This document shows, piece by piece, positions 1 through 52,979 of a stretch of DNA of 52,979 nt. Origin of the DNA: a virus. The DNA lies in the IMG/VR virus record IMGVR_UViG_3300031364_000003, positions 1 to 52,979 of that record. One strand, 5' to 3'. The notes beneath the pieces are model-generated. The model worked only from the letters and a program-made list of their open reading frames with translations, searched no databases and was not told where the DNA came from. The stretch's first letter is position 1; the number at the start of each line of letters is the position of its first letter. The position numbers were made by a program, and so were the translations under genes.

Positions 1-127
1 AAATAAATGTAAATATCTTATATTTATCCTATATTATGTCACGAAATGTAAATATATGGTAATTATTGTGGAGGGCTATGTACTAAAGGCTAGGGAATAT
101 AATTCGATAGTTATAAAACCCTCGAAT
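1..127. repeat. Terminal direct repeat, left copy (circle overlap)
   Basis: Bases 1-127 are identical to 52853-52979. The length of exactly 127 equals the largest k-mer commonly used by short-read assemblers, so this most likely marks a circular or circularly permuted genome of about 52,852 bp rather than a physical terminal repeat. The sequence is AT-rich and carries several copies of a TGTAAATAT-type motif. Confidence 0.95.
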
Positions 128-385
128 TCCTACCGAAATACTAGGGATTGGCTAGAATTTCCTTTTTTTTACAAAACCGACATAAATGTATAAATATTCA
201 TTATTATGCATAAATATACATGGGATATAATGCCATATCTCCTAAAATATGGGAATATAGCCTATTTCTGGCCTACAAATGGCTGGTAATATAAGGGAGA
301 TATATCCCAATGGCTTGATATCACAAGCTCACAAGGCTTTATCCTAATTATACAAAACTTTTATTTTGTATAATTGAGCATATTG

Positions 386-467
386 CCAATATATGGAAGG
401 CAGCTATCTCTATCTCTATATAGAAGGAATAATATACCAATTGCACTCAATCCCAGTTATACCAATG
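386..467. repeat. 82-bp direct repeat, copy 1
   Basis: Begins CCAATATATGGA and ends CAGTTATACCAATG. It matches 511-592 at most positions, with a period of 125 bp. It contains a TATCTCTATCTCTATATAG run and an inverted-repeat-like CCAATTGCACTCAATCCCAG tail. No coding potential. Confidence 0.85.
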
Positions 468-510
468 GATAGGGAGTGTATTTATCCTTATTACCTGGAT
501 TAGCTTGTTA

Positions 511-592
511 CCAATATATGGAAAGTAGTTATCTCTATCTCTATATAGAAGGAATTTATTGCCAATTGCACTCAATCCCAGTTATACCAATG
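511..592. repeat. 82-bp direct repeat, copy 2
   Basis: Second copy of the repeat at 386-467. The differences cluster in two short patches (GGCAGC against AGTAGT, and AATATACC against TTATTGCC). Confidence 0.85.
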
Positions 593-808
593 TGTACAGC
601 GTGCAATTGTTGAAAAACGCTGTTATTTTCCTTATAACTGTTTTTCCCATATATTTGAAGATTTGCGGGAAATTTAAAAAACTGGTATTAAATGGAAGAA
701 ACCCAACCCAGAACAGCCGGCCACCCCCTTGATTCGCCCGGTTTCAACACATGCCGACCCCCCTTATATGCAGCCCCAAATATCCTCGTTCTCCGAAAAT
801 TTTTTGGG

Positions 809-837
809 TTGCTATAGTCCAAATCCAATGATATACT
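809..837 (+). promoter_or_regulatory. Sigma-70-type promoter for the left gene block
   Basis: TTGCTA, 17-bp spacer, TATACT, about 32 bp before the first start codon. Plausible driver of the first left-arm genes. Confidence 0.55.
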
Positions 838-869
838 AGTGACTATAAACATAAAGGAGAATAGAATCT

Positions 870-1055
870 ATGAAATGTAAATATACGATACCAGATGAAT
901 TATCATTAAGGGATAATAGATGTTGGAACGGATATTGTGAGATCTGTGGTAGGTATACTACATTTTGTGAAGAACTAAATAAATATATTTGCTGTTCTCC
1001 TAAATGCTGTATTAAACTAAAGGAGAATGGATATGGGGAAAATAAAAATCTCTAA
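870..1055 (+). CDS. Small cysteine-rich zinc-finger-like protein
   Basis: A 61-residue protein with Cys pairs in a zinc-binding arrangement: CEIC at about residues 23-26 and CCSPKCC near 41-47. AAAGGAG lies 13 bases before the ATG. I do not recognise a family. It is the first gene after the 809-837 promoter, and its end overlaps the next gene, so the two are co-transcribed. Such small treble-clef or ribbon proteins are frequent in early regions of phages and may bind nucleic acid or host proteins. The function here is unknown. Confidence 0.75.
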   Translation: MKCKYTIPDELSLRDNRCWNGYCEICGRYTTFCEELNKYICCSPKCCIKLKENGYGENKNL

Positions 1056-1347
1056 AATAGAAGGTTCTAACCCTGATGACATAGGCCGAGTATATGTAGA
1101 ATTAAAAGGTCAAAAAGTAGAAATCAGTGATAGTGATTTATTCTTCGTATTCTCATTTAACGAGGATAATAAGGACAAACTTCTTATGTTATCTAATGCT
1201 GATAGCCAAGAAGAATACTATAAGCTAAAGGCCATGATATTATTTATGTTAGATAAATGGGAACAAAAATTTGGAGAATATGAAATTATAAGTTCAGATG
1301 TAGGTTCTTGTTGGAATATAATAAGAGATCATAAAAATAAGAACTAA
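1033..1347 (+). CDS. Hypothetical early protein, paralogue of 1699-2004
   Basis: A 104-residue acidic/lysine-rich protein without a recognised domain. I place the start at the ATG at 1033 because AGGAG (1021-1025) is then 7 bases away; the in-frame ATG at 1027 is too close. The central segment (LFFVFSFNED..LLMLSNAD) resembles the LFFMFAHSG..VLCLTNAT segment of the protein at 1699-2004, so they look like diverged paralogues of a small alpha/beta fold. It overlaps the previous gene, and tRNA-Lys begins at the base after its stop codon. Confidence 0.75.
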   Translation: MGKIKISKIEGSNPDDIGRVYVELKGQKVEISDSDLFFVFSFNEDNKDKLLMLSNADSQEEYYKLKAMILFMLDKWEQKFGEYEIISSDVGSCWNIIRDHKNKN

Positions 1348-1418
1348 GTGTCCTTAGTTCAATGGTAGAATAGTGGACTTTTAATCTATTGATGGGAGTT
1401 CAATTCTCCCAGGGCACA
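1348..1418 (+). tRNA. tRNA-Lys (anticodon TTT)
   Basis: Folds as a full cloverleaf. Acceptor GTGTCCT/AGGGCAC; D stem GTTC/GAAT; anticodon stem GTGGA/TCTAT with loop CTTTTAA; variable TGAT; T stem GGGAG/CTCCC with loop TTCAATT; discriminator A. No CCA is encoded. It would read AAA/AAG, which are very frequent in this AT-rich genome. It begins directly after the stop codon of the gene ending at 1347. Confidence 0.92.
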
Positions 1419-1439
1419 TAAATGAGAGGGAGTGTATTC

Positions 1440-1706
1440 ATGGCTAGACGACGCAATACTGGGACATATAGAAAACTTAAAAGTGGAGTTTACGAAATTT
1501 CAATAAGCTTAGGCTATGTTAACAATAAGCGAAAAAGGTTATATAGATATGTATATAAATACTCAGATGAAGAAGCTGAGCTTGAATTGTATAAATTTCT
1601 AAAGGAATATCAAAATATCAGAGTCAGCGATAAATCAGATTTTTTTAGAAAAAAGGGTATAAAATATCTTGAAGAACAAGTAATAAAGGAGTGTATTTAT
1701 GGATAA
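1440..1706 (+). CDS. Stand-alone integrase Arm-type DNA-binding protein
   Basis: An 88-residue basic protein. Its first 60 residues (ARRRNTGTYRKLKSG.. YEISISLGY..NKRKRLYR.. DEEAELELYKFL) match the three-stranded Arm/AP2-like DNA-binding domain at the N-terminus of phage tyrosine integrases. The core-binding and catalytic domains are absent and no tyrosine recombinase is seen elsewhere in the window. It may be a relic of an integrase or a small regulator that reuses the fold. The start at 1440 follows GAGGGAGTGTATTC; an upstream in-frame ATG at 1422 lacks a ribosome-binding site. Confidence 0.75.
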   Translation: MARRRNTGTYRKLKSGVYEISISLGYVNNKRKRLYRYVYKYSDEEAELELYKFLKEYQNIRVSDKSDFFRKKGIKYLEEQVIKECIYG

Positions 1707-2004
1707 AGATATGAAGATAGCTATAGGAGCTATGGGAGACGGAGTCTATTCTGTATTTGGCGACAAAATAACTAAGGTGTCTGATTTACCTTTATTTTTT
1801 ATGTTTGCTCATTCTGGGAAAAGTGGAGATGATAATGTTCTATGTCTAACCAATGCAACTAAAGATAACATAGAAGCTATAAAAGAAGTATTCACAAGAA
1901 CTATAGAATCTTTAGAGATAGCTGTAGGCATAGCTCCTAATTTAACTGATTCAAGCGATATGTGCCAGGACATGGTAAAGAAACATATTTCAGGAGGGAA
2001 ATAA
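1699..2004 (+). CDS. Hypothetical early protein, paralogue of 1033-1347
   Basis: A 101-residue protein of unknown function, preceded by the recurrent initiation context GGAGTGTATTTATGG. Similarity to the 1033-1347 product in the middle (LFFMF..LCLTNAT followed by an amphipathic helix) indicates duplication. It overlaps the Arm-domain gene by 8 bases, and its stop codon overlaps the next ATG, so translation is likely coupled through this cluster. Confidence 0.75.
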   Translation: MDKDMKIAIGAMGDGVYSVFGDKITKVSDLPLFFMFAHSGKSGDDNVLCLTNATKDNIEAIKEVFTRTIESLEIAVGIAPNLTDSSDMCQDMVKKHISGGK

Positions 2005-2297
2005 TGCCAAGGTATAATATTATATATAAAGATGGAGATATAGAGAAATATATGCATTTTTCTAGTATCACTGAATCTCCGTTAACCAATTTTATGGTTG
2101 ATGAAGATTATAAAGAGCTATATATACGAACATATTCTGAGGAAGCTTGGGAAAAATTTAAAGCTGGAAAGAGTAATATTATGACATTAGGAGAGGCTAT
2201 AAACAGGTATAATCTGAACAAGCCAGATTATGAACAGCTAACGAAAAAAGAATTTCTATATAAATTTCATTTCTATGACAATAAGGAGGATAAATGA
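2004..2297 (+). CDS. Hypothetical early protein
   Basis: A 97-residue protein rich in Tyr, Asp and Lys with no recognised domain. The ATG at 2004 follows GGAGGGAAATA, which fixes the start over the longer in-frame ORF beginning at 1962. It overlaps the previous stop codon (TAATG) and its own stop overlaps the next start (ATGA), so it belongs to one tightly coupled operon with its neighbours. No function can be assigned. Confidence 0.72.
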   Translation: MPRYNIIYKDGDIEKYMHFSSITESPLTNFMVDEDYKELYIRTYSEEAWEKFKAGKSNIMTLGEAINRYNLNKPDYEQLTKKEFLYKFHFYDNKEDK

Positions 2298-2641
2298 CTA
2301 TATATCTAGAGAATGGCAATGGGGTTATAGGTCCTAGAGAGTACAAGACTCTTATAGAGAGCAAAGACTGTAGGGTATGTCAGTACGCAGTAAATATAGA
2401 CAAATGTACTGTAGCTTTCTGTGACTTTAAGCCATCAGCCCCTGTAACAAAGAGTCTAGGTGAAATGCAGAATTTATATCATACTATCTTAAAGCTTGAG
2501 CTATCAGAATCTAACTATGAAAGGTTCTATAGCTATTGGGATTTAGATTTTATTGGTAATTTTATTGATATGGAATTTTTGAAAGATGTAGCTATGTTAT
2601 TAAGGGACAAGTATAATATTGATGTAAAGAGGGAGATTTAG
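2294..2641 (+). CDS. Hypothetical early protein with cysteine cluster
   Basis: A 115-residue protein. Four cysteines near the N-terminus (CRVCQ at about 27-30, then C38 and C43) could bind zinc. The C-terminal half is predicted helical and acidic. The start codon shares ATGA with the previous stop, and GGAGG lies upstream. Function unknown; the setting is the small-gene early block. Confidence 0.72.
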   Translation: MTIYLENGNGVIGPREYKTLIESKDCRVCQYAVNIDKCTVAFCDFKPSAPVTKSLGEMQNLYHTILKLELSESNYERFYSYWDLDFIGNFIDMEFLKDVAMLLRDKYNIDVKREI

Positions 2642-2643
2642 AT

Positions 2644-2856
2644 ATGAAGATATATAAGTACTTTATTAGCTTTATTGCTATATGTGTTTGTGAGCTTACG
2701 TGTGAAGAGTCAAATGGCTATGGAAATTTTATTTATAATACAAATAAGAGAATATTTGCCACAGAAGATATAAAAAAAACAGAAAAATTTATAGAAGAAA
2801 CAAAGGGCGTAAAAGATGTAGTTATCCTGAATATAAGTTATCTAGGTGAGGAATGA
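2644..2856 (+). CDS. Hypothetical small protein, possible lipoprotein or secreted
   Basis: A 70-residue protein whose first 20 residues (MKIYKYFISFIAICVCELTC) form a positively charged start plus hydrophobic stretch, resembling a weak signal peptide or membrane anchor. The rest is charged (FATEDIKKTEKFIEETKG..), with an alpha/beta pattern. GGGAG lies just before the start. No family recognised. Confidence 0.6.
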   Translation: MKIYKYFISFIAICVCELTCEESNGYGNFIYNTNKRIFATEDIKKTEKFIEETKGVKDVVILNISYLGEE

Positions 2857-2932
2857 AGGTTAAAGTTTATCTGCATTAGCTAGGAGTTATATGTATCAAG
2901 CGGAGGTTGTGGTGTTAAAATGAGAGTAACAT

Positions 2933-3005
2933 AGCAGATTAACCCAGTGGTTAGGGTGTAGGGTTCATAACCCTAAAGTCGCCGGTTCGAATCCGGCATC
3001 TGCAA
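2933..3005 (+). tRNA. tRNA-Met (anticodon CAT), initiator-like features
   Basis: Cloverleaf: AGCAGAT/ATCTGCA acceptor with an A1-A72 mismatch, D stem ACCC/GGGT, anticodon stem TAGGG/CCCTA with loop TTCATAA, T stem GCCGG/CCGGC with loop TTCGAAT, discriminator A. The unpaired 1:72 end and three consecutive G-C pairs next to the anticodon loop are initiator (fMet) hallmarks, but the C11-G24 pair is elongator-like. A CAT anticodon could also be tRNA-Ile2 (AUA-reading after lysidine modification), which would suit the heavy AUA use here. Confidence 0.88.
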
Positions 3006-3022
3006 TCTAGGGGAGTGTATTT

Positions 3023-3265
3023 ATGGATATCGTTGGGTTATATAAAACTATAGATATTTATACTGTTAGTGAAGATAAAGTATGCAGCAAAGGAGAATCA
3101 TTAATCTATGACCCTTTATGGAGAGTTACAGAACAAGATGGACTTATAAAAATTACAAAGTGTAAAGACATAGGGTCTCAAATAAAACTGGATAATATTA
3201 TAATGTACAGATGTGATAATGGACATTTAGATTTATATATAAAGGAACCTATAGAATGGGAATAG
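3023..3265 (+). CDS. Hypothetical small protein
   Basis: An 80-residue protein with no recognised domain and a beta-strand-rich pattern (LIYDPLWRVTEQDGLIKITKC). It is preceded by the recurrent GGGAGTGTATTTATGG initiation context. It ends in TAG at 3263-3265, and the zinc-ribbon gene at 3278 lies in the same frame with no intervening stop, so readthrough would yield a fused protein. A possibly amber-decoding tRNA-like locus lies about 670 bp downstream, but no readthrough is demonstrated. Confidence 0.7.
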   Translation: MDIVGLYKTIDIYTVSEDKVCSKGESLIYDPLWRVTEQDGLIKITKCKDIGSQIKLDNIIMYRCDNGHLDLYIKEPIEWE

Positions 3266-3277
3266 GGGGTGGTATTT

Positions 3278-3439
3278 ATGGCTAAATGTAAATGTGTTAG
3301 ATGTGGTAGGGAAACTTGTAATTTTGAACTGTGTGATATCTGTAGTCTTAAGATTGAATTGGCTAATGATTTATTATCCAAAGAAGAAATTCTTGAGCTT
3401 ATAAAGCTGCTTGAGGACTATATAAAAAGGCATAGTTGA
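3278..3439 (+). CDS. Small zinc-ribbon protein
   Basis: A 53-residue protein: CKCVRCGRETC near residues 4-14 and CDIC at 19-22 form paired Cys knuckles of a zinc ribbon, followed by a charged helix (LLSKEEILELIKLLEDYIK). The start follows GGGGGTGGTATTT, a variant of the recurrent leader. Likely a nucleic-acid- or protein-binding early factor. It is similar in style to the Cys-rich proteins at 870 and 4087. Confidence 0.7.
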   Translation: MAKCKCVRCGRETCNFELCDICSLKIELANDLLSKEEILELIKLLEDYIKRHS

Positions 3440-3484
3440 CATATGGCACAGTATGCTACAGGAATTGATAAATCATAATAATTA

Positions 3485-3493
3485 TGATATAAT
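3485..3493 (+). promoter_or_regulatory. Extended -10 promoter of a short transcript
   Basis: TGATATAAT (TGn plus TATAAT) followed by TAAATATAG. Equivalent extended -10 elements stand before genes at 7153, 37844 and 44810. Here it precedes hairpins and no gene. Confidence 0.6.
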
Positions 3494-3499
3494 TAAATA

Positions 3500-3575
3500 T
3501 AGTTTTGAATTGCTACGGCTGGGAAATGTAGAGTTTTCCCAAATAAGGGATGGTTGCAGCTATCTCTTATTTTAT
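3500..3575 (+). ncRNA. Candidate small RNA ending in an intrinsic terminator
   Basis: A short transcription unit begins about 7 bases after the extended -10 at 3485-3493. It contains hairpin GGGAAA/TTTCCC (3521-3540) and an 11-bp hairpin AAATAAGGGAT/ATCTCTTATTT (3541-3572) that runs into a T-rich tract. No start codon or ribosome-binding site is inside. It may be a regulatory RNA or simply an attenuated leader; expression data would decide. Confidence 0.4.
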
Positions 3576-3583
3576 TTAATCAT

Positions 3584-3612
3584 TTGACATATGCTGTATC
3601 ATATGGTAAAAT
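3584..3612 (+). promoter_or_regulatory. Consensus promoter followed by an early terminator
   Basis: TTGACA, 17-bp spacer, TAAAAT. The sequence TTGACATATGCTGTA is shared with the promoter at 7019. The predicted transcript is stopped after about 45 bases by the terminator at 3647-3665. Confidence 0.75.
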
Positions 3613-3646
3613 ATAGATATATAGTAAAAACTTTCTTTTCTCCTTG

Positions 3647-3665
3647 AGGCCTATATGGCCTTTTT
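3647..3665 (+). terminator. Intrinsic terminator (AGGCC/GGCCT)
   Basis: Stem AGGCC/GGCCT with loop TATAT and T5. It ends the short unit started at 3584 and lies 6 bases before the next -35 box. Confidence 0.75.
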
Positions 3666-3670
3666 CTATG

Positions 3671-3699
3671 TTGACATGTTATATAGTCTATAGTATAAT
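3671..3699 (+). promoter_or_regulatory. Perfect consensus promoter, repeated unit 1
   Basis: TTGACA, 17 bp, TATAAT. The terminator plus promoter segment (about 54 bp from GGCCTATATGGCC to TATAATATA) is duplicated at 3760-3814. The transcript runs only about 60-70 bases to the next terminator. Confidence 0.85.
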
Positions 3700-3759
3700 A
3701 TAACATGTAACTGGATTATTTTATTCAATATGATTTTTAGTAAATGACATTAGGGAATG

Positions 3760-3777
3760 GGCCTATATGGCCTTTTT
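3760..3777 (+). terminator. Intrinsic terminator (GGCC/GGCC), repeated unit 2
   Basis: Stem GGCC-TATAT-GGCC followed by T5, identical in core to the one at 3647. It terminates the short unit started at 3671. Confidence 0.75.
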
Positions 3778-3782
3778 CTATG

Positions 3783-3811
3783 TTGACATGTTATATAGTC
3801 TATAGTATAAT
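3783..3811 (+). promoter_or_regulatory. Perfect consensus promoter for the tRNA pair
   Basis: TTGACA, 17 bp, TATAAT, a duplicate of the promoter at 3671. It lies about 40 bp before tRNA-Asp and is the only obvious driver of the two tRNA loci that end at the 4010 terminator. Confidence 0.85.
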
Positions 3812-3853
3812 ATAGATGCTTTTAGTTTCTATATTTAAATGTTGCTTTTCAAT

Positions 3854-3928
3854 GGCCCCATAGTGTAATTACAGCATGCTGGTCTGTCAAACCAGAGGTG
3901 AGGGTGGGAGTCCTTCTGAGGGCCGCCA
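3854..3928 (+). tRNA. tRNA-Asp (anticodon GTC), imperfect acceptor
   Basis: Anticodon stem CTGGT/ACCAG is perfect with loop CTGTCAA. D stem GTGT/GCAT; T stem GAGGG/CCTTC with an unusual TGGGAGT loop; encoded CCA at 3926-3928 after discriminator G. The acceptor GGCCCCA pairs with TG-A-GGGCC only if one A bulges on the 3' strand. Identity as Asp is clear; the bulged acceptor and poor T loop suggest either a divergent or a decaying gene. Confidence 0.8.
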
Positions 3929-3935
3929 TATTCAT

Positions 3936-4006
3936 TAGGACGTAGTTCAACGTAGAACACTTGTCCCTAAAGACAGGAGATGAGGGCCAAAGCCCCTTCG
4001 TCCTAC
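3936..4006 (+). tRNA. Aberrant tRNA with 8-base anticodon loop
   Basis: Acceptor TAGGACG/CGTCCTA and D stem GTTC/GAAC are perfect; T stem GAGGG/CCCTT carries the odd loop CCAAAGC. The anticodon stem is perfect only as CTTGT/ACAGG, which leaves an 8-base loop CCCTAAAG; closing C-G instead leaves 6 bases. Depending on register the anticodon reads CTA (amber), TAA (Leu UUA) or AAA, none with a normal U33 context. I therefore leave the amino acid unassigned. Confidence 0.6.
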
Positions 4007-4009
4007 TTA

Positions 4010-4036
4010 TAGACCTCTCTCGGTCTATTTTTTTTT
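4010..4036 (+). terminator. Intrinsic terminator after the tRNA pair
   Basis: TAGACC-TCTCTC-GGTCTA followed by T9. Strong hairpin closing the tRNA transcription unit. Confidence 0.85.
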
Positions 4037-4040
4037 ATTC

Positions 4041-4069
4041 TTGCTTATAGACTATCTATGTTATATAAT
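4041..4069 (+). promoter_or_regulatory. Promoter for the 4087-5535 operon
   Basis: TTGCTT, 17-bp spacer, TATAAT, starting right behind the 4010 terminator and 18 bp before the ATG at 4087. Confidence 0.75.
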
Positions 4070-4086
4070 TTAATACGGGGCTAGAT

Positions 4087-4275
4087 ATGGACATAAGAAT
4101 AGAGATAGGCAAATGTGACTGTATCAACTGTGGTAAAAGTAACTGTGATTACCATATGATATTTAATATAGGTAATTATACATTTACGCTATGTCAGCCA
4201 TGTATAAATAAACTCACTAAGGGTATAACTATTTTAAGTGGTGAACTTGGGTATATAAAGGGGATAGAGCTATGA
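4087..4275 (+). CDS. Small zinc-ribbon-like protein
   Basis: A 62-residue protein with CDCINCGKSNC at about residues 9-19 and CQPC at 36-39, a two-knuckle zinc-binding pattern resembling the 3278 protein. First gene of an operon driven by the 4041-4069 promoter. Its stop overlaps the next ATG. Probably a nucleic-acid- or protein-binding early factor; function unknown. Confidence 0.72.
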   Translation: MDIRIEIGKCDCINCGKSNCDYHMIFNIGNYTFTLCQPCINKLTKGITILSGELGYIKGIEL

Positions 4276-4508
4276 AGAAATTTGAAGATATAAAGACTGA
4301 GGATATAGAAATCACAAGTATAAATATGGAACATGGCTACTTGGCAATACACTGGAATATTAAAGGTTTTGGTTTTGGGATGACTGAGTTTTTTTTCAGG
4401 GATGGGAAGCTAGCAGCAGATACAGAAACTTTATGTTCTAAAGATGACAAGGAATTTATAGAAAAACTTATGACGAGATTCATACAGAAAGCTGAGGTTG
4501 TAGGATGA
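4272..4508 (+). CDS. Hypothetical protein, paralogue of 4505-4783
   Basis: A 78-residue protein. It shares a beta-strand core (LAIHWNIKG) and a C-terminal helix (DDKEFIEKLMTRFIQKAE) with the following gene (VAVYWTIDK, EDKEMIEQEMLYFIQHTE), showing a tandem duplication. Start and stop codons overlap neighbours (ATGA), so the three small genes are translationally coupled. No domain assignment. Confidence 0.72.
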   Translation: MKKFEDIKTEDIEITSINMEHGYLAIHWNIKGFGFGMTEFFFRDGKLAADTETLCSKDDKEFIEKLMTRFIQKAEVVG

Positions 4509-4783
4509 TAAATAAAGGAGATATAGACTTTAAAGTTATAGATTTTAGAGATATTAAAGAAGATAAAGGTATGGTATCTGGAGATGTGGCTGTCTATTGG
4601 ACAATAGATAAGCTAAAAATTAATGGAGAGACTATCTTTTCAATAAGTGGAGAAGATGAATATTTTATCCGTATATGTTTAGATGGTAATGAAGATATGT
4701 TTTCTGATGAAGATAAGGAAATGATAGAACAGGAGATGCTATATTTTATACAGCATACAGAATTTAGATACAAGGAGGAATGA
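4505..4783 (+). CDS. Hypothetical protein, paralogue of 4272-4508
   Basis: A 92-residue acidic protein, tandem duplicate of the preceding gene with an added N-terminal strand and a longer loop. It starts inside the previous stop codon. Its last codons carry the AGGAGG ribosome-binding site for the next gene. Function unknown. Confidence 0.72.
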   Translation: MINKGDIDFKVIDFRDIKEDKGMVSGDVAVYWTIDKLKINGETIFSISGEDEYFIRICLDGNEDMFSDEDKEMIEQEMLYFIQHTEFRYKEE

Positions 4784-4785
4784 AT

Positions 4786-5535
4786 ATGAAACTATATAGT
4801 CTATTGGCTATAGCGACAGAGAAAAAAAAGGACTTTGCTAGTATGTTAGCAGAGATACAAAATCTTTTCATATCTAAGAAACATAAATTTGAGGGGAAAG
4901 ATAAAATATATACACCTTATGATCCAGAGAGCTTGGACATAGCTGAAAACGAAGTGGTTAGAGTTGTAACCACGGTGAAAAATAAGCTAGAGTACTTCGA
5001 ACAATTTGCTATAGATGCTATAGATTTAGCTATTACTATAGAAGAGGGGAATGCAGGTGCAACTGCTGTTTTGTATGTAGACGGTATAAGTTTTGGACTA
5101 TATAGTCCTACGAGTTTGTTGCAGCTAGAGAAATATATAAATAAGCTTATAGCGCTTTATGAGGATATCCCTACTCTAGACAACAGTAAAAAATGGTATC
5201 CTGATGAGGCTACAGGGGAGGGATACCATAAAACTGACCCACTTACTCAATACAGAAGTGTTAAAGTTGATAAGGCATTTGTATCAGTCCCAGAATCTAA
5301 TAAATTCCAAGCTCAAGCAGAACGTATAAAGGTATCTGAGCAGGTTGGTACATATGAAACAGTGTTCAGGTCTGGGGCTATAACATCTAGCTCTAAAGCC
5401 AGAATGTTGTCTAGATTGAATAAAGTTAGAGATGGCGTTATAGAAGCTAGATGTAAAGCTAATGATATACAGGTTAATGAAACTAATATAGCTAAGCTTA
5501 TATTTGATTATGTCCACGGCAGAGACTTGACATAA
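4786..5535 (+). CDS. DUF7873-like conserved phage protein
   Basis: A 249-residue protein. N-terminal MKLYSLLAIATEKKK, VVTTVKNKLEYFEQFAIDAIDLAITIEEGN, VDGISFGLYSPTSLLQLEKYI and IPTLDNSKKWYPDE follow the pattern of a widespread uncharacterised phage/actinobacterial family that I know as DUF7873. I choose the ATG at 4786 because GGAGG is then 7 bases away; the ATG at 4780 overlaps it. Last gene of the 4087 operon. The function is not established; family assignment is from memory. Confidence 0.75.
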   Translation: MKLYSLLAIATEKKKDFASMLAEIQNLFISKKHKFEGKDKIYTPYDPESLDIAENEVVRVVTTVKNKLEYFEQFAIDAIDLAITIEEGNAGATAVLYVDGISFGLYSPTSLLQLEKYINKLIALYEDIPTLDNSKKWYPDEATGEGYHKTDPLTQYRSVKVDKAFVSVPESNKFQAQAERIKVSEQVGTYETVFRSGAITSSSKARMLSRLNKVRDGVIEARCKANDIQVNETNIAKLIFDYVHGRDLT

Positions 5536-5640
5536 GAGTGTATTTATGATATATTTTTTTTGAGTAGGCTTAGGTTAAGATTCAAATTTAGATTTAGATT
5601 TAGATTTTACTCACTAGGCTGAAAAAAAGAACTCAGTTAC
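5536..5640 (+). other. Intergenic leader with orphan initiation context
   Basis: Begins with GAGTGTATTTATG, the recurrent initiation context, but the frame stops after five codons (MIYFF), suggesting a lost gene. It then has a (TTTAGA)n-like run near 5587-5606. TTAGATTTT at 5600-5608 could pair with AAATTCTAA at 5768-5776, beyond the permuted tRNA. Confidence 0.5.
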
Positions 5641-5752
5641 GTATAAGATGGGTACATAATTAGAAACACCGGTTCAAATCCGGTTCCGGGGGCCATCTCC
5701 GGATAGTTCAGCTGAAAGAACGCTAATCGTCAGACTGATACCCTAACTATAC
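5641..5752 (+). tRNA. Circularly permuted tRNA-like locus (3' half before 5' half)
   Basis: The 3' half comes first: ATTAG (5659-5663), variable AAAC, T arm ACCGG/CCGGT with loop TTCAAAT, acceptor TCCGGGG, G, CCA (5693-5695). One base later the 5' half follows: acceptor CTCCGGA (5697-5703), TA, D stem GTTC/GAAC, G26, CTAAT (5723-5727). CTCCGGA pairs with TCCGGGG (7 bp, one G-T) and CTAAT with ATTAG (5 bp). Outside the halves, leader GTATA and GGGTA (5641-5654) pair with trailer TACCC and TATAC (5739-5752). The anticodon cannot be fixed: the loop must come from CGTCAGACTGA (5728-5738) and CATA (5655-5658). Whether it is processed or is a relic is unknown. Confidence 0.65.
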
Positions 5753-5777
5753 TAAAAGGCTAAGTTTAAATTCTAAT

Positions 5778-5850
5778 AAGATTGTAGCTCAGTTGATAGA
5801 GCGTAACCCTATTAAGGTTAGTGTCCCAGGTTTAAATCCTGGCAATCTAT
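5778..5850 (+). tRNA. tRNA-Asn-like (anticodon ATT)
   Basis: AAGATTG/CAATCTA acceptor with an A1-A72 mismatch; D stem GCTC/GAGC; anticodon stem TAACC/GGTTA perfect with loop CTATTAA; T stem CCAGG/CCTGG with loop TTTAAAT; discriminator T. ATT would read AAU (Asn). A34 is very unusual for Asn, which normally uses GTT. No encoded CCA. Confidence 0.82.
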
Positions 5851-5861
5851 AAAATCAGTGG

Positions 5862-5894
5862 TGAAGTCCCAAGGCTAGGGGGCTTCATCTTTTT
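5862..5894 (+). terminator. Intrinsic terminator after tRNA-Asn
   Basis: TGAAGTCCC pairs with GGGGCTTCA (one G-T) around a short loop, followed by TCTTTTT. It closes the 5641-5850 tRNA unit. Confidence 0.8.
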
Positions 5895-5907
5895 AAGTTT
5901 TTGATGC

Positions 5908-5936
5908 TTGACACGAGTACATATTAAATATATACT
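5908..5936 (+). promoter_or_regulatory. Promoter of a short terminated transcript
   Basis: TTGACA, 17 bp, TATACT. The predicted RNA of about 50-60 bases has no gene and ends at the 5978 hairpin. Confidence 0.7.
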
Positions 5937-5977
5937 AATACTTAGTAACTTAATAAAGACTTTATCTTCTTTATATG

Positions 5978-6001
5978 CCCATACGTTTGTGGGTTTTTTT
6001 T
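5978..6001 (+). terminator. Intrinsic terminator (CCCATA/TGTGGG)
   Basis: A 6-bp stem with loop CGTT and T10, immediately before the next -35 box at 6004. Confidence 0.75.
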
Positions 6002-6003
6002 TG

Positions 6004-6033
6004 TTGACAGAACATATAAAGAAGCGATATAAT
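6004..6033 (+). promoter_or_regulatory. Promoter for the 6056-7022 pair
   Basis: TTGACA, 18-bp spacer, TATAAT. The expected transcription start is near 6040, which supports the ATG at 6056 over that at 6044 for the next gene. Confidence 0.8.
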
Positions 6034-6055
6034 AATAGGAAAAATGGAGATAGAT

Positions 6056-6226
6056 ATGGATAAAGAAACTAAAGTTTGTAAAAAATGTGGTGATGAGAAA
6101 AGTTTGTTTGAATTCCCGATAACCAGGAGTTATACGGGTAAAGCTAAGTACAGAAGACATATATGTAAAGAATGCTACAGAAAAGAAGCTAGGAGGAGAT
6201 ACCATGCAAGAAAAGTTCAATTTTAA
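6056..6226 (+). CDS. Small zinc-ribbon protein (HNH-type N-terminal module)
   Basis: A 56-residue basic protein: CKKCG at about 8-12, a loop FEFPITRSYTG.., and CKECYRKEARRRYHARK near 37-53. This is the Cys4 ribbon that precedes HNH endonuclease domains in many phage proteins, here without an HNH domain. Start chosen at 6056: GGAGA is 5 bases upstream and the promoter start near 6040 leaves a short leader. It overlaps the ParB-like gene, so the two are probably made together. Confidence 0.75.
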   Translation: MDKETKVCKKCGDEKSLFEFPITRSYTGKAKYRRHICKECYRKEARRRYHARKVQF

Positions 6227-7022
6227 AGACACTATAGTCCTTGTATCTGATCTAAATGTAGATATGACCTATCAGGGTGAACTAAATGCTAAAGTTGTCC
6301 AAAAGATAGTTAGAGACTTTAGTTGGTTCGCATTTGGAGCTATCATGGTCAATATAAGAAAAGATGGCTCTATATATATAATTGACGGAAGACACAGGTA
6401 CGAAGCAGCCAAGCAACTTAGCTTTAAAGAAGTGCCTGCTAAAGTTGCAGAAAATCTAACATACCAGGAGGAAGCGACACTATGTAACTATATGTTAGCT
6501 AACAGAAGGACATATAGTATAGCAGAAAGCATGAAATCAGCCTTAATGGCTGGTGATGAAAAAATTGTAGCTATAAATAATATTCTTGAGAATAATGGTA
6601 TACATTTCGCCTTTAAAACAAACAGAGGAAGTAACTATAGAAAAAGAGGTAAACTTAGCTGTTTTAGCGCTTTAATTGGGATATATGATTCTAAAGGGCA
6701 TAAATTCTTTAGCGAGGTAATCTCTACTTTACATGATCTATGGTATTCAGATTTATATGGATGGCAGGAAGCGGCGTTAAAACAGCTTCCTATAAGAGGC
6801 CTAGCATTTTTTGTGTTCTACGGAATGAAGTCATCTCTATATGATAGAGATAGACTGATAAAGAAATGTGGAGGGATACCTAAAGCTGAGGAATACACGC
6901 TTGTGTCTAAACAAAATGCTTTATATGCTCCAGGAACTAAAGAAAAACATTTTGCCCTGGGAATGCTTAAAGACTATAACAATAAAGCTAGGATAAAACT
7001 GGACTTATCAAAATATAGTTGA
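6204..7022 (+). CDS. ParB/sulfiredoxin-like domain protein
   Basis: A 272-residue protein. Residues about 15-95 follow the ParB N-terminal fold: VSDLNVDMTYQ.., an I-x-V-N-x-R-K-DGS-I-Y-I-IDGRHRYEAAKQL core (IDGRHR near residue 59) and an EVPAKV strand. In ParB-related phage proteins this motif forms a CTPase or nuclease pocket. The C-terminal 170 residues are helical and unassigned. No ParA partner is seen, so partitioning is unlikely; a regulatory or DNA-processing role fits better. AGGAGG lies 7 bases before the ATG. Second gene after the 6004 promoter. Confidence 0.8.
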   Translation: MQEKFNFKDTIVLVSDLNVDMTYQGELNAKVVQKIVRDFSWFAFGAIMVNIRKDGSIYIIDGRHRYEAAKQLSFKEVPAKVAENLTYQEEATLCNYMLANRRTYSIAESMKSALMAGDEKIVAINNILENNGIHFAFKTNRGSNYRKRGKLSCFSALIGIYDSKGHKFFSEVISTLHDLWYSDLYGWQEAALKQLPIRGLAFFVFYGMKSSLYDRDRLIKKCGGIPKAEEYTLVSKQNALYAPGTKEKHFALGMLKDYNNKARIKLDLSKYS

Positions 7023-7047
7023 CATATGCTGTAGAATGTGGTAATCT
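7019..7047 (+). promoter_or_regulatory. Promoter followed by early terminator
   Basis: TTGACA, 17 bp, TAATCT, with the same TTGACATATGCTGTA start as the promoter at 3584. It overlaps the end of the ParB-like gene. The transcript would stop after about 70 bases at 7098-7122. Confidence 0.7.
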
Positions 7048-7097
7048 AAATATGGTAATGAATATAGTAGGTTGATTAGTAGTTTTATTATGTTGAT

Positions 7098-7122
7098 AGT
7101 ATCTTCCGGATACTTTTTTTTT
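7098..7122 (+). terminator. Intrinsic terminator (GTATC/GATAC)
   Basis: AGTATC-TTCCG-GATACT hairpin followed by T8. Confidence 0.8.
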
Positions 7123-7152
7123 ATACATATCTTCCATTTATTTCTATATATG

Positions 7153-7161
7153 TGATATAAT
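7153..7161 (+). promoter_or_regulatory. Extended -10 promoter for endolysin/terminase genes
   Basis: TGATATAAT followed by TAAATAAAAGGAG, 22 bp before the endolysin start. Same element as 3485 and 37844. No good -35 box. Confidence 0.65.
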
Positions 7162-7182
7162 TAAATAAAAGGAGTTTTTTGC

Positions 7183-7866
7183 ATGATAGTAGCTCTAAAT
7201 GCTGGACATTGTATGAAAACAGCAGGTAAACAGGCTCCTGATGGATATAAAGAATATAATTTTAATATTGCTGTGGTAAAAAAGATAGCTAAAATTCTAA
7301 GTAGGCATGGTATCAAAGTTGTGATATGCAACCCAGATGACCCAAATAAGGAATATTCATTTACAAAAATAGCATCTATAGCTAATGAGGCTAAAGCCGA
7401 TATATTTGTATCTGTACATTTTAATGCTATGGGGAATACATGGTCTAAAGTTAGGGGTCTTGAAACATATTACTATAGAACTGGGAAAGATTTAGCAGAG
7501 TGTATTCAACAGTTTTTGCTTAAGGGCCAGCCTATGCCAAATAGAGGTGTCAAACAGGCTTCATTTACAGTACTGGTTAAAACAAATATGCCAGCGGCTC
7601 TGTGTGAATGTGGATTTATGGACAATAAAGTTGATAGAGCACTTATGGAGTCTGATTCATATAGAACGGAATGTGCTATAGAGATATCGCAAGGTATCCT
7701 AAAGTATCTAGGTGTTAAATATATTCCAGAGGGAACAGAAGATTCATGGAAACTTATTCTAAGGAAAGTTTCTGCATGGGCTGATTCTGTATGGATACCT
7801 TTTGTTGAAGAACACCCGGAGGTGAATCTTAAAGGGCTAATAACTAAATTATATAGGGGTGGATAG
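7183..7866 (+). CDS. N-acetylmuramoyl-L-alanine amidase endolysin (Amidase_3)
   Basis: A 227-residue peptidoglycan amidase that would cut the stem peptide from muramic acid at lysis. The zinc ligands and catalytic residues of the Amidase_3 family are visible: NAGH (H9), KEYN (E24), SVHFNA (H79) and ALCECGF (E142). The catalytic domain fills about residues 1-185; a short C-terminal tail (SWKLILRKVSAWADSVW..) may bind the wall. GGAGTTTTTTGC precedes the ATG. Placement ahead of the terminase, away from the holin-like gene at 37377, is a rearranged order compared with most phages. Confidence 0.93.
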   Translation: MIVALNAGHCMKTAGKQAPDGYKEYNFNIAVVKKIAKILSRHGIKVVICNPDDPNKEYSFTKIASIANEAKADIFVSVHFNAMGNTWSKVRGLETYYYRTGKDLAECIQQFLLKGQPMPNRGVKQASFTVLVKTNMPAALCECGFMDNKVDRALMESDSYRTECAIEISQGILKYLGVKYIPEGTEDSWKLILRKVSAWADSVWIPFVEEHPEVNLKGLITKLYRGG

Positions 7867-7868
7867 AT

Positions 7869-8306
7869 ATGTCTCTTATATATGACTATAAAATAAAACC
7901 AAAACTTAATGAGATTGTAAAACTTAGAGCTCAATGTAAGTCTACAGCACATATAGCTAAATATTTAGATGTTGAGGAATATGAATTACAGCTAGAGATA
8001 CGAGATCAAACTGATCTTTATAATGCATGGTATAAAGGTGAGGCATATTTAATAGAAGAGATAGAGAAAGCTTTATATCGTGCTGCTATAGGTCATGAAG
8101 TCCAGGAGAGGGAGACTATAGAAACTACAGATGATGAAGGTAAAGTTACTAGGACAACTAAGACAAAGACTAAATTTGTACAGTCTGTTCCTGCTGCAAT
8201 AAAGGCTCTAGAAACTATACATGCCCAAAGATGGGCTAATGCTGGAAGAGCTAATAATGAGATAGAAATTATATTACCTAAAGAACTAATAGAATATGCT
8301 GAATAG
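7869..8306 (+). CDS. Terminase small subunit (likely)
   Basis: A 145-residue protein. The N-terminal part (IVKLRAQCKSTAHIAKYLDV..YELQLEIRDQTDLYNAW) reads as a helix-turn-helix of small terminases; EKALYRAAIGHEVQERE.. and SVPAAIKALETIHAQRW resemble the DUF1804/Terminase_2-like core that forms the oligomer ring. Size and position (one gene before the large subunit) support it. It should recognise the packaging site. It is separated from the large subunit by 230 bp holding a promoter, a terminator and another promoter. Confidence 0.75.
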   Translation: MSLIYDYKIKPKLNEIVKLRAQCKSTAHIAKYLDVEEYELQLEIRDQTDLYNAWYKGEAYLIEEIEKALYRAAIGHEVQERETIETTDDEGKVTRTTKTKTKFVQSVPAAIKALETIHAQRWANAGRANNEIEIILPKELIEYAE

Positions 8307-8310
8307 ATAT

Positions 8311-8339
8311 TTGACAAATAACTATTAGAATGATAATAT
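8311..8339 (+). promoter_or_regulatory. Promoter followed by early terminator
   Basis: TTGACA, 17 bp, TAATAT, directly after the small terminase gene. Ends in the hairpin at 8393-8409 without a gene. Confidence 0.7.
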
Positions 8340-8392
8340 TAAATTGTCTAATAAATCAAAGTATATTTTTATTTATCCTTTTTTCTATCTTC

Positions 8393-8409
8393 GGCCTTCG
8401 GGCCTTTTT
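8393..8409 (+). terminator. Intrinsic terminator with UUCG loop
   Basis: GGCC-TTCG-GGCC followed by T5. A very stable tetraloop hairpin. Confidence 0.85.
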
Positions 8410-8485
8410 AATTTTCTGGAAAAAAAGTGCCTCTAGATTATGAGGCTAATTAATAGTATAATGGTTATTTATATTATACACCTTC

Positions 8486-8514
8486 TCGACATTTTTTGCA
8501 ATATGTTATATAAT
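8486..8514 (+). promoter_or_regulatory. Promoter for large terminase and accessory island
   Basis: TCGACA, 17 bp, TATAAT, 22 bp before the terminase ATG. No clear promoter or strong terminator follows for about 10 kb, so the sugar genes probably share this transcript. Confidence 0.75.
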
Positions 8515-8536
8515 GGTAATATAGGGGGATATTGCC

Positions 8537-9907
8537 ATGAAGGTTGCAATGGACTTTAGCCAAACTAGTAATAAACAGGTTTTGTTCTTTAAAGCACATA
8601 GCAAATACATTGCCTATGGAGGCGCTAGGGGCGGTGGTAAGTCATGGGCTGCAAGGATGAAGGCTGTTTTATTATGCTTTAGATATAATAATCTACGAGT
8701 CTTATTACTAAGACGTACATTCCCAGAATTAGAGGCTAACCATATAATGCCTCTACAGATCATATTAAAAGATGCAGCTCATTATGTAGTTTCTAAAAAG
8801 AAGTTCATATTTCCAAATGGTTCATTTATCCAGCTAGGCTATTGCAAAAATGAATATGATTCTATCCAGTACCAGGGCCATGAGTATGATGTCATCATAT
8901 TTGAAGAGGCCACATTATTCTTAGAGTCTCAGCTTATCTTTATATCTACATGTCTGAGAACTACGAGGCCTGATTTTGTTCCAAGGATATATTATACATG
9001 TAATCCTGGTGGCCCATCACATCATTACATCAAGCGGCTGTTCATTGATAAAGCGTACGAAGGTACTGAGAATCCTGATGAATACACTTTTATTCCTGCA
9101 TCCATATATGACAATAGGGCTTTACTTGATAATGACCCTACGTATATTACAGTTCTGGATAATCTTCCGGATGAACTTAGAAAAGCACATAGAGACGGTG
9201 ACTGGGATGCTTTATCTGGGCAATATTTCCGAGAATTCAGAAGAAGTTCACATGTTATCGAGCCTTTTGATATTCCTAAAGGCTGGACACGCTATGTTAC
9301 TTTAGACTATGGCCTTGATATGACTGCGGCTTATTGGATTGCTGTCGATTATGAAGGATATTGCTATTGTTATAAAGAGCTATATGAAAAAGACCTTATA
9401 GTCTCGGATGCTGCGGCCAAATTATCTGAGATTTCTAAAGGTGAAAATATAAAGTATTACTATATGCCTCCTGATATAAGGACAAGGAAACAGGATACTG
9501 GTAAATCAGGATTGCAATTATTTGCAGAAAATGGTATAATAGGTATAATAACAACGAATGACAGGGAATCTGGTTGGTTATGCCTCAAGGAGCTCCTTAA
9601 GCCTTGGGGAAGTCAATTGGTTCCGAGATTACGGTTCTTTAACACATGTAGAAATATAATAAAATGCTTGCCTATGGTTCAAAGGGATATGAAGAATCCA
9701 AATGATATCTCTAAAGAGCCACATGATTTGACACATGGCCCGGATTCTCTGAGGTACTTTGCTAGTACCTGGATAAAGAAGCCGGAGCATGATGTTGACC
9801 TAACATTATCAGGAACCTATTACATAGGTGAATTGCTGATGAAAGGTTATTCTAAAACTGTTATAAAGCGTATGGCTTTAAGCGGTAAAATTAGTATAAT
9901 TGGTTAA
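8537..9907 (+). CDS. terL: Terminase large subunit
   Basis: A 456-residue packaging ATPase/nuclease. Walker A GGARGGGKS at 28-36, Walker B DVIIFEEAT at about 118-126, a coupling motif (CNPGGPSHHYIK) near 156, and a nuclease-domain aspartate segment YVTLDYGLDMTAAYWIAV near 255-272 followed by the late DLTHGPDSLRY acidic motif near 405. Length and order match Terminase_6/PBSX-like large subunits. It cleaves concatemers and pumps DNA through the portal encoded at 16904. The portal is normally adjacent; here about 7 kb of accessory genes intervene. Confidence 0.95.
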   Translation: MKVAMDFSQTSNKQVLFFKAHSKYIAYGGARGGGKSWAARMKAVLLCFRYNNLRVLLLRRTFPELEANHIMPLQIILKDAAHYVVSKKKFIFPNGSFIQLGYCKNEYDSIQYQGHEYDVIIFEEATLFLESQLIFISTCLRTTRPDFVPRIYYTCNPGGPSHHYIKRLFIDKAYEGTENPDEYTFIPASIYDNRALLDNDPTYITVLDNLPDELRKAHRDGDWDALSGQYFREFRRSSHVIEPFDIPKGWTRYVTLDYGLDMTAAYWIAVDYEGYCYCYKELYEKDLIVSDAAAKLSEISKGENIKYYYMPPDIRTRKQDTGKSGLQLFAENGIIGIITTNDRESGWLCLKELLKPWGSQLVPRLRFFNTCRNIIKCLPMVQRDMKNPNDISKEPHDLTHGPDSLRYFASTWIKKPEHDVDLTLSGTYYIGELLMKGYSKTVIKRMALSGKISIIG

Positions 9908-9928
9908 TAAGAATAAAGGAGAGTTCTT

Positions 9929-10819
9929 ATGAAACCAAGTATCTATTTTCTTGATGAACCTGTCGGTTCTGTAAAATCCGAATTTCTAAAACTATGTACA
10001 GAAGTTCCAACACCTAAGAATGCATCAGTTATATATACACACAGAACACAAATTCCAGAAGGCTGTGAGCCTAAGCTGGTTATATGTCCATGTACATCTA
10101 CTAAACATCTAAGCTACAATGGTCCTGTAATCTATCTAAATGACAAAGCCTATCTAAAAGAGCATGTACATTCTACTGCTGAATTTACTATTTGTGCAAT
10201 GCTAAGTATCTTAAGAGTAAATGAAGACGAACTCTATCACACACGTGTAGGGCTTATTGGTGGTGCTGGAAGAGTAGGGCAACAAGTATGTGAAAAGCTT
10301 TATGGGCTGACTAAAGTTGTACCTATGATCTATGATCTCAACACAGTACCAGAATCGCTAAAGGGAAAGTGTGTTCAAACTAATTGGCGGTCTGAACTTT
10401 ACGAAGAATGTGACCTTATAAGCATTCATTTATCTGAATCAGAACTAACAAAAAACTTCATAAATCTATTTGACTTTAACCTTATGAAAAAACATGGGGT
10501 TAAATATCTAATCAACACATCAAGAAGCTCAGTTATAGAACCTAAAGCTCTTTTAGATTCTATAGCAGACTTTAACCATGTGTTTCTTGATGTTACGGAA
10601 GATTATCCAGAAGATATTGTAGATAGTCTTAAGCTAATACAGGAGATAACACAAGGAACTAGAGTTCTAATTACACCTCATGCTGCTGGATCTGCTAAGC
10701 CATCTAGGTTGGCTACAGACACTTATGTCCTGAATAAATTTAAGGATTGGTTTGATAAAGAGAGTTTTAAAGATAGCTTGGACAAATATCAATTACCTAG
10801 AGATTGGATGTGGATATGA
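9929..10819 (+). CDS. D-2-hydroxyacid dehydrogenase family protein
   Basis: A 296-residue NAD-dependent dehydrogenase-like protein. A Rossmann signature VGLIGGAGRVGQQVCEKL lies at about residues 105-122. The family catalytic triad is recognisable: Arg in INTSRSSVIEP (near 193), Glu in DVTEDYPED (near 217) and His in ITPHAAGSAKPSR (near 254). In this family it would interconvert a 2-keto and a 2-hydroxy acid. In the context of the NeuB/NeuC/NeuA-like genes downstream it may act on a sugar acid or a keto precursor, but that is inference. First gene of the accessory island. RBS AAAGGAG is 9 bases upstream. Confidence 0.82.
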   Translation: MKPSIYFLDEPVGSVKSEFLKLCTEVPTPKNASVIYTHRTQIPEGCEPKLVICPCTSTKHLSYNGPVIYLNDKAYLKEHVHSTAEFTICAMLSILRVNEDELYHTRVGLIGGAGRVGQQVCEKLYGLTKVVPMIYDLNTVPESLKGKCVQTNWRSELYEECDLISIHLSESELTKNFINLFDFNLMKKHGVKYLINTSRSSVIEPKALLDSIADFNHVFLDVTEDYPEDIVDSLKLIQEITQGTRVLITPHAAGSAKPSRLATDTYVLNKFKDWFDKESFKDSLDKYQLPRDWMWI

Positions 10820-11037
10820 TGCTAGATAGATGGGCTAAACCTGTAGAAGATGTACCTCCTCAAAATTCTAAATATATGAAACTTAAGATTTTTAGACTTG
10901 ATGAATATCCACAGCCTGATAATGCTGTAAATGAGTTTATTATAGACCTACAGAAACGGGGTATTCCCAACCAAATGACTACTCTAGAGACTGTAATCTA
11001 TGTACTCTATGAATGTTCAGGCGGTGATTCAAATTGA
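10816..11037 (+). CDS. Hypothetical small protein of the sugar island
   Basis: A 73-residue protein from the ATG at 10816, which overlaps the stop of the dehydrogenase (ATGATG). It contains YMKLKIFRLDEYPQPDNAVNEFI, then helices QKRGIPNQMTTLETVIYVLYEC. No family recognised. Its stop overlaps the TTG start of the NeuB-like gene. Tight coupling on both sides suggests it belongs to the same pathway, perhaps as an accessory subunit. Confidence 0.6.
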   Translation: MMLDRWAKPVEDVPPQNSKYMKLKIFRLDEYPQPDNAVNEFIIDLQKRGIPNQMTTLETVIYVLYECSGGDSN

Positions 11038-11786
11038 CAAAGATAATTCTAGATGCCTGCAACAACCATCTAGGTAACCATGACATACTAGTTGCTATGA
11101 TTAAAGAGGCTAAAAGGCTTAAGGCCGACTATATTAAGTTCCAGTTATTTAACCATGAGAGACTAAGTAGTCTATACCCTAACTATTCTGAGTATAAGAA
11201 AGAACTTGAGAAATGCCAGATAGATAGATCAAAACTAGGCTGTATATTTAATACATGCCAGAGTGTAGGTATAACGCCTATGTTTACTATATTCAGTAGT
11301 GATAGGGTAACTTTTTTGGAGAAATATGCTAAGGATAATGGGATAAAGCAGTATGCAGTAAAGATAGCTTCTAGCGATATGAGTAACTATGTACTTGTTC
11401 AAGAGGTGCTTGATACTTTTGATACTGAACGCTTTATCTCTTGCGGGATGCATACTAAACAGGAAATAGCTGCTGTGAGAAAGCACTATAGCAACCTTGG
11501 CATAAACTGGTTATACTGTGTATCTATGTATCCAACACCTAAAGAGTATATAGACTTAAATGAGATGGTTCTGTTTGATGGGTTCTCAGATCATACGAAT
11601 ACTACAGATATGGCTCTAAAAGCTTTATCGCTTGGTATCCAATTTCTTGAGATGCATTTTACACTTGGTAGATCGCTGCCATGTAAGGACTCTATAGTAT
11701 CTAAAGTGCCTAGTGAGATAGAAAAAATTGTACATTATAGAGACTATCTAGCTTCTATAGATAATTATAAACACAGATTCTTATGA
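11034..11786 (+). CDS. neuB: NeuB/SpsE-like nonulosonic acid synthase, no SAF domain
   Basis: A 250-residue TIM-barrel protein. It carries the sialic acid synthase signatures in order: DACNNHLGN (4-12 region), ADYIKFQLF, FTIFSSDR, KIASSDMSNYVLVQEV, SCGMHTKQEI, CVSMYPTPKEYIDLN, GFSDHT and LEMHFTL..PCKDSIVS. These correspond to the barrel that condenses phosphoenolpyruvate with ManNAc or a related hexosamine to give a nonulosonic acid. Usual NeuB proteins have about 340-350 residues with a C-terminal antifreeze-like SAF domain; this one ends at the barrel. Start is TTG at 11034, overlapping the previous stop. Confidence 0.85.
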   Translation: MTKIILDACNNHLGNHDILVAMIKEAKRLKADYIKFQLFNHERLSSLYPNYSEYKKELEKCQIDRSKLGCIFNTCQSVGITPMFTIFSSDRVTFLEKYAKDNGIKQYAVKIASSDMSNYVLVQEVLDTFDTERFISCGMHTKQEIAAVRKHYSNLGINWLYCVSMYPTPKEYIDLNEMVLFDGFSDHTNTTDMALKALSLGIQFLEMHFTLGRSLPCKDSIVSKVPSEIEKIVHYRDYLASIDNYKHRFL

Positions 11787-11799
11787 AAGGATGATAAAA

Positions 11800-12927
11800 A
11801 TGAGTAACGAAGGGAGAGCGACTGGCTTCCCCAAGACACAGTCGCTGAAAAATATAAAGAAAAATAATAAAGTTTGCATAATTGGTTTTGCTCCCAGTTG
11901 GAACCTGGCCCCATTTAAAGACATAGAGGGAGTCGATTTCTGGGGGATAAATGAATTATACATTTATCTAAACCAAATCCAGGTTCCAATTAATAAATTT
12001 TCTGCCTGGTTCGAAATCCATGATATCAAAAATTCGCCAAGTAAGCAAGCCCCTAGACACCAAAATTTTCTAAAAACTTTAGAAATTCCATTAATAACAC
12101 AGCAGTATTGGCCTGAATATCCTACTTCTATAGAATATCCAAGGAAAGAAATAAAAAAGATGACAAATAGAAATTTTATTCTTGATGAAAACCATTCTGG
12201 CTTTTCTGACTATTCAAATCAAATTTCGTGGATGATTGCTCTGGCAATATATCTAAAATATAAAGAAATAATGGTATATGGTGTAGATATGGCCCAGACT
12301 TCTGAATATGCTTTCCAGAGAGCTTCATGTCAATTTTTCATAGGTCTTGCTGCTGGTAAAGGTATAAAGCTTAAGATACCTAAATCATGTGAGCTTTTAA
12401 AGGCTGGATGTGACTATGGATTCCAGTCGGATAATTCAGGTAGATTTGATGCTAAGAAGCGTATAGAAGGCCATAACCAGGCACTACAGCAACTTAGGAT
12501 AAAGCAGGCTGAAATAAAATATTATCAGCATAGATTAGATGAAGAGCTTATCAAAAAATTAGCAGTTCTGGATGCTCAGATTGATGAAGCTGAAAATGAA
12601 ATAAGAAGAATAGAAGCTGGGAATCTTGCTAACAATAGTGTCCTGGACTTCTTAAAATCCATGCCTACAAATCCACAAGAAGCATATGGGAAAAGGGATT
12701 CTATAGTTAAGCAGACTCAAACATTATTTGACACTAATGTCAATAATATTAAGGCTATAAAATCTAGAGTCATAGAGCTTAAGAAGAAAAAAGATAATGT
12801 CCTTAAGGATACAGCTATAAATAAGACACTCCTGGACGACGAGTATGACATAAACAAAGGTGGGGCACATGAACTAAAAGGCCACATCAAGGCTCATGAA
12901 CATAGTCTAAATAACAATCTGGTGTAG
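11800..12927 (+). CDS. GT42/DUF115-like putative glycosyl(sialyl)transferase
   Basis: A 375-residue protein. The N-terminal 200 residues show KVCIIGFAPSWNLAPFKDI.., VDFWGINELY, FEIHD, and SWMIALAIYLKYKEIMVYGVDMAQTSEYAF. This order resembles the DUF115/MptE-like and GT42 (Cst-II-type sialyltransferase) Rossmann folds. The C-terminal 170 residues are a long coiled coil (LRIKQAEIKYYQHRLDEELIKKL..). Similar proteins occur near terminases in other phages without known function. Lying directly after NeuB, a role as acceptor of CMP-nonulosonate is plausible but inferred. Start ATG 11800 suits AAAGG at 11786-11790. Confidence 0.6.
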   Translation: MSNEGRATGFPKTQSLKNIKKNNKVCIIGFAPSWNLAPFKDIEGVDFWGINELYIYLNQIQVPINKFSAWFEIHDIKNSPSKQAPRHQNFLKTLEIPLITQQYWPEYPTSIEYPRKEIKKMTNRNFILDENHSGFSDYSNQISWMIALAIYLKYKEIMVYGVDMAQTSEYAFQRASCQFFIGLAAGKGIKLKIPKSCELLKAGCDYGFQSDNSGRFDAKKRIEGHNQALQQLRIKQAEIKYYQHRLDEELIKKLAVLDAQIDEAENEIRRIEAGNLANNSVLDFLKSMPTNPQEAYGKRDSIVKQTQTLFDTNVNNIKAIKSRVIELKKKKDNVLKDTAINKTLLDDEYDINKGGAHELKGHIKAHEHSLNNNLV

Positions 12928-12938
12928 GGGGTGTATTT

Positions 12939-13154
12939 ATGATTGTTTACAAGATAGCTGATAAGAATGGTAATTTTATAAAAACTTTCAGCAAAAGGAA
13001 AATATGGACAAAGCTAAATTGGCTAAAAACTGCTATAAACTATCGCCGGAAATATTCAGGTAATCCAGAACTTGAAGATGCTACAGTCATTATATATGAA
13101 CTAAAAGAGATAGCTAGAAAGTCAGTTAAAGATTATATGAAGGAGGGGTTCTAA
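12939..13154 (+). CDS. Hypothetical small basic protein
   Basis: A 71-residue protein (IVYKIADKNGNFIKTFSKRKIWTKLNW..) with an alpha/beta pattern and many Lys residues; no family assigned. It is preceded by the recurrent AGGGGGTGTATTTATG context. It ends with AAGGAGGGG, which serves as RBS for the NeuC-like gene starting right after its stop codon. Confidence 0.65.
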   Translation: MIVYKIADKNGNFIKTFSKRKIWTKLNWLKTAINYRRKYSGNPELEDATVIIYELKEIARKSVKDYMKEGF

Positions 13155-14216
13155 ATGGACGAGAAAGCTCCTACAATCGATATCCTGGAAGAATTTGATG
13201 ATGAAGAATTCCAAAAAAAAAGAATACTTATATGGGTCGGAGGAAGGGCAAACTATGGCAGGCTAAAGATGCTAATAGATACGCTTTCTCAGGTACATAC
13301 TGTAGAGCTTATTATAGGTGATTATGAGGTTCCGAATTACTATGTCATAGCTGGCAGAGTACCTAATTTGATGTATTCTGATAGCTTCTCTAATTCTGCA
13401 AGGTCTGTATCGCTTGTTATACAAGGTGTAACCACAATCTTAGAATCTAGAGGCTCTTATGACTTAGCTATTGTACATGCTGATAGATTCGAGAACCTTG
13501 GTTTTGCAATAGCTTGTAGTTACTGTGGTATACCGCTTCTTCATACAGAAGGTGGTGAAGAATCTGGGCAGATAGATAACAAGGTTAGAAATGCTATAAC
13601 TTCTCTAGCTGATTATCACTGTGCAGCTACAGAGTTGGCATACAAGAAACTGATATGCAGAGGCTGTAATGCTATATTTGCAGGTAGCCCAGCTATAGAC
13701 TATATAAGGGAAATAGGCTATAGAACATGTAAAAGAGACTATGTACTTGCTGTATTTAATCCATCTGATACAGATGATTATACAGAATTCATAGCTGCTA
13801 TATCAAATATATCTGAGGTTTCACCTGTATTCTGGATACCTCCTGCTAATGACCCAGGTTGGAGAGAGATTGCTAAAGATTTATATAGACTTAATAATAT
13901 ATTTCTTATGGATAAGCTAACTCCTTATGAATATTACGATCTGTTATCCAGAGCTAGAGTTCTTGTGGGCAATACAAGCTCAGGCATTAAGGAAGGCTGT
14001 TATCTTGGTATTCCATATGTCTTAGTAGGCGATAGACAGATAGGGCGTGAAGTTGGGCCTAATGTTACCAAGGTTCCATGTAAGCATAGAGATATATTTA
14101 ATGCTGTAGAAGATATACAGAATGGCTGTAGATATGAGTACAATGGGATGTTTGGCGATGGGCACTCATGTGAAAAGATTCTTAAGTATATAGACAGCGA
14201 GGTGTTTGGGGGATGA
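13155..14216 (+). CDS. neuC: NeuC-like UDP-N-acetylglucosamine 2-epimerase (hydrolysing type)
   Basis: A 353-residue GT-B-fold epimerase. Recognisable segments: ILIWVGGRANYGRLKMLIDTL (about 22-42), DLAIVHADRFENLGFAIACSYCGIPLLHTEGGEESGQIDNKVRNAI (about 103-150), GSPAIDYI, then SRARVLVGNTSSGIKEGCYLGIPYVLVGDRQIGREVG (about 267-305). These follow the WecB/NeuC order; HTEGGEESG matches the H-x-E-G-G-E signature. NeuC converts UDP-GlcNAc to ManNAc plus UDP, supplying NeuB. It starts one base after the previous stop with AAGGAGG upstream. Confidence 0.85.
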   Translation: MDEKAPTIDILEEFDDEEFQKKRILIWVGGRANYGRLKMLIDTLSQVHTVELIIGDYEVPNYYVIAGRVPNLMYSDSFSNSARSVSLVIQGVTTILESRGSYDLAIVHADRFENLGFAIACSYCGIPLLHTEGGEESGQIDNKVRNAITSLADYHCAATELAYKKLICRGCNAIFAGSPAIDYIREIGYRTCKRDYVLAVFNPSDTDDYTEFIAAISNISEVSPVFWIPPANDPGWREIAKDLYRLNNIFLMDKLTPYEYYDLLSRARVLVGNTSSGIKEGCYLGIPYVLVGDRQIGREVGPNVTKVPCKHRDIFNAVEDIQNGCRYEYNGMFGDGHSCEKILKYIDSEVFGG

Positions 14217-15403
14217 AAGAATTTTATAAATGTAAAATATGTAAAGCAATTATTTCAATGGAATTTGATTATTATGAAGAGTGTGATTTATGTGGAAAAA
14301 TAATATGTGAAAAATGCTTTGTCTATGGAAATGGTACTCAATATTGTCTTAAATGTTATGAAAAAAATATTAAAACTAAAAATGAAATAGTAAAAATAAA
14401 TAATAATTTACCTGCTAAATTAGAAGATTTGTCAAAATTTATATTGGTAGGTAAAGAAAAATTAGTTAGTGTTAAGGCTGAAATAAGAGCAATGAAACAC
14501 TTAAAAACAGCCAAAGAAGTTTACAAGCAAAAAGAAATTGAAGCGAAGGGTCTCGGAGGTGCGTTGCTATTGGCTAAAGTTCGCATTGGTGAGTTGTTTG
14601 ATGATATTCCTAAAGGAAGTGGTGGCGACAGAAAAAATGATATTATCAAAATCGACAGCGCTGTCGATTTTGATAATAAGCAAACAAAGCAAGAAAAAGT
14701 TAAAGACCTAGGATTTAGCCAAAAGGAATCAGAGAGATTTCAGCAGCTAGCAGCCAATAAAGATATAGTCGAGGAAGTAATTGAAAACAGCGAAGACATA
14801 CCAACTCAGACAGAATGCCTTAAGAAAATACAAGAAAAGAAAAAAGAACAAAGGAACAAAGAAAGACAGGAAACAATCAAGAATGTAAACCCCATCGAAG
14901 GAAAGTACAAAGTAATATATGCTGACCCTCCATGGAGTTATAACGATAAGCATGAATATAACGGAACTACAGGAGCAGAAACACATTACAATACAATGCA
15001 ATTAGATGATATATGCAATATGCCAATTAAAGATAAGACAGAAGATAATGCAGTTTTATTTCTATGGGGTGTTGTACCCCAGTTAGAGGAAGCTTTACAA
15101 GTGATAAAAGCTTGGGGATTTAAATATAAGACTCATTTTGTGTGGGATAAAGTTAAGCATAATATGGGGCATTATTCAAGTGTAAGACATGAATTATTGT
15201 TTGTTGCAACTAAAGGGAACTGCACACCTGAGAATATAAAATTGTTTGATAGTGTCCAGGTCATAGAGAAAAGTTCTAAACATAGTGAAAAACCTGAACA
15301 ATTCAGAGAAATAATTGATACATTGTACCCATCTGGGAACAGAATTGAATTATTTTCTAGAAAAAAAGTAAAAAATTGGGAAAGCTGGGGTGATGAAGTA
15401 TGA
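14213..15403 (+). CDS. MT-A70 family DNA adenine N6-methyltransferase with zinc-ribbon N-terminus
   Basis: A 396-residue protein. Residues 1-50 contain paired CxxC motifs (CKIC, CDLC, CEKC, CLKC), a double zinc knuckle. Residues 75-210 are helical with GLGGALLLAKVRIGELF..GSGGDRKND, typical of phage MT-A70 enzymes. The methyltransferase domain starts near 225 with YKVIYADPPWSYND (catalytic DPPW at 238-241), VLFLWGV and a final RIELFSRK. It should methylate adenine in DNA, probably to evade host restriction. Base and codon use look more AT-rich than its neighbours by eye. A perfect 38-bp palindrome lies inside (14641-14678). Confidence 0.88.
   Translation: MKEFYKCKICKAIISMEFDYYEECDLCGKIICEKCFVYGNGTQYCLKCYEKNIKTKNEIVKINNNLPAKLEDLSKFILVGKEKLVSVKAEIRAMKHLKTAKEVYKQKEIEAKGLGGALLLAKVRIGELFDDIPKGSGGDRKNDIIKIDSAVDFDNKQTKQEKVKDLGFSQKESERFQQLAANKDIVEEVIENSEDIPTQTECLKKIQEKKKEQRNKERQETIKNVNPIEGKYKVIYADPPWSYNDKHEYNGTTGAETHYNTMQLDDICNMPIKDKTEDNAVLFLWGVVPQLEEALQVIKAWGFKYKTHFVWDKVKHNMGHYSSVRHELLFVATKGNCTPENIKLFDSVQVIEKSSKHSEKPEQFREIIDTLYPSGNRIELFSRKKVKNWESWGDEV
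14641..14678. repeat. Perfect 38-bp palindrome inside the methyltransferase gene
   Basis: Two 19-base arms (TATTATCAAAATCGACAGC and its exact complement) meet at GC|GC with no loop. It is translated as a stretch around DIIKIDSAVDFDN. Possible protein-binding site or mRNA cruciform/hairpin. Confidence 0.97.
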
Positions 15404-15858
15404 CTCCATATTATAAAGAAAAATTAAAAGAAGGTTTAGCTTACCAAGAATTTATAGAAAAAAAATCAGAAGAAAGAGGAATGTATTTGCATAATTATAC
15501 ATCAAGGATTAATCAATATGAAATAGGTGAAAATCCAGAAGGTATAGAGATTAAATTTGATGGGCTTTATTCTAAAACAGGTAATTTATTTATTGAGACT
15601 GCTGAGAAGACCAATCCTCAAAACAAGAGATATATGAAATCAGGTATTTTTAGAGGTGATAATTCAACATCATTACTTATTGGCAATTACGATATAGCCT
15701 ATGTTTTTGCAACTACTACATTAAGACAATTAGCTAAAAGTTCAAGAATTATCGAATCTAAAACAAAAACTAGCTTGGGTTTCTTGATTAAAAAAGATGA
15801 TATCTCAAAATATTGTACTGGAACTTGGAATTTTAGTATAAAGGAGATGATAGCATGA
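15400..15858 (+). CDS. PD-(D/E)XK-like putative nuclease or restriction partner
   Basis: A 152-residue protein. GIEIKFDGLYSKTGNLFIETAEK (about 49-71) resembles a PD-(D/E)XK core: D in KFDG, then E-x-A-E-K on the next strand. DIAYVFATTTLRQLAK continues with the expected strand-helix. The start overlaps the methyltransferase stop (ATGA), so they form a pair. This is a restriction-modification-like arrangement, although phage homologues could equally aid modification specificity. Its AT-rich composition matches the methyltransferase rather than the sugar genes. Confidence 0.55.
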   Translation: MTPYYKEKLKEGLAYQEFIEKKSEERGMYLHNYTSRINQYEIGENPEGIEIKFDGLYSKTGNLFIETAEKTNPQNKRYMKSGIFRGDNSTSLLIGNYDIAYVFATTTLRQLAKSSRIIESKTKTSLGFLIKKDDISKYCTGTWNFSIKEMIA

Positions 15859-16544
15859 TTTACGCAGTTATACCGTTTCGACAAGGGTCTAAGCGGCTAA
15901 AGAACAAGAGTATGCTAAATATATCTGGAATCCCTTTGGTTAGGCACACGATACAACAGGCCCTTTTAGCTACAGACAATATCATAGTAACTACAGATTA
16001 CCCTATCCCAGAGCTTTCTAAAAAAATACCTGAACTAGATAACCCAAATATAATGTGCCACAAGAGAAACCCTGTTCCAGATAACCAAACAGTAAATGAA
16101 TATATAACCCAATTAATAGCTGCATATGACATAAAGGAGGACGACTCCATATGTTTATTACAGCCTACATGCCCATGCAGAGAGCCTATGGATATAAGGA
16201 ATGCAATTACTATGTATTCTACATTGAGAGGAAGCTGTCTTATATCTGTGTATAAGATAGGTTCTGCTGGCAAACTATATAAGTCTAGAGATGGGAAGAA
16301 AGGCTCTTCATACACAGGTCTTACGGCAACATTTCAGCATGAGAAACCTTTGTACATAAGGAACTCAAGCATATATATATTTAAGGTTAGGCTGCTACTT
16401 ACCAGGAATACTATATTTGCTGAGGAAACTTTGTTATATGAAATGCCACTTCACAGGAGTATAGATATTGATACTAAAGGTGAGTTTGACTTAGCTAAAC
16501 TTATTATCGAAGGGGGGTTGTCTGGATGGTCGCCACATTTATAG
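15855..16544 (+). CDS. neuA: NeuA-like CMP-nonulosonic acid cytidylyltransferase
   Basis: A 229-residue nucleotidyltransferase. The N-terminal AVIPFRQGSKRLKNKSMLNI matches the CTP-binding R-x-G-SKR-x-x-x-K signature of CMP-sialate synthases; ICLLQPTCPCREPMDIRNAI carries the L-QPTSP-like motif; IYIFK and SIDIDTKGEFDLAKLII match the C-terminal metal-binding D-x-D region. It would activate a nonulosonic acid with CTP for transfer. It overlaps the nuclease-like gene by 4 bases, and its partner genes neuB and neuC lie upstream across the methyltransferase insertion. Confidence 0.87.
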   Translation: MIYAVIPFRQGSKRLKNKSMLNISGIPLVRHTIQQALLATDNIIVTTDYPIPELSKKIPELDNPNIMCHKRNPVPDNQTVNEYITQLIAAYDIKEDDSICLLQPTCPCREPMDIRNAITMYSTLRGSCLISVYKIGSAGKLYKSRDGKKGSSYTGLTATFQHEKPLYIRNSSIYIFKVRLLLTRNTIFAEETLLYEMPLHRSIDIDTKGEFDLAKLIIEGGLSGWSPHL

Positions 16545-16702
16545 TTGGCTTTATACTACTTGCTGAGGCTATATTTATTGTATTCTATGAGCTTAGCTGT
16601 AGGATTAGGGATTTGGAGAATAAGATAGATGTTCCTGAAAGGGAAGATAAGCTAAAGGACTATAGAAATGAGAGGGGCTTATTTACTAATAAGAAGAGGT
16701 GA
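16526..16702 (+). CDS. Small membrane protein
   Basis: A 58-residue protein with one N-terminal transmembrane helix (VATFIVGFILLAEAIFIVFY) followed by a charged tail (RDLENKIDVPEREDKLKDYR). It overlaps the end of the NeuA-like gene, with GGGGGG about 8 bases before the ATG. No family recognised. The topology would suit a membrane anchor, spanin-like factor or accessory to surface sugar transfer. Confidence 0.6.
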   Translation: MVATFIVGFILLAEAIFIVFYELSCRIRDLENKIDVPEREDKLKDYRNERGLFTNKKR

Positions 16703-16707
16703 TTTAG

Positions 16708-16962
16708 ATGGATAGGCTTAGGCAATTAAGATGTAAGCATTGTAATAGGTTGCTCTTGAACGAATTATCTGGGGGCCTTGGTTTCGACAATAGCACTAAT
16801 ATGCTAAGTCTTGTTCCTAAAGATGATGATATAGTTCTAGAAATTAGGTGCCCACGGTGTAAGAAGTACTATGTGCTTTTCCAGTTAGGAGGTGTTAGTT
16901 ACTATGAGCATGGCTACGAGCGAAGAGATCAAGAGATGGAGAGACCAAAAGGAATATACTAG
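16708..16962 (+). CDS. Com-like zinc-ribbon protein
   Basis: An 84-residue protein with LRCKHCNRLLL (about 7-17) and EIRCPRCKKYYVLF (about 47-60), the two CxxC knuckles of the Mu Com family. Com is a small RNA-binding translational regulator of the Mu DNA modification gene mom. Com-like genes are common in phages without mom, so a direct role in the nearby modification island is only a possibility. It is longer than Com (about 60 residues), with an acidic/Gly-rich insert, and overlaps the portal gene. Confidence 0.7.
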   Translation: MDRLRQLRCKHCNRLLLNELSGGLGFDNSTNMLSLVPKDDDIVLEIRCPRCKKYYVLFQLGGVSYYEHGYERRDQEMERPKGIY

Positions 16963-18895
16963 AGACAATTTCATGACAGATGAAGAGAAGATGTATATAA
17001 ATAACTGTATAACCCTATTAATGCATACAGTTAGCATATATGCTGAGGAATTTGATAAGCTTGAGACAATAGAGGAATTTTATGGCAACTCATATGATGA
17101 TGAAAAAGATATGCCAAATTCTAAAATGAACCTACTTAACTCAGCTATTGAGGGTATGGTTAGCCAACTAGTAGATAAAAATTTACAGACTAGTGTAAAA
17201 GGTGTAGGCCCAGAAGATGAACAGTTTGCTGCTGTCGTAAGGACTGGGGCTAATTGGATAATTAGAAATAATGATATGTTCAAGAAACTTAGCCTATATG
17301 CTAGAAGATACGTAAAATTTGGCTATGCATGGATAAAGCCTGTCTTTGACCCTTCATATGCTGGTGACTTTGGTATTTCTAAGATAATGATTCCTCCTAT
17401 AAATAGTGTGTTTGTAGATACTAATGTCACAGATGTCACAAGGCTAGAGGAGGCTTCGTTTATAGCTGAGACCATCCTGGTTGATAGACGCTATGTTATA
17501 GAGAACTATGGTCTTGATAAGGCATCAGCTCTGGATTATGGACAGAATGAGTTTAGAGATAATGGAGTATTCAAGTCTAAATTTACACCACAGGCCCAGG
17601 ATGATTCTATAGTTATAATTCAATGGTGGTCTAAAGCAGAGGGGAAACTTAGGCTACAGGAATTCTCTAGTTGTGGTGTCCTGCTTTTTGATTCTCATAA
17701 ACCTGGGGATAGGAAAACTAACCAGAAAGATTCGGGTATAAAGAGAAAGTCTTTCTATAAATATGTAGGAGATAAGTATCCATATTTCTTAGATGTTAAG
17801 TATTCTGTAGAAGGTATGCTGCTTGGCTTTGGCGATGGATGGTTACTTATACCATTACAGAAAGCTATAAATGAGCTGTATGACAAAATAAGGATACAGA
17901 TGCGTCCACATTTAATAGCTGTGGATAACATGAGTGATATAGACATTGAGAGCTTTGATGAAAACTCATTTGAACCTGTATATTTCGATGGTGCTCAGGT
18001 AAGTGGCCGTGACCCTGTTAAATATATACCTTGGGGGACTATAACTAATGATATGTTTCAGCTTATAGATATGATACATCTAGAGGCCCAGAGGGTTATA
18101 AGGTTCTCGAACACTATGATAGGGCAGGGCCAGGCTGAGACTGCTACAGAAGCAGCAATTCAGCAGCAACAAGGTAACTCGCATATAGATCATGAGAAGA
18201 CTAAGCTTGAGCATACTATGGCTGATGTAATTAAGTATTGTATAGGAATGATGATGGAATTATCTAAATCTGGAAAATCTCTAAGGATAAATAATGATAA
18301 AGATGAATATGAGTGGGTAGACTTTAGACAATTTGCTAAGGTTCCTGTTCAGATTCCTGCGACTGCTGAGTATACTAAGCAATATACTACAGCTAACCCA
18401 GGAGTTGAGCCACCTAAATATCAAACAGTTGAAGAAAATGGTAAAACAATAACCAAGTGTATAGAGCTTGATCTCGATATATCTGTAGGTTCTGGACTTC
18501 CTAAGAATCCAGCGTTTCTATGGACTATGATAGAAAAGCTAGCACAGCTTATGGTTATAGATACTGATGAACAACAGCCTGTTCCTAAGCCTGCTATAAA
18601 CTGGGCAGAGATTAGAGACTTTATGAAAAATATTCTTGGTATACCTATTAAAGATGATGACCAGATGAAAAAGTTTGTAGAGACTATGAACAAGCTTAAG
18701 GTTCAACAGATGCAAAAGGTTAAAGGTGCTGGGTCTATTACGCCTAACCAGAATATAGCCCCTGGGCCTGGAGGTATGGGTGGAAATCAGCCAGAAGAGC
18801 AGCCAGGGACTCAGAATCTAACTGCTGGTGGAGGTATGCAGCAATCTATGCAGCAGGAAACTATGGGCCAGAGCGGAGGAATGCCAAATGGCTAA
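16904..18895 (+). CDS. Portal protein
   Basis: A 663-residue P22-like portal, the dodecameric vertex through which DNA is packaged. The core shows YVKFGYAWIKPVFDPSY, PPINSVFVDTNVTD.., GFGDGWLLIPLQKAINELYDKIRIQMRP and VIRFSNTMIGQGQAETATEAAIQQQQG, typical of large portals. The C-terminal 60 residues are Gly/Gln/Pro-rich and may be a disordered barrel extension. Start at ATG 16904 follows AGGAGG at 16887; GTG 16892 overlaps that site. It follows the large terminase after the accessory island. Confidence 0.87.
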   Translation: MSMATSEEIKRWRDQKEYTRDNFMTDEEKMYINNCITLLMHTVSIYAEEFDKLETIEEFYGNSYDDEKDMPNSKMNLLNSAIEGMVSQLVDKNLQTSVKGVGPEDEQFAAVVRTGANWIIRNNDMFKKLSLYARRYVKFGYAWIKPVFDPSYAGDFGISKIMIPPINSVFVDTNVTDVTRLEEASFIAETILVDRRYVIENYGLDKASALDYGQNEFRDNGVFKSKFTPQAQDDSIVIIQWWSKAEGKLRLQEFSSCGVLLFDSHKPGDRKTNQKDSGIKRKSFYKYVGDKYPYFLDVKYSVEGMLLGFGDGWLLIPLQKAINELYDKIRIQMRPHLIAVDNMSDIDIESFDENSFEPVYFDGAQVSGRDPVKYIPWGTITNDMFQLIDMIHLEAQRVIRFSNTMIGQGQAETATEAAIQQQQGNSHIDHEKTKLEHTMADVIKYCIGMMMELSKSGKSLRINNDKDEYEWVDFRQFAKVPVQIPATAEYTKQYTTANPGVEPPKYQTVEENGKTITKCIELDLDISVGSGLPKNPAFLWTMIEKLAQLMVIDTDEQQPVPKPAINWAEIRDFMKNILGIPIKDDDQMKKFVETMNKLKVQQMQKVKGAGSITPNQNIAPGPGGMGGNQPEEQPGTQNLTAGGGMQQSMQQETMGQSGGMPNG

Positions 18896-19280
18896 TGACA
18901 GACAGCATAACAATTTAATAAAGATTCTATTTGACGGGTCTAAGCATCTTAAGCATGTCTTAAGTGATGAAGAGATACGGAATATGACAATGATAGAAGC
19001 TAGATTCCCGTTGACTAAGCTGCCTGTCTGCGGACACTGCGAGGCTTTAGGGCTGTGGACTAAAGATGCTATAACTCTAAAGCCTGTGGGATACTGTAAA
19101 AAGTGCGGAACATATACTAAAAAACCTATGACATATAGCTCTTATCTAGCTTCTGGATATGATATAGACAGGACTGGAGATTCATTCAGGCGTATGGCTA
19201 TTGTAGATAAGGAGTGTGAAGAATACAAAAGGAGAGTGTATTTACCAGACTTTAATAGATTGGAGGAGATGTGTAAATGA
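18888..19280 (+). CDS. Hypothetical structural-region protein with zinc-ribbon
   Basis: A 130-residue protein. CGHCEALGLWTKD..GYCKKCGTY (about 47-74) forms a zinc ribbon. The rest is charged helices (LIKILFDGSKHLKHVLSDEEIRNM; DKECEEYKRR). It starts at ATG 18888, 8 bases before the portal stop, with GGAGG upstream; a longer frame from 18828 has no RBS. Function unknown, probably head assembly. Confidence 0.72.
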   Translation: MANDRQHNNLIKILFDGSKHLKHVLSDEEIRNMTMIEARFPLTKLPVCGHCEALGLWTKDAITLKPVGYCKKCGTYTKKPMTYSSYLASGYDIDRTGDSFRRMAIVDKECEEYKRRVYLPDFNRLEEMCK

Positions 19281-19675
19281 CCAGAGAAGATTTCGAGGAA
19301 ATAAACGGGAAAACTGAGCAGCTAAATAATCTGTATATGAATAACACAACTAAGAAGATCATAATAACAGAGCTTGAATGGCTAGATAGCTATCCATATA
19401 AGACAACCAAGCTAGATGGCCTTGTAACACCTTTATCTTTAGGTATAACAGATAGGTATTTTGGAGGCCAGGCAAATAAAGCTGCTAAAGTAAAAGATAA
19501 GCCTTTCTATATTCTAGCCAATAACCAAGGGATAACTATAGGCCTGCTTATTAAGAATGATGATTTACCAAAGCTTAGCTATAATGAGCTACAGAAACTA
19601 GCTGCTAAGTACAAACTTAAATGTGGCAAGAATGCTAAAAAGGAAGATATCATTGCCGAACTATTGACAAATTAG
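19277..19675 (+). CDS. Hypothetical protein with C-terminal SAP-like helix motif
   Basis: A 132-residue protein. The C-terminal 35 residues (LSYNELQKLAAKYKLKCGKNAKKEDIIAELL) match the short SAP/Rho-N-type helix-extended-helix fold used for nucleic-acid or protein contacts; similar tails occur in phage head and connector proteins. The start overlaps the previous stop (ATGA). It lies between portal and scaffold, so a structural or packaging accessory role is likely. Confidence 0.72.
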   Translation: MTREDFEEINGKTEQLNNLYMNNTTKKIIITELEWLDSYPYKTTKLDGLVTPLSLGITDRYFGGQANKAAKVKDKPFYILANNQGITIGLLIKNDDLPKLSYNELQKLAAKYKLKCGKNAKKEDIIAELLTN

Positions 19676-19692
19676 TAAAAATATGTTAAAAT
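19664..19692 (+). promoter_or_regulatory. Late structural operon promoter
   Basis: TTGACA, 17 bp, TAAAAT, overlapping the end of the previous gene. The start point near 19699 supports the ATG at 19747 for the scaffold-like gene. It can drive the capsid and tail genes. Confidence 0.8.
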
Positions 19693-19746
19693 AGGAGCAT
19701 GATGGTAATGTCCATTTCTACTCCTATTCCAGGGGAGGTTAATAAC

Positions 19747-20517
19747 ATGGGTGAACAAACTAACACAAATCCTACACCCGAAACTCAAGAAGCTCAGACA
19801 ACAACAACTGAAAATACAGAGAACCTAGAAACTCAAGAAACAGAAACTCAGGAAACTCAGCAAACTGAAACTCAGGAAACTCAGCAAACTGAAACTCCTG
19901 GAACTGTGCCATTAGCTACTTTTTTAGAAGTTAAAAACAACTTAAGAAGTTTAAAAGCTAAGATGGCAGATATTGAAGATTCTAAATATTCTGATGAACT
20001 TAGAAGTCAGAAAGAGAGAGTCTATAACAAATGGATTGATAATGGGTTTGATGAGGACACTGCCAAAGCCATATCCGAAGAGATAGCAGGAGTCTATGAA
20101 GAGCTTGGAAAAGCCAAGAAAACTCAAGGTGATCTATTTATTTCTGAACAGATAGATGAATTATCGACGGATGATTTCTACTCTGATATCAAGAAATATG
20201 AAGGTCAGATCAAGTCCAAAATTAAGCAATTCAAAAAAGCTGGCGAACAAATCTCTGTAGAGGATGCCTATGTTTTGATTGCTGGGCCTAAAACAAAGAT
20301 GCGTGAAGACAGGATAAGGAATGAGGCTATTAAGTCCACATCATCTCAAGGTACTGGTAACACTAATGTTGCTACTGCATCAGGCTCAAAAATGCAAAAT
20401 TCATACAAGTTAGATGCTAACGACAAAAAGGCTTTAGCCGAACTTAAGAAAATGCAACCAAGCTTTAATTGGGATGAAAAGAAATATTACGAGTCAATGG
20501 TAAAAGATCGTAACTAA
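19747..20517 (+). CDS. Scaffolding-like protein
   Basis: A 256-residue, strongly charged, mostly helical protein directly before the capsid genes, as expected for a head scaffold. The first 50 residues are a low-complexity Thr/Glu/Gln tract with repeats of ETQETQQT, encoded by an exact 27-bp duplication. Then come helical segments (LEVKNNLRSLKAKMADI; EIAGVYEELGKAKKTQ) and a Lys-rich C-terminus that could contact capsid. Start ATG 19747 has AGGGGAGG upstream; the earlier in-frame ATG at 19699 coincides with the expected transcription start. Confidence 0.75.
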   Translation: MGEQTNTNPTPETQEAQTTTTENTENLETQETETQETQQTETQETQQTETPGTVPLATFLEVKNNLRSLKAKMADIEDSKYSDELRSQKERVYNKWIDNGFDEDTAKAISEEIAGVYEELGKAKKTQGDLFISEQIDELSTDDFYSDIKKYEGQIKSKIKQFKKAGEQISVEDAYVLIAGPKTKMREDRIRNEAIKSTSSQGTGNTNVATASGSKMQNSYKLDANDKKALAELKKMQPSFNWDEKKYYESMVKDRN

Positions 20518-20537
20518 GGGGACAAAACTCCCCTTAG
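20514..20537 (+). other. Stem-loop between scaffold and head genes
   Basis: CTAAGGGG pairs with CCCCTTAG around an 8-base loop. There is no T tract, so it is more likely an mRNA-stabilising or processing hairpin than a terminator. Confidence 0.7.
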
Positions 20538-20555
20538 ACAGAGGGGAGGAAAAAC

Positions 20556-21068
20556 ATGCCTGCCAATAATTTTAATTTCAGAAATAAAAAAGGAACTATG
20601 ATTCCTATGTATGTCGGTACAACTGACGAAGTTTATTCTAGCGATATAGGAAGAATAGTTTTCAGAGCAACTACAGTTAATCAAGTTAGCTTATGCTGTA
20701 CTGATTCAGATGGATTGTCAACAACTCCTATTGCTGGGTTTATTGCTGCTGTTCCTACAGCTACAACCAGAGGAACAACAACTCCTGCTGTGCCTATTTA
20801 TATATATAAATTAGACCCACAGTTAGAGTTAGAGGCTAAATATACTACAGCTAATGGTGGTGGACATCCTGCTTCGTCTGACTTAGGAAAGTATATAGGT
20901 TTCTATATCTCAACTACTACAGTTACAGGGCTACAGCTTGATATGACTTATTGTTCTCAAAATCCTGGTACATCAAATGCTTTATGGTTCCAGATTTCAG
21001 GTTACAGTACCAATAGGAGAATAGTTTATGGATATCCTGTTGCTGCTAGTTCATGTCTCTGGTTATAA
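20556..21068 (+). CDS. Putative head decoration or minor capsid protein
   Basis: A 170-residue, beta-rich, Thr/Gly/Ser-rich protein with low charge (IAGFIAAVPTATTRGTTTPAVP..), placed directly before the major capsid gene. No family recognised. Composition and place are typical of decoration or head-fibre proteins; the 21998 product has similar character on the other side of the capsid gene. RBS GGGGAGG precedes the start. Confidence 0.65.
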   Translation: MPANNFNFRNKKGTMIPMYVGTTDEVYSSDIGRIVFRATTVNQVSLCCTDSDGLSTTPIAGFIAAVPTATTRGTTTPAVPIYIYKLDPQLELEAKYTTANGGGHPASSDLGKYIGFYISTTTVTGLQLDMTYCSQNPGTSNALWFQISGYSTNRRIVYGYPVAASSCLWL

Positions 21069-21083
21069 GAAAGGGGGATAATT

Positions 21084-21980
21084 ATGGCTTATATGATGAC
21101 TGCGGATATTTCCAGGATGTTGCTTGCTGGACAGAAGGAAATATTCATGAGAAATATGGAATCTTATCCTATTGAGTATCCCGGTTTCACAACCAGAAAA
21201 GACAGTAACAAGCAGGCTGAGACTTATGATTCTATGGGAAACTTGAAAGCTGCCGCTCTAAAAGTTGAGGCAGATAAGATTACATATGGTAAGGTTACAC
21301 AGGCTTACCAGACTACAATTACTAACTACACCTGGGCAAACGGTTTTGAGGTAACAATGGAGGCTTCAAAATATGACCTCTACGGTGCTGTCAACTCCGT
21401 GAAAGCCAAAGAGCTTGCAAGGACAATGAGAGAGCTTGAGGAAACTAATGCTATATACTATGTAGATAATGCTACATCAGTAAACTTAGCTGATGGGGTT
21501 CCTTTGGGTTCAAATTCTCATCCACTTGTAGATTCAGATGCTCTTAATGATACGCTTGCTACAAGCTCTACAATTGAAGACCCTGATAACCACAAAACTA
21601 TGATTAACATGTTCTATGCATTCAAGAACCATGCCGGAGGCCCAATGAAAGCTACACCTAGGAAGGCTTTGACTCATTTCGTTAATCAGTTAACTGTTGA
21701 GGAAGTATATGGGTCTATGAATAAGCCACAGGAAATGTCAAACACAAAAAATGTACTTCCAAAATTACAATGGACATATTCTACTTATATGTCGTCTCAA
21801 ACTGCTTGGATGATGTGGGATACAAGCTTTGAGCACATTATAATGCAATGGTTTGAAGGTACAAGCTTCGACGCTGATACTGACAAAATTTACACAAAGA
21901 ACATGTACTTCAATGCTATAGCAATGTATGGCATTGGTTGTCTTCCAAATATAGGCATCGTATACAATGCTGGTGCATAA
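21084..21980 (+). CDS. Major capsid protein
   Basis: A 298-residue HK97-fold-type capsid protein by position, size and pattern: an N-terminal helix (ISRMLLAGQKEIFMRNM), a glycine-rich loop segment, TYGKVTQAYQTTITNYTWANGFEVTMEASKYD, a helix KAKELARTMRELEETNAIYYVDNA corresponding to the spine helix, and PRKALTHFVNQLTVEEVYGS. GC content and codon use are slightly higher than in neighbours, as often seen for highly expressed genes. RBS AAAGGGGG lies upstream. Confidence 0.82.
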   Translation: MAYMMTADISRMLLAGQKEIFMRNMESYPIEYPGFTTRKDSNKQAETYDSMGNLKAAALKVEADKITYGKVTQAYQTTITNYTWANGFEVTMEASKYDLYGAVNSVKAKELARTMRELEETNAIYYVDNATSVNLADGVPLGSNSHPLVDSDALNDTLATSSTIEDPDNHKTMINMFYAFKNHAGGPMKATPRKALTHFVNQLTVEEVYGSMNKPQEMSNTKNVLPKLQWTYSTYMSSQTAWMMWDTSFEHIIMQWFEGTSFDADTDKIYTKNMYFNAIAMYGIGCLPNIGIVYNAGA

Positions 21981-21997
21981 GAAAGGAGTGGAATTGA

Positions 21998-22495
21998 ATG
22001 CCTAAAAATGTTATCGGAACTACTTTATCAACAAGTTTCCACGGCAGTACAGATTATCCAATCTTTGCGCCTGCTGGATGGTGTTACTTAAGGCAACAGG
22101 TAGAGGCTCATGCATGGACTTCTGATGGGCTTGACCCATCTACAGCATCATGTTATGGAGTTAGTTATATAACTGGTACATATGGTACAGATGGTGGGGC
22201 ATGCCCTTTGACAGTAGCTGCTCCAAAACCAGGATGTATAAAGACAGTTGTTTTAGATACAACTAAGACTTCTACAGATTTACCATACATTGATTTAACT
22301 ACAGCTTGTGGCTTATTAAGTGCTGGTTCGTCTGGATATAACTTTATCAACTTTAGTTCTCTTGCATCAGATGTCCAGAGTGTAACGCTTATAGGTTTAA
22401 CTACAGCTTATTGGGGACTATTGGCAATTGCTGGTTCTACATTGTTCTGGCAGAATGCTGCTGGCATCAGATCATCTACAACACCTAGTTCATAA
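21998..22495 (+). CDS. Putative decoration protein
   Basis: A 165-residue Thr/Ser/Gly-rich protein with few charges and many short strands (ITGTYGTDGGACPLTVAAPKPGC; YNFINFSSLASDVQSVTLIGLTTAYWGLL). It lies directly after the capsid gene with AAAGGAG upstream and a terminator hairpin after it, suggesting high expression as a virion component. No family recognised. Confidence 0.62.
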   Translation: MPKNVIGTTLSTSFHGSTDYPIFAPAGWCYLRQQVEAHAWTSDGLDPSTASCYGVSYITGTYGTDGGACPLTVAAPKPGCIKTVVLDTTKTSTDLPYIDLTTACGLLSAGSSGYNFINFSSLASDVQSVTLIGLTTAYWGLLAIAGSTLFWQNAAGIRSSTTPSS

Positions 22496-22498
22496 GGG

Positions 22499-22517
22499 AG
22501 GCCCTACGGGGCCTTTA
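22499..22517 (+). terminator. Hairpin terminator after capsid genes
   Basis: AGGCCC-TACG-GGGCCT followed by TTATTA. The short T tract suggests partial termination that would lower expression of downstream tail genes relative to capsid. Confidence 0.7.
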
Positions 22518-22536
22518 TTACTATTAGGAGGCTGAA

Positions 22537-23367
22537 ATGAAAAGTAAAATATTAAGGCGTAATGTATCAAATACTATAAAAATACAAAAGTTTAAGAAAT
22601 ATGCCCTTGACTATATAAAAGATGCATATAAATCTTGTGTTCTATTTTTTAGTTATTTTCAGATTAGCGGGAAATATAGAGGCAAATGCTGCCGAATTAT
22701 AAGGGGCTCTGATTATACTGCAAAAGATATATATTTTGTAGCTGGGTACATTGATTATAAAGCTGTTGAATCTTTTTGTTCTGGCACAACTGGGAAAGTT
22801 ATCATTATTTATAATCAGAGTAAAGTTTCAGGTGCTCAAAATGCTATACAAACTACATATAATAATATGCCTATAATTTATGAAAGTGGAGCATTTTTGA
22901 GTGATGGATTTAAGTTTGTAGCTGCTGATAATAGATACATGAGTGTTGTTGATTATGCAGGGATACAATTAATAGAACCACCAATAACTATATATATGAA
23001 TTTTTATCATGGTGATAATGGATATGTATTTGCTAAAAGAGATGGAGCAATTAGACAATATGGAGAAGCTTCATTTGGATTAGAAAATTATTCATATTGG
23101 TATGATTCAACAAATAGAATATTAGCTAGAAATTCAAATCCAGAAAAATTTATGTCTTGTTGGCAAAATAAAACAGCTAATGGATTTATACAAAAGAATT
23201 CAGGATTAATTACTAATATAACAACAATTTCAGATACCTTAACAAATGTGTCTGTATTTACATTAGGTGCTGGCGGTGGATTATATTTTGGTGGAAACAT
23301 TAAGACACTAGCAATATTCAACTCAGACCAATATAACAACTATACTGAATTAGCAGCATTAATATAA
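22537..23367 (+). CDS. Virion protein with arabinofuranosidase-B/LamG-like lectin domain
   Basis: A 276-residue protein. YKSCVLFFSYFQISGKYRGKCCRIIRGSDYTAKDIYF.. and TTGKVIIIYNQSKVSGAQNAIQTTYNNMPIIYESG follow the conserved start of the AbfB/LamG-like carbohydrate-binding modules in phage structural proteins (usual form V-T-x-WYDQSG-x-x-x-A). The second half (PPITIYMNF.. ALGAGGGLYFGGNIKTLAIFNSD) is the jelly-roll sheet. Probable sugar-binding head or tail appendage. Codon use is more AT-rich than the capsid genes, consistent with exchange. Confidence 0.75.
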   Translation: MKSKILRRNVSNTIKIQKFKKYALDYIKDAYKSCVLFFSYFQISGKYRGKCCRIIRGSDYTAKDIYFVAGYIDYKAVESFCSGTTGKVIIIYNQSKVSGAQNAIQTTYNNMPIIYESGAFLSDGFKFVAADNRYMSVVDYAGIQLIEPPITIYMNFYHGDNGYVFAKRDGAIRQYGEASFGLENYSYWYDSTNRILARNSNPEKFMSCWQNKTANGFIQKNSGLITNITTISDTLTNVSVFTLGAGGGLYFGGNIKTLAIFNSDQYNNYTELAALI

Positions 23368-23383
23368 AAAAGGAGGAATTTTT

Positions 23384-23647
23384 ATGAAAGCTTTATACAC
23401 AGGTACAGATGAGAATAATGCCCAAACAAGGGCCCAGGAACAATTAGATATAGTAAATGAAAATTTACATCAATACAACCCTGATATTAACTGGGATACG
23501 TTAAGAAGGTTAACAGCTAACCCAGAGATTGAAGAGGTTACATATTATTGGATGTTTGAAAAACCTGCACCAAATATAGAAGATGGTTATAGTGCTGACT
23601 TAGAAGCATCATATGACCCTAATTGGTTTATACCAGAAGAACTGTAA
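23384..23647 (+). CDS. Hypothetical structural protein, paralogue of 24031-24366
   Basis: An 87-residue protein. ALYTGTDENNAQTRAQEQLDIVNENLHQYNPDINWDT aligns with YLFTGAASSDALATASSFLGIVNSNFRKYNSDADWM in the gene at 24031, showing a duplicated module. Acidic; no known family. AAAGGAGG lies upstream. Likely a small virion or assembly component. Confidence 0.7.
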   Translation: MKALYTGTDENNAQTRAQEQLDIVNENLHQYNPDINWDTLRRLTANPEIEEVTYYWMFEKPAPNIEDGYSADLEASYDPNWFIPEEL

Positions 23648-23680
23648 ACATTCAAAATGAAGATATTAGGAGGTGAGAGA

Positions 23681-24019
23681 ATGTATTCTAGAGATGTCTT
23701 TAAGAAGATAATTGCTATAGTCCCTGAAACTATTGCTTCTACGGCAACATCTACAGATTACAAGGCTGGGCTTATATCGTCTACAAGGCTCAGGACGCTA
23801 AATGGCTCAAGTTCTAGATATTGGGGGGCTAATTTTTCTGTAACTATTGAAGCTACTACAGGAGCTATATATATATTACCGAGTGAGGACGCTGAGCCTA
23901 CAAGTACTAATGCATTCAAGCTTCATGAAGGAAACAGTATTGATTTAAGAGTAACTGATTTCTTATCAGTAAAAGGTGACTCAACAACTGCCCAACTACA
24001 AGCAATAGTCTGGGAATAG
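23681..24019 (+). CDS. Hypothetical structural protein
   Basis: A 112-residue beta-rich protein (STRLRTLNGSSSRYWGANFSVTIEATTGAIYILPSEDAEPTSTNAFKLHEGNSIDLRVTD..). The pattern resembles small virion proteins that pack as jelly-roll or beta-sandwich. ATG 23681 follows AGGAGGTGAGAGA; the in-frame ATG at 23657 lies before the RBS. No family assigned. Confidence 0.7.
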   Translation: MYSRDVFKKIIAIVPETIASTATSTDYKAGLISSTRLRTLNGSSSRYWGANFSVTIEATTGAIYILPSEDAEPTSTNAFKLHEGNSIDLRVTDFLSVKGDSTTAQLQAIVWE

Positions 24020-24030
24020 GGGGTGTATTT

Positions 24031-24366
24031 ATGAGTGAATGGTATTTATTTACTGGTGCGGCATCAAGCGATGCATTAGCTACAGCATCTAGTTTTCTCG
24101 GAATAGTAAATAGCAACTTTAGAAAATATAACTCTGATGCTGATTGGATGATAGAACCTATATCTCTTGATACTACAGCTACAGCTTCAAGAACGATAGG
24201 GACAACTGTTATGTATTATGGAATGCCATCTCCGCCAACTTATTTGTTAACTAATACTTCTAATTCTACATATGCTGCGGCTACAAGTTGGAGCATAGCA
24301 TGGTTTTCTACCCAGACAATACTTGACTTCTTACTTAAGGAGGCTAAATTATGGGGAAAACTATAG
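24031..24366 (+). CDS. Hypothetical structural protein, paralogue of 23384-23647
   Basis: A 111-residue protein with the GIVNSNFRKYNSDADW module shared with the 23384 product plus a Thr/Ser-rich second half ending in a helix (TILDFLLKEAKLWGKL). It starts in the recurrent AGGGGGTGTATTTATG context and overlaps the adaptor gene by 16 bases. Function unknown, probably virion assembly. Confidence 0.7.
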   Translation: MSEWYLFTGAASSDALATASSFLGIVNSNFRKYNSDADWMIEPISLDTTATASRTIGTTVMYYGMPSPPTYLLTNTSNSTYAAATSWSIAWFSTQTILDFLLKEAKLWGKL

Positions 24367-24995
24367 CAACTATTATCTCATGGGCTGATGAAGTAATTCC
24401 GAATAAGCTATCTTCAACATCCAAAATAGCATTTTTGTCTGATTTGCTTGGAGATGGTAATTTTAGGAAATACAATGATGAAGAACTCCAGTACGATTTC
24501 TATGTGTCTACACATACAGCTGAGTATGATATGCCAAGGGGGATAAAGATTGCTGATCTTACATATGTAGGTATATCTGCAACTACATATAATACTACAA
24601 ACCAAATACGCTCTACTACTCCATTTACAGAATACAGGTATGTAGGTATAGATGATGAGGGTATAGGATACACAGCTTATACATCAAAGTTGGCTTTTGT
24701 TCCAAAGCCTTCTGGTAAGTATCATGCAACGCTTAAGTATAGGCCATATTATGGGCCTTATACAGCATCTTCGGATACTACGACAATAATTGTAGCTAAT
24801 AACAACTTAATAAACTATCTACAATATAAGCTTTCAGCTATGATATGCCAGGCTATGGCGTTCCCAAGGATTGATTTAGCAAATAACTTTGAGCTTTCTG
24901 CTGAGTATGAACTTATGAAAGCAAGAACTCAATACTATAAATATAAGAGAATCACAGGTAAGAAACATCTTAGTTATAAAAGGTGGTGGGATTAA
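24351..24995 (+). CDS. Head-tail adaptor (P22 gp4-like)
   Basis: A 214-residue protein whose pattern follows podoviral adaptors: an N-terminal helix (ATIISWADEVIPNKLSSTSKIAFLSDLLGDGNFRKYNDEE), a beta segment (YDMPRGIKIADLTYVGIS..), YKPxPxGKYHATLKYRPYYG-type strands and a C-terminal helix with FELSAEYELMKARTQYYKYKRITG. It would bind under the portal ring. Gene order portal, capsid, adaptor, tail hub supports this. Confidence 0.7.
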   Translation: MGKTIATIISWADEVIPNKLSSTSKIAFLSDLLGDGNFRKYNDEELQYDFYVSTHTAEYDMPRGIKIADLTYVGISATTYNTTNQIRSTTPFTEYRYVGIDDEGIGYTAYTSKLAFVPKPSGKYHATLKYRPYYGPYTASSDTTTIIVANNNLINYLQYKLSAMICQAMAFPRIDLANNFELSAEYELMKARTQYYKYKRITGKKHLSYKRWWD

Positions 24996-26455
24996 TGCCT
25001 ATATGGGATGAAATTCAGTATAAAAAAACTATGTTATCTGTAGCCTTTGGAAAAGGTATTAATACCTATAATGACCCTTTAGATTTAGCAAATGACGAGC
25101 TTACAGATTCTTTAAATATGTGTGCTGATGACTTCCCAATAATTAGAACCAGGAACGATAGAACAAGGATAACATTACCAGAGACAACACAAGCTATCTG
25201 GGGAATAGGAGCTAGAGGTAATAGCCAGATACATGTATTAAATGGGAATACGTGGCAATATGGAGTATCTACAGGAACAGCGTGGACTGAGCTTACTACA
25301 GAAATAACTGCTGGGGCTTATGCTTCTTTTGTAGAGTTTAATACACAATCTACTAAGTTTACTATTTTAGCATATTCTACAGGAGTTGTTTATAATTCCT
25401 ACTGGGATGGGACTGCTGTTTCTACATTTGCCGATGCCAACGCTCCAAGGTCTAATTTATATACGGCACACAGGTATAGGGTATATGGGATAGAGAATGA
25501 CAAGAGAACATTAAAATATTCAGCTCAAGGTGCTATAACTGACTGGACAACTGCTGGGGATGCTGGATATATAGATATAACAAATGCTAACGGGCCAGTT
25601 ACAGCTATCACTACTTATGCAGATCATCCTATTATATGGACTGATAATTCCATGCATGAGTTATATGGAACAGGGCCAGATAACTACGAGTTAGTTAATA
25701 TAAGCCATAGGATAGGCTGTGTTACTCAATTTGCTTTCTGCGAATGTGATAATAAGCTATTTTGGTTAGACTACAATGGTATATATGTCTATACTGGCGG
25801 ACTCCCATCACAAATAGCATATAAGGCATCAGGATTAATAGAAGGCATAAACTGGGTTTATAAGCATCTTATTAGAGCCGGGTCTGTAGGAGATAAGGCC
25901 TATTTTGCTATACCATACAAGTCTACAGCAAACAACAGGATTATAGTTATAGATGTAATAGAGGGAAAGGGCCAGCCTACACATACTATAAATCTGGAAG
26001 ATGGAAATTGGGTAGGCTATGTTAATAATAATGAAGCCCTATTTGGAATAGAAAACAATGGATTTATATATAACATGCACAGTACCAGGAAAGAGGGAGT
26101 AGACGGTTCTACAACTGTTGGTTCTACAGCTATTTCGTGGTCTATGGAAACTAAGCCTATAACTGATGAACTTATAGTAGAGTCCGCTGTAAGGGATATA
26201 TGGGTACAGCATTCAGGAACTACAGATGCTACTATGGAACTTGGATTTACTACTAATAGCAATAGTACTACATATACTCAGATGGCAGCTACTACAGATT
26301 TTACACATGTTGATTTCGCCATAAGGAAACAGTTATTTCCTACATCTACACAGCTTCAAGGTATGCCATTTATGAAGTTCCAGTTTAAAGGTACAGGACA
26401 CAAGAAAATATCTGGATTCCAGATAAATTTAATTTCATATGGAGGTATAAAATGA
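24995..26455 (+). CDS. Tail hub / stabilisation protein (P22 gp10-like, beta-propeller)
   Basis: A 486-residue protein made almost wholly of beta blades: GINTYNDPLDLANDELTDSLNMCADDFPIIRTRNDR at the N-terminus is the usual opening of phage hub proteins, followed by repeated AHRYRVYGIENDKRTLKYSAQGAITDWTTAG, HPIIWTDNSMHELYG, DNKLFWLDYNGIYVYTGG. It likely closes the packaged head beneath the adaptor. Start ATG 24995 is selected by AAAGGTGG at 24979; a GTG at 24983 overlaps it. Confidence 0.8.
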   Translation: MPIWDEIQYKKTMLSVAFGKGINTYNDPLDLANDELTDSLNMCADDFPIIRTRNDRTRITLPETTQAIWGIGARGNSQIHVLNGNTWQYGVSTGTAWTELTTEITAGAYASFVEFNTQSTKFTILAYSTGVVYNSYWDGTAVSTFADANAPRSNLYTAHRYRVYGIENDKRTLKYSAQGAITDWTTAGDAGYIDITNANGPVTAITTYADHPIIWTDNSMHELYGTGPDNYELVNISHRIGCVTQFAFCECDNKLFWLDYNGIYVYTGGLPSQIAYKASGLIEGINWVYKHLIRAGSVGDKAYFAIPYKSTANNRIIVIDVIEGKGQPTHTINLEDGNWVGYVNNNEALFGIENNGFIYNMHSTRKEGVDGSTTVGSTAISWSMETKPITDELIVESAVRDIWVQHSGTTDATMELGFTTNSNSTTYTQMAATTDFTHVDFAIRKQLFPTSTQLQGMPFMKFQFKGTGHKKISGFQINLISYGGIK

Positions 26456-26661
26456 TTAAGAATTTAGGTGGGTTTACAGGCGGTAAGAACTTTAGGTCAA
26501 AGAGTGAGCTAAAGCGTAAAGCTATACAGAAGAAAGATATCCCAGGCTCTACAACTGGTGATGTGAATGGAAGCTACAGTCCTCCACATACTAAAAGGGC
26601 TGCTAAAGGCGGTGGTATGAATGCCATTAGAAAAATCAGAAAAGGTAAACTTAAGACCTAA
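26452..26661 (+). CDS. Small basic protein
   Basis: A 69-residue protein rich in Lys, Arg and Gly (GGKNFRSKSELKRKAIQKKD; AKGGGMNAIRKIRKGKLKT) with no hydrophobic core. It starts inside the hub stop codon. Such small basic proteins near tail genes may contact DNA at the portal or in the head. No family recognised. Confidence 0.65.
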   Translation: MIKNLGGFTGGKNFRSKSELKRKAIQKKDIPGSTTGDVNGSYSPPHTKRAAKGGGMNAIRKIRKGKLKT

Positions 26662-26755
26662 GCTTATTAGGAAACCTATAAAAATAAAAACTAAGCCTAA
26701 AAGAGAAGAATTACCAACCCAGCCACATAGAAGGCCGGAGGTGCAAAATGGCTGA
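26621..26755 (+). CDS. Possible small basic Pro/Lys-rich peptide
   Basis: A 44-codon frame (MPLEKSEKVNLRPKLIRKPI..) that overlaps the end of the previous gene and the start of the next, filling an otherwise non-coding 86-bp gap. RBS is weak (AAAGGCGGTGG, 11-12 bases away). Composition is like its basic neighbour. Existence uncertain. Confidence 0.4.
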   Translation: MPLEKSEKVNLRPKLIRKPIKIKTKPKREELPTQPHRRPEVQNG

Positions 26756-28622
26756 TTTAGTAAATAACCTATATGAATTTAGCGATGATACAATGCAAAG
26801 GCTAATGAAAGACCTAAATTACATGTTTACCCATCTTGATGAGAGGAATGTAAAGAGGCTTTATACTGAATATTGTAATATCCAGAGTGAAGATGGTGAA
26901 ACTATAATAACTGGGCCTTTATTAACTATGCGTGCTGAGGATTCAACAACTATAAGACTTAAAATGGGTTGGGATGAAGCTGGCTCTGAGTTTCTATTTA
27001 CACTTTATAGTTCTGATAATGTAGAAGCTATAAAGCTTAATTCTGCTGGAAAAGCTGAATTTAGAGGAAATATGAATACAGATCAGGATATATATGTAGG
27101 TAATAGAATATTTCTAGGCTGGTCTGGGTCTACGCTAATACCTACAGCAACATTGTCAACAAGAGCTATGTATATTATGGAACCAGACACTACGAAATAT
27201 ATGGCTGCTATATATAGTACTAATGTTTCAGCTACTACAGATCAATTCTATGAATTTGAAATGGAATCGTCAGCTCCTATGAATATAACTGCATTAGAAC
27301 GAATGAGAATATATATGTATGCTGGGTATGATGGTGTAAGTACAGCTAGTATTAATAGTACTGATTATATAGATATGGCTGCTTGGAATAATAGAATGTT
27401 TATACAATCATATCCTACCACAGCTAAAGGCTTAATGCTTGGATGGGATGGAGCACAAGTATTTATAGGCATGTTAGATGATTGGGACTGTAAAGTAGTT
27501 AAGGTGGCTAACCTAGAAAAAGATTATGCCGATAGACTTAAGTATTTCTATATGCATAATGTCAGAGCAGCCCCATTATTAACAACATCAGCCGATTTGA
27601 TTACAAATTGTCATTTAGTATCAAGCACACAATATATAGCAAGTACTATAGGAGTTAGGTTATATCCATTAACTACAACGATATCTTATTGCCAGGCTGA
27701 CTATAATTTAGCTACACCACTAGATTTTGAAAATTTTAATGATGGTACAGCAATGACCAGTGATGACAAATTAGTAATGATAGTTTATGTATCCTCAACT
27801 TCTATAATTGGGGAAAATGAAGACAAAGTTTATTTCAGATGTGGCAATTCATCAGACGTAGGATGGAGTTTCGTAACCTCTAATATAAACTTTGTCTCAG
27901 GGTGGAATTTTATAATACAGCCTTATTCACCAGATAGTATAGAAGGAGTCCCTGTAATGTCAGCAGTTACCTGGGCAAGATATGGGTTTCATGGTGGCAA
28001 TACTACAACTGCCTATGTAATTATAGATTATGTAGGTGTCATTAGAGCTAATAGCACAGATGCTACAGTTTCTAACCCATTTGTTAGAAATTATAATTCT
28101 ACAGAATATAACCAATGGGAGTCATATGCTGGCGCTGTAATGCTTGAAAATGCTGGGAAGCCTGCAATAGTACCTATTAATATAGATACTTATTGGGAGT
28201 ATGACACATATATAGATGGGCCTGTCCAGGATTTCGAGTTTGAATTAGATTCATTTACCATAGCAAGCAATTATATGCCTACAGTATCAGCATATATTGA
28301 TGCAGATAATTATGTATTTGCTAGGGTAAGCTCAGGAACTCTTAGATTATCTGGGAAAGTTATAGGGTCTACATTTGGAAGGACTATTAATTGTGATGCA
28401 TTTTCAAGTTTTAAGAATTCAAAAATTAAGTTAAAAAGGCAATTAGCTACATGGACAGCAAGTTTTGAAGTAACTACAGATCCAATGACATATAGAGAAA
28501 TTGCTATGTATAATGGCCCAGGTTCAAATTGGAGTCAATATGCATGGATATATATAGGCCATGAGGATTGGGATATAGGTTCAAGAATAACAGGGATGAA
28601 ACTTAAATCCTATACAGTCTAG
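26748..28622 (+). CDS. Large beta-rich virion protein, candidate receptor-binding/tail protein
   Basis: A 624-residue protein. A short N-terminal helical region (LVNNLYEFSDDTMQRLMKDLNYMFTHLDERNVKRLY) could attach to the hub; the middle is strand-rich (RMRIYMYAGYDGVSTASINSTDYIDMA), and the last 140 residues (YWEYDTYIDGPVQDFEFELDSFTIASNYMPTVSAYIDADNYVFARVSSG..) look like a LamG-type jelly roll. Order after the hub and lectin-like end suggest tail spike or fibre. No enzymatic motif seen. Confidence 0.65.
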   Translation: MADLVNNLYEFSDDTMQRLMKDLNYMFTHLDERNVKRLYTEYCNIQSEDGETIITGPLLTMRAEDSTTIRLKMGWDEAGSEFLFTLYSSDNVEAIKLNSAGKAEFRGNMNTDQDIYVGNRIFLGWSGSTLIPTATLSTRAMYIMEPDTTKYMAAIYSTNVSATTDQFYEFEMESSAPMNITALERMRIYMYAGYDGVSTASINSTDYIDMAAWNNRMFIQSYPTTAKGLMLGWDGAQVFIGMLDDWDCKVVKVANLEKDYADRLKYFYMHNVRAAPLLTTSADLITNCHLVSSTQYIASTIGVRLYPLTTTISYCQADYNLATPLDFENFNDGTAMTSDDKLVMIVYVSSTSIIGENEDKVYFRCGNSSDVGWSFVTSNINFVSGWNFIIQPYSPDSIEGVPVMSAVTWARYGFHGGNTTTAYVIIDYVGVIRANSTDATVSNPFVRNYNSTEYNQWESYAGAVMLENAGKPAIVPINIDTYWEYDTYIDGPVQDFEFELDSFTIASNYMPTVSAYIDADNYVFARVSSGTLRLSGKVIGSTFGRTINCDAFSSFKNSKIKLKRQLATWTASFEVTTDPMTYREIAMYNGPGSNWSQYAWIYIGHEDWDIGSRITGMKLKSYTV

Positions 28623-28633
28623 GAGGTGATAGC

Positions 28634-30082
28634 GTGCCAACATATCAAGAAATACTTAGTAATTTAAACCAAGGACTAGCATCTCAGAACTTTAGCCAAT
28701 ATGCAAGTGGATATGGAGTTCCAGTTACATATAATCAGGATGTCAATAGACTTTTAGTTGGCGGTAACCCTGTAGACATTGAAAACTCTGGGCTACAGGT
28801 TCAAAATGGGCAGCTTATCGGTTCTGAAACAGCATATCAGCAGCTATTAGCTCCGTTTCTAGAGAAACAAACAGGAGAGGTGCTGCAAACCAAGGCATAT
28901 GAAACTCCTGAATATATAAAGCAATTCATAAAAGATATGGCACAACAGCAATTAGCCCCATGGAACTATAATATTGATGAAGACCCTAGTGTTCAGGCAG
29001 CTAGAGCACAGCTTGAGCAATCTATGTCTGAATTAGCTGGGAAACGTGGGTTTTTATATGGTACAGCTCAACAGGATATAGTACAACAGGAGTTTTCCAA
29101 AATAGCCCCATATTTTGAGGAAGTTGCATACCAGAAGAATAAAGACTTCTTAAGTAGACAAATGGAGCTTGCGGGAGTTGTCATGCAATGGGATGATATG
29201 CAGGCACAAAGAAAAATGAAAGAAGCTGAACTCATCCAGATGAAAGCTGATTTCATGATGCAGCTCAGTGCTAGAGATTTAGAGATATTTAAAGTTCTTC
29301 TATCTAATAGACGGTTTGAGATGGAATTAGCTCTAGATCAACAGAAATTTGATATGGAGAAAAAAGAAGCAGATATAGAAAAAGCTTGGAGATCAGTAAA
29401 TGAATTGGGCTATGCGAATAATGAAACAGCTCAGATACTTGGCATTAAACCAGGTACAGAAGCGGGCTGGGTAAAGAAAATGATAGCTCAACATCAAATG
29501 GAAATGTCAACTATGGCAGAGCAGCATAAATATGATCTTAAGATGCTCCAGGTTAATAAGAAAATAGAAATGGACTTATTAAAAGAACAGGATAGAGTAA
29601 ATACAGCTTCACAACTGAGATTAATGGAGATTGAATACGGTTATAATGTATCATTAGAAAATTTAAAAGAGAAAAATAAAAGAGAATATGAAGCTAAACT
29701 AAAGGCAGAGGCAGAGGCTAAAGCTAAACAGGCAGAATTAGAAGCTAAAGCAGAGGCAGAATCTAAAGCTGCTGAGGCAGCTAGGCTAGATTCAGAAGAT
29801 AGAATGTATAATATGGCAAAAAATGCTATGAAAGGGGTATATGGGACTTATCCATCGGCAGCTAACAAAGCTGGAGCAACTCAGCTTCTATATAATCTGT
29901 ATAAAAATGGTGAGATAAGCAATCCTGTGTACAACAGGCTTATATATGAATATAGACTCCCAGATTATACGCCTTCTCCTATAGGATATGACTGGGGTAC
30001 AGGTGAACAGATGTATTATAATGGTGCTGAAACAGTTAGTGCTACAGACTACGCAAGCCAAATGAAAGCTTTAGGATACTAA
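28634..30082 (+). CDS. Coiled-coil internal virion protein
   Basis: A 482-residue protein starting with GTG after AGGAGGTGATAGC. N-terminal 60 residues form a small domain (YGVPVTYNQDVNRLLVGGNPVDIENSGL..YQQLLAPF); then long helices (residues about 110-390) rich in Glu, Lys, Gln and Met, with an Ala/Glu/Lys run AEAEAKAKQAELEAKAEAES. The middle (ELGYANNETAQILGIKPGTEAGWVKKM) is shared with the next gene, so the two are paralogues. Likely an ejection or internal core protein of a podovirus. Confidence 0.7.
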   Translation: MPTYQEILSNLNQGLASQNFSQYASGYGVPVTYNQDVNRLLVGGNPVDIENSGLQVQNGQLIGSETAYQQLLAPFLEKQTGEVLQTKAYETPEYIKQFIKDMAQQQLAPWNYNIDEDPSVQAARAQLEQSMSELAGKRGFLYGTAQQDIVQQEFSKIAPYFEEVAYQKNKDFLSRQMELAGVVMQWDDMQAQRKMKEAELIQMKADFMMQLSARDLEIFKVLLSNRRFEMELALDQQKFDMEKKEADIEKAWRSVNELGYANNETAQILGIKPGTEAGWVKKMIAQHQMEMSTMAEQHKYDLKMLQVNKKIEMDLLKEQDRVNTASQLRLMEIEYGYNVSLENLKEKNKREYEAKLKAEAEAKAKQAELEAKAEAESKAAEAARLDSEDRMYNMAKNAMKGVYGTYPSAANKAGATQLLYNLYKNGEISNPVYNRLIYEYRLPDYTPSPIGYDWGTGEQMYYNGAETVSATDYASQMKALGY

Positions 30083-30095
30083 GGGGGGTGTATTT

Positions 30096-31973
30096 ATGGC
30101 ATCAAGCTTGCAGGAACTAATAACACAGCTTACCGAAACTGAGGGGATGAATACACAACCTACAGAGTCTTTATTAGCTGCATTGGATGCAACTCAGAAT
30201 AGCCCTTATAAATTCGGTGATTGGGCACAGCAGCAAGGATATACATACGAATATAGTTCTGCTAATGATATACATAAGATAAATAATATAGAGCTTGGTT
30301 CTGATGTTAGCTCAAGTTTAAAAGAGGGCTATGGGACAGAACAAACATATAAAAATATTATAGAAAAATATAATCAGATGGCAGCAGACCAACAGAAAGT
30401 TTTACAGGAAGCTGCACAACCTACAGCTACTCAACCAACCGCTACTACAGAGACACAGACTACCCCAGAAGAGGGGGAATATGTATCTCCATATCAAGAG
30501 CAGATACAGTCTTTGCTAGACCAGTTACAGAATATAACGCCATACCAGACACCGGAAGAACTAGAACAATATCTTCTTAACCTATTGAACTCGGCTAACC
30601 AGCCTTTTACATATGACCCTACTCAGGATGCAGCTCTAAAGATTGCACAGCAAGAAGCGCAAAGACAAGTGAGAGAGGGACAAGGAACTAAAGGAGTTTT
30701 ATATAGTTCAGCTACTATATCTAATATAGCTAAAGCCGAAGGTGCTCTAGTCCCAGAATATGAGCTTAAATCATATCAAAGGTTTGCAGACGAGAAGAAT
30801 AGGCAGATACAGATGATGACAACTCTAATGCAGTGGGATGAGCTACAGGCTAATAGATATTATGACCAGGTTCAACTTATACAGACTAAGTTTGACTATA
30901 TCATGAACCTAGACCAGTTAGGCTTTGAAAAGTTCCAGGTAATGTTAGAACAAAGACAATTCCAGAAAGAGTATGAATTAGAACTACAGCAACTACAGTT
31001 ACAACAGCAAATTCAAGACATAGAAGAACAATACAAAAGAGTTGATGCATTAGGATATGTAGATAATAAAGCTTCTGTAATACTTGGAATAGATGTAGGA
31101 ACTAAAGCTCAATGGGTTAAAGAACTTGAATTACAGCAACAGCAAGAGTTTGAAAGAATAAAGAAAGAATATGAAAATTCTAAAAAGCTTCAAACAGAAC
31201 AGGCTAAAATAGACAAAGCTTTAATAGCTTATAAAAACAGTCTGGAAGAAGCAACTAACAAAAAGTTAATGCAGGAACAATATAAACTGGACAAAAAGCT
31301 TCTTGAAGAACAACATAGACTAGAAATGGGTGGAGCTACAGGTTCAGGTGCAGGTGTTGTTTCAGTTGCTAAGTCAAACCTTGGCATTAAATATGTTTAT
31401 GGTGGAACCTCAGTAACTAAAGGGATGGATTGTTCAGCATTCACACAATATGTAATGAAGCAAAACGGCATATCTATTGCAAGGACATCAGCCGATCAAG
31501 CTAAAGGAGGAACAAAAGTTTCATGGAACAACTTGCAACCTGGTGATTTAGTATTCTTCAACACTATATCAGGAAACGGCAAGAGCGTAGACCATGTTGG
31601 GATTTATATAGGCAATGGTAAAATGATTCATTCATCTTCAAGCAATGGGAAAACTGTAGAAGTAAATATGAACACAAGCTACTGGAAAGGTATATTTACT
31701 ACAGCTAAGAGATATACTAAGACATCGGGAGCAACAAGTTCTGGAACAGGTAGTTCTAGCGGACATAATAGTTCAGAATATAGTACTAGGGCTATACAGT
31801 ATGCATTAACTAAAGCTGGATACAGCCTTGATATTGATGGAAGCTATGGCCCAGCAACAACAGCAGCAGTTAAAGCATTCCAGAAAAAATATGGGCTTAC
31901 AGTAGACGGTAATGTAGGGCCTAAAACACAGGCTAAGATGGAATCGCTCAAGTTATTTGGGACAAATTATTAA
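30096..31973 (+). CDS. Internal virion protein with NlpC/P60 peptidase and PG-binding domains
   Basis: A 625-residue protein. Residues 1-400 parallel the preceding gene: a similar helical region including MQWDELQANRYYDQVQLIQTKFDYIM and ALGYVDNKASVILGIDVGTKAQWVK. Residues about 425-540 form an NlpC/P60 cysteine peptidase (YVYGGTSVTKGMDCSAF, C446; DHVGIYIGNGKMIHSS, H500). Residues about 560-620 are a PG_binding_1 repeat (AIQYALTKAGYSLDIDGSYGPATTAAVKAFQ). It would open peptidoglycan during DNA entry. Initiation context AGGGGGGTGTATTTATGG. Confidence 0.87.
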   Translation: MASSLQELITQLTETEGMNTQPTESLLAALDATQNSPYKFGDWAQQQGYTYEYSSANDIHKINNIELGSDVSSSLKEGYGTEQTYKNIIEKYNQMAADQQKVLQEAAQPTATQPTATTETQTTPEEGEYVSPYQEQIQSLLDQLQNITPYQTPEELEQYLLNLLNSANQPFTYDPTQDAALKIAQQEAQRQVREGQGTKGVLYSSATISNIAKAEGALVPEYELKSYQRFADEKNRQIQMMTTLMQWDELQANRYYDQVQLIQTKFDYIMNLDQLGFEKFQVMLEQRQFQKEYELELQQLQLQQQIQDIEEQYKRVDALGYVDNKASVILGIDVGTKAQWVKELELQQQQEFERIKKEYENSKKLQTEQAKIDKALIAYKNSLEEATNKKLMQEQYKLDKKLLEEQHRLEMGGATGSGAGVVSVAKSNLGIKYVYGGTSVTKGMDCSAFTQYVMKQNGISIARTSADQAKGGTKVSWNNLQPGDLVFFNTISGNGKSVDHVGIYIGNGKMIHSSSSNGKTVEVNMNTSYWKGIFTTAKRYTKTSGATSSGTGSSSGHNSSEYSTRAIQYALTKAGYSLDIDGSYGPATTAAVKAFQKKYGLTVDGNVGPKTQAKMESLKLFGTNY

Positions 31974-32010
31974 AACTTGGGACAAATTACTATATACTGG
32001 GACAAATTAT
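31958..32010. repeat. Three 13-bp repeats at 20-bp spacing
   Basis: TGGGACAAATTAT/C occurs at 31958, 31978 and 31998, exactly 20 bp apart. The first copy overlaps the end of the peptidase gene, the others fill the gap before the giant gene. The helical-turn-like spacing suggests protein binding, or simple duplication. Confidence 0.9.
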
Positions 32011-32031
32011 CAGAAATAAGGGGGTGTATTT

Positions 32032-35000
32032 ATGGCATGGTATGACTTATTCGAATATGAAAATTCAGCAGATACATATATTAGGTTTGAGGAACAGAGA
32101 AGAAAAGATGCAGAAAAACAGCAGAGAATTAAAGACTATAGAAACCAATATGGCCTTGATGAATATATACGGGGTGGAAGCTATGGCTCGCAGGAACAGC
32201 CTACGTATGGTGTAGATTCTATGAAGACTAGAGATGAATACACTTATAATAAAGAAACATTTTTCAAGAATCTTAAAGAACCAGACTTTAGCAAGACAGA
32301 GAAAATAAAAACAGAAAAGCCTAAAGCCTCTTTTGGTACACATCTAATGATTATGCAGGCTACTCCACTCCCTAAGCCAATGAAGGTATACAAGTATAAG
32401 ACAATAAATATTGAAGATGGAGCCGAAGTTATTACTCCTCAAAAAGAAATAGAAGTTTGTGGCGAAAATGAACATAATTTCTATTATCTTACAAAGGATG
32501 GAGTAAAAAGTGTTGCTAAAAATGAGTGTTCATTACAGAAGATAGACCCAGATCAGCTAAAAGAAATGTACCAAACACAGATGAATAAGTTAGCTAAGAA
32601 AATTGTACAGTCAGATATAGGTAAGGCTGTATTTAAACCAGCCCCAGAGAAGACTAATATGCAAAAAACAAAAGAAGCTATAAACTGGGCAGGTAAACAG
32701 GCATCAGAAGCAGGAATGACAGCATTAGCAGCAGCAGGCGAAAAACTTATGGCCCCTTTCACCTGGGTTAGTGACAGGCTTATAGAATCAGGTGGTAAGA
32801 CTACTTACGCTACAGACAAAGAATATTATGAACCTGTAGAGATACAGCTTAAAAATGGGGTTCCTGATAAAGAAGCTCTTAAAAAAATAGATAAAAAAAC
32901 TAAAATGGTTGAAAAAATTACACCTTGGAAAAGAACTAAGATGCTATTTGGCAGTATTGTAGAACTTATAGAAAAATCAACAGAAGGTTATGGATCATTT
33001 ACTACGGCCGGGAAAATGGAAAAGTTCGGAAGAAAGAAAGAAGGAAAGCCACTAAAAGATGAACCATACAAAAGAGAATATAATTATCCACCTGGATTTA
33101 GCAAGGAAACAGATGCTCTAATGCAAGGCAAAAGTAAAGAAGAAGTTGCAGCAGCAAGAGAAGAAGATAGTAAAAGATTTATAAACGCTGTCCTAGACAG
33201 ACCTTTAGATACTAAACTTGATAAATCTGAAACCGTTGGTAGAGTTGCTGGTGAAATGGGAGCTTTAGTTGCTGAAATAATGATAGCGCATAAGATAACA
33301 AGTGGCTCAAGTGCAAAAGGTATCATGAAAAGACTTTTAGATGCTGGTACATCTGGAAGTATAATAGGGTTCATGGATAAGCTTAGAGAACGTGATGCCG
33401 AGGTAGTAGATACAATAAGAAATATGGCTAAAGAATCAGCATTTTTCTTTGCTGGTGGTGAAGCGTCTGAAAAATTAGGCGGCTTAGTAAAAGGGAAGTC
33501 GCTAGGTAAAAAACTTTTAAAAGGTGGCTTGGAATCTGTTGGATTTGGTGCAGGTGGAACATTAGGAAGCTGGCCTTTTAAAGACGAGGATGAAAGAAAA
33601 CTGGGGAACTCGGTTAAAGAAATGGCATTTATGATAGGAGTTGATGTAGGACTTAAGATTCTAACTCGTGGGCCTGGAGCTATAAGTAAAGCTTTAGTAG
33701 AAAAACTTACTAAAGAAGCTGAGGAGAAAATAGAAACTAAGGCTACAGAAACTTTGGCCCAAAAACTAGAATCTAAAGCAGCAGCAACAAAGAGCAGTAG
33801 AGTAATGACAGCTGAGGAAGCTAAAGCATCTAAAATTTTTGCTAAAACAGGAGTCGAAGAAACAGCTACTAAAAGAATTGCTAAAAAAGCTGAGGAGAAA
33901 ATAGAAACTAAGGCTACAGAAACTTTAGCTAAAAAACTAGAATCTAAAGCAGCAGCAACAAAGAGCAGTAGAGTAATGACACCAGGTGAAGTAAAGAAAG
34001 CTGGGCTTGTGTCCAAGACAGGGGTTAAAAGAGCTGACCTATATCCTAAGAAGCTAGAGCCAAAAGCTAAGGCTGAAAAGTCGATACGGACAGAATCACA
34101 GAAGAAAAGAATATCAAAGGTTATAGAATCTAAAGAATCTAAAGCTCTGTCACGGACAGAGTTTGAAAAGAAATATAAACTTGATACTCCAATTAAAAAA
34201 ATACCAGTTAAAGAAAGAGCAGCCGAAGCAAATAAAAGATATAAAAAATTAGTAAATGATATAGGTGGGAAAATAGTTAAGAGAGAGGGTACAAAAGATA
34301 TCAAACAAATATTTGAAAGCTATGATAAGAAATACAAGCTCACAGGTGAAGGGCAGAAAGTAAATATTAAATACACTCTTTCTGGGGATAGCCGGTATGC
34401 ACGCCTTGAAACTAGAGGCAAGACAACTAATATCCTACTTAATCCTGAGAAATCCATATATGAACAGGTAGCTGGGTTAAGACATGAGATAGAGCACATG
34501 CTTGACAAGAGAGCTGGATATACGAAGGTAACTAAGAAGGTAACAGGTGCTAAAACTATAGCTGACTATATGTCAAAGCCTGGGCATCATCAGAAATATA
34601 AAAACTTTGAAATTGAGTATTTGCAGAACATATATAACAAAGAATCCGGAATAAAGCCTATAGAAAATGTGTTAGCTCAAAAAGAGGAAATGTCAGCTTA
34701 TGGAACTGGGACTAAATTCTCTAAACAGAAGATCAAGAAAACTAATAACCAACAGATCACGACTGCAACAAATCTTCCTGAATACATAGAACCTGCGAAA
34801 ACTACAGGGCAAAAAGTTAAAGACTATTTCAAAAGGCAATATACATATTGGATTAATAGCAGACAAGGTCTTGATGAAACAGGTAAATATGTTAAATACA
34901 CTTCCCAGAATTATACAAGACATCATGCTACAGCAGAACATATAGTTACAGAAAATATGGTCGGTAGAGATGGGAAAGTTATAGGTAAATCTGTCAAAGA

Positions 35001-37251
35001 TATTATCGTAGCTCCAAAAGGCCTACAGGCAGAATGGGAAAGCTATATCCTCCATCTTAACCATATGGCTGGATTAGCTCAAGGTAAACCTGTTCTTGGT
35101 GCTCCTGGTGGAGGTGCACTGTCTGGGTCAGAAACTAAAAAAATTATAGCAGAATACGAAACTAGATATCCAGAGTTTAAGACTCAGATGAAAGAAGTAC
35201 AACAGTTCTTCCAGGACTTTGGTCAGGAATGGCTTGTAGATAGTGGGATTATAACACAGAAAGAATTTAATTCCATGAGATTCCTAAACAAGAACTATGT
35301 ACCTAAGTATAGAGAGCTTGAGAAAGTAATGTCTCTAGCAAAAGGGCTACATATAGTTGGTGCTTCTAAAGGAATAAAGAAATCTGTAGGTGGAGTAGAC
35401 CAGCTTAAGCCTCTAACTGAGTCAATACCACAATATGTAGAAGGTATAGTTAAGGTAGTACGTAAAAACCAGGTACATCAAGAATTAGCAAATGCAATAG
35501 CTATAAACCCTATAGAGATGCAAAAATATGCTCAATTTGTAAATGTGAATAAGATAACTAATAAGACATTGAAAACTAAAATATCAGGGCTGCTGTCAAA
35601 AGGTGACCTAGATAATAAAGTCATGTCTCTATCAGAAACATTAATAGAGGATTCAGCAATAAAGGGCAGATGGGCTGTAGCATTTGATAAAGGTAACCCA
35701 ATACTTATGAAGATAAATGATGAATCTCTCTGGAAAGCTTTGAAAACTATGCATAAGACAGAAGCATCAGGAATAGAAGTGCTGCTAAATGCTATAAATA
35801 AACACGCCTCTAATAAAGTTAAAGGGCTTATAACACATTATAATCCTCTGTTCGCTATAGCTAATGTATGCAGAGATGTGCCATCTGGCTATATATATGG
35901 AAGCAATAATAATCCTATAACCTATACAACTAACTTATTCAGAGCATTTGGAAACGTAATGAAGGATACACTTAAGAACTTTAATATAGGTAAAGGAAGC
36001 CAGAATGAATTATTCCAGCAATATAAAGGCCTTGGTGGCCCAGGTTCTAACATAACCAAAATAGAGGAAGGGCTTTCTAAGGGTGGATGGCAAAAGACTG
36101 TAGATACTATATTCTCTACACTTAACTGGTTTGGGTATGTGTCCGAGACAGTACCAAGGCTTGCAGAGTTTAAATATGTCATGGAAAAGGGAATAAAGAA
36201 AGGTAACTATAGTGAAAGACTTATAGAAGAAGCTCTATATAAATCCGGGGATATTACAGTTAACTTTAGCCGTGGTGGAACCATAGCCAAAGAGGTTGAT
36301 AAGTTGGCTATATATACTAACGCAGGTATACAGGGAGCTAATAAGTTCACCAGAGCTATGATAACTGAGGGTGTAGCTAAAGGTAATTTCTCTACAGTTA
36401 TTAAGTCATTTGGAGTTATGACAGTACCTAGCCTTGCTCTGCATTGGATGTCTTCGAATATATTTGACCAGGATGAATACAGAGCTATACCGGACTATGT
36501 GAAGGATAATAACTATGTAGTCCCTGTAGGTGACGAAACATGGCTTAAGATACCTAAGAACCGTGAAGCTGCATTCATATTTAGCACTGTGTTTGAAAGA
36601 ATGCTAAGGTATCTTGATGGAGATGAAGATGCTTTCAAAAACTTAGATGAAGCAGCCAAACAGACACTAGTTGGCTCTATGACAAGCTGGACAGAAGGTG
36701 GTACAGCATGGCCTTTATGGAATATCAAAGGTGGAGGAAATAAAGACTTCTTTGGGAATTCTATAGAGCCAGAGTGGATGCAGGGTACACGGAGTAAGAG
36801 ATATATAACCAAAGAGAATACATCCTATATATCTAAGAAAGTAGGGCCATTGCTTGAGAAACTGAATCTCTCTCCTGCACAAGCTGACTATCTGATAGAT
36901 TCATATCTTGGATGGATAGGGGATGTGTATTTATCGTTTAACCCACGAAATGAAGGCCTAGGAGCTAAAGATAGATTTATAAAGATAACACATAGAACAT
37001 ACCAGGAATACGGGCAGAAAGCTACTAGTGAATATTATGAAAAGCTAGAGTCTTTAGATAAACAGATAAATGATTTAGAACAGAATTCTGGACTATATGA
37101 ATATAAACAGCAGCTTAAGGATATGGACTATAGCAATAAAGAAATAGGGGAAAGAGTTAAGAACCATATGTCCGGAGTATATTATACACTAGAAGATTTG
37201 AAGGAAGAGAGGAAAAAACTTAAACAAGATTGGAAAGAAAGGAGTGAGTAA
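32032..37251 (+). CDS. Giant polyvalent internal virion protein (HEIEH motif, LPD38-like)
   Basis: A 1739-residue protein. Residues 1-700 are charged and helical with a duplicated segment (KIETKATETLA..KLESKAAATKSSRVMT at about 566-595 and 623-652). LRHEIEHMLDKR around 817-828 carries an HExxH zinc-metallopeptidase motif (H818, H822). From about 930 to 1600 the order YWINSRQGLDE, SYILHLNHMAGLA, HYNPLFAIANVCRDVPSGYIYG and YTNAGIQGANKFTRAM matches large polyvalent-protein domains of the LPD38 type. Probably packaged and injected. It follows the peptidase gene with the GGGGGTGTATTTATGG initiation context. Confidence 0.75.
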   Translation: MAWYDLFEYENSADTYIRFEEQRRKDAEKQQRIKDYRNQYGLDEYIRGGSYGSQEQPTYGVDSMKTRDEYTYNKETFFKNLKEPDFSKTEKIKTEKPKASFGTHLMIMQATPLPKPMKVYKYKTINIEDGAEVITPQKEIEVCGENEHNFYYLTKDGVKSVAKNECSLQKIDPDQLKEMYQTQMNKLAKKIVQSDIGKAVFKPAPEKTNMQKTKEAINWAGKQASEAGMTALAAAGEKLMAPFTWVSDRLIESGGKTTYATDKEYYEPVEIQLKNGVPDKEALKKIDKKTKMVEKITPWKRTKMLFGSIVELIEKSTEGYGSFTTAGKMEKFGRKKEGKPLKDEPYKREYNYPPGFSKETDALMQGKSKEEVAAAREEDSKRFINAVLDRPLDTKLDKSETVGRVAGEMGALVAEIMIAHKITSGSSAKGIMKRLLDAGTSGSIIGFMDKLRERDAEVVDTIRNMAKESAFFFAGGEASEKLGGLVKGKSLGKKLLKGGLESVGFGAGGTLGSWPFKDEDERKLGNSVKEMAFMIGVDVGLKILTRGPGAISKALVEKLTKEAEEKIETKATETLAQKLESKAAATKSSRVMTAEEAKASKIFAKTGVEETATKRIAKKAEEKIETKATETLAKKLESKAAATKSSRVMTPGEVKKAGLVSKTGVKRADLYPKKLEPKAKAEKSIRTESQKKRISKVIESKESKALSRTEFEKKYKLDTPIKKIPVKERAAEANKRYKKLVNDIGGKIVKREGTKDIKQIFESYDKKYKLTGEGQKVNIKYTLSGDSRYARLETRGKTTNILLNPEKSIYEQVAGLRHEIEHMLDKRAGYTKVTKKVTGAKTIADYMSKPGHHQKYKNFEIEYLQNIYNKESGIKPIENVLAQKEEMSAYGTGTKFSKQKIKKTNNQQITTATNLPEYIEPAKTTGQKVKDYFKRQYTYWINSRQGLDETGKYVKYTSQNYTRHHATAEHIVTENMVGRDGKVIGKSVKDIIVAPKGLQAEWESYILHLNHMAGLAQGKPVLGAPGGGALSGSETKKIIAEYETRYPEFKTQMKEVQQFFQDFGQEWLVDSGIITQKEFNSMRFLNKNYVPKYRELEKVMSLAKGLHIVGASKGIKKSVGGVDQLKPLTESIPQYVEGIVKVVRKNQVHQELANAIAINPIEMQKYAQFVNVNKITNKTLKTKISGLLSKGDLDNKVMSLSETLIEDSAIKGRWAVAFDKGNPILMKINDESLWKALKTMHKTEASGIEVLLNAINKHASNKVKGLITHYNPLFAIANVCRDVPSGYIYGSNNNPITYTTNLFRAFGNVMKDTLKNFNIGKGSQNELFQQYKGLGGPGSNITKIEEGLSKGGWQKTVDTIFSTLNWFGYVSETVPRLAEFKYVMEKGIKKGNYSERLIEEALYKSGDITVNFSRGGTIAKEVDKLAIYTNAGIQGANKFTRAMITEGVAKGNFSTVIKSFGVMTVPSLALHWMSSNIFDQDEYRAIPDYVKDNNYVVPVGDETWLKIPKNREAAFIFSTVFERMLRYLDGDEDAFKNLDEAAKQTLVGSMTSWTEGGTAWPLWNIKGGGNKDFFGNSIEPEWMQGTRSKRYITKENTSYISKKVGPLLEKLNLSPAQADYLIDSYLGWIGDVYLSFNPRNEGLGAKDRFIKITHRTYQEYGQKATSEYYEKLESLDKQINDLEQNSGLYEYKQQLKDMDYSNKEIGERVKNHMSGVYYTLEDLKEERKKLKQDWKERSE

Positions 37252-37252
37252 T

Positions 37253-37417
37253 TTGCCTTTATTATCTGGGAAAGGTAAAAAAGTTAGATCACATAATATT
37301 AGTAAACTTATTAACGAGGGGTACTCTAAAGATCAAGCTGTAGCAATAGCATACAGCAAACAAAGGAGTGGTAAGCGTGCCTCAAGAACAATTAAAAGAA
37401 AAGGTACAAAAGCTTGA
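37253..37417 (+). CDS. Small conserved phage basic protein
   Basis: A 54-residue protein from TTG 37253 with AAAGGAG 11 bases upstream. KGKKVRSHNISKLINEGYSKDQAVAIAYSKQRSGKRA matches a family of short basic phage proteins (often annotated only as hypothetical) in which a K-G-K-x-x-x-x-x-NI..G-x-x-x-x-QA-x-AIA pattern is conserved. Function not established. Its end overlaps the holin-like gene in another frame. Confidence 0.75.
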   Translation: MPLLSGKGKKVRSHNISKLINEGYSKDQAVAIAYSKQRSGKRASRTIKRKGTKA

Positions 37418-37595
37418 AGTGAAACAAGCTATCACTGATTCAGTTCTTGGTGAAATAAAAGAAGACTTGGGCATCCTTAGAGTCGAGGTTAAATCAGGTT
37501 TTAAAGAAATACAGAAATTTATTTTGAAATTGTTATGCTGGGTAATTGGAATATTATTGACAGCATTAGGTTATTATATTAAAATGAAACAATAG
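37377..37595 (+). CDS. XhlA-like holin / haemolysin accessory protein
   Basis: A 72-residue protein: N-terminal coiled coil (EKVQKLEVKQAITDSVLGEIKEDLGILRVEVKSGF) and one C-terminal membrane helix (ILKLLCWVIGILLTALGYYI) with a basic end. This matches XhlA-type lysis proteins that work with an endolysin (here the amidase at 7183, far away on the map). I choose GTG 37377 with AAAGGAG 8 bases upstream; the GTG at 37368 sits in the RBS. Confidence 0.75.
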   Translation: MPQEQLKEKVQKLEVKQAITDSVLGEIKEDLGILRVEVKSGFKEIQKFILKLLCWVIGILLTALGYYIKMKQ

Positions 37596-37613
37596 TCTTC
37601 TTTGTATGCGTTT

Positions 37614-37643
37614 CTGCATGCTTCCTGCATGCTTCCTGCATGC
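37614..37643. repeat. Tandem 11-bp repeat CTGCATGCTTC
   Basis: Three near-copies at 37614, 37625 and 37636; each includes the palindrome GCATGC. It lies between the holin stop codon and the terminators. Confidence 0.9.
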
Positions 37644-37705
37644 AAAAAATGTTATTACGTATACATACTAGTGCTATTCACTAGTAAACCCTATGAAACA
37701 CTTTA

Positions 37706-37730
37706 GCCCTATTAATAGGGCATTTTTTTT
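37706..37730 (+). terminator. Intrinsic terminator of the late operon
   Basis: GCCCTAT/ATAGGGC hairpin followed by T8. Confidence 0.85.
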
Positions 37731-37739
37731 GCATAAGAA

Positions 37740-37762
37740 AAAAGAGCCAATGGCTCTTTTCC
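37740..37762. terminator. Bidirectional intrinsic terminator
   Basis: AAAAGAGCC-AAT-GGCTCTTTT, with T/A tracts on both sides; a second safeguard 10 bp after the first. Confidence 0.85.
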
Positions 37763-37843
37763 TGTTCTACGTGCAAAAAATTTGGCACTCAAAGCTAAAA
37801 ACTAGATAAATATATATTATACCTTTTATTATAAAATATCAAG

Positions 37844-37852
37844 TGATATAAT
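37844..37852 (+). promoter_or_regulatory. Extended -10 promoter
   Basis: TGATATAAT followed by A-rich leader and AAAGGAC, 27 bp before the ATG at 37879. Same element as 3485, 7153 and 44810. Confidence 0.7.
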
Positions 37853-37878
37853 ATAAAAAAAGAAAGGACTTGGTATAT

Positions 37879-38292
37879 ATGTTAGAAATATTTAAATTAG
37901 AATCGGTTTGGGTAGCTTGCCTAGTCAACTCAATTTCTATGATTATAGTGACTTTAATATTTATAAACCATAGCAAATTAGAAAATTTAAGACATCGCCT
38001 CTTGCTCGACGAAATAGATGTAAGAACAGTCCAAAATAAAATACTACTAAATAGAATAGAGAATCTAGAGAAGAGAGTAGCTACAGAACCTATAGGGCCT
38101 ACAGGTTCTACAGGGCCTATAGAACCTATAGAGCATACAGAATCTACAGAAACTACAGAACCTACAGAATCTACAGAGCCCATTAATTCTAAAGAATATA
38201 TAGAGTTCGTTAATTCTAAAGAATATATAGAGTTCACTGAATCTACAGGGTTATACAAAGCTATGGAGGCTTATTGTGAACGTACTAATTAG
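37879..38292 (+). CDS. Membrane-anchored coiled-coil protein with low-complexity tail
   Basis: A 137-residue protein: one N-terminal membrane helix (SVWVACLVNSISMIIVTLIFI), a coiled coil (SKLENLRHRLLLDEIDVRTVQNKILLNRIENLEKRV), a Gly/Pro/Thr/Glu-rich tract (GPTGSTGPIEPIEHTEST..) and a duplicated NSKEYIEF segment from a 30-bp direct repeat. ATG 37879 chosen over TTG 37870 because of spacing to AAAGGA. It may span the cell wall; a spanin-like or surface role is possible but unproven. Confidence 0.68.
   Translation: MLEIFKLESVWVACLVNSISMIIVTLIFINHSKLENLRHRLLLDEIDVRTVQNKILLNRIENLEKRVATEPIGPTGSTGPIEPIEHTESTETTEPTESTEPINSKEYIEFVNSKEYIEFTESTGLYKAMEAYCERTN
38190..38247. repeat. 30-bp tandem duplication within 37879-38292
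   Basis: TTAATTCTAAAGAATATATA followed by GAGTTCG/GAGTTCA occurs twice in frame, giving NSKEYIEF twice. Confidence 0.85.
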
Positions 38293-39067
38293 GCTTAAAT
38301 ATCAGGATAAGTTTAGAGAATACAGTCCTGAGAAACAATTTAATATATCAAAATATTACAAGTTATTTGTAAACTCCACCTGGATAGATAGTATTCTAGG
38401 TGGGTTTAAAACACCCATAAAAAACAGAGACTTAATTATCTTCTGGATAAATAATAAATATCCAGTATCTACCAAAGATTTAGATATTTATATGTCTAAA
38501 GCTCCAGATGTCAAAAATATACCGGAATATATGAGCATAATAAATGTCATAACTGCATTTCAGGATACTCATTATCATCTATGCTATACTTTTGATAATG
38601 TAATGCATAGCCTTGGCAAAGGATATCCGTGGATCCCTGGGTATATAAAATTCATATGCCCAGAAACATTCTTGAACACATTAAAAGTAGAATATATAGA
38701 AGGAGATGTAGAAATGAATAGATGGGCAATTCTGTATGACTATACATATACAAGTATAGAAATACAGCTTAAAATATGTAATGCAGCTATAAAGTGGCAT
38801 AGTCATATGAGGGATAACCTAAAGATATGGAAACACCAAGGCCTAATAACATTTAGATCTATAGTTACAGACTCGCAGATAAAAACCTGGGTAGAAGAGA
38901 ATTTCTTAGAAGGATATATATGGTTCATCAAAGGTCCACCTTCTAGACCAAGTTTAAACTTGGAGATAGCTAAATATGGACATACACTCGTAAACTCTAA
39001 AATTCTAATATATGGTATGGAAGAGTTTAGAGAAATGATAGATAGATATATAAAAATAAAGGAGTGA
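38276..39067 (+). CDS. Hypothetical protein
   Basis: A 263-residue protein with many aromatic residues (Trp, Tyr) and no motif I recognise. The start is GTG 38276 after GGAGGCTTATT, overlapping the previous gene by 17 bases. Segments such as DLIIFWINNKYPVSTKDLDIYM and FICPETFLNTLKVEYIEGDVEMNRWAIL suggest a globular alpha/beta protein. It heads towards the nuclease/SSB-like gene, so a DNA metabolism role is possible. Confidence 0.7.
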   Translation: MNVLIRLKYQDKFREYSPEKQFNISKYYKLFVNSTWIDSILGGFKTPIKNRDLIIFWINNKYPVSTKDLDIYMSKAPDVKNIPEYMSIINVITAFQDTHYHLCYTFDNVMHSLGKGYPWIPGYIKFICPETFLNTLKVEYIEGDVEMNRWAILYDYTYTSIEIQLKICNAAIKWHSHMRDNLKIWKHQGLITFRSIVTDSQIKTWVEENFLEGYIWFIKGPPSRPSLNLEIAKYGHTLVNSKILIYGMEEFREMIDRYIKIKE

Positions 39068-39072
39068 AGAAT

Positions 39073-39264
39073 ATGTTCATAAATTTTGTAATAGATGCAG
39101 ATAACACAGATGATATAATAAAAGCTATAGAGCTTTTGAGCTATCATCTGAATAACCAAAGTTTAGAGCCAAAAAAAGAAAACTGGGAAGAAGAAAATAA
39201 ACAGCTCATGGAGGAAACATGGAAGAAAAAAAACTCAGACCTAGCGCAGCCGAAAGATGGCTAA
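39073..39264 (+). CDS. Hypothetical small acidic protein
   Basis: A 63-residue protein: a beta-alpha unit (FINFVIDADNTDDIIKAIELLSYHLN) and a charged tail (KKENWEEENKQLMEETWKKKNSD). ATG 39073 follows AAAGGAGTGAAGAAT. It overlaps the next gene by 46 bases in another frame. Function unknown. Confidence 0.6.
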   Translation: MFINFVIDADNTDDIIKAIELLSYHLNNQSLEPKKENWEEENKQLMEETWKKKNSDLAQPKDG

Positions 39265-40409
39265 ATTGTACAGGCTCTGTAGAATATGGGTCTATACCAC
39301 CTACAGAACATACAAACGATGGAATAGAGGCCCATCGGCTAATAGAAACTATCCTAACTGGGGGGTTTGATTCTATAGCTTTCCCATCTGAGGAAATGAA
39401 GCTAGCTATAGCAGCCTATATACAATATATATGGCCTATGGCTATAGCATCTGATGATTGGGGAACGGAAGAAAAAATATTTATAGAAAAAGCTATAGGA
39501 TTTGGGACATGTGACTTTTGGGCTGTGGAGGGCAAGATGCTTCATATAGTAGACTTTAAATATGGGACAGGAAAGAGAGTATTTGCACATCAGAACCCTC
39601 AGCTTATGCTATATGCATATGGTATGTGGCGTGTTTTAGACGCTGAGGGGAGGGGAATAGAGGATATAGCTCTACATATTGTACAGCCAAGAAAGAATAA
39701 GAGGGGTGTGTTTGATAAATACACTCTCTCTCTGGATGGTCTAAACGAGTGGATAAATGGGGTTATTATTCCTGTTGTCAATGATATTTATTGCAATAGG
39801 ATAAGTTTCAAAAGAGGACATTGGTGCTGGTTTTGTGCTGGGAAGAAGTCATGTCCAGCAGTATTGACATTTAAAGCAAGGAAATATTTTGGAGGAGGAA
39901 TGAATATGAATCCTATGGATTTTATACTGCGGAAAGGATATGTATGTGCATATCCACATCTAGATAAAAAAGTTGAGTCGTTATCTGGTACTTTGGAATA
40001 CCAAGTTACCATAGTTATACCTAATGATGATGCTGAAGCATCAGCGTGCCTACAGAATGCATTAGTTGGAGCTATTAAGAAAGGTAAGGATATGTGGGAA
40101 GGCAAATCGATTAAAATAGATTTAGACGATATTCTAAAGGAGTCCGAAGCTCCATGGGCTGAAGGAGGTCTTCTCCTTAAGCTTAAGAATAACAGGGATT
40201 CTATACCTATTATTGGGGCTAATAAAGAATACATGGCCCCAACAGAGATAAAGGCTGGGGACATACTAGCTATCCATGGAACATTCTATCCTTATAATAC
40301 AAAGGGTAGAAAAGGGATAACATGTTATCTCAATTCTATATTTTATATATCTCCAGGTGAGCCTATATCTAATGAACCAGATCCTATGGATATATGGTTT
40401 CCTGAATAG
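39219..40409 (+). CDS. DUF2800 nuclease fused to DUF2815 ssDNA-binding domain
   Basis: A 396-residue protein. Residues 1-215 match DUF2800, a Cas4/RecB-like PD-(D/E)XK exonuclease family: RPSAAERWLNCTGSV, FGTCDFWAVEGKMLHIVDFKYGTGKRV (D and K of the active site) and QLMLYAYG, ending with the Cys-rich CWFCAGKKSCP of an iron-sulfur or zinc site. Residues about 245-396 match DUF2815: YQVTIVIPNDDAEASACLQNALVGAIKKGKDMW, IHGTFYPYNTKGRKGITCYLNSIFYI..DPMDIWFP. The two families are normally adjacent separate genes. The pair would process and coat DNA ends in recombination-dependent replication. Confidence 0.82.
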   Translation: MEEKKLRPSAAERWLNCTGSVEYGSIPPTEHTNDGIEAHRLIETILTGGFDSIAFPSEEMKLAIAAYIQYIWPMAIASDDWGTEEKIFIEKAIGFGTCDFWAVEGKMLHIVDFKYGTGKRVFAHQNPQLMLYAYGMWRVLDAEGRGIEDIALHIVQPRKNKRGVFDKYTLSLDGLNEWINGVIIPVVNDIYCNRISFKRGHWCWFCAGKKSCPAVLTFKARKYFGGGMNMNPMDFILRKGYVCAYPHLDKKVESLSGTLEYQVTIVIPNDDAEASACLQNALVGAIKKGKDMWEGKSIKIDLDDILKESEAPWAEGGLLLKLKNNRDSIPIIGANKEYMAPTEIKAGDILAIHGTFYPYNTKGRKGITCYLNSIFYISPGEPISNEPDPMDIWFPE

Positions 40410-40420
40410 CCCAGGAAATA

Positions 40421-40449
40421 TTGACAAATAGGTAAAGTTGTTATAAAAT
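40421..40449 (+). promoter_or_regulatory. Promoter for the 40491-42403 group
   Basis: TTGACA, 17 bp, TAAAAT, 42 bp before the ATG at 40491. This gives the LPKTG gene and neighbours their own promoter. Confidence 0.8.
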
Positions 40450-40490
40450 TAATATGATTCGCGTATTATCAAAAAAAGGAGAATAGAAAA

Positions 40491-41090
40491 ATGGATAAAA
40501 AAATAGACGAAAGCAAGTTAAATGTTATCAAAAAGATAGTATTTGATAATGGACATGAGCTGGAAATGGATGAGTATACTGCATATGCAGTGTTCGTAAG
40601 TTTCCCACCTGGCTACCTAAAGGATGCAGACCCAGATATTGGGGCTTCCATTGTAAGAATGGGGGGATACCAGAATATAAAACATAACTATCAGTTAGCT
40701 ATGGCGATTAAAGCTGCCTCACAAAAAATGAAAGATGCAGCTGTTAAGAAATTAGATGATAAAGACGACATATTAGATACTCTAAGAGAACTACATGCCA
40801 TAAAAAAAACTATAGAAAAAAAAGGCTACGAAAATTGCAATAAAGAATGTAAAGAATATGCTGAAAAACTTATACAGCTAGGGATTAAAAATCCCTTGTT
40901 TATGAAGCTAACTGATAAAAGGTTTGAGTCTAAAGCTGATACTGAAACCTTTATAAAAGAGAATATAGATATAATAAAAGCAATTACAGATTTCTACGGG
41001 TTTAACGTAGGAGCTGATGATTTGATAAATAAATTAGATATTTTAAGAAAGAGAAAGGATGAAGAAAATGAACGTGAAAAAGTTAATTAG
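40491..41090 (+). CDS. Hypothetical helical protein
   Basis: A 199-residue charged, mainly helical protein with no recognised domain. Notable segments: FVSFPPGYLKDADPDIGASIVRMGGYQNIKHNYQLAMAIKAASQKM (about 38-85) and NCNKECKEYAEKLIQLGIKNPLFM. AAAGGAG precedes the ATG by 9 bases. First gene after the 40421 promoter; overlaps the LPKTG gene by 23 bases. Confidence 0.72.
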   Translation: MDKKIDESKLNVIKKIVFDNGHELEMDEYTAYAVFVSFPPGYLKDADPDIGASIVRMGGYQNIKHNYQLAMAIKAASQKMKDAAVKKLDDKDDILDTLRELHAIKKTIEKKGYENCNKECKEYAEKLIQLGIKNPLFMKLTDKRFESKADTETFIKENIDIIKAITDFYGFNVGADDLINKLDILRKRKDEENEREKVN

Positions 41091-41991
41091 TAGTATAATG
41101 GTTATAGTCCTTTTATTAGGACTATGCAGTTTTAGCTTCGCAGCCGAGGGTGACAAATTAGTACAGTACAAAGAGGCCAATCTATACAGGTCTAGAGTAT
41201 ACATGGAACCAGACTATATCACTGAGTTCCAAGAAGTAGATGTTCTCTCTGGAAATACAGAGATGAAATACTATTGCAAAGTAGGAAATAAAGAGATGAA
41301 TCCTGGCGACAAAATGAAATTTAAAGATCTTGGGGAATATACATGCAAAGTTTTAAATGGAGCTATAGTCCTTGGAACAAAAGAGGGAAAGTTAAAAGAA
41401 GGTCTAAATAAAATAGACCTAAGCATAAAGGTTATGAATAAAACCATCACCTACAGGTTCAAAATTAAAGTAACCAAAGTAGATTCAAAGCGTATAGATA
41501 AAGACAAATTCAACTGGGTTAAAGTAGAAAATTCTAGCCTAAAGTGGAAACTTATTCTTACCTATGGCAAAAAGTTCAAAAAAGAATTTATAAACTTAGG
41601 TGAAACCAAGGAGACAGACCTAGAGAAAGTTTATTCAAGAGGATATGTAGAGCTGAACAAATCTAAATGGTATACAGGGAATTTAGAATTGTGTTTAGGA
41701 GATAATGGCCTAAATACTAAACCATTTCAGATAGAAAAGTATCCTAGACTATGGTGGAAAGGTGAGTTCATTGTAGGGCTAACTCAACCAGAACCTAGTA
41801 TCAGTCCTAGTGATAGTACTACAGTAACTACAGATATTCCTACAGATACACCTAGCACAGCAGGAACAGATGAAGATCAGCTCCCTAAAACAGGAGAAAC
41901 TAATCCTGTATTTGTAATAGGAATAGGCGTATTTATGATTTGCGCAGGTGTAATAATATTTCTTAAAAAAAAAGAAGTAACTAATTGCTAA
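41068..41991 (+). CDS. LPKTG cell-wall-anchored surface protein
   Basis: A 307-residue exported protein. Signal peptide: NVKKLISSIMVIVLLLGLCSFSFA, cleavage likely after SFA. Then about 220 residues of beta-rich domain(s) (Ig-like pattern), a Ser/Thr/Pro linker (SPSDSTTVTTDIPTDTPST), LPKTG at 272-276, a hydrophobic helix (VFVIGIGVFMICAGVIIF) and a KKK tail: the full sortase sorting signal. It would be linked covalently to the host wall, where it could alter adsorption or host surface. ATG 41068 chosen by RBS spacing. Strong evidence for a Gram-positive host. Confidence 0.9.
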   Translation: MNVKKLISSIMVIVLLLGLCSFSFAAEGDKLVQYKEANLYRSRVYMEPDYITEFQEVDVLSGNTEMKYYCKVGNKEMNPGDKMKFKDLGEYTCKVLNGAIVLGTKEGKLKEGLNKIDLSIKVMNKTITYRFKIKVTKVDSKRIDKDKFNWVKVENSSLKWKLILTYGKKFKKEFINLGETKETDLEKVYSRGYVELNKSKWYTGNLELCLGDNGLNTKPFQIEKYPRLWWKGEFIVGLTQPEPSISPSDSTTVTTDIPTDTPSTAGTDEDQLPKTGETNPVFVIGIGVFMICAGVIIFLKKKEVTNC

Positions 41992-42098
41992 AATTTATTC
42001 TTAGGGCTCTATTAGGGGCCCTAGCTATTATCTTCTCTGTTGGTTTTTTATTCGCTGTATTATTTTTTTTCTTTATATTAATTTTATATTGGAGGTGA
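41985..42098 (+). CDS. Small hydrophobic membrane peptide
   Basis: A 37-codon frame from TTG 41985 coding almost entirely for a membrane helix (LRALLGALAIIFSVGFLFAVLFFFFILILYW). It overlaps the end of the LPKTG gene. RBS is weak and start uncertain. It could be a small toxin-like or holin-like peptide. Confidence 0.5.
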   Translation: MLKFILRALLGALAIIFSVGFLFAVLFFFFILILYWR

Positions 42099-42105
42099 GG
42101 GGTAT

Positions 42106-42294
42106 ATGTCCCTCCTTAGAATTATGTATCTAAAATCACTAGAAGCTACAACTCAATTACCTGGGAAACCTGAAAATATAAAGATAATAAAAGAGCTGTC
42201 TAATGTAAATATTATAAACTGGAAGGAGGAAGAAAATGTATCACACAAACACAGCAATTTTGAGAAAGCTAGCTCTAAAATCGCTAAAAAATGA
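42106..42294 (+). CDS. Hypothetical small protein
   Basis: A 62-residue protein (SLLRIMYLKSLEATTQLPGKPENIKII..) with no recognised family, preceded by GGAGGTGAGGGGTAT. It overlaps the next gene by 59 bases in another frame. Function unknown. Confidence 0.6.
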   Translation: MSLLRIMYLKSLEATTQLPGKPENIKIIKELSNVNIINWKEEENVSHKHSNFEKASSKIAKK

Positions 42295-42403
42295 ATGGAT
42301 AAAGGAAGGTTACATGTCTAGAGATTATGTGGGGCCTCCAGATACTAAAAATACCAAAGTCGATAAAGATGCTAAAGAACAAAATAATATAGAGTCTTCA
42401 TAA
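42236..42403 (+). CDS. Hypothetical small protein
   Basis: A 55-residue protein starting MYHTNTAILRKLALKSLKNE after GGAGGAAGAAA; the C-terminus is hydrophilic (DTKNTKVDKDAKEQNNIESS). Its last codons form one arm of the terminator hairpin. Function unknown. Confidence 0.62.
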   Translation: MYHTNTAILRKLALKSLKNEWIKEGYMSRDYVGPPDTKNTKVDKDAKEQNNIESS

Positions 42404-42420
42404 GAGACTCTATATTATTT
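42382..42420. terminator. Strong bidirectional terminator
   Basis: A 16-bp stem (AAATAATATAGAGTCT and complement) with a 7-base loop; T-rich on the + side and A-rich on the left, so it can act in both directions. Confidence 0.88.
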
Positions 42421-42497
42421 CTCGCCAACATAAACATATTCTAAACATACTTATAATATCTTTATATTATCATAATATATATGCTATGTCAAACATA

Positions 42498-42530
42498 AAA
42501 AAGATAGAGGTGAGGAATCTCTATCTTTTT
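42498..42530. terminator. Bidirectional terminator between convergent units
   Basis: AAAAAGATAGAG/CTCTATCTTTTT hairpin. It separates the + unit ending at 42403 from the - unit ending at 42575. Confidence 0.85.
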
Positions 42531-42574
42531 ACTCCGATGTTAAAAAAAATTTAATATGTACCCTATATATGATA

Positions 42575-42700
42575 TCATATTAATAAAAAAGTGTCAACTA
42601 GATCTTTCAATTCTGAAAGAATTATAAGCATAAAGCCCATGCAGAATCCAAGAATAGAAATAAGAATCAACGCAATTATTAGTTTAATTATCTTCCCCAT
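42575..42700 (-). CDS. Small membrane protein
   Basis: A 41-residue protein, nearly all one membrane helix (IIKLIIALILISILGFCMGFMLIIL) with a short charged end. AAAGGAA lies before the ATG. It overlaps the end of the upstream - strand gene. Three tiny membrane proteins follow each other here, which may form a membrane complex or be holin/superinfection-related; not assignable. Confidence 0.55.
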   Translation of the reverse strand: MGKIIKLIIALILISILGFCMGFMLIILSELKDLVDTFLLI

Positions 42701-42905
42701 TTTTTGATTCCTTTCTTTTATCCATTCCTATCTTTTTTATTCTCCGTAGTCTTCTTATTTTCTTTAGTCTTTCTTCCTCTAGCTTGTCTACGTAAATACA
42801 AACCGCCATTGTCCACACACATAATAAAACTGTAATATAAGTATTCCGTATTATAGCAGCAATAAACCCATAAGCTATTATCACGGAAAGCTGTATCATC
42901 TTCAT
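42684..42905 (-). CDS. Small membrane protein with basic tail
   Basis: A 73-residue protein: two membrane segments (MIQLSVIIAYGFIAAII; TYITVLLCVWTMAVCIYV) followed by a strongly basic tail (KKIRRLRRIKKIGMDKRKE). The start ATG shares ATGA with the preceding stop, which sets it at 42905 rather than further upstream. Topology resembles some phage holins, but there is no sequence match I can name. Confidence 0.62.
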   Translation of the reverse strand: MKMIQLSVIIAYGFIAAIIRNTYITVLLCVWTMAVCIYVDKLEEERLKKIRRLRRIKKIGMDKRKESKNGEDN

Positions 42906-43057
42906 TTCCGTTTCCAACTTTCTATCTTGAAATTTAGCATAGCTTCACCAGCTATAAAGCCGCATAATATTGGAAATAGAAAGTTCCGTGTCATAATAAA
43001 GGTTATTAAAGCTGCTGTAGCTGATACAATAAGTACTATAAATTCTCTAGTCTTCAT
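42902..43057 (-). CDS. Small membrane protein
   Basis: A 51-residue protein with one or two membrane helices (EFIVLIVSATAALITFI; FLFPILCGFIAGEAML) and a basic end. GGAGG precedes the ATG by 7 bases, and the start lies inside the end of the helicase gene. Co-transcribed with the SNF2 helicase and the other two membrane genes. Confidence 0.6.
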   Translation of the reverse strand: MKTREFIVLIVSATAALITFIMTRNFLFPILCGFIAGEAMLNFKIESWKRK

Positions 43058-44351
43058 ATATTTCCTCCATTACCGCAGATATTAAGGCTTGTTGACTGCT
43101 CTCTTTTCCCTTGAGAGCTTTAGCCATTCTAGAATCTATAGTGTTCCTGGTCAATATCCTGTAGATTCTGACATCTTTAGTCTGCCCACGTCTAAAGAGT
43201 CTTTTTATAGCTTGATCATATAGTTCTAGGTTCCAGGTAATCCCATACCATATCATAATAGAACCTCCACTCTGTAGGTTAAGTCCGTATCCCATAGACT
43301 GTGGATGGGCTACAGATACTTTTTGCTCTCTAGAGTTCCATTTGCTATATTCAAATTCCTTTGTATCCTTGAGTTTTAGAATAGAGCCTTTATCATGAAT
43401 AAAACTATACAGAACTATAGCATTATCATCCGCTTGGAGTAATAAGTCCTTTAATGCTTCAAGCTTTAAAGAATGGATGAATACACTCCCCCCATCCTCT
43501 GCATATACAATACCATTAGCCATCTGTTGAAGTTTCATGGCTAAAACTGCCGCTGTAGGGGCTGTGATGTCTAGAGTGCCTACGCTGAGTATATAGTCTT
43601 TCTTGAGCTGGTTGTATAGCTTTCTCTCCGCTTGAGACATATCGACATATATATCTATAAGCTGGCATGTAATATCTAGATTTGGGACAGGTATACTTAA
43701 GCATACAGGCTTTATGGCTTCGTAGATTTTATCCTCTGCTCCTTCTTTAGGCTTCCACTCTACAACTACATTGTTTATTATTTTACCTGGCCTAAAGTAT
43801 TCCTGCTGGAAGTCCTTTATGTATTTCCCAAGAACTACAGAATCTAAAAGCCTTACTAGTCCCCATATGCTATAGATTCCATTGGGGCATGGTGTACCTG
43901 TAAGCTCTATTAAACGTTCTAAGTTCTTACGCATCTGTCTCATGGCTTTATGTCTCTTGGACGAAGGGCTGCGGAACATAGATGCTTCATCCAGGATAAC
44001 ATATCTAAAGCTCTTTAGATAGCCTCCTTTGTACATATCTTTGAATAAGTCTACAGAGAGAGTGTATATATCTGCGTCGAATCTTAGTTTCTTTCGCCTC
44101 TGGGCTGGGGTTCCGTCCAGGGAAATAACACGTAGCCCTAGATTAAATTTGGCAACTTCATCCTTCCAGGTAAATTTAGCTACAGATGGAGGAGCTACAA
44201 CTAACCAGGGATAAACACCTAGCTCCTTTATAACACATAGGCTGATTAGAGTTTTCCCGCTTCCCATAGGGAGGAAAAGGCCTACGTATCTGTTGTCGAG
44301 TGCGAATCTGAGAGCTTGTACCTGATATTCTGAGAGAGTAAAATTGAGCAT
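43047..44351 (-). CDS. SNF2-family DNA helicase-like protein
   Basis: A 434-residue superfamily 2 ATPase as found in many Gram-positive phages. Motif I GLFLPMGSGKTLISL (about 24-38), Ia WLVVAPPSVAKFTW, II DEAS in YVILDEASMFRSPSSKRHK, III ELTGTPCPNG, V SMGYGLNLQSGG and VI DQAIKRLFRRGQTKDV (arginine finger) are all present. It translocates on double-stranded DNA and likely aids replication or recombination. It follows the VRR-NUC gene, a partnership commonly seen in phage replication clusters. Confidence 0.9.
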   Translation of the reverse strand: MLNFTLSEYQVQALRFALDNRYVGLFLPMGSGKTLISLCVIKELGVYPWLVVAPPSVAKFTWKDEVAKFNLGLRVISLDGTPAQRRKKLRFDADIYTLSVDLFKDMYKGGYLKSFRYVILDEASMFRSPSSKRHKAMRQMRKNLERLIELTGTPCPNGIYSIWGLVRLLDSVVLGKYIKDFQQEYFRPGKIINNVVVEWKPKEGAEDKIYEAIKPVCLSIPVPNLDITCQLIDIYVDMSQAERKLYNQLKKDYILSVGTLDITAPTAAVLAMKLQQMANGIVYAEDGGSVFIHSLKLEALKDLLLQADDNAIVLYSFIHDKGSILKLKDTKEFEYSKWNSREQKVSVAHPQSMGYGLNLQSGGSIMIWYGITWNLELYDQAIKRLFRRGQTKDVRIYRILTRNTIDSRMAKALKGKESSQQALISAVMEEIYED

Positions 44352-44605
44352 ATAACATCCACATCCTTCCTAGAGTTTACTATGTATACAAGTACTCCGT
44401 GTTTCTTAAGTTTATTGTGCATGTACCGCTGATATAGCCTAGTTTTGCCAACGCTAGATTTTGTTTCTACGAATATTTGGCAGCCATATCTTATTATTAT
44501 CCGGTCAGGCATCCCTCTAGTCGTTGGGGACTGTATCTTTAGGCATAAGCCGCCTATCTCGGTAATCTTTTTATATAGATATCGTTCGATTTCCCGCTCC
44601 AACAT
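44282..44605 (-). CDS. VRR-NUC domain nuclease
   Basis: A 107-residue single-domain nuclease. GGLCLKIQSPTTRGMPDRIIIRYGCQIFVETKSSVGKTRLYQRYMHNKLKKHGVLVYIVNS shows the VRR-NUC PD-(D/E)XK core: G-x-PDR, then E-x-K, then Q-x-x-x-x-x-x-L. Structure-specific (Holliday junction or flap) cleavage is known for the family. Start ATG 44605 with GGGGGAAAGG upstream; its end overlaps the SNF2 helicase gene. Confidence 0.9.
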   Translation of the reverse strand: MLEREIERYLYKKITEIGGLCLKIQSPTTRGMPDRIIIRYGCQIFVETKSSVGKTRLYQRYMHNKLKKHGVLVYIVNSRKDVDVICSILLSQNIRYKLSDSHSTTDT

Positions 44606-44751
44606 ATGCCTTTCCCCCTCTGTTTATCCATGAATCTTTCCCTCTCTGAGTCTAGAGCTAAAGCTTTGCACTCAGGGCACATACCGTATTTTTTGCTATA
44701 ATTTCCGTGGAAAATACAATATGTACTAAATTCTTCGTTTAATTCGTCCAT
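44554..44751 (-). CDS. Hypothetical small protein with zinc-knuckle
   Basis: A 65-residue protein from ATG 44751: CIFHGNYSKKYGMCPEC (about 12-28) gives a C-x-x-H..C-x-x-C zinc-binding pattern, then charged residues. AAAGGTGA lies 5-6 bases before the ATG; the GTG at 44760 sits in that site. First gene of the - strand replication unit; its end overlaps the nuclease gene. Confidence 0.65.
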   Translation of the reverse strand: MDELNEEFSTYCIFHGNYSKKYGMCPECKALALDSERERFMDKQRGKGICWSGKSNDIYIKRLPR

Positions 44752-44809
44752 AAAATTCACCTTTATTTTTAATTTTATTATAAGGTGGATAGAATTACAA
44801 TAATATTTC

Positions 44810-44818
44810 TGATATAAT
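44810..44818 (+). promoter_or_regulatory. Extended -10 promoter of the primase/helicase unit
   Basis: TGATATAAT about 39 bp before the TTG start at 44858, in the 106-bp gap between divergent replication units. Same element as 3485, 7153 and 37844. Confidence 0.7.
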
Positions 44819-44857
44819 ATATAGTATACATTTTAAAAAAGCGAGGAGATGTAAAAA

Positions 44858-45682
44858 TTGGGAAATAAAGGAATTCCAAAAAAAATATTAGAAATGAGAA
44901 ACTGGGTCTCCACTGATCTCAAAAGCGGGAAACCCAATACATCAATAAGCAAGAATTTATTCAATTTTCAAGAAACCATAACTCCCGGCTTCGTATTCAA
45001 CCTCCAGCATAATATATCCGGCGTTGATATAGATGATTGTATCACTATTTCCCAGAGTTGTCAAGGGAAAATGATAAATAAGCAAGCCCTCTATTTTATA
45101 CAGAAATTCGACAGCTATACAGAGATTTCACGCTCTGGAACTGGGATACATATTTTATTTGAGGCTGATAAGGCCAAAATAGCTAAAGTGATGGGAGATG
45201 AAAGACAAGGCGTACGAAAAAAAATTGGTACTGTAGGGTGGGAATTTTATATAGCTGGAAGGCAATTTATCATTACGGGAAATAGTAATGGTAAAGATAT
45301 AAGATATATAAAATTTCATGAGCTTACAGAATTTTTAGATTTCATGATTCCAAAAAGACAACAGCCTAAAGCTTCAGGTGTAAGTCTTAGTATGGATGAT
45401 GAAGCAATAATACGGATTATCTCTAGATCAAAGCAAAAAGATAAATTTCTGGAACTTTGGAATAGGGATGCTGTAGATGGAAACAGCGACGGAGACATGG
45501 GGCTTGCAGGGATGTTGGCATTCTATACTCAGGATATAGAACAGTTAGTCCGGATTCTTAGATCTGCTCCATGCGGACAAAGGAAAAAGCTTGATAGAGA
45601 TAACTATATCTATAGGCTAGCACAAAAGGCTATAGACAATAGAAGTGGAACATATGAAGTTAGGAGGAACTCATATGCTTAA
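44858..45682 (+). CDS. PrimPol-type (AEP) DNA primase/polymerase
   Basis: A 274-residue primase of the archaeo-eukaryotic superfamily. N-terminal W-V-x-x-DLKSGKPN.. resembles the bifunctional prim/pol entry strand; GVDIDDC (D57, D59) are the metal-binding acids; EISRSGTGIHI (S93, H98) is the S-x-H nucleotide motif; GWEFYIAGRQFIITGN gives the third acidic strand. The C-terminal 90 residues are helical (AIIRIISRSKQKDKFLELWNRD.. IEQLVRILRSAPCGQRKKL). It starts with TTG after GAGGAGATG. Paired with the VirE-type ATPase, it can initiate phage replication. Confidence 0.85.
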   Translation: MGNKGIPKKILEMRNWVSTDLKSGKPNTSISKNLFNFQETITPGFVFNLQHNISGVDIDDCITISQSCQGKMINKQALYFIQKFDSYTEISRSGTGIHILFEADKAKIAKVMGDERQGVRKKIGTVGWEFYIAGRQFIITGNSNGKDIRYIKFHELTEFLDFMIPKRQQPKASGVSLSMDDEAIIRIISRSKQKDKFLELWNRDAVDGNSDGDMGLAGMLAFYTQDIEQLVRILRSAPCGQRKKLDRDNYIYRLAQKAIDNRSGTYEVRRNSYA

Positions 45683-46889
45683 GCTAGTTAGAGAACAAGT
45701 AAAACCAGAACTAAATTGGGATACGGACTTTGTTAAGTTTACCAAGTCCGGATGTATACCTAAACTATCTATCTCAAATTTAAAGGTGCTCTTAGACTAT
45801 TATGAAATAGAGCTTACCTATAATGAAATGACTCATGAGATAGAGATAGATGGCAAGCCTATAGAAAATAGGCACGATGTAATAGTAAAGGATTTAGCCA
45901 CAAAGCATGACTTTATAGGTGCTACAATAAATACAATTTCTCAGTATATGAATGCTGTAGCATATGAAAATAAGTACCATCCAGTTAAAAATTATTTAGA
46001 TCATCTAAAACCTGTAACCGGGATGCAGGAAATTAGGAAGCTTATAAAAACTCTAAAGCTTTCTAATGAGGATGATTCTGAATATGCTGAAATGCTTATT
46101 GTTAAGTGGCTTGTATCCTGTGTAGCCGCTATATATGAAGATGATTTCAGAAGCCAAGGAGCTTTGACTCTCCAGGGCAAGGGTGGAATTATGAAAAGTA
46201 GCTGGTTTAGGAAAATAATACCAAAGAAACACTGGTTTCGTGGCGAGTTCGTAGGGCTAGATGTAGGGAACAGAGATTCAGTACAAAAGGCCATAAAGTA
46301 CTGGATATGCGAACTTGCAGAGCTAGAGAGTACACTTAAGAAAGACTTTGTAGCTCTAAAGGGCTTTATTACGTCAGAATACGATGAATATAGAGCCGCT
46401 TATGAACGCAGGTTTGAAAAGCATCCACGAAGAACAGTATTCTGTAGCACTGTGAACTCAGTAGAGTTTATAAAAGATGATACAGGTGATAGAAGGTTCT
46501 GGGTGCTTGAGGTAGACGACATAGATATGAAGACAGAAATAGATACTGAAAAGCTATGGGCTGAGGTGCTTAGTTTATATAGATCAGGGGAAACATATTG
46601 GCCTGATCGAGAGCAAACTGAGGCTATTATGGAACAAAATAGGAATTACAGCATCAAGAGCAATCTAGATGATTACCTGGATTCTATAATAGATCCATCT
46701 AGACCACCAGAAGAATATACAGTCCAGAAAGTTACAGAAATTGTGCTCATGGACGCTAACATTCATGACGTCACAACATCTAAGGTTGGTAAAGCGTTGA
46801 ATAAGAGAGGCTTGCGGAGTAAAGTTAAGAAGATATATGGCAAACCGTGCAGAGTGTATAAGCTGTATATCAATCGCCGAGTAATTTAG
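45675..46889 (+). CDS. VirE/VapE-type replicative ATPase (helicase-like)
   Basis: A 404-residue P-loop protein of the virulence-associated E family. LTLQGKGGIMKSSWFRKIIP (about 162-181) is a diverged Walker A; WICELAELESTLKKDFVALKGFITSEYDEYRAAYERRFEKHPRRTVFCSTVN (about 215-266) carries Walker B and sensor residues; DDTGDRRFWVLEVDDI follows. In such phages it replaces a classical helicase next to PrimPol. ATG 45675 has TAGGAGG 8 bases upstream. It is followed by the palindrome array, which may be its target. Confidence 0.85.
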   Translation: MLKLVREQVKPELNWDTDFVKFTKSGCIPKLSISNLKVLLDYYEIELTYNEMTHEIEIDGKPIENRHDVIVKDLATKHDFIGATINTISQYMNAVAYENKYHPVKNYLDHLKPVTGMQEIRKLIKTLKLSNEDDSEYAEMLIVKWLVSCVAAIYEDDFRSQGALTLQGKGGIMKSSWFRKIIPKKHWFRGEFVGLDVGNRDSVQKAIKYWICELAELESTLKKDFVALKGFITSEYDEYRAAYERRFEKHPRRTVFCSTVNSVEFIKDDTGDRRFWVLEVDDIDMKTEIDTEKLWAEVLSLYRSGETYWPDREQTEAIMEQNRNYSIKSNLDDYLDSIIDPSRPPEEYTVQKVTEIVLMDANIHDVTTSKVGKALNKRGLRSKVKKIYGKPCRVYKLYINRRVI

Positions 46890-46973
46890 AATATGTCTAA
46901 CTGAATATAAAGATACTATGGAGCTTATTTATTTTGGGCTTAGTTTGTTAAATTTTTAACAATATGATGTTAA

Positions 46974-47900
46974 GGTTACAGTAAATTTTTTAGTGTAACC
47001 GGAAGTGTAACCCTAAAATTTGGAAGCTATTTTTAAATGTGCCTATTTTACTGGTTTGTAGCGTTTACATATTTTGGGGTTACAGTAAGTTACAGGGAGA
47101 TATTTTACTGTAACCGCAGTGTAACCCTGTAGCAGTCCGAGTTGTAGGGACTCTAGGTTACGGTTACAGTAAAAAAGCTATATAGTATAGTATATAAATA
47201 CACCCCCTATACCCTCCCTATGTATATATATTTTTTTATTTTTTTTTATTATATATTAAGTGTAACGTAACCGGACAAGGGCTAAAACCACTATATAACA
47301 GGGCTAGAGCACGGTTACAGTAAGACAATTACCTGTAACTGGAAAATTGGAATGTACTAATACCAATATCTACAGCGGTTACAGCAAAATGTTTTACTGT
47401 AACCTTAGAAAAGTGTATTCAAAACCACTATATGACTGGGTTACACTAAGATTTATAGCGGTTACAGTAAAATGTTTTAGTGTAACCATAGACTAAAAAA
47501 GTATACAGATACATATGGTTACAGCCAATATTTAGCTGTAACCTGGTTAGATTCTATGTGGTTACAGTAGATATGTAAGTGTAACCTATATACCCTACGA
47601 TGCTGTGTCTGCTATGGTTACAGTAGAATTAGGCATACAGATGTATCGGTTACAGCTAAATATTGGCTGTAACCCTTGTAACCTGTTATACTATGATGCT
47701 ATATATCCTATAATGCTGTGTCTGCTATGGTTACAGTAGAATTAGGCATACAGATGTATCGGTTACAGCTAAATATTGGCTGTAACCACTGTAACCTGTT
47801 ATACTATGATGCTATAGAGGCTATGATGCTGTGTCTGCTATGGTTACAGTAGAATTAGGCATACAGATGTATCAGTTACAGCTAAATATTGGCTGTAACC
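46974..47900. repeat. Array of GGTTACAG/CTGTAACC palindromes, candidate replication origin
   Basis: No gene lies in about 1 kb. At least ten inverted repeats of GGTTACAG and CTGTAACC (or close variants), mostly 27-28 bp overall with AT-rich centres, occur at 46974-47000, 47078-47115, 47313-47339, 47377-47404, 47460-47487, 47517-47543, 47560-47586, 47648-47674, 47761-47787 and 47874-47900, with extra single half-sites. Between them 47221-47260 is an almost pure A/T tract. The place directly after the PrimPol/VirE genes and between converging units suits an origin or partition-like site. Confidence 0.8.
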
Positions 47901-47905
47901 GCTGT
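47599..47905. repeat. Three tandem units of about 113 bp within the palindrome array
   Basis: ATGCTGTGTCTGCTATGG followed by GGTTACAGTAGAATTAGGC and ATACAGATGTATC starts at 47600, 47713 and 47826. The units are nearly identical; differences are mainly in the junction (CTTGTAACC, ACTGTAACC, GCTGTAAAA). Confidence 0.93.
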
Positions 47906-47917
47906 AAAAAAAAAGGC

Positions 47918-48100
47918 CTATTCAACCTTTATCAGATTAAATAGGCACCCTCTTTTCCCTCTCTCTTTAGTCTGCACTAATATAGTTTTAATATTTCTAA
48001 AGAAATATGTATTAACCCATTTCCCCCTTTTTACTACAGGGCTTTCGTTATTATTTTTCTTTATGAACTGTTTTAATTGGGCTTCTGTGAGTGTATACAT
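47918..48100 (-). CDS. Hypothetical small basic protein
   Basis: A 60-residue basic protein (MYTLTEAQLKQFIKKNNNES.. RGKWVNTYFFRNIKTILVQTKERGKRG) with no recognised family; GGGAGGG precedes the start. Last gene of the long - strand cluster, ending next to the palindrome array. It overlaps the previous gene by 28 bases. Confidence 0.65.
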   Translation of the reverse strand: MYTLTEAQLKQFIKKNNNESPVVKRGKWVNTYFFRNIKTILVQTKERGKRGCLFNLIKVE

Positions 48101-48435
48101 ATTTTCCCTCCCTTTAGCCTTATTATCCTATTTATCTCCATATTTTGTATCTTGAGAGATTCTATCATATTCTTTAGCATCTTCATACTGCTGTGGACAT
48201 CATAATTTTTAGCCTTCATGTCTTCTAGAACTTTGTATGCTGAGATGTATGTACCTATGCAGCTCTTGTTGTAGCTGTATAGCTCTTTAAACCTTTCTAT
48301 CTTTATAAATATTTTGTCTAAATAGTTCATAGAATTAAAGTCTCCTATAGCCTTTAGGAGTTCTTTAGCCTTATAAGGCTTTTTAGGCCCTACGTTTTCC
48401 CCTTTATCCACCAGGTCTTTATAAAATTTATTCAT
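48073..48435 (-). CDS. Hypothetical helical protein
   Basis: A 120-residue charged helical protein (KDLVDKGENVGPKKPYKAKELLKAIGDFNSM..), with a C-terminal helix rich in Met and Lys. Its ATG overlaps the stop codon of the previous gene; GGAGATGAAG lies upstream. Function unknown. Confidence 0.68.
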   Translation of the reverse strand: MNKFYKDLVDKGENVGPKKPYKAKELLKAIGDFNSMNYLDKIFIKIERFKELYSYNKSCIGTYISAYKVLEDMKAKNYDVHSSMKMLKNMIESLKIQNMEINRIIRLKGGKICIHSQKPN

Positions 48436-48872
48436 ATATCTTCATCTCCTATCTTTGTAGGATAGATATATATTTTTGATATAGAAATATATATCTGTGG
48501 ATCTGCTGTTTCTAGTACTATTTTTGTATCGTCTATGAAGTCTATGGGTTCTAGCCTATAGTCTTTATATTTTATTCTAAAGCCTTCTGTTGTCTTGTGT
48601 TTTTCTGGTATTTGTCTCTTTATCTTTTTTATACAGGAAGAGTAATATACCGAATTATATCTGTCTAGTTCACTAAGTTTTGTATCATAGCCTAAGTTTA
48701 CCAGGTTTATCTGGTATTTTAGGATATACTTTAGTTTTATGAATCTGCCGAATTTTTCGCAATAGAATCCTTTTTTCTCTAAGTATTCTATTAATTCTTT
48801 ATTGATAGGTTTTCTGCATAATGTAGAACCTGTTTTCTTTAGATTTGCTGTTATTGTGTATAATCTGGACAT
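48432..48872 (-). CDS. Hypothetical protein
   Basis: A 146-residue protein (MSRLYTITANLKKTGSTLCRKPI..) with alternating strands and helices, Tyr- and Lys-rich; no family recognised. ATG 48872 is 9 bases after GGAGGG. Its leader (48870-48945) is a divergent version of the repeated leader module, keeping only the GGGGTTTATAGCCCC hairpin. Confidence 0.68.
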   Translation of the reverse strand: MSRLYTITANLKKTGSTLCRKPINKELIEYLEKKGFYCEKFGRFIKLKYILKYQINLVNLGYDTKLSELDRYNSVYYSSCIKKIKRQIPEKHKTTEGFRIKYKDYRLEPIDFIDDTKIVLETADPQIYISISKIYIYPTKIGDEDI

Positions 48873-48969
48873 GTGCATCCCTCCTTTGCGTGATACGTCG
48901 CCACGTGATAGAGCCATTAGGGGCTATAAACCCCTATGTGGCTAGTGAAAATTTATTTTATAAAATAAA

Positions 48970-49323
48970 TTAAGAAGAACTATATAATTTTTTAACATTC
49001 TTATAATACTCATTTTTTGTTACATATTTTTTATATTCTGGGTATTCTGCTATTGATTTTTTTATTAAGATATTTTGTAATTTTCTTAATATTTTCTTAA
49101 TATTTTTTTCAGAATATTCATAGTATTCAATTTTATATCCTTTTCTTTTTAATTTTAATAGAGCTTTGAATAATTCAAAGCAGTGTCTATAATCTGCACA
49201 ATAGAAATTCGGAAGGTCCCACCTTGCACGAGCATTACACTTCCAAATACTTAAACTTAATTTATCATCTGAAAAAATAACATAGTATACTTTCCCAGGT
49301 AAATTATAATTAAATTTTTTCAT
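48970..49323 (-). CDS. Hypothetical basic protein
   Basis: A 117-residue Lys/Tyr-rich protein (MKKFNYNLPGKVYYVIFSDDKLSLSIWKC.., then long charged helices). ATG 49323 follows GGAGGGAGAAAT within leader module A. No family recognised. Part of a run of small proteins with shared leaders. Confidence 0.7.
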   Translation of the reverse strand: MKKFNYNLPGKVYYVIFSDDKLSLSIWKCNARARWDLPNFYCADYRHCFELFKALLKLKRKGYKIEYYEYSEKNIKKILRKLQNILIKKSIAEYPEYKKYVTKNEYYKNVKKLYSSS

Positions 49324-49405
49324 ATTTCTCCCTCCATAATAGGCCTTTTTGTGTGGATGCCTAGCACCTAGAGCCAAAAGGGGCTATGAACCCCTATGTG
49401 GCTAT
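49321..49405 (-). promoter_or_regulatory. Leader module A, copy 1
   Basis: On the - strand: AGCCACATAGGGG..AGCCCCTTTTGGCT (GGGG/CCCC hairpin inside AGCCA/TGGCT), then GTGCTAGGCATCCACAC, AAAAAGGCC and the GGAGGGAG ribosome-binding site before the ATG at 49323. About 85 bp, nearly identical to copies upstream of 49743, 50131 and 50541. Confidence 0.85.
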
Positions 49406-49743
49406 GCACATAACATTGTAGTAGAGTTTATTATTTGTTCGAGGAGAAATATTATTTGTTTTACAATTTCCACTACACTTTCTTCATAATCTAATGTTAC
49501 TAATGTGTCGTTGTAGAAGAAATTATCTGGATTCTCTTTGTAATTTCTTCTTATTTCTATAAAATTAGTTTTTAATTTTATGTCAAAATAAAAATGTAGT
49601 ACATTTTCTGGGCATTTTAATTCTTTGTCATCTTTGTTGTAGATGAATCCAAATTTAATTAGTTCTTTTTCTATTTGTTCTATTTTTTCGAATCTTGCTA
49701 ACTCTATTAATCTAGTATTTATCATATTTTCTAATTTACTCAT
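49402..49743 (-). CDS. Hypothetical acidic protein, paralogue of 50209-50541
   Basis: A 113-residue protein (MSKLENMINTRLIELARFEKIEQIEKEL..). It shares most of its sequence with the 50209-50541 product, including the start, a CPENVLHFYFDIKL core and a C-terminal YEESVVEIVKQIIFLLEQII helix, so it is a recent duplicate together with its leader. Function unknown. Confidence 0.72.
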   Translation of the reverse strand: MSKLENMINTRLIELARFEKIEQIEKELIKFGFIYNKDDKELKCPENVLHFYFDIKLKTNFIEIRRNYKENPDNFFYNDTLVTLDYEESVVEIVKQIIFLLEQIINSTTMLCA

Positions 49744-49815
49744 ATTTTCTCCCTCCATAATAGGCCTTTTTGTGTGGATGCCTAGCACATAGAGCCATTA
49801 GGGGCTATTAACCCT
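49741..49815 (-). promoter_or_regulatory. Leader module A, copy 2
   Basis: Same module as at 49321 with a diverged hairpin (GGGTTAATAGCCCC..). It carries the RBS for 49402-49743. Confidence 0.8.
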
Positions 49816-50131
49816 GGATTGACTTTCTAGCTTCTAAATATTCTTTTTCATCGATATTTAAAGGTAATGGACCTCCTACAGGTGTACAGTCATCTTTATG
49901 CAATAGTTTTTTTGTATATTCGTTAAATGTTGCTTCTTTTCCATTATACGTCCATAGCACATGTTGGTATCTATGGACGTCTACTCTTTTGCCCATCTTT
50001 GTTGTTTTTTCAAATGTGTCCATTAGTTTCCTGGCTATTTTGCTTTCATCAACTCTAATAGCCACCTGATCTACCACTTTAAAGAACCATTTTCTTCCGT
50101 CTACAATTGAATAATATAAATTATTATACAT
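49808..50131 (-). CDS. Hypothetical protein
   Basis: A 107-residue protein (MYNNLYYSIVDGRKWFFKVVDQVAIRVDESKIARKLMDTF.., ending PVGGPLPLNIDEKEYLEARKS). Alpha/beta pattern, no known family. Starts at 50131 in leader module A. Confidence 0.68.
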   Translation of the reverse strand: MYNNLYYSIVDGRKWFFKVVDQVAIRVDESKIARKLMDTFEKTTKMGKRVDVHRYQHVLWTYNGKEATFNEYTKKLLHKDDCTPVGGPLPLNIDEKEYLEARKSIQG

Positions 50132-50213
50132 TTTCTCCCTCCATAATAGGCCTTTTTGTGTGGATGCCTAGCACCTAGAGCCAAAAGGGGCTATGAACCC
50201 CTATGTGGCTATA
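50129..50213 (-). promoter_or_regulatory. Leader module A, copy 3
   Basis: Near-identical to copy 1, including the GGGG/CCCC hairpin, GTGCTAGGCATCC and GGAGGGAG. Confidence 0.85.
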
Positions 50214-50541
50214 CATATAACATTGAAGTTGCTTCTATTATTTCTTCGAGCATTGATATTATTCGTTTTACAATGTTTTCTACATCCTCTTCATAATCTA
50301 ATTTTATGAACTCCTCATCAAAGAACCATTCTCCTTTGTCTTTGTAATCTCTCCCTATTTCTATAACATTAGGTAATAGTTTTATGTTGAAATAGAAATA
50401 TAGGATATTTTCTGGACATTCTAAATGTTTTTCTTTTTTTATGAATCCAAATTCAATTAGTTCTTTTTCTATTTTTTCTATTTTTTCAAATCTTGCTAAC
50501 TCTACTAATCTGTTGTTTATCATATTTTCTAAATTACTCAT
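50209..50541 (-). CDS. Hypothetical acidic protein, paralogue of 49402-49743
   Basis: A 110-residue protein (MSNLENMINNRLVELARFEKIEKIEKEL..; CPENILYFYFNIKL; YEEDVENIVKRIISMLEEII). Duplicate of the 49402 gene. Start ATG 50541 after GGAGGGAGATA; a longer in-frame ORF would start inside the leader and is not supported. Confidence 0.72.
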   Translation of the reverse strand: MSNLENMINNRLVELARFEKIEKIEKELIEFGFIKKEKHLECPENILYFYFNIKLLPNVIEIGRDYKDKGEWFFDEEFIKLDYEEDVENIVKRIISMLEEIIEATSMLYV

Positions 50542-50625
50542 ATTATCTCCCTCCATAATAGGCCTTTTAATGTGGATGCCTAGCACCTAGAGCCAAAAGG
50601 GGCTATGAACCCCTATGTGACTTTT
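50539..50625 (-). promoter_or_regulatory. Leader module A, copy 4
   Basis: Same module, with ATTAAAAGG in place of ACAAAAAGG. It overlaps the end of the 50603 gene, so the hairpin partly forms within upstream coding sequence. Confidence 0.82.
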
Positions 50626-50962
50626 TAGCTTCTGATTGTAATTGTCTAGCGTATTTTTCTGCTACATCCCAAAAGGCAGATAGATTAATGTGTATTTCTT
50701 TTCTATCATCTGATGGAATTGTAACTTGTATTTCTTTTGTTGTATCAAATAGGAAATGTTTTGTAGTTTTGTTAGACTTTGTAATTACTAGAGTTTTTGT
50801 CTCTGGTTCTTTGCATACAAAAACAAATGTTACTATAAGCTGTATGTAGATATCCTCTACAAATTCGGATAACTTTTTACTAAGATATTTTTTTACTAAA
50901 GATTCTCTAGCAAAAAGCATTAATATTTCCCAATTGTCTCTAGTTTCTTTTAATTCATCCAT
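50603..50962 (-). CDS. Hypothetical protein
   Basis: A 119-residue protein (MDELKETRDNWEILMLFARESLVKKYLSKKL.., with a beta core LVITKSNKTTKHFLFDTTKEIQVTIPSDD). No family recognised. It is preceded by the second leader type, GGCGACGGCCGTTAAACGT then GGAGGGAGA. Confidence 0.68.
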   Translation of the reverse strand: MDELKETRDNWEILMLFARESLVKKYLSKKLSEFVEDIYIQLIVTFVFVCKEPETKTLVITKSNKTTKHFLFDTTKEIQVTIPSDDRKEIHINLSAFWDVAEKYARQLQSEAKKSHRGS

Positions 50963-50998
50963 TATCTCCCTCCACGTTTAACGGCCGTCGCCTTGATA
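50952..50998 (-). promoter_or_regulatory. Leader module B upstream of 50962
   Basis: On the - strand AAGGCGACGGCCGTTAAACGT then GGAGGGAGATA. Equivalent sequences precede 51553 and 52289. A hairpin sits just upstream (TTCCATTAAGGCC..TTTTGGAA). Confidence 0.75.
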
Positions 50999-51013
50999 GA
51001 TTCCAAAAGGCTT

Positions 51014-51553
51014 TTAAGGCCTTAATGGAATAGGTGTATATTTCTTTTTTTGCTTTTCATTATCTTTTATGACATTAGAGCCGTGCATTGCTCTAATATC
51101 ATCAAGACTGTATTGCCCACGACTATTAGATTTGCACCATTCAGGTCTATAATACCAGGCTACTTTTTTTCTAGCAAAATATAAACCAGCTTCTTTTAAT
51201 TTGTCTTTATGTTGTTTTGTATCTCCAGTTACCCAAATATACCAGCCACATATTTCTATTTTAAGGCCGTCTAGCTTTATCAATTTTTCTATTAAATCTT
51301 TAAATATCCCAGCTTCTTTGATGTGGCTTTTCATTTTTAGATCACTAAAGTTTTCAGTTAATCTTAAGATATTTTGATCAAATAGAGTATTGATTTCTTG
51401 CATAATTTGTGTTGTATCCCAGTTATTCTTATCGGGATGCCAGATAAAAACATATTGTCTATATACTTTTTTCAGTCTGTCTATTCCCATAATGTTTCTA
51501 AATTCATTTCTTATTTTGTCTAATTCTGTTATATCTTTTCTAGTTTTATCCAT
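51014..51553 (-). CDS. Stand-alone J-domain protein
   Basis: A 179-residue protein. The N-terminal 70 residues form a J domain: helix II YRQYVFIW, the invariant HPDKN (39-43), and helix III TQIMQEINTLFDQN. J domains stimulate DnaK ATPase, so it may redirect the host chaperone to phage replication or assembly. The rest (LEICGWYIWVTGDTKQHKDKLKEAGLYFARKKVAWYYRPEW) resembles a small C-terminal domain seen in phage and plasmid J-proteins, which binds unknown partners. GGAGGGAGAAGA precedes the ATG, after leader type B. Confidence 0.8.
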   Translation of the reverse strand: MDKTRKDITELDKIRNEFRNIMGIDRLKKVYRQYVFIWHPDKNNWDTTQIMQEINTLFDQNILRLTENFSDLKMKSHIKEAGIFKDLIEKLIKLDGLKIEICGWYIWVTGDTKQHKDKLKEAGLYFARKKVAWYYRPEWCKSNSRGQYSLDDIRAMHGSNVIKDNEKQKKKYTPIPLRP

Positions 51554-51623
51554 TCTTCTCCCTCCACACGTTTAACGGCCGCCGCCTTTATAGAGTCTAG
51601 AGGCCAATTAAGGCCTTATAGAC

Positions 51624-52289
51624 TTAAGTATGCGTAGAATAATATCCGCCTGCTTTTTTGCTGAAATCTCTATGCCATATAATACCACCTTCTAGACCTG
51701 TTAATCTGCTATGATGCCATATTACAAAGTATACATCTCCATGATTCCAATCATTATACAAGTCAATAGATATTGCTTCCCAGGTTGTAAAGTCTTTTAA
51801 TTTTTTTATTAGCTGGTTATATTGTGTTTTATTTTCTTGTTTAAGTTTCACCATATTAATACCATGCCATTTTATAACTGGTTTATTAGCTTTCATGCAA
51901 CATAATATATTAATTGGTTTTTTAAGTTTATAATTTTCATAGAAATTATAATAACTTATATAGAATTTATGTCTTTGTCCTTTTATTTCTCCAGTATATA
52001 TGTTTTCATAGTTTATGTGTAATATGTTTATTTCTATTTGGTTATTTTCTGTTAAACTAAATTCTGTAATTATATTATTATCACGTTCTATAAAGTAACC
52101 TTTATTTACTAGAATTGATATGCTTTCTTTATCTATAAGAAAGCTTTCTAAATGTACAGTATCAAAAGGGGTATTTATCTGTGTAAACTTAAATTCTAAA
52201 AAATGGGGTGTATAACTTATCTTTACAAACCCATTGCTTTTATATATTCTAGTACCTGTTTTCTTGTCAAATTTAACTTTATTATTCAT
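51624..52289 (-). CDS. Hypothetical protein, first gene of the minus-strand cluster
   Basis: A 221-residue protein rich in strands, Tyr, Asn and Lys (MNNKVKFDKKTGTRIYKSNGFVKISY.., ending YFVIWHHSRLTGLEGGIIWHRDFSKKAGGYYSTHT). No family recognised. It is preceded by leader type B (GGCGACGGCCTCTAAACGT, GGAGGGAGATA) and followed by a hairpin AAGTCTATAAGGCC..GGCCTCTAGACT. Confidence 0.68.
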   Translation of the reverse strand: MNNKVKFDKKTGTRIYKSNGFVKISYTPHFLEFKFTQINTPFDTVHLESFLIDKESISILVNKGYFIERDNNIITEFSLTENNQIEINILHINYENIYTGEIKGQRHKFYISYYNFYENYKLKKPINILCCMKANKPVIKWHGINMVKLKQENKTQYNQLIKKLKDFTTWEAISIDLYNDWNHGDVYFVIWHHSRLTGLEGGIIWHRDFSKKAGGYYSTHT

Positions 52290-52852
52290 AATTATCTCCC
52301 TCCATACGTTTAGAGGCCGTCGCCTTTAGGATAGATATCCTATATCTGGTTGCCAGGCGGCTTGACGACTTACACGTCAAAGAACTATGTCGATATTAGA
52401 TATCTAGACGACTCGAACGTCTATAGACTCCAGTTACCGCCGTCCTCCCAGTTTTGGAGGGAGGGAGCGTGCTATATAACTACAGTCTAGAGATACATTG
52501 CCATGTACCGACATTAACCAGGATATAAGAGGCCGCAAAAGCGTAGCTGTCTAAATACCTAGAAATAGTTATATCTACCGATATTAAGTTGACAAAGAAC
52601 ATAGTTATGCCATAGACAGGGAGCGGGCAAGGAGCGGGCAAGAAGTCGCCGGGGTGAAAACTAAGTTGTATCATGTTGCATATTCATCATATAACAAATT
52701 GTACCTTATGTGGTTACAAAAAAGTTAAGAATAGTTACAAAAAAGTTAACAAGCTCTAATGTCTTGATATCACAAGCTTACAAGGTTATATAGACTCTAT
52801 AGATATGTAAATATATGGGAATATATAGCATGGGAAATAAATGTACCCTGGG
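52290..52852. other. Non-coding region upstream of the minus-strand cluster
   Basis: No convincing gene. It holds the leader of the 51624 gene, an imperfect hairpin AGGATAGATATCCTATATC (52336-52354), paired motifs GACTTACACGTC and GACTCGAACGTC, a repeat GGGAGCGGGCAAGGAGCGGGCA near 52618, two copies of GTTACAAAAAAGTTAA (52713 and 52733), and a CTTGATATCACAAGC motif near 52763 matching one near 314. The promoter(s) of the - strand genes must lie here, but I see no clear consensus. Confidence 0.55.
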
Positions 52853-52979
52853 AAATAAATGTAAATATCTTATATTTATCCTATATTATGTCACGAAATG
52901 TAAATATATGGTAATTATTGTGGAGGGCTATGTACTAAAGGCTAGGGAATATAATTCGATAGTTATAAAACCCTCGAAT
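52853..52979. repeat. Terminal direct repeat, right copy (circle overlap)
   Basis: Exact second copy of bases 1-127. On the closed circle the two copies collapse into one, joining the gene-poor stretches at both ends of the window. Confidence 0.95.

What the first reader, a model, noticed from the sequence alone, without database searches (positions are those of the whole stretch)
5641..5752. A circularly permuted tRNA gene in a phage
Seen directly: a complete 3' tRNA half (anticodon-stem 3' strand, variable loop, T arm, acceptor, discriminator and encoded CCA) is followed after one base by a complete 5' half (acceptor, D arm, anticodon-stem 5' strand). The two acceptor strands pair over 7 bp and the anticodon strands over 5 bp. 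In addition, the bases before the 3' half (GTATA, GGGTA) pair with those after the 5' half (TACCC, TATAC), so a precursor would fold with the anticodon loop replaced by an extended helix. Known permuted tRNAs occur in some algae and archaea and mature through a circular intermediate. I know of no bacteriophage example. An alternative is loss of outer halves from two tandem copies, but this does not explain the flank pairing.
Basis: partly seen in the sequence, partly recalled or inferred. Interest (0 to 1): 0.88.

Follow-up and report, generated by a model that had tools for sequence, protein, structure and literature searches.

The report
Phage tRNA-mimic RNA beside DUF7873 gene
Next to a gene of unknown function (DUF7873), this bacterial virus encodes a small RNA that folds like a transfer RNA with its two halves in swapped order; the same gene-plus-RNA pair recurs in viruses of many different bacteria, so it is probably a tRNA look-alike with its own partner protein rather than an unusual tRNA gene.

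Summary
At 5659-5727 a complete 3' tRNA half precedes a complete 5' half, joined only by GCCAU; 400 shuffles of the window give no full match. A related contig (L006) has the same arrangement at the same place with five compensatory base-pair changes.

The interpretation, a permuted tRNA gene maturing through a circle, is not supported. Swapped-half tRNA mimics are known as bacterial YrlA-type Y RNAs (PMC8394870, PMC11472068), and my scans found many in phages, often beside a Ro60/TROVE gene. The window's RNA lacks the Ro-binding motif seen in those loci, and no TROVE gene was found in the record.

Instead it lies directly downstream of a DUF7873 gene. In 16 of 19 DUF7873 loci examined (18 viral, one bacterial replicon) one or two such RNAs lie within 1 kb downstream: 23 copies in 19 kb, against 2 in 291 kb elsewhere. 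Rfam, PHROGs and the paper library searched here do not describe this pair.

Best reading: a new variant of the Y-RNA-like kind, a tRNA-mimic RNA with DUF7873 as likely partner. Binding and function are inferred, not shown.

The parts
4780..5535 (+). DUF7873 (PF25283) protein gene, 251 aa, proposed partner of the RNA
   Evidence: Pfam E 4e-54; homologs immediately upstream of a permuted tRNA-like RNA in 16 of 19 loci
5527..5555 (+). promoter-like site TTGACA-17-TATATT with TG before the second hexamer, overlapping the end of the DUF7873 gene; would start a transcript ahead of the RNA
   Evidence: consensus match 11 of 12; similar weaker site (10 of 12) at the same place in L006; not proof of function
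5641..5645 (+). basal stem, outer 5' strand GTATA (pairs 5748-5752)
   Evidence: sequence; pair probability 0.81-0.97
5650..5654 (+). basal stem, inner 5' strand GGGTA (pairs 5739-5743)
   Evidence: sequence; pair probability 0.82-0.98
5659..5663 (+). 3' strand of anticodon-position stem ATTAG (pairs 5723-5727)
   Evidence: 3 compensatory changes of 5 pairs against L006; position-specific stem 5/5 in 13 of 23 relatives vs 4.3% when halves are swapped between loci; not favoured by the thermodynamic fold
5668..5684 (+). T-arm ACCGG TTCAAAT CCGGT
   Evidence: sequence; pair probability 0.87-1.0
5685..5691 (+). acceptor stem 3' strand TCCGGGG
   Evidence: 7 of 7 pairs with 5697-5703; 2 compensatory changes against L006
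5692..5696 (+). GCCAT loop closing the acceptor stem (discriminator G, CCA, one T)
   Evidence: identical in L006
5697..5703 (+). acceptor stem 5' strand CTCCGGA
   Evidence: as above
5706..5721 (+). D-arm GTTC AGCTGAAA GAAC; no GG in the loop
   Evidence: sequence; pairs kept in L006; GG lacking only in window and L006 among 23 relatives
5723..5727 (+). 5' strand of anticodon-position stem CTAAT
   Evidence: as for 5659-5663
5739..5743 (+). basal stem, inner 3' strand TACCC
   Evidence: as for 5650-5654
5748..5752 (+). basal stem, outer 3' strand TATAC
   Evidence: as for 5641-5645
5778..5850 (+). tRNA-Asn-like gene (anticodon ATT) 25 nt downstream, probably on the same transcript
   Evidence: ARAGORN and Rfam 56.3 bits; a tRNA also follows the RNA in L006, L428, L429, L430, L437, L438, L439, L440 and L442
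5860..5889 (+). intrinsic terminator-like hairpin followed by TTTTT, end of the proposed transcript
   Evidence: 11-pair stem

Best explanation
This is a small noncoding RNA of about 112 nt (5641-5752) that mimics a tRNA in circularly permuted order: T-arm, D-arm and an acceptor stem closed by a GCCAU loop, standing on a basal helix made of the RNA's own two ends where a tRNA would have its anticodon loop. It is the RNA half of a two-gene module; the upstream DUF7873 protein is its likely partner. Shown here: the structure, its covariation in L006, and the recurrent DUF7873-RNA pairing. Inferred: DUF7873 binds the basal stem, as Ro60/Rsr binds the basal stem of YrlA Y RNA, while the tRNA-like head is presented to enzymes that recognise tRNA (in the Ro/YrlA case PNPase and tRNA-modification enzymes; alternatively an anticodon nuclease, for which it would be a decoy). 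It is not expected to be spliced into a decoding tRNA.
For: Permuted unit not found in 400 shuffles. Same unit in L006 at the same place with 21/21 pairs kept and 5 compensatory changes; slid controls 31-62% paired. DUF7873 upstream in window, L006 and L209. Extended to 19 DUF7873 loci: 16 carry 1-2 permuted units within 1 kb downstream, 23 in 19,000 b, against 2 in 290,710 b elsewhere in the same sequences with canonical tRNAs masked. The anticodon-position stem, not used to find them, is 5/5 in 13 of 23 against 4.3% with swapped partners; flank helix of 7 or more pairs in 74% against 33%. TROVE absent in the window record, the L006 record and 15 of 16 further DUF7873 virus records. Basal stem plus permuted tRNA-like head is the published anatomy of YrlA RNA (PMC8394870, PMC11472068).
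Against: No RNA or protein experiment. Only L006 is close enough to align with the window; the 19 loci include near relatives (Y1_11/TM16, Pam2/PA-SR01, D472/K479), so they are not 19 independent events. Three DUF7873 loci (Lak-A1, Lak-C1, Microcoleus phage) have no permuted unit nearby. The thermodynamic fold does not favour the anticodon-position and D stems in the window. DUF7873 has no detectable relative of known structure or function: no PDB sequence match of note, low-confidence model with pLDDT 58.7, no significant structural match, no PHROG. RNA binding by DUF7873 rests on gene neighbourhood alone.
Confidence: 0.62

Rival explanations
1. A genuine permuted tRNA gene: the basal helix brings the halves together, an endonuclease and ligase circularise them at the anticodon, and RNase P plus 3' trimming open the circle at CCA, giving a decoding tRNA.
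For: Order, CCA and extended helix fit the algal/archaeal type. For the window alone the loop CUACAUA with U33 (anticodon ACA) can be written.
Against: The syntenic L006 RNA allows no loop with U33; ACA (Cys) does not fit discriminator G73; D-loop GG is missing in both. Relatives close the acceptor with hairpins or lack CCA. None of the 20 window proteins scanned in Pfam matched an RNA ligase family.
Confidence: 0.1
2. A two-piece tRNA-like molecule: RNase P cuts at the T5696/C5697 step, leaving a CCA-ended 3' piece base-paired to the 5' piece, as in permuted (two-piece) tmRNA; it could then be aminoacylated without an anticodon.
For: RNase P substrates need mainly acceptor, T-arm and RCCA (general knowledge); GCCAU is identical in window and L006. 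The permuted tmRNA gene has the same layout, and Ruegeria phage RpAliso carries one (RF04321).
Against: 10 of 23 relatives lack CCA, and several pair the CCA bases into a longer hairpin. No mRNA-like segment.
Confidence: 0.14
3. An ordinary YrlA-type Y RNA with a diverged Ro-binding stem that uses a host Ro60/Rsr protein.
For: Same permuted head on a basal stem; Ro-linked permuted RNAs are common in phages.
Against: No GGUUAUC or GUUACUUC motif in the window or L006 flanks; no TROVE gene in the window record or in 15 of 16 other DUF7873 virus records; DUF7873 is next to the RNA instead.
Confidence: 0.1
4. Remains of two tandem tRNA genes that lost their outer halves.
For: Phage tRNA arrays do decay; a tRNA lies 25 nt downstream.
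Against: Conserved with compensatory changes in L006 and recurrent downstream of DUF7873 in unrelated phages; decay would not keep 7-bp acceptor complementarity and flank pairing.
Confidence: 0.02

Closest known systems
YrlA (bacterial Y RNA with a tRNA-like domain; Salmonella YrlA, PDB 6CU1) with Ro60/Rsr
   Same: Circularly permuted tRNA-like head with D, T and acceptor arms and closed acceptor end, on a basal stem formed by the RNA's 5' and 3' ends; encoded beside the gene of a (proposed) partner protein; sometimes two copies in tandem.
   Different: No Ro-binding motif and no TROVE gene; partner gene is DUF7873; in window and L006 the D-loop lacks GG and no anticodon hairpin is present.
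Ro-linked permuted RNAs of phages (e.g. Mycobacterium phage Sparky, Gordonia BearBQ, Microbacterium FuzzBuster)
   Same: Phage-encoded, permuted tRNA-like head, flank helix.
   Different: Carry GGUUAUC and lie just upstream of an annotated Ro-like gene.
Circularly permuted tRNA genes of algae and archaea (reviewed in PMC3978253)
   Same: Order of the halves and pairing of leader with trailer.
   Different: Those rebuild a decoding anticodon loop from a bulge-helix-bulge motif; no such loop is consistent in window and L006.
Permuted (two-piece) tmRNA, Rfam RF04321
   Same: 3' piece with CCA encoded upstream of the 5' piece; acceptor formed between them.
   Different: tmRNA carries a tag reading frame and pseudoknots; this RNA is about 112 nt and matches tmRNA only through its T-arm, 7.5 bits.

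Membership tests
YrlA / bacterial Y RNA | circularly permuted tRNA-like domain (acceptor, T and D arms) | tested here: met
   sequence 5659-5727; covariation; topology of 6CU1 per PMC11472068
YrlA / bacterial Y RNA | basal stem from the RNA's 5' and 3' ends | tested here: met
   GTATA/TATAC and GGGTA/TACCC, probability 0.8-0.98; a different 12-bp stem in L006
YrlA / bacterial Y RNA | Ro60-binding motif (CGA...GGUUAUC or GUUACUUC as seen in Ro-linked loci here) | tested here: not met
   absent from flanks of window and L006 (compare)
YrlA / bacterial Y RNA | linked Ro60/Rsr (TROVE) gene | tested here: not met
   no PF05731 match in the 52,979-b record or in the L006 fragment
YrlA / bacterial Y RNA | binds Ro60 and PNPase | not testable with these tools
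   needs protein-RNA experiments
Circularly permuted tRNA gene (algal/archaeal type) | 3' half before 5' half with complementary acceptor strands | tested here: met
Circularly permuted tRNA gene (algal/archaeal type) | rejoining gives a 7-nt anticodon loop with U33 and consistent identity | tested here: not met
   impossible in L006 by any rejoining; in the window only CUACAUA or GUACAUA, not matching G73
Circularly permuted tRNA gene (algal/archaeal type) | circular intermediate or junction reads | not testable with these tools
   no RNA-seq available
Canonical tRNA | D-loop GG and contiguous cloverleaf scored by tRNA models | tested here: not met
   no ARAGORN or Rfam gathering hit at 5659-5727; no GG in D-loop
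tmRNA (permuted) | match to the tmRNA models | tested here: not met
   7.5 bits to RF00023 against a gathering score of 47
DUF7873-linked permuted tRNA-mimic RNA (named here) | permuted unit within 1 kb downstream of a DUF7873 gene | tested here: met
   window DUF7873 4780-5535, RNA at 5641-5752; 16 of 19 loci

The most novel reading that the evidence does not exclude
DUF7873 and its downstream permuted tRNA-mimic RNA form a previously undescribed, Ro-independent ribonucleoprotein, spread through phages of very different bacteria (Vibrio, Rhizobium, Klebsiella, Gordonia, Arthrobacter, Rhodococcus, cyanobacteria) and at least one bacterial replicon, functioning as a phage-borne counterpart of Ro60-Y RNA (or as a tRNA decoy against host tRNA-cleaving defences).
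Probability: 0.5. Interest if true: 0.82.

Novelty: new variant of a known kind. Interest (0 to 1): 0.72.

Why it matters
Y RNAs have been studied with one partner, Ro60. A second protein family that consistently travels with a permuted tRNA mimic would show that this RNA form is used more widely, gives a family of unknown function (DUF7873) a first testable role, and points to a tool phages may use to steer host RNA decay, tRNA modification or tRNA-targeting defence. It also warns annotators: these RNAs were missed by ARAGORN and by Rfam at its gathering scores and can be misread as broken or permuted tRNA genes.

Tried and rejected
Group I or II intron halves around the tRNA (natural permuted intron-exon): no Rfam match and flanks too short.

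Splicing class defined by TAAA...GGUUAUC: abandoned once the motif was recognised next to annotated Ro-like genes as a Y RNA Ro-binding stem.

Host relatives: the tight window-type pattern matched only L006 in viral contigs and nothing in genomes; DUF7873 absent from 391 genomes of the class of a rumen Ruminococcus MAG.

Ro-type assignment of the window: no motif, no TROVE gene.

Terminase relatives L008-L032, where the neighbourhood is replaced, carry no permuted unit.

Fold of DUF7873: model too poor and Foldseek matches not significant. PDB profile search: nothing. PADLOC, PHROGs, NCBIfam: nothing usable.

Literature: no paper in the library names DUF7873 and none found on permuted tRNAs in phages; the main YrlA papers and the RNA-repair survey sought are not held, so an earlier mention there cannot be excluded.

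Full report
1. Observation. The sequence at 5641-5752 reads as described: basal strands GTATA and GGGTA, ATTAG, AAAC, T-arm ACCGG-TTCAAAT-CCGGT, TCCGGGG, G-CCA, one T, then CTCCGGA, TA, D-arm GTTC-AGCTGAAA-GAAC, G, CTAAT, an 11-nt stretch, TACCC, TAAC, TATAC. ARAGORN and Rfam at its gathering score report the neighbouring tRNA-Asn at 5778-5850 but nothing here; the best tRNA-model match is a 13.6-bit T-arm fragment. In 400 dinucleotide shuffles of the window the T-arm with a 7/7 acceptor partner occurs 8 times in all and the complete permuted pattern never.

2. A close relative supports the structure. The terminase finds L006 (83% identical). Between the same two genes L006 has the same permuted unit with different helices: ACTCT...AGGGT for the anticodon-position stem, TTCTGGG...CCCAGAA for the acceptor, and a 12-bp basal stem ACATAGTGTATA/TATACATTGTGT. 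Of 21 pairs all are kept in both; five change on both sides, and sliding the partner by 1-3 columns drops pairing to 31-62%. The loop GCCAU is identical. A single-sequence fold supports T, acceptor and basal helices but not the anticodon-position and D stems in the window, so those two rest on comparison.

3. Permuted tRNA units are common in phages, and one class of them is Y RNA. Two flank motifs, GGUUAUC and GUUACUUC, recur. In isolated phages such units lie next to genes annotated 'Ro-like RNA binding protein' (Sparky, prophiGD43A-5, BearBQ, FuzzBuster). 21 of 40 records with permuted units (window and L006 included) carry a TROVE domain over the cut-off. PMC8394870 describes YrlA as a basal stem that holds Rsr/Ro60 and a tRNA-like domain that binds PNPase; PMC11472068 reports that bacterial Y RNA 6CU1 superposes on tRNAs with a circular permutation. 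So the permuted topology is the known shape of a tRNA mimic. Many of these units close the acceptor with tetraloops (UUCG, GAAA, UACG, CUCG), which suits a mimic and not a tRNA.

4. The window belongs to a different set. It has neither motif, and no TROVE match is found in its 52,979 bases or in the L006 fragment. The gene just upstream is DUF7873 (PF25283, E 4e-54). Among 47 records tested, DUF7873 passes its cut-off only in the window, L006 and L209, and in all three a permuted unit follows it. tblastn then found DUF7873 in 88 phage records and a Nonomuraea replicon. In 19 such loci (18 viral, one bacterial replicon) a permuted unit (T-arm with at least 4 of 5 pairs, acceptor 7/7, D-stem of at least 3) lies within 1 kb downstream in 16, seven of them with two copies: 23 units in 19,000 b, against 2 in 290,710 b of the same sequences outside that zone with canonical tRNAs masked. 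Phages concerned infect Rhizobium, Vibrio, Rhodococcus, Pseudanabaena, Klebsiella, Arthrobacter and Gordonia. Exceptions are two Lak phages and a Microcoleus phage; a relaxed search did not change this. The anticodon-position stem was not a search criterion, yet it is 5/5 in 13 of 23 against 4.3% when halves are swapped between loci; flank helices of 7 or more pairs occur in 74% against 33%. TROVE was found in 1 of the 16 DUF7873 virus records tested (Rhizobium phage RHph_TM21B). Rfam finds only canonical tRNAs in the 12 of these loci searched. A tRNA gene often follows the unit, as in the window.

5. Why not a tRNA gene. Rejoining the halves in L006 cannot give U33 at any cut. In the window CUACAUA is possible, but anticodon ACA (Cys) does not fit G73. 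The D-loop lacks GG in exactly these two of the 23, so the normal elbow contact is unlikely (established tRNA knowledge). Several relatives extend the acceptor into a hairpin that pairs the CCA bases, and 10 of 23 encode no CCA.

6. How it most likely works. A promoter-like site at 5527-5555 and a terminator-like hairpin at 5860-5889 frame one transcript with the RNA and tRNA-Asn; RNase P cutting at the tRNA would set the 3' end (inference). By analogy with Ro60-YrlA (PMC8394870), DUF7873 would hold the basal stem and the tRNA-like head would be presented to tRNA-recognising enzymes. A decoy role against anticodon nucleases was suggested for YrlA by PMC7790460 and would suit a phage. None of this is shown for DUF7873: its model is poor, structure and profile searches are negative, and no paper in the library names it.

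7. Verdict. Observation confirmed; reading as a maturing permuted tRNA not supported; best filed as a new variant of the Y-RNA-like tRNA-mimic kind, with a new candidate partner protein. It is not filed as a Y RNA, because the Ro motif and the Ro gene were tested and not met. Main limits: no expression data, partly related loci, and unread subscription literature on YrlA.

Noticed in passing
L091, L166, L174, L188, L195, L231, L237, L247, L261, L269 (IMG/VR contigs): A further class of permuted tRNA-like units with a conserved ACAGCAA just upstream and an A-rich stretch after the 5' half. None of these ten records has TROVE or DUF7873. L237 holds four, with plausible anticodon loops of different identity (one with a long variable region), so true permuted tRNAs are not excluded there.
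   Followed up: partly
L387, L388, L389, L390 (Mycobacterium Sparky and prophiGD43A-5, Gordonia BearBQ, Microbacterium FuzzBuster): Unannotated permuted tRNA-like Y RNAs directly upstream of genes annotated as Ro-like RNA binding protein.
   Followed up: partly
L423 (Ruminococcus MAG) and L426 (Clostridiales MAG): Tandem arrays of permuted tRNA-like units with GGUUACUUCG, apparently Y RNA arrays in rumen bacteria.
   Followed up: no
L393 2785-3091 (Ruegeria phage RpAliso): A phage-encoded permuted tmRNA (RF04321, 129.5 bits), followed by two permuted tRNA-like units at about 3165 and 3311.
   Followed up: no
window 5778-5850; L006 5365-5439: The tRNA after the RNA is odd in both: anticodon ATT (A34) in the window, an 8-nt anticodon loop in L006 that ARAGORN cannot name.
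   Followed up: no
L430, L433, L435, L438, L431 downstream of copy 1; L430, L435, L437, L438 around copy 2: Within DUF7873-linked RNAs two sub-motifs recur: GATTATYGCTCTA after copy 1, and AATCGACTG ... CTTAAACGTGTTGCC around copy 2; candidates for the DUF7873 binding site.
   Followed up: no
window 9929-16544: Genes for a 2-hydroxyacid dehydrogenase-like protein, NeuB-like synthase, UDP-GlcNAc 2-epimerase and cytidylyltransferase lie between terminase and portal, suggesting the phage makes a sialic- or legionaminic-acid-type sugar (Pfam for the last two; the rest by reading the translations).
   Followed up: no
control genome Deinobacterium chartae: It is the only one of 14 control genomes with DUF7873 and also the only one with TROVE.
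   Followed up: no
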